Below, piece after piece: positions 1 through 11,587 of a stretch of 11,587 bases of DNA (its first letter is position 1; each line of letters starts with the position of its first letter). The stretch is from NCBI GenBank assembly GCA_003140915.1, contig PLLI01000097.1:546-12132 (forward strand), read 5' to 3'. Under the pieces are notes generated by a model. The model made no database searches. It had not been told where the DNA came from and worked only from the letters and a program-made list of their open reading frames with translations. A program made the translations under genes and the position numbers. This DNA is from Candidatus Omnitrophota bacterium. GTDB taxonomy: Bacteria > Omnitrophota > Gorgyraeia > 2-01-FULL-45-10.

Positions 1-381
1 ATGTGGTTCGTCAAGAACCCGGAATGGTTCGACGTCATCGTGACCGACAACCTCTTCGGAGATATTATAACCGACCTCGGCGCGATGATACAGGGCGGTA
101 TGGGCATCGCGGCCGGCGGGAACATCAACCCGAAAGGCGTATCGATGTTTGAGCCGATAGGCGGCTCAGCGCCGAAATACACGGGCCAGAATGTAATTAA
201 TCCGTTAGCGGCTATCTGCGCCGGCGGGATGATGCTCGATAACCTTGGCGAGGCCGAGGCAGGAAAGGCGATCGAAGACGCGGTCATAAAAGTCGTGAAC
301 ACGAAATTGAAGTCGCTCGCAGCCGGGAAGATGGGCTATTCGACGAGCGAGGTAGGCGACCTGTTTGTGGGGTCGATATAA
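1..381 (+). CDS. leuB: 3-isopropylmalate dehydrogenase (isocitrate/isopropylmalate DH family), C-terminal part
   Basis: This is the last 126 residues of a roughly 360-residue enzyme; the 5' part lies outside the window and the ATG at position 1 is almost certainly an internal Met. The family oxidatively decarboxylates 3-isopropylmalate (LeuB, leucine synthesis) or isocitrate in the cytoplasm, using NAD(P) and Mg2+. The core motif [11 protein letters not shown] (residues 15-25) supplies the two metal-binding aspartates, D21 and D25. It is followed by [13 protein letters not shown] and by FEPIGGSAP, the cofactor loop. That loop usually reads HGSAP or HGTAP; here Gly replaces the His. Leucine synthesis is favoured because asd follows 10 nt downstream, and leuB-asd is a common bacterial order. 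Isocitrate, homoisocitrate or tartrate dehydrogenase cannot be excluded from the C terminus alone. Confidence 0.85.
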
Positions 382-384
382 AGG
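381..384 (+). promoter_or_regulatory. Ribosome binding site of asd
   Basis: AAGG sits 7 nt before the ATG at 392, supporting that start over the upstream in-frame TTG at 365. Confidence 0.55.
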
Positions 385-391
385 TAAAGAG

Positions 392-1393
392 ATGAAAAGA
401 AAAAGTAAATATAATGTAGTCGTTGTCGGAGTTGGAGTTGTCGGGATAGAGATGCTGCGCGTGTTGCGCCAGCGGAATTTTCCGGTAGGAGACCTGCGGG
501 TTTTAGCACGCAGCACAAGGGAGATAACTGTCGACGGCGAAAAATATTCCGTCAAGGCGATCTCGCCAGAGGCGTTTGACGGGATGGATATAGCGCTATT
601 CGCGGGGACCGAAGGCGAAAAAGGCGCGGCAGTGATTTATGCTCCCGAGGCGGTAAAAAGGGGATGCGTTGTCATAGATAACGGCGCTGATTTTCGCATG
701 GACCCGAAAGTGCCGCTTGTCGTCCCGGAAGTGAACGCCGCCGACGTCAAAAAGCACAAGGGAATAATCGCGAACCCGAACTGCTCGACCATACAGATGG
801 TCGTGGCGCTCTACCCTATACACAGGCGTGCGCGGATAAAGAGGATAGTCGTTACGACCTTCCAGTCCGTTTCAGGCGCGGGGCAGAAGAAAGTAAACGA
901 ACTATGGGAACAGTCCGGGGCTTTCCTCGCGAAAAAACCGATCAAGCCGGTCGAATTCCCTTACCAGATAGCGTTTAACCTTATCCCGCAGATCGACGTC
1001 TTCATGGATAACGGTTATACCAAAGAAGAGATGAAGATGGTCAACGAAACCCGTAAGATAATGGGTGACGATTCGATAAAAGTGAACGCCACCTGCGTGA
1101 GAGTGCCCGTATTCTATGCCCATTCCGAAAGCGTCAACATCGAGACCGAAAAATATATCAGCGCCAATGAAGTGAGGGAACTTCTATTGAAAGCGCCGGG
1201 CGTCCGGCTCGTCGACGATCCGATGAATAGATCCTACCCAATGCCCATAAACGCCGAAGGTAAAGACGACACTTTCGTCGGTAGGATCAGGCGGGACGAC
1301 TCTGTAAAGAACGGCATCTCGATGTGGGTTGTCGCCGATAACATCCGTAAGGGTGCCGCATTGAACGCGATCCAGATCGCGGAATTACTCTGA
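392..1393 (+). CDS. asd: Aspartate-semialdehyde dehydrogenase
   Basis: This 333-residue enzyme reduces L-aspartyl-4-phosphate to aspartate-4-semialdehyde with NADPH. It is the branch point to lysine/diaminopimelate, threonine and methionine. The ATG at 392 is chosen because AAGG lies 7 nt upstream and the Rossmann strand with GVGVVG begins right after it. An upstream in-frame TTG at 365 would overlap the previous gene and has no support. The catalytic Cys is C131 in ANPNCST. SVSGAG follows, the catalytic His is H244 in YAHSES, and the C terminus has RKGAALNAIQIAELL. Length is normal for the family. It starts 10 nt after the leuB-like gene and is probably co-transcribed. Its stop codon overlaps the first base of a large inverted repeat. 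Confidence 0.95.
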   Translation: MKRKSKYNVVVVGVGVVGIEMLRVLRQRNFPVGDLRVLARSTREITVDGEKYSVKAISPEAFDGMDIALFAGTEGEKGAAVIYAPEAVKRGCVVIDNGADFRMDPKVPLVVPEVNAADVKKHKGIIANPNCSTIQMVVALYPIHRRARIKRIVVTTFQSVSGAGQKKVNELWEQSGAFLAKKPIKPVEFPYQIAFNLIPQIDVFMDNGYTKEEMKMVNETRKIMGDDSIKVNATCVRVPVFYAHSESVNIETEKYISANEVRELLLKAPGVRLVDDPMNRSYPMPINAEGKDDTFVGRIRRDDSVKNGISMWVVADNIRKGAALNAIQIAELL

Positions 1394-1447
1394 TTCCGTG
1401 ACCCGGACAGAGCAAGTAAACTACACGCACTGTCCGGGTCACGGAAT
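1393..1447. repeat. Perfect 18-bp inverted repeat (hairpin) between asd and truA
   Basis: The left arm ATTCCGTGACCCGGACAG (1393-1410) is the exact reverse complement of 1430-1447, with a 19-nt loop at 1411-1429. The left arm begins on the last base of the asd stop, and the right arm ends 8 nt before the truA ATG. No T run follows the right arm, so it is not a standard intrinsic terminator. In RNA it would form a very stable stem occupying the region where a truA ribosome binding site should be. It could be an mRNA processing or stability element, a translational brake on truA, or a genome-wide palindromic repeat (REP/MITE-like). Confidence 0.93.
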
Positions 1448-1455
1448 GGTTACTC

Positions 1456-2190
1456 ATGCGTAACATAAAACTCACCATACGATATGACGGAACGCGTTAT
1501 TCCGGCTGGCAGTCGCAATCCAACGGCCGGGCGATACAGGACGTTATACAGGATACGATCAAGATCATAACTGGTGAACAGGTTTCGGTGGTCGGTTCCG
1601 GCAGGACGGACGCCGGCGTCCACGCCGAAGCCCAGATTGCCAATTTCAAAACACGATCAAGATTGCCGCTTAAAAATCTCCGGATGGCCTTGAATAGCCG
1701 CCTGCCTGAGGATATCGCGATAACACATATAGAGGAAGCCGCCCCGGCATTCAACGCGCAGAAGAGCGCGCGGTCGAAACTTTACCGCTACACGATAATG
1801 AATAATGATTATATGGACCCTCTCGTAAGGCATTTCGCGGCAAAGTCTTTTTTCAGGCTGGATTTGAGCAGGATGCGGAAAGCGGCCGGGTATTTAAAGG
1901 GCCGGCACGATTTCAAGTCGTTCCAGGCAACCGACGGTACGAAAAGGAGTTCCGTCCGTACCGTAAAGAATATAAAAATTGCAAAAAACGGCGGTTTAGT
2001 GTATATTTACATAGAAGCTAACGGCTTTTTGTACAACATGGCGCGGAACATAGCAGGCACCCTTGTTGAAGTCGGCCGCGGAAAGATCGCGGCCGGACGC
2101 GTAAAAGAGATATTATCGAAGCGCAATAGGAGATTTTCCGGGCCCACGATGCCGGCAAAAGGGCTGTGCATGGTGAAGGTCCGATACTAA
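1456..2190 (+). CDS. truA: tRNA pseudouridine(38-40) synthase TruA
   Basis: TruA isomerises uridines 38-40 of the tRNA anticodon stem-loop to pseudouridine, acting alone as a cytoplasmic homodimer. The 244-residue length fits. The N terminus (LTIRYDGTRYSGWQ) matches the usual family start, so the ATG at 1456 is well supported even though no clear Shine-Dalgarno precedes it. The catalytic aspartate is D52 in GRTDAGVHA. Further family signatures are KLYRYTI, GFLYNMARNIAGTLVEVGRG, and the terminal GPTMPAKGLCMVKVRY. It lies 62 nt after asd, with the 18-bp inverted repeat filling nearly all of the gap, and 16 nt before the next small gene. Translation may depend on that hairpin or on coupling to asd. 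Confidence 0.96.
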   Translation: MRNIKLTIRYDGTRYSGWQSQSNGRAIQDVIQDTIKIITGEQVSVVGSGRTDAGVHAEAQIANFKTRSRLPLKNLRMALNSRLPEDIAITHIEEAAPAFNAQKSARSKLYRYTIMNNDYMDPLVRHFAAKSFFRLDLSRMRKAAGYLKGRHDFKSFQATDGTKRSSVRTVKNIKIAKNGGLVYIYIEANGFLYNMARNIAGTLVEVGRGKIAAGRVKEILSKRNRRFSGPTMPAKGLCMVKVRY

Positions 2191-2200
2191 AGGAAAGGGG
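2191..2200 (+). promoter_or_regulatory. Ribosome binding site of the small membrane protein
   Basis: A purine tract, AGGAAAGGGG, lies directly after the truA stop and ends 6 nt before the ATG at 2207. It makes the 80-residue frame a credible translated gene. Confidence 0.6.
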
Positions 2201-2206
2201 TGGCGT

Positions 2207-2449
2207 ATGTTGCTTAAGGAGATGTTTGTGTTATTTTTATCTCTGGCATTAGGTTATATCTTGTGCATACTGGCCAAGAAACAGACCTCTGTGTTGAAGA
2301 CGTTAGGCTATACGCTCGGCATATCCGTAATGGTTTTGACCTTTCTGGGCGCTTTGGTCACATCGCAAAACTATAATTATTGGGGGAACAAGCCCTGTAT
2401 GGGCGGTAAGATGATGAAATGTATGCCGATGATGAAGCACCACAGGTAA
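2207..2449 (+). CDS. Small two-helix membrane protein with Met/Cys/His-rich tail
   Basis: I do not recognise this 80-residue protein. Two hydrophobic segments are visible, at about residues 6-23 and 36-53, separated by a short basic loop (KKQTSVLKT). By the positive-inside rule this suggests a hairpin with the loop in the cytoplasm. The C-terminal 20 residues are unusual: CMGGKMMKC, then MPMMKHHR, with seven to eight potential soft-metal ligands (Met, Cys, His). This could bind copper or another thiophilic metal outside the membrane, but that is inference from composition only. A good purine-rich ribosome site precedes it 16 nt after truA, and its last 31 nt overlap the next gene, so it is likely part of the same transcript. 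Confidence 0.75.
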   Translation: MLLKEMFVLFLSLALGYILCILAKKQTSVLKTLGYTLGISVMVLTFLGALVTSQNYNYWGNKPCMGGKMMKCMPMMKHHR

Positions 2450-3054
2450 AGAATAAATATAAGACGATCGTATTCGACCTCGGTAACACGCTTATCAGGT
2501 TCGACCATAATATTTCCGCGCGTAAGATCGCGAATCTTTTTAACTTGGATTCGCGGAAAATATACGACGCGTTCTTCGATTCGGAGATAACGAGGGCCTT
2601 CGAAAAAGGCCTCTTATCTCCGAAATCGTTTTACGGGAAGGCATCCGCTCTTCTCGGGATAAAGCTTCCGTATGAGGATTTTGTACCTATCTGGAACGAC
2701 ATCTTCTGGGAAGACGAGGATGTCTGCGACCTCGCCAGGGAACTGAAAAAAAATTACAAACTTTTTCTGTTATCCAATGTGAACCGCCTCCACTTCGAGC
2801 ATATCGAGAAGAAATTCGAGATAATAAAGATATTCGACGAGCTCATCCTTTCATTTGTAGTCGGCGCCACGAAACCCGAACGCCAGATATACGAAGACGT
2901 TATCCGTCGGGCAGGCGGCGATAAAGGCTCTATTCTCTATATCGATGACAGGGAAGACCTGATAAAAGAAGCGACTGCACTGGGTATCGATTCTATAAGA
3001 TTTGAAAGTGCCGGCAAACTTCGCGATTTGTTAAGTATTAAAAAAGTTATCTAA
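2419..3054 (+). CDS. HAD-superfamily phosphatase, YihX-like (subfamily IA)
   Basis: This is a 211-residue HAD hydrolase. Motif I is VFDLGNTL with the nucleophile D20. The position two residues later, normally the general-acid Asp, is Gly (G22), as in the FDLGNV/FDLGGV group that includes YihX. Motif II is LLSNVNRLH (S119), motif III is GATKPER (K152), and motif IV is YIDDRED (D176, D177). SNxNRLH together with KPE-IY resembles YihX, which dephosphorylates alpha-D-glucose-1-phosphate, so a cytosolic sugar-phosphate phosphatase is the best guess; the substrate is inferred. The ATG at 2419 is the only possible start: an in-frame TAA lies at 2407 and no later start precedes motif I. The gene therefore overlaps the previous one by 31 nt and may be translated by coupling, as its own ribosome site is poor. 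Confidence 0.9.
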   Translation: MYADDEAPQVKNKYKTIVFDLGNTLIRFDHNISARKIANLFNLDSRKIYDAFFDSEITRAFEKGLLSPKSFYGKASALLGIKLPYEDFVPIWNDIFWEDEDVCDLARELKKNYKLFLLSNVNRLHFEHIEKKFEIIKIFDELILSFVVGATKPERQIYEDVIRRAGGDKGSILYIDDREDLIKEATALGIDSIRFESAGKLRDLLSIKKVI

Positions 3055-3060
3055 AACCGC

Positions 3061-3088
3061 TTGACAAACTTCCCCCATATGATACAAT
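3061..3088 (+). promoter_or_regulatory. Predicted sigma-70 promoter
   Basis: A perfect -35 box TTGACA (3061-3066), a 16-nt spacer and the -10 box TACAAT (3083-3088, five of six matches to TATAAT) begin 6 nt after the HAD stop. The expected transcription start is about 3094-3096. It points at the giant gene, but an intrinsic terminator lies between. Confidence 0.75.
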
Positions 3089-3122
3089 TTCAATAATTCG
3101 TTTTTCTCAACAAATATGTTTT

Positions 3123-3154
3123 AAGACGCTTGGCAAATACCAAGCGTCTTTTTT
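3123..3154 (+). terminator. Intrinsic terminator / possible attenuator in the leader of the giant gene
   Basis: AAGACGCTTGG (3123-3133) pairs perfectly over 11 bp with 3140-3150 across a 6-nt loop (CAAATA), and a U tract of 6 (3149-3154) follows. It would end read-through from the upstream cluster. Because the predicted promoter is upstream of it, it could also act as an attenuator of the giant gene or end a small RNA of about 60 nt. Confidence 0.88.
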
Positions 3155-3191
3155 ATTGATACTAAAGCTTTTTACAATCTATAACGAGAAC

Positions 3192-3197
3192 AAGGAG
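3192..3197 (+). promoter_or_regulatory. Ribosome binding site of the giant ORF
   Basis: A strong Shine-Dalgarno, AAGGAG, lies 6 nt before the ATG at 3204. It fixes the start of the giant ORF and of its hydrophobic leader. Confidence 0.85.
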
Positions 3198-3203
3198 AAA
3201 AAA

Positions 3204-3296
3204 ATGATAAAGAATACCATAGCGCGAAAGATAATATGTCTCGTTGTTGCCAGCGCCTTTATGTTCAACGAAATTTCCTACGGGTTAGGCACCGCG
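3204..3296 (+). other. Signal-peptide-like / N-terminal membrane segment of the giant protein
   Basis: Residues 1-9 carry K3, R8 and K9. A hydrophobic core follows (residues 10-21, IICLVVASAFMF), then the polar stretch NEISYGLGTAPGT. The basic-hydrophobic-polar layout fits a Sec signal or an N-in membrane anchor. A weak A-S-A site lies at 16-18, and cleavage nearer G27-A31 is also possible. No lipobox is convincing around C12. By the positive-inside rule the remaining protein would face outward. Confidence 0.65.
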
Positions 3297-6200
3297 CCCG
3301 GCACCATAACTATGCCGACTCAGGGTAATATACTTCACATGCTGAGCCAGGTATTTTCCACAGAGATCCCGACCTCTCCGGAAATGAAATATTATGGGTT
3401 ACCGGATTTAAACAACTTGACGGATCTTGTCGGCTATGGCGTAACATTCCCGGAAAAGATAAACGCTGCAAACCTCCCTCCCGAGTTGGCCGAAAGCCCG
3501 ATTTACAAGACGCATAAACTGATAGACGCCATACGGCTTTCCGCTCAATCGAAAGGAAGCAAGCTCGCGGCCTTTGACAATATAGAGGAAGGCTACTTCG
3601 AATCGGCTAAGGGCTATTTGCCTAAATTCGAGATAGAGACTACCAAGGATAATAAGCACATCCTGGTCCTCCATACCGAGTTTGCGCAGCTGCTGGAATA
3701 TATAAAAGAGCACGACGTCTACTTCACCTATAACGGGGAGACAAAGAGCCTCGCAGAATGTATATATGAGAAACTTGTAGAAGGGGCGAACGATGTCGCT
3801 CACAAGGCGGCGTGGATGTGCCTCGTATGTTCATTTTACAAATGGAACGCCAGGAGCTATAACGGCGCAAAATACGAAAAACTGCTAAGGCAGATTTCCG
3901 ACATCAATAATAAAGAATTCAAAAATCTTGAATTTTGGCAAGAATTCCCGGATTTACTCGAAAACCCCGCGGAGAGAGAAGCGGCCATTAGCCTTGCCTT
4001 CTCGCTAAATTCACGGTTCTTTTCGAGGCGCGGTATAGGGATCCCCGAATTTAAGGTGGACCCGAGCCTTCTGACAGCGGCGATGGACCGCGAGACCAGG
4101 CAAGCGGGTACTTCTAAGACAACGGTTCTCCACGGCACCCTCGCTGATCTGAGAAAAGAGAGCGACCGGGACGAAAGCGGAAGGTTTGAAGAACACCTGG
4201 GGAAGAGTATGCATGCAGCGGCAGTAGTCCTCGCTTTTACTCCTTCCTTATGGGGAAAACCCTTTAGCGTGGCTGATTATCTGGATAAAGCATACATACC
4301 TTTTCTGAAGGCGCATCCGGAATACGGTTATCAAGTGCCCGCAAAAAATAGAAAATCCGCTCTTGCAACGGCACGAAATGACCTGTGGAAACTGGCCTTT
4401 AATCTGGAAAGCCCCATACCCCTGCGATGGCTCGGAGTGGACAAGAATAGTTCCTCCGGCCGTTTTCTATTTAAGATAAACGATAGTGCTCAACGCCATT
4501 TAGAAGTATTGAAAATTGAATCTGAAAAAGAAATGGGGGGAAAACAGGTTGCCGGCGCATCTCAACAGCCGCCGGTCCCTGCAAAAGCAGAGGAGAAGAC
4601 CGTCCTGATCGTTGGCGGGGCCGGATATATAGGAAGCACGGTTGTAAATGACTTTAACCCGCTGGTTAAAAAATATCTTGATGATGGCTGTAAAGTAGTG
4701 GTTTATGATAATCTTAGCTCCGGCCATATAGCGGCTTTGCCTGATGGCGTAAAATTAATAGAGGGCAAACTTTCCGACAAAGCGGCACTCGTAAAAGCTT
4801 TTAGAGACTCAAAGGCCGCTGAAGCGGCCATTCACTTCGCCGCATATATAGAGGTAGGCGAGTCCAATGAGAAGCCGGAGAAATATTATGAGAATAATAT
4901 TATAAATACGCACATCCTTCTCGAGGCGATGCGCGAGGCCGGGATCAAGAAGATAGTATTCTCTTCATCGGCTGCCACTTACGGGACCCCGAAGACGGTT
5001 CCGATCGATGAGAATGCCGAACTCAATCCGATAAATCCGTATGGCGTGACGAAATATATGATGGAGATGCTCCTGAGAGAATACGCCAGAAAGTACGGTT
5101 TCAGGGCGGTTGCATTCAGGTATTTCAACGCAGCAGGCGCGTTCTCGGAAGATGTCGGCGAGGATCATGATCCGGAGACGCATATTATCCCGAATTTCGT
5201 TATGGCTGCGTTAAACAATGAAGATTTATGGATTAACGGAGACGGCAGTCACCAGCGCAGTTATATCAACGTAAAGGACCTTGCGGTTGCCCATATTCTT
5301 GCGGTTGACTGGTTAAATAAGCAGGAAGAAGCGAAGCCGGACGAAGGTGTTTTTGAGGCGTTCAATCTCGGCGCCCTCAGGACGTATTCGAACCTCGAAA
5401 TCGCTGAGCGCATAATAGCGAAAGTATCGGAAATAACAGGGAAACCCTGTACAAGCAGTATCCGGTATAGACCAGCGAGGCCCGGTGATCCCGATAAACT
5501 GGATGCCAGGATCAATAAAGCTCGAGAAGTGTTAGGGTGGGAGCCGCAGTATAGCGATATTGATACGATCATCGAAGGCGCTGTTAAGTGGCGCATGGCG
5601 CACCCGAAAGGGTTTGAGGAGAAGACGAAGAAAGTTCCGGATAGAGCGCCGCTCGCCATCATACAGGATATGAGGGAATATCTTCTGCAGGATATGACCT
5701 TGAGCTGGCAGTTCAAAATGGAATTTTTCGAGAGACTCTTTAAGGATGAGATCAATAAGTTCAGGGTGCTGGATCAAGCGAAGAAGGAATGGACAGACGA
5801 CCAGATCCTAAAATGGGCGAAGGATAGCGACCCGGATCAGAATAAGATATTCGAGCTGATCACCGGCGCGATAAAGAAGATCAATATTCCTGTTACGAAA
5901 AAGGATGTGACGGTTTCGGAGAGCGAGGCGGCAGCGCTGCAGTCAACGGCAGATGATTCGAAGAGGGCAGCTATAGTCAAAGATATCTTCAGTCGCGAGT
6001 TTAACAGCACATCGGACGTGACAACGAAAGCGCCCGGGAGGGACAACGTGCAAGGTGAGCACGTCGACTATAACGAAGCGCAGATCAAGACAGGTAAGGT
6101 CCACTTATATTCCATGGGAGGAGCCATACAGAACAATTTCCTTGCGGCCGCGGCTAAAAGAAACGACCGGGTAGTGCGCATGGTGCATGCCGATACTCAG

Positions 6201-9200
6201 GAATATTTTGCATTCAATCTGGATGACCTTGAAGCGTTACAAAAGTTAATAGCGATATACGAGAGAGAAAACGGGATACCCGCCGCGGAAAGAAAGATAC
6301 CCGTGTGGGCAAACCACACTATGGGCGTATTGATGCAGGCGGTACAGCAAAAGGATCTCAAAACAGGCTTGGATATAGTGATAGCCAGTAACGTTCCTTA
6401 CGGCGTGGGGCTGTCGAATTCCGCGTCGAACGACGTTGCTGTTACTATGGCGCTCGACGAACTCTTCGGGTGGAAACTAACGCCGGTCGAGATCGTTACC
6501 TTTGCGCGGGACGGGGAATGGGACAAATTCGTCGGCTCCACGTGCGGCTGGTTAGACCAGCTCCTCATCGTCTTTTCCAAAAAAGGTTTCTTCGCGATGA
6601 TAGACTATGCAACGAAAAAGATAACATACTTCAAGTCGCTTTTGCCCGAGACCCTGCAGAGGGTACTCGTCAATACCAACATACCGCATGACCTCGCACA
6701 GACGGAATATAACGACCGCAACCTTGGCGAACTTCCTAAAGCCCACGATACTTTGAAGGCGCTTTTCCCGGAACGGGATATCTATGGGAGCACATCTCTT
6801 ACGCTCGCCGAGATCAACCGGCTCATAAACTTTTTTGATCCTAAGGCGCCTAAGGTGGATTTTGTGCGTGAAGGATTCAGAGAAACACTCCTGGATAGCG
6901 GGCTCATAACACCGGAGGAATTAAAGGCTCATGATGCCGATAACCTGCCTTCAAATTCCGAAATATTCGATAGATTCCATAAACTTGAGGGAGGGTATAA
7001 AAAGCCTGTCGTAATTAAAAAAGGTAAAGAAGAGGTCGTTTTCAGGCATGCTAACTTAAGTGATCCGGAGAGCTTTGCTCTGTGTCTGCGCAGGATGAGG
7101 CACCAGCTCACCTCAGCCATAAGAACTCCCCTGACAGGAAAAGCGGCAGAAAAGGGTGATGTGGTCTCGTTCGGAGAACTGATCGACGCCGAAGGAAGAA
7201 GCCTGCGCATGAGCGGCGATTTCCAGATTACCGGAGAGAACGGCGCCCAGGACGCCCTGCTTGATATCGGTTATGCGGTTGGCAAGGAATTAAATATCAG
7301 AGTACATGTGGACATAGAAGTATTAGGAGTATATGGCCGCATGGAAGGTGGCGGTGGCGGCGGTAACGTCGGATTTTATGTAGACAGGTCTAGCGGCAGG
7401 CTTTATAGGGAATGGCGTCAGCGCGTAGAGATGAGGTATAAGGAATGGCTCGACGCAAGCCAGGTCGTAAAAGATTGGTTAAGCAAAAACCCTGATAAAA
7501 CCGTCAAGGCCACATTCATCGAACCGGTGCTCTCGGACGGCGCCGAAGTTATCGAAACAAAATACAAAAAAGTTACTACCGAGCAGGGGCATAAGATCGT
7601 TACGATCACGAACAAAGCCGGTAATTCGCTACAAGCTATAGATGGTATCGGGGTGCTAAGGTCGTGGAAGGTTGCGGGCAAAGAGATACTGCAGTATCCC
7701 GAAGGCCAGTATACCGTTGTCGGAGGATTCCCGCCCCCGTTCTTTGTATTTAGTGGCAGGGTAAAAGACGGCGTATTTCAATTGGAAGGGGAGAATGTAG
7801 AGAATAATAAGAAGGATCTTAACGAATTCCGCAATAAAGAAGTAAGGTTCGACCAGGACGAAGGCGGCAACGCTCTTCACGGGATCCAGATGGAGTGGGA
7901 GACAGAGTCGGCCGGAGTGGTTAAAGATGAGGCTGGCCAGGAGGAGGGCGTATACATTACGCTTGTCTCCGGCGCGAGCAAGAACAAAGCATTCAGGAAA
8001 CTTTTCGACAAAGGCGATAAAAAGGCCTCTGCTAAGCTAAGGCTTACCTATACATTGATAGGAAATACCCTCAAAGTAAATTATTCTATTCTCAATGACG
8101 GCGAAGTGCCATTCCCCAATTATACAAATCTTCACATCTGGCTTAACTCGGGCGGTGAGCCGGTCAGTTTCAGCAGCACAGACACAGAGCGCGTTGTCTA
8201 CGACGGCCTTTTTCCGGCGACTCCACGCAGGACAGAGCCGGTTAACTTAACCGCTCCGCAAAAGATATATAATATGGTTTATGAGCAAGTTTTCGAGAGC
8301 CACGAAGGCGCAGCTATTTCCGACGTTACTTTATCGGATGGAACGGTTATAAGACTTAAGCATGGCCTTGCGCAGACCAAAGTGTGGATAAACAGGCAGA
8401 GGCGTACTGTCAGCCCCCAGCCGCTGGAAGAAGATATCGGCTCGCTCAGTCCAGACCACAAACCAACGTGTAAGATTATCAAACCCGGAGAACCTTTGCG
8501 GGAATATACCGCAGAATATGAAGTCATCCCTACCGATCCGGATAACGCACGCAGGGTAGGGCTTGTGTCCGAGCTTGCGCAATTATTAGCCACTATCGAA
8601 GATAGCTCACCCTTATTTAACAAAGATGCTGTTTGGGACCGGGCGGAAGAGGATGGGTTGACACTTCAGCTGTTTTTAGAGACCCTTCATAAATTGCTTG
8701 ATAACCCGGTTCTGCAGGAAAGGATATTCAGGGTCTTTGCTCAATATTATGACAGGACCTCGCCCGATTTTTTGGAAAACGTAGCTCTGCTCTTGGATGC
8801 CGCTTGCTACTGCCCGAACGAAATTGTGGACAATTACAGAGAATATCGGCCCATTCTTCATGATCTTATTGCAGAGTTTGCCAGGCCGGCGTCGTCCCTC
8901 CTTACATATAAAGAGGTAGGCCAGCAGATATGGTTAGACGGCCTTACGTGGGAGATGATCCAGTCCGGCGAATTCAAGGACTTCGTGGATCCCGATATCC
9001 ACGGCATAACAGGCGTTACCACAAACCCCAATCTCATAAAGGCGTATCTGGAAGACAAGAACGTGAAGGCCGAGATGGCGAAATTAGCCGCCAAGGGCCT
9101 TTCTAAAGATGAAGTCTATTTCGAGATCATAAGGCAGCTCGCGGTCTCCGTCATCAAGATCTTCAAGGATCGCAAGGTTGTAGGCAAATTCAGTATCGAG

Positions 9201-11587
9201 CTAAATCCCCTCGATGCCGATAACGTCGAGGTTTCGCTAAAAGAGGCCGATAAGTGGCTTAAGCTTAAAGGCATGGATCCTGACTACATCATGTTTAAGG
9301 TAGCGGCGACAGATGCCGGCTATCAGATAATAGAGGATTTGATCGCAAAAGGCATAAACGTCAACGCTACACTCATCTTTACGCCCGAACAATATATAAA
9401 GGTAGCGGAGGCATACATCAAAGGCTTGGAACGTGCGGTAGCGGCAGGTGTTGACATATCGACACTATACTCTGTGGCGAGCTTCTTTTTAAGCCGCTGG
9501 GACGTCGCTTACGCAAAGGCGATAACCGAGAAGCAGGATATAAGACACTTGCAGTCCAAGATAGCAAATGCGGTAGCTCAATTCTCATATAACGAGATCT
9601 TCAGCGCGATATTCTTAGGGACCGAACCGACCCAGGAAATGACGGAAGCTATGCACTTTAAAGTCCTGGACCTGCAGGCCCGTTACAATACATTAAAAGA
9701 AAAGGGCGCCAGGCCGCAGGATTTCCTTTTAGCCTCAACAGGCTCGAAGGTAGGCGACATGGTGAAGAAAGGCCTTCTTAACAAAGAAGACGCTGGATTG
9801 TATCCTGACGACATATATGTTACGCCCGTACTAGGCGATCATGTCGTTAATACATTGCCATACACGACCATTAAATACATGATGGCGAATAATCTACCCG
9901 TTTCTGCGACGATAGTGGAAAATCGCCGGGCAGCGCTACGTGTATTAAGAGAACTTGATATACTCGCCATCCAGGGAATTTTACCCGGCAGGGACAAGGT
10001 CGGCGCCGAACTCTTCGAAGGCGGAAAGAAGGACTTCGAAGGATCGACAAAAAAGATCATGGGGATGATAGACGACGCATTTAAGCAGGCGCGCGCCTCG
10101 TCTCTCTCGGATGTCTCAGTGACTGGCCTTAAAATTATTACAAGGATCCTTGAAAAAGACGTTGTGGATATGATCTATAAGGCCGGTTCAGGACACCCGG
10201 GCGGATCGCTTTCGATGCTCAATATGGTTGCCGCATGCTATTTTGGCAAGACGTCCGACGGCAAAAGGATAATGAACTACGATCCAAGTGACACAGTAGA
10301 CAGCAAATGGATTAACAGGGACAGGTTCGTCCTTTCAAAAGGACATGCATGCCCAGGGTTATATGCAGCGTTAGGCAGAGCAGGGTTCTTTTCAACAGAC
10401 GAATTTGATAATTTAAGAGTACTTGACTCAATATTGCAGGGCCATCCTGACATGAATAAAACTCCGGGTATTGATATGTCGGCAGGTTCCCTCGGCGTTG
10501 CCGTTTCTGGGGCAATGGGCATGGCTATTGCCGCAAAGATGGACAACAGGGATTATACAACTTTTGTTATGTTAGGTGACGGTGAGGTACAGGAAGGCCA
10601 GGTCGACGAGGCCGCAAGGCATGCGGCTGCTATGGGGCTTGATAACGTAATAGCATTCCTCGATTGGAACGGTATTCAAATAGATGGCAAAGTGACGGAT
10701 GTTGATATAGGTTTTGAAGGCCAGGTTAAAATGTGGGACGCTTGGGGATGGAATGTCATAACGGCCGATGGAGAAGACGTAGAAGATGTAGTCAGGGCGA
10801 TCGAAAAGGCCAAGAAGACCAAAAACGGCAAGCCCACCATTATCATATCGAAGACGACAAAAGGGGCAAACCTGCCGGGCCTTGATAAGCACGGGTCTGC
10901 GCCGAAAAAGGAAAATGTGGAGGCCGCGACAAAGATCATCGAAGACGACCTGATAAAACTTGGCGGCCAGGATTTTAATAAAGATACGTTTATGAGCAGT
11001 CTCTTACCGAAGACTGCTCTGAATCAAACTGAGAAAGAAGAAATAGATAAAAGAAACGAGGCGGCAGTTAAGGATAGAGAAGAAGAGCTGCTCAATATCG
11101 TCCAAAGCGATAAAGCCCAAAAGATCATTAATGAAGTCAAAAAGGCCTATCCTGCAGATAAGAAAGTCTCTACGCGAACAGCTGAGGGAGATGAGCTTGT
11201 GTTGGAGGGCGCGGAAAATCCTAAAGTTGTCGTTATGTCGGCCGATCTTATGGGTTCGGTGATGTTCGATAAGTTTGCGGCCGCATACGGGATATTTTCT
11301 AAGGAGAATCCCACCGGCAGATGTATTAAGATGGGTATTCGTGAAGCACATATGGTGTCTTGCGAGGTAGGGCTTGCGACGTGCGGCAAAATACCCGTCA
11401 GCGGGACATTCGCCGTATTCGTGACCAGGATGGTAGACCAGCTAAACGCGGTTCTAAATACTAAGCTTCCTATAATGATCGTCGGAACCCACGGCGGCCT
11501 GGCGACAGGCCCGGATGCACGCACGCATCAGGATCCTCATTCTCAAAAAGTGCTTGGCGCGCTTCCCGGTGTTCATATACTCGAAGC
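3204..11587 (+). CDS. Giant multienzyme polyprotein (leader - unknown - GalE - GalK - GalM - transaldolase - transketolase), 3' end outside window
   Basis: A single frame stays open from the ATG at 3204 to the window edge: 2,794 complete codons and no stop, checked codon by codon. Each domain is described separately below. Order with approximate residues: leader 1-31; unrecognised region 32-464; UDP-glucose 4-epimerase 465-803; linker 804-918; galactokinase 919-1415; aldose 1-epimerase 1433-1778; linker 1779-1906; transaldolase 1907-2300; transketolase 2301-2794+. Each of these is normally a separate 330-660-residue cytoplasmic protein. Catalytic motifs are present in all five, so this looks like a working multienzyme rather than a decayed fusion. 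Together they would convert galactose via galactose-1-phosphate and UDP-hexose, and shuttle pentose-phosphate-pathway sugars. The hydrophobic, basic N terminus predicts membrane insertion or export, which conflicts with the cofactors needed. A strong ribosome site and its own promoter suggest real expression. Confidence 0.95.
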   Translation, partial: MIKNTIARKIICLVVASAFMFNEISYGLGTAPGTITMPTQGNILHMLSQVFSTEIPTSPEMKYYGLPDLNNLTDLVGYGVTFPEKINAANLPPELAESPIYKTHKLIDAIRLSAQSKGSKLAAFDNIEEGYFESAKGYLPKFEIETTKDNKHILVLHTEFAQLLEYIKEHDVYFTYNGETKSLAECIYEKLVEGANDVAHKAAWMCLVCSFYKWNARSYNGAKYEKLLRQISDINNKEFKNLEFWQEFPDLLENPAEREAAISLAFSLNSRFFSRRGIGIPEFKVDPSLLTAAMDRETRQAGTSKTTVLHGTLADLRKESDRDESGRFEEHLGKSMHAAAVVLAFTPSLWGKPFSVADYLDKAYIPFLKAHPEYGYQVPAKNRKSALATARNDLWKLAFNLESPIPLRWLGVDKNSSSGRFLFKINDSAQRHLEVLKIESEKEMGGKQVAGASQQPPVPAKAEEKTVLIVGGAGYIGSTVVNDFNPLVKKYLDDGCKVVVYDNLSSGHIAALPDGVKLIEGKLSDKAALVKAFRDSKAAEAAIHFAAYIEVGESNEKPEKYYENNIINTHILLEAMREAGIKKIVFSSSAATYGTPKTVPIDENAELNPINPYGVTKYMMEMLLREYARKYGFRAVAFRYFNAAGAFSEDVGEDHDPETHIIPNFVMAALNNEDLWINGDGSHQRSYINVKDLAVAHILAVDWLNKQEEAKPDEGVFEAFNLGALRTYSNLEIAERIIAKVSEITGKPCTSSIRYRPARPGDPDKLDARINKAREVLGWEPQYSDIDTIIEGAVKWRMAHPKGFEEKTKKVPDRAPLAIIQDMREYLLQDMTLSWQFKMEFFERLFKDEINKFRVLDQAKKEWTDDQILKWAKDSDPDQNKIFELITGAIKKINIPVTKKDVTVSESEAAALQSTADDSKRAAIVKDIFSREFNSTSDVTTKAPGRDNVQGEHVDYNEAQIKTGKVHLYSMGGAIQNNFLAAAAKRNDRVVRMVHADTQEYFAFNLDDLEALQKLIAIYERENGIPAAERKIPVWANHTMGVLMQAVQQKDLKTGLDIVIASNVPYGVGLSNSASNDVAVTMALDELFGWKLTPVEIVTFARDGEWDKFVGSTCGWLDQLLIVFSKKGFFAMIDYATKKITYFKSLLPETLQRVLVNTNIPHDLAQTEYNDRNLGELPKAHDTLKALFPERDIYGSTSLTLAEINRLINFFDPKAPKVDFVREGFRETLLDSGLITPEELKAHDADNLPSNSEIFDRFHKLEGGYKKPVVIKKGKEEVVFRHANLSDPESFALCLRRMRHQLTSAIRTPLTGKAAEKGDVVSFGELIDAEGRSLRMSGDFQITGENGAQDALLDIGYAVGKELNIRVHVDIEVLGVYGRMEGGGGGGNVGFYVDRSSGRLYREWRQRVEMRYKEWLDASQVVKDWLSKNPDKTVKATFIEPVLSDGAEVIETKYKKVTTEQGHKIVTITNKAGNSLQAIDGIGVLRSWKVAGKEILQYPEGQYTVVGGFPPPFFVFSGRVKDGVFQLEGENVENNKKDLNEFRNKEVRFDQDEGGNALHGIQMEWETESAGVVKDEAGQEEGVYITLVSGASKNKAFRKLFDKGDKKASAKLRLTYTLIGNTLKVNYSILNDGEVPFPNYTNLHIWLNSGGEPVSFSSTDTERVVYDGLFPATPRRTEPVNLTAPQKIYNMVYEQVFESHEGAAISDVTLSDGTVIRLKHGLAQTKVWINRQRRTVSPQPLEEDIGSLSPDHKPTCKIIKPGEPLREYTAEYEVIPTDPDNARRVGLVSELAQLLATIEDSSPLFNKDAVWDRAEEDGLTLQLFLETLHKLLDNPVLQERIFRVFAQYYDRTSPDFLENVALLLDAACYCPNEIVDNYREYRPILHDLIAEFARPASSLLTYKEVGQQIWLDGLTWEMIQSGEFKDFVDPDIHGITGVTTNPNLIKAYLEDKNVKAEMAKLAAKGLSKDEVYFEIIRQLAVSVIKIFKDRKVVGKFSIELNPLDADNVEVSLKEADKWLKLKGMDPDYIMFKVAATDAGYQIIEDLIAKGINVNATLIFTPEQYIKVAEAYIKGLERAVAAGVDISTLYSVASFFLSRWDVAYAKAITEKQDIRHLQSKIANAVAQFSYNEIFSAIFLGTEPTQEMTEAMHFKVLDLQARYNTLKEKGARPQDFLLASTGSKVGDMVKKGLLNKEDAGLYPDDIYVTPVLGDHVVNTLPYTTIKYMMANNLPVSATIVENRRAALRVLRELDILAIQGILPGRDKVGAELFEGGKKDFEGSTKKIMGMIDDAFKQARASSLSDVSVTGLKIITRILEKDVVDMIYKAGSGHPGGSLSMLNMVAACYFGKTSDGKRIMNYDPSDTVDSKWINRDRFVLSKGHACPGLYAALGRAGFFSTDEFDNLRVLDSILQGHPDMNKTPGIDMSAGSLGVAVSGAMGMAIAAKMDNRDYTTFVMLGDGEVQEGQVDEAARHAAAMGLDNVIAFLDWNGIQIDGKVTDVDIGFEGQVKMWDAWGWNVITADGEDVEDVVRAIEKAKKTKNGKPTIIISKTTKGANLPGLDKHGSAPKKENVEAATKIIEDDLIKLGGQDFNKDTFMSSLLPKTALNQTEKEEIDKRNEAAVKDREEELLNIVQSDKAQKIINEVKKAYPADKKVSTRTAEGDELVLEGAENPKVVVMSADLMGSVMFDKFAAAYGIFSKENPTGRCIKMGIREAHMVSCEVGLATCGKIPVSGTFAVFVTRMVDQLNAVLNTKLPIMIVGTHGGLATGPDARTHQDPHSQKVLGALPGVHILE
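3297..4595 (+). other. Unrecognised N-terminal region of the giant protein (about 430 residues)
   Basis: I recognise no family here. Residues 32-464 look folded and mainly helical, with many charged residues mixed with Trp, Tyr and Phe (for example EFWQEFPDLL and LVCSFYKWNARSY). Residues about 354-425 have a helix-helix-hairpin look (SVADYL, TARNDLWKLAF, SGRFLFKI) that faintly suggests a winged helix, but I give that low weight. Residues about 443-464 are a Gly/Ala/Pro/Gln-rich flexible linker (GASQQPPVPAKAEEK) leading straight into the GalE domain. It could be a targeting, scaffolding or host-contact module. Confidence 0.6.
4596..5612 (+). other. UDP-glucose 4-epimerase (GalE) domain
   Basis: This extended-SDR enzyme interconverts UDP-galactose and UDP-glucose with bound NAD+. 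About 339 residues, the normal GalE length. Visible: the NAD-binding GGAGYIGS (471-478), YDNLSSGH, FAAYIEVGES, SSSAATYG with catalytic-type S589, YGVTK with Y613 and K617, FRYFNAAGA, GDGSHQRSYINVKDLA and, near the end, RPARPGDPDKLDARINKAREVLGWEP. All catalytic positions of the family are intact. The substrate could be another UDP-hexose or UDP-N-acetylhexosamine, but the neighbouring galactokinase and mutarotase domains favour galactose. An in-frame ATG at 4533 precedes it but lacks a ribosome site. Confidence 0.95.
5613..5957 (+). other. Helical linker between GalE and GalK domains
   Basis: Residues 804-918 match no family I know. The stretch is strongly charged and looks helical (MREYLLQDM, FFERLFKDEINKF, ILKWAKDSD, IFELITGAIKKI), ending in an Ala/Ser/Glu-rich part. 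It may be a small helical docking or spacer module rather than a floppy linker. Confidence 0.6.
5958..7448 (+). other. Galactokinase (GalK, GHMP kinase) domain
   Basis: Galactokinase phosphorylates alpha-D-galactose at C1 using ATP-Mg. The galactokinase signature PGRDNVQGEHVDYN (from about residue 944) keeps R946, E952, H953 and D955. The GHMP phosphate loop is NVPYGVGLSNSAS (G1067, G1069, S1071), with Asn where Ser is usual at 1072. The catalytic base is D1118 in CGWLDQL, followed by FFAMIDY. NIPHDLAQTEYNDR matches the family motif after the base. The C-terminal loop GRMEGGGGGG (R1379 on) is a Gly-heavy version of the usual RMTGxGFGG. The domain, near 495 residues, is about 100 longer than typical; an insertion lies at about 1210-1295. 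GHMP relatives such as mevalonate kinase lack the GEHxDYN signature. Confidence 0.92.
7500..8537 (+). other. Aldose 1-epimerase / galactose mutarotase (GalM-like) domain
   Basis: GalM interconverts beta- and alpha-D-galactose, supplying the alpha anomer that galactokinase uses. About 346 residues of mainly beta pattern fit the family length. Visible are GGNALHGIQMEW (N1556, H1559), LRLTYTLIGNTLKVNYSI, and NYTNLHIWLN with H1644 at the catalytic-acid His position. SPQPLEED follows, where E1742 is a plausible catalytic base, then KPGEPLREYTAEYEV at the end. The spacing from E1742 to PGE (21 residues) is within one residue of the human enzyme as I recall it. Divergence is greater than in the other domains, so a related carbohydrate epimerase activity (for example hexose-6-phosphate mutarotase) is possible. 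Confidence 0.85.
8538..8921 (+). other. Helical linker between GalM and transaldolase domains
   Basis: Residues 1779-1906 are not recognised. They look alpha-helical and leucine-rich (VSELAQLLATIED, LQLFLETLHKLLDN, ERIFRVFAQYYD, ENVALLLDAACYC), resembling a HEAT- or TPR-like helical spacer without a clear repeat. The size is similar to the GalE-GalK linker, though no obvious sequence similarity is visible. Confidence 0.55.
8922..10103 (+). other. Transaldolase domain
   Basis: Transaldolase moves a dihydroxyacetone unit from sedoheptulose-7-phosphate to glyceraldehyde-3-phosphate in the non-oxidative pentose phosphate pathway, through a Schiff base. Length is about 390 residues, close to the Tal type found in actinobacteria and in Tal-phosphoglucose isomerase fusions. 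Visible: IWLDGLTWEMIQSG with D1912, ITGVTTNPNLI (T1939, N1941, P1942), FSIELNP with E1999, MFKVAATDAG with the Schiff-base lysine K2032, VNATLIFTPEQY, SVASFFLSRWDV (S2097, R2098), LLASTGSK, and NTLPYTTI. All catalytic residues are in place. No phosphoglucose isomerase follows; transketolase does. Confidence 0.95.
10104..11587 (+). other. Transketolase domain (C-terminal part outside window)
   Basis: Transketolase transfers two-carbon ketol units between pentose phosphate sugars using thiamine diphosphate. The diphosphate-binding half has AGSGHPGGSLS (H2331), NRDRFVLSKGHA (H2381), LQGHPD (H2414), and the cofactor motif GDGEVQEGQ (G2458, D2459, E2464) ending at N2489 in DWNGIQIDG. KHGSAP carries H2563. 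The pyrimidine-binding half starts near residue 2660 and has VVVMSADL, MGIREAHM with the cofactor-activating E2714, and ARTHQDP with H2775. These match the active-site histidines and Glu of characterised transketolases. The remaining pyrimidine domain and the C-terminal domain should follow beyond the window. The sequence does not fit DXP synthase or phosphoketolase. Confidence 0.96.

Follow-up and report, generated by a model that had tools for sequence, protein, structure and literature searches.

A probable modular class of Omnitrophota giant proteins carrying interchangeable metabolic enzymes behind an export-type leader

Enzymes of central metabolism are, in textbook terms, cytosolic, separate and conserved proteins. 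What kind of protein, then, is encoded by a single frame in which five of them follow one another? The question is raised by a stretch of 11,587 nucleotides, here called the window, from the genome of an Omnitrophota bacterium (G000:C9:546-12132; a MAG of 1.16 Mb in 128 contigs, 79% complete). A sequence-only reading had recognised GalE, galactokinase (GalK), aldose-1-epimerase (GalM), transaldolase and transketolase on one chain and had taken them for a metabolic megaenzyme. The phylum Omnitrophota has host-dependent and predatory members. Giant ORFs of >20 kb, mostly with few annotated domains, have been described in it, and adhesion or predation has been suggested as their task (Seymour et al. 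2023, PMC10066038). In the parts of that paper available to us, giants of the class Omnitrophia carry transmembrane helices and adhesion domains (PMC10066038).

The reported length of the frame holds: 2794 codons follow the ATG at 3204 without a stop, while the other two forward frames contain 175 and 186 stops over 3204-11587. A chance ORF was rejected, as the probability of such a stop-free run at the given base composition is about 2e-67. Third-position GC, taken per 100 codons, ranges from 0.44 to 0.67. The ORF measures 8.5 kb to the first gap; counted to the end of the contig, across frame-breaking gaps, the distance from its start codon is ~14.8 kb. It is a single coding frame with five recognisable enzyme modules, laid out as follows.

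3192..3197, forward strand: Shine-Dalgarno site AAGGAG, 6 nt upstream of ATG 3204 (sequence)
3204..11587, forward strand: open frame, 2794 codons in the window, very likely the 5' part of a larger gene (ATG start with Shine-Dalgarno site, no stop)
3204..3290, forward strand: export-type leader with basic n-region, hydrophobic core and small c-region residues (crude hydropathy rule)
3291..4148, forward strand: orphan N-domain, common to giant proteins (alignments; phylum profile search)
4191..4499, forward strand: spacer domain, winged-helix-like (Pfam AF_0924 only, below cut-off, E 0.031)
4500..4601, forward strand: Ala/Gln/Pro-rich linker (sequence)
4602..5609, forward strand: GalE (UDP-glucose 4-epimerase) module (TIGR01179; PDB 8wxk, 1.2e-70)
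5610..5891, forward strand: spacer of ~94 residues without match (Pfam scan)
5892..7541, forward strand: galactokinase-type GHMP kinase module of the giant-protein clade (Pfam/NCBIfam and PDB search; catalytic motifs kept)
7596..8501, forward strand: aldose-1-epimerase-like module without the catalytic Glu (Aldose_epim, 31 bits, weak; alignment A5)
8502..8882, forward strand: spacer of ~127 residues without match (Pfam scan)
8916..10079, forward strand: transaldolase module, Schiff-base Lys K2032 kept (PF00923, 132 bits, above cut-off; PDB search)
10110..11003, forward strand: transketolase TPP-binding module (PF00456, 179 bits; PDB 6yak, 1.7e-65)
11160..11585, forward strand: transketolase pyrimidine-binding module, running past the window end across NN (Pfam)

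All five enzymes were recovered in the one frame with Pfam and NCBIfam profiles, GalM weakly and transketolase with its C-domain lying beyond the window, and the residues named as catalytic in the sequence-only reading stand at the numbers given (Y613, K617, E952, D1118, H1559, H1644, K2032, D2459 and E2714). The GalE module (residues 467-802) scored 287.6 bits with TIGR01179, above the equivalog cut-off of 262.3, and Y613 and K617 form its YxxxK motif. Galactokinase signatures were found at residues 929-958 and 1046-1125 (Pfam/NCBIfam). Here TIGR00131 gave 136.9 bits, below its equivalog cut-off of 226.65; the motifs are present in what is a divergent clade. All three GalK motifs are kept in 7/7 giants of this clade, and the third pattern is absent from L040, which is of another type. 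Aldose_epim was retrieved at residues 1465-1766 by Pfam alone (31 bits), and a PDB sequence search with the same part returned no GalM, its sole match being an adhesin with repeats. We take the catalytic triad of GalM to be His/His/Glu and the Glu column of our alignment to represent the catalytic glutamate. H1559 and H1644 are kept; the Glu column is not E in the window, though it is E in both aligned relatives. The statement that catalytic residues are intact in each enzyme is wrong for GalM on account of this column, and the module looks inactive, judging from the alignment. No GalT domain was found by Pfam among the ORFs scanned on the window contig. With GalM degenerate as well, the Leloir set on the chain is incomplete.

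Transaldolase occupies residues 1909-2288, and its Schiff-base Lys is kept in 6/6 aligned giants. The N and pyrimidine-binding domains of transketolase follow at residues 2320-2800 (Pfam), and the best PDB match of the TPP module (6yak) is a split-chain transketolase. Between the window transketolase and a module in L043, another leader-bearing frame, identity is 80% over 190 residues, versus 43% over 276 residues with the stand-alone copy of the window's genome. On these identities the module seems to have a history separate from that of the genome's stand-alone enzyme.

The first ~28 residues of the window protein look like an export leader. By one crude hydropathy rule, which is not SignalP and was fixed after the giants had been inspected, leader-like N-termini were called in 36/36 giants versus 9/99 control ORFs (150-700 aa, from the fetched loci, with the first ATG as start). 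The N-domain that follows has no Pfam match and no PDB match by sequence search. It shares 22-29% identity with its relatives, and the AKHEM stretch present in most of those aligned is absent from it. The window gene has both the leader and the N-domain by which the giant class is defined here, the window itself being one row of the A4 leader profile used for the phylum search. The spacer at 4191..4499 is 51% identical over 95 residues to a spacer of a genus-mate giant; nine seed sequences, including those of the window and L006, went into the profile for this spacer. Its winged-helix label, which may be correct, is our own reading of weak Pfam matches (EarA, AF_0924). No hydrophobic segment was called at KD 1.8 in the window protein (P0002). 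Such segments occur inside the chain in the giants P0006 and P0032.

The window spans the interval from one NN mark to the next on an 18,579-base contig (L006). The marks, at 544, 12133 (12133-12134), 17644 and 18311, all lie outside the window ORF. Extending the contig, as had been proposed, does meet a stop, at L006 12199, 67 bases beyond the window; this stop follows the NN at 12133-12134, and transketolase continues in another frame. The giant transketolase of G010 aligns with L006 10673-12139 and then, in the other frame, with 12136-12678, ~8 residues being missing at the NN. The transketolase C-domain opens the next ORF (1810 aa), past the gap and out of frame with the N and pyrimidine domains. 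At three of the contig's four NN sites the frame changes. The first lies inside leuB, where the Iso_dh profile matches at 8-189 before the mark and at 225-346 after it in another frame; the third is also at a frame change, without homology joining its two sides as one gene. Considering the frame shifts at 3/4 NN sites and the jump in the leuB profile, we read NN as marking a gap of undefined length and regard the stop as most likely an assembly effect; a true stop just after the window was set aside on the same grounds. The gene very likely continues past the window. Beyond transketolase there is matchless sequence with two CsrA-like copies (54.7 bits in all), the second of them partial, and two more spacer matches. 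Apart from the rest of transketolase, no further enzyme was recognised up to the contig end. L006 ends with a frame open, and as the contig breaks off there, the gene's own C-domain is not seen. Upstream of the gene, an intergenic element of ~55 bp at window 1393-1447 (asd/truA) matches itself in reverse and has copies of 80-82% similarity on C50 and C115.

Relatives were sought with the full protein, with the N-domain of a family member (L037) and with the leader of P0011. These searches return only proteins of 0.55-1.75x query length, so that the relatives are all long partly by design. The full-protein search retrieved eight, most with several metabolic domains (Pfam). GalK occurs with GalM in P0005, where the GalK-GalM adjacency recurs, with a class II aldolase in P0006, with GalM and a ROK kinase in P0007, with ROK in P0008, and with an FGGY kinase, KDPG aldolase and URO-D in P0010. 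Transaldolase is accompanied by hexokinase in P0009 and by phosphoglucomutase in P0011, and stands by itself in P0012. Transketolase and transaldolase also occur together in G010; enzyme sets otherwise differ between relatives. The match between P0005 and P0007 covers residues 1-812 and the last ~235, with GalK, ROK and other modules reordered in between. P0010, P0011 and P0012 share a second leader of ~357 aa and a different C-end of 111 aa, with middles that differ. The enzymes behave as cargo, in that they differ between proteins while the ends stay the same.

Three observations made by eye concern these relatives. A GAMSE(K/R)-like motif stands at several module borders of P0005 and P0007 and is a possible cut or recombination site. 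The linkers of P0011 and P0012 differ from this (SSSP). P0006 has an HExxH-like HETGH stretch, and its hydrolase-like C-end is preceded by a signal of Tat-lipoprotein type; it may represent two genes run together or a giant with its own protease.

With the N-domain of L037 (also P0013 and L048; JAFGRN010000001.1, Omnitrophota) as query, again among long proteins only, 27 proteins of 1466-4002 aa with differing cargo were found; for five, no Pfam domain had been precomputed. The C-terminal domain of one of these, P0032, was matched by 25/27 in BLASTP searches, P0032 itself counted, and a C-domain profile built from 24 of the N-domain proteins plus L036 matched 26/27. Proteins with this C-domain end in Ala (26/26 versus 12/99 control ORFs; P0031, partial in its source, is left out of the count), often in FWTAA. 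A PDB sequence search with the C-domain gave nothing significant, its two matches having E values of 0.41 and 0.74. A genus-mate giant (L035, G012:C58) has the leader, a hexokinase, the C-domain and the end REFWTAA. In L035:5961-6087 its frame changes within a ~126-base overlap without N, which is either a sequencing error or a real shift. At the other extreme, L061:3637-5649 (G009) encodes 671 codons with leader and C-domain, almost nothing between them and no Pfam match; it is perhaps a carrier without cargo.

A six-frame search with the leader profile of the window type, run without length limit, detected it in 12/270 sampled genomes of the phylum, in frames of 617-4442 aa, several of them cut by contig ends. 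This leader type is patchy on that count. The second leader family, searched with P0011 among long proteins only, comprises 740 proteins. The 120 listed include PGK, GAPDH, enolase, TPI, class II aldolase, PPDK, transketolase, PGM, GPI and many others, and ~50 of the 120 have no precomputed Pfam domain (eye count). Four of these 120, including P0043, lie on contigs of 647,104 bases, and P0032 of the N-domain family lies on a 710 kb contig.

Several enzymes were surveyed across sampled genomes of the phylum. With the GalK profile, 5/285 genomes gave a match at E 1e-20, and in one of these the match sits in a short, stop-containing frame. A contig scan with the GalK part as query confirmed no match. 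Transaldolase was found in 81/270 genomes, in frames of 2870 (window), 3221 (G010) and 11,858 codons (G071), the others being <=1018. The G010 frame (G010:C11) contains no Ns and encodes transketolase, transaldolase and phosphofructokinase. The G071 frame (G071:C42; L052:2126 to L053:17699) encodes roughly twelve domains of metabolic enzymes. They comprise transketolase, transaldolase, hexokinase, PGM and PGI, a PfkB kinase, an amino-acid dehydrogenase, a PLP enzyme, a CofD-like domain, UDP-glucose pyrophosphorylase and two KDPG aldolases. A separate transaldolase match lies in a 510-codon frame just downstream, so the giant copy is extra to a stand-alone one in G071, while in G000 and G010 the enzyme was seen only in the giant. 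As both GalK and transaldolase were found in G000 only there, the giant chain may be the sole source of the two. G000 also holds a split stand-alone transketolase; the reported range of the second of its matches contains two TAA.

Hexokinase (PF00349) gave 27 above-cut-off matches in 25/255 genomes, 11/27 in frames of 1423-27,888 aa and 16/27 in frames of <=690 aa; its NDT motif is kept in 7/7 aligned giants. Of the 11 genomes with a giant hexokinase, two (G012 and G016) have a copy on its own as well, and no other PF00349 match above cut-off was found in the remaining nine. PGK was detected in 239/255 genomes, and every match listed has the length expected of a separate enzyme (392-486 aa). 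The idea that glycolysis resides in giants alone in this phylum was rejected for PGK on these listed lengths, and giant copies may occur among the matches beyond them. Evidence that the cargo enzymes are extra to housekeeping ones is mixed. A housekeeping role fits as well, since an enzyme is often found only in a giant. One giant frame fills a whole contig, G239:C35:1-83666 (L065-L069), whose 83,666 bases form 27,888 codons without N or stop. The 5000-residue piece scanned includes PGI, hexokinase, a methyltransferase, an amidohydrolase and more; Pfam coverage was ~5000/27,888 residues here and 5000/9390 in G263:C27.

Normally, CsrA is a small RNA-binding regulator that forms a protein by itself. 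It was found above cut-off in frames of >1000 codons in 7/255 genomes, that of the window among them, and in as many as four copies. Two to four CsrA-like copies are clustered in L006:12259-17691, G246:C26, G056:C17, G053:C132, G028:C34 and G036:C39, in frames of 1057-4482 codons.

We consider it likely that these genes form a modular class of Omnitrophota proteins, in which interchangeable metabolic enzymes are mounted on an export-type carrier, and that the window is the 5' part of one member. The single frame, the order of its modules, the N- and C-domains common to the relatives, the exchange of modules and the retention of active-site motifs are features read from the sequences themselves. 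In the proposed arrangement, a conserved export-type leader and the orphan N-domain would come first. Interchangeable and mostly complete enzyme modules would follow, with linkers and spacer domains between them. The chain would be closed by the conserved orphan C-domain and an Ala-ended tail, often FWTAA, as in the complete relatives; for the window gene this C-end is inferred. The whole chain would be translated as one polypeptide, the leader would take it into or across the inner membrane, and the tail would serve in its sorting or trimming. It is reasonable to guess that a PDZ protease trims or sorts the chain, because FWTAA resembles the WVAAA tail of a Tsp substrate. Enzyme activity and its site of action are likewise predicted. 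Kinases and enzymes using TPP or NAD are hard to use outside a cytoplasm, which argues against exported action; the need for ATP, NAD or TPP makes a second cytoplasm one option. Chains with working enzymes and regulators (CsrA) might leave the cell, act in the cytoplasm of a prey or partner and redirect its sugar metabolism, an extension of the model that we regard as improbable. The modular reading as a whole also has to accommodate the NN gaps that break the frame and the genus-mate L035, which shifts frame without Ns.

Compatible with this arrangement, and tentatively entertained, is a polyprotein: one chain cut at its linkers, perhaps from the Ala tail by a Prc/CtpA-type protease. It would account for the GAMSEK/R motifs seen by eye at the P0005/P0007 module borders, for the HExxH-like stretch in P0006 and for the Ala C-terminus in 26/26 proteins, and E. 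coli Tsp acts on a protein given a WVAAA tail, as reported in the part of the source available (PMC5758756). Against it, no border motif was seen by eye in the window protein, the linkers vary between lineages, and separate genes would be a simpler solution.

The modules might alternatively no longer be working enzymes and serve as structural or decoy parts of a surface protein. The loss of the GalM catalytic residue and the partial second CsrA copy point this way, as do the published Omnitrophota giants, read as adhesins or coat in the parts of the paper available (PMC10066038). The kept motifs speak for function instead (GalK in 7/7, transaldolase Lys in 6/6 and hexokinase NDT in 7/7 aligned giants), and the Pfam search of the window protein found no adhesin domain, yielding enzymes, CsrA and a weak HEAT match. 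We judge this reading unlikely.

Quite unlikely too is a cytosolic megaenzyme that channels Leloir and pentose-phosphate intermediates, its leader being either a membrane anchor, the rest of the chain staying inside, or non-functional. Three Leloir-type and two pentose-phosphate modules do adjoin, most catalytic residues are kept, and ATP, NAD and TPP are cytosolic. Transketolase, transaldolase and phosphofructokinase come together again in G010, and GalK and transaldolase (G000) and hexokinase (9/11 giant-hexokinase genomes) were found only in giants. This has to be set against GalT, not found in the scanned contig ORFs, the missing GalM Glu, the widely differing enzyme sets of the relatives and the split stand-alone transketolase of the same genome. 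Pathway channelling as the main purpose was set aside, as GalT is missing from the ORFs scanned, the GalM Glu is lost and the sets change. Of the megaenzyme proposed from the sequence alone, the one coding frame with five modules stands, and the cytosolic union of galactose use with the pentose-phosphate pathway is not supported; a plain cytosolic enzyme also fits poorly with export-like leaders in 36/36 giants by the crude rule.

Separate proteins made from inner starts, the long frame being accidental, are highly improbable. Nine inner in-frame start codons do have a 5-base Shine-Dalgarno match, for example the GTG at residue 949. Counting the true start, this makes 10/126 in-frame starts, compared with 17/158 and 4/42 in the other frames, so there is no enrichment in the window gene, and inner start sites were rejected for that reason. 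None of them coincides with the beginning of a module. The closest, residue 1928, lies 23 residues into transaldolase, and the GTG at 949 falls within a GalK motif. Long frames also recur in other assemblies. An assembly or chimera artefact is scarcely credible, despite a gap-marked MAG (79% complete, 128 contigs) with NN at both window ends, given that all N marks of the contig lie outside the window ORF, that GalK-GalM adjacency is repeated in P0005 and transketolase/transaldolase in the gap-free G010 frame, and that the two leader families occur on contigs of 710 kb (P0032) and 647 kb (P0043).

If the modular reading is right, sugar enzymes are strung together in sets that change from protein to protein, on chains that bear export-type leaders and two orphan domains at their ends. 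Some giant genes called poorly annotated are thereby given content, and two domain families are left to solve. If exported and active, such chains would carry metabolism beyond the cell that makes them, a form of interaction that would be new. Giant Omnitrophota genes are already known. Among the matches listed in our literature search, whose range lay outside bioRxiv and most subscription papers, none describes giants with a common leader, exchangeable central-metabolism enzymes and a common C-domain.

Known fused enzymes, among them AROM, combine steps of one pathway, are cytosolic and have a constant make-up, and two-enzyme fusions are common knowledge. The window protein resembles the bifunctional Gal10 (PDB 1z45) and transaldolase/phosphoglucose isomerase (NF007080) in having several enzymes on one chain, and differs from such fusions in that the sets change and carry an export-type leader. 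Proteins of the T9SS and others with a C-terminal sorting domain, as far as the sources available describe them, likewise join an N-terminal signal and a conserved C-domain around a varying middle; here, in contrast, the C-domain has no significant PDB match, the end is of FWTAA type and the cargo is metabolic and of cytosolic type. With Prc/Tsp substrates the giants share a nonpolar, Ala-ended tail after an aromatic residue (WVAAA versus FWTAA), going by the part of the source available, in which E. coli Tsp processes a protein given the WVAAA tail (PMC5758756); they differ in not being linked here to any protease. The published Omnitrophota giants are the nearest in kind, coming from the same phylum with very long single frames, and the 27,888-codon frame is of their size class. 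The difference from what the available parts of that paper describe (PMC10066038) is that here enzyme modules stand between common N- and C-domains, in a window protein in which no hydrophobic segment was called.
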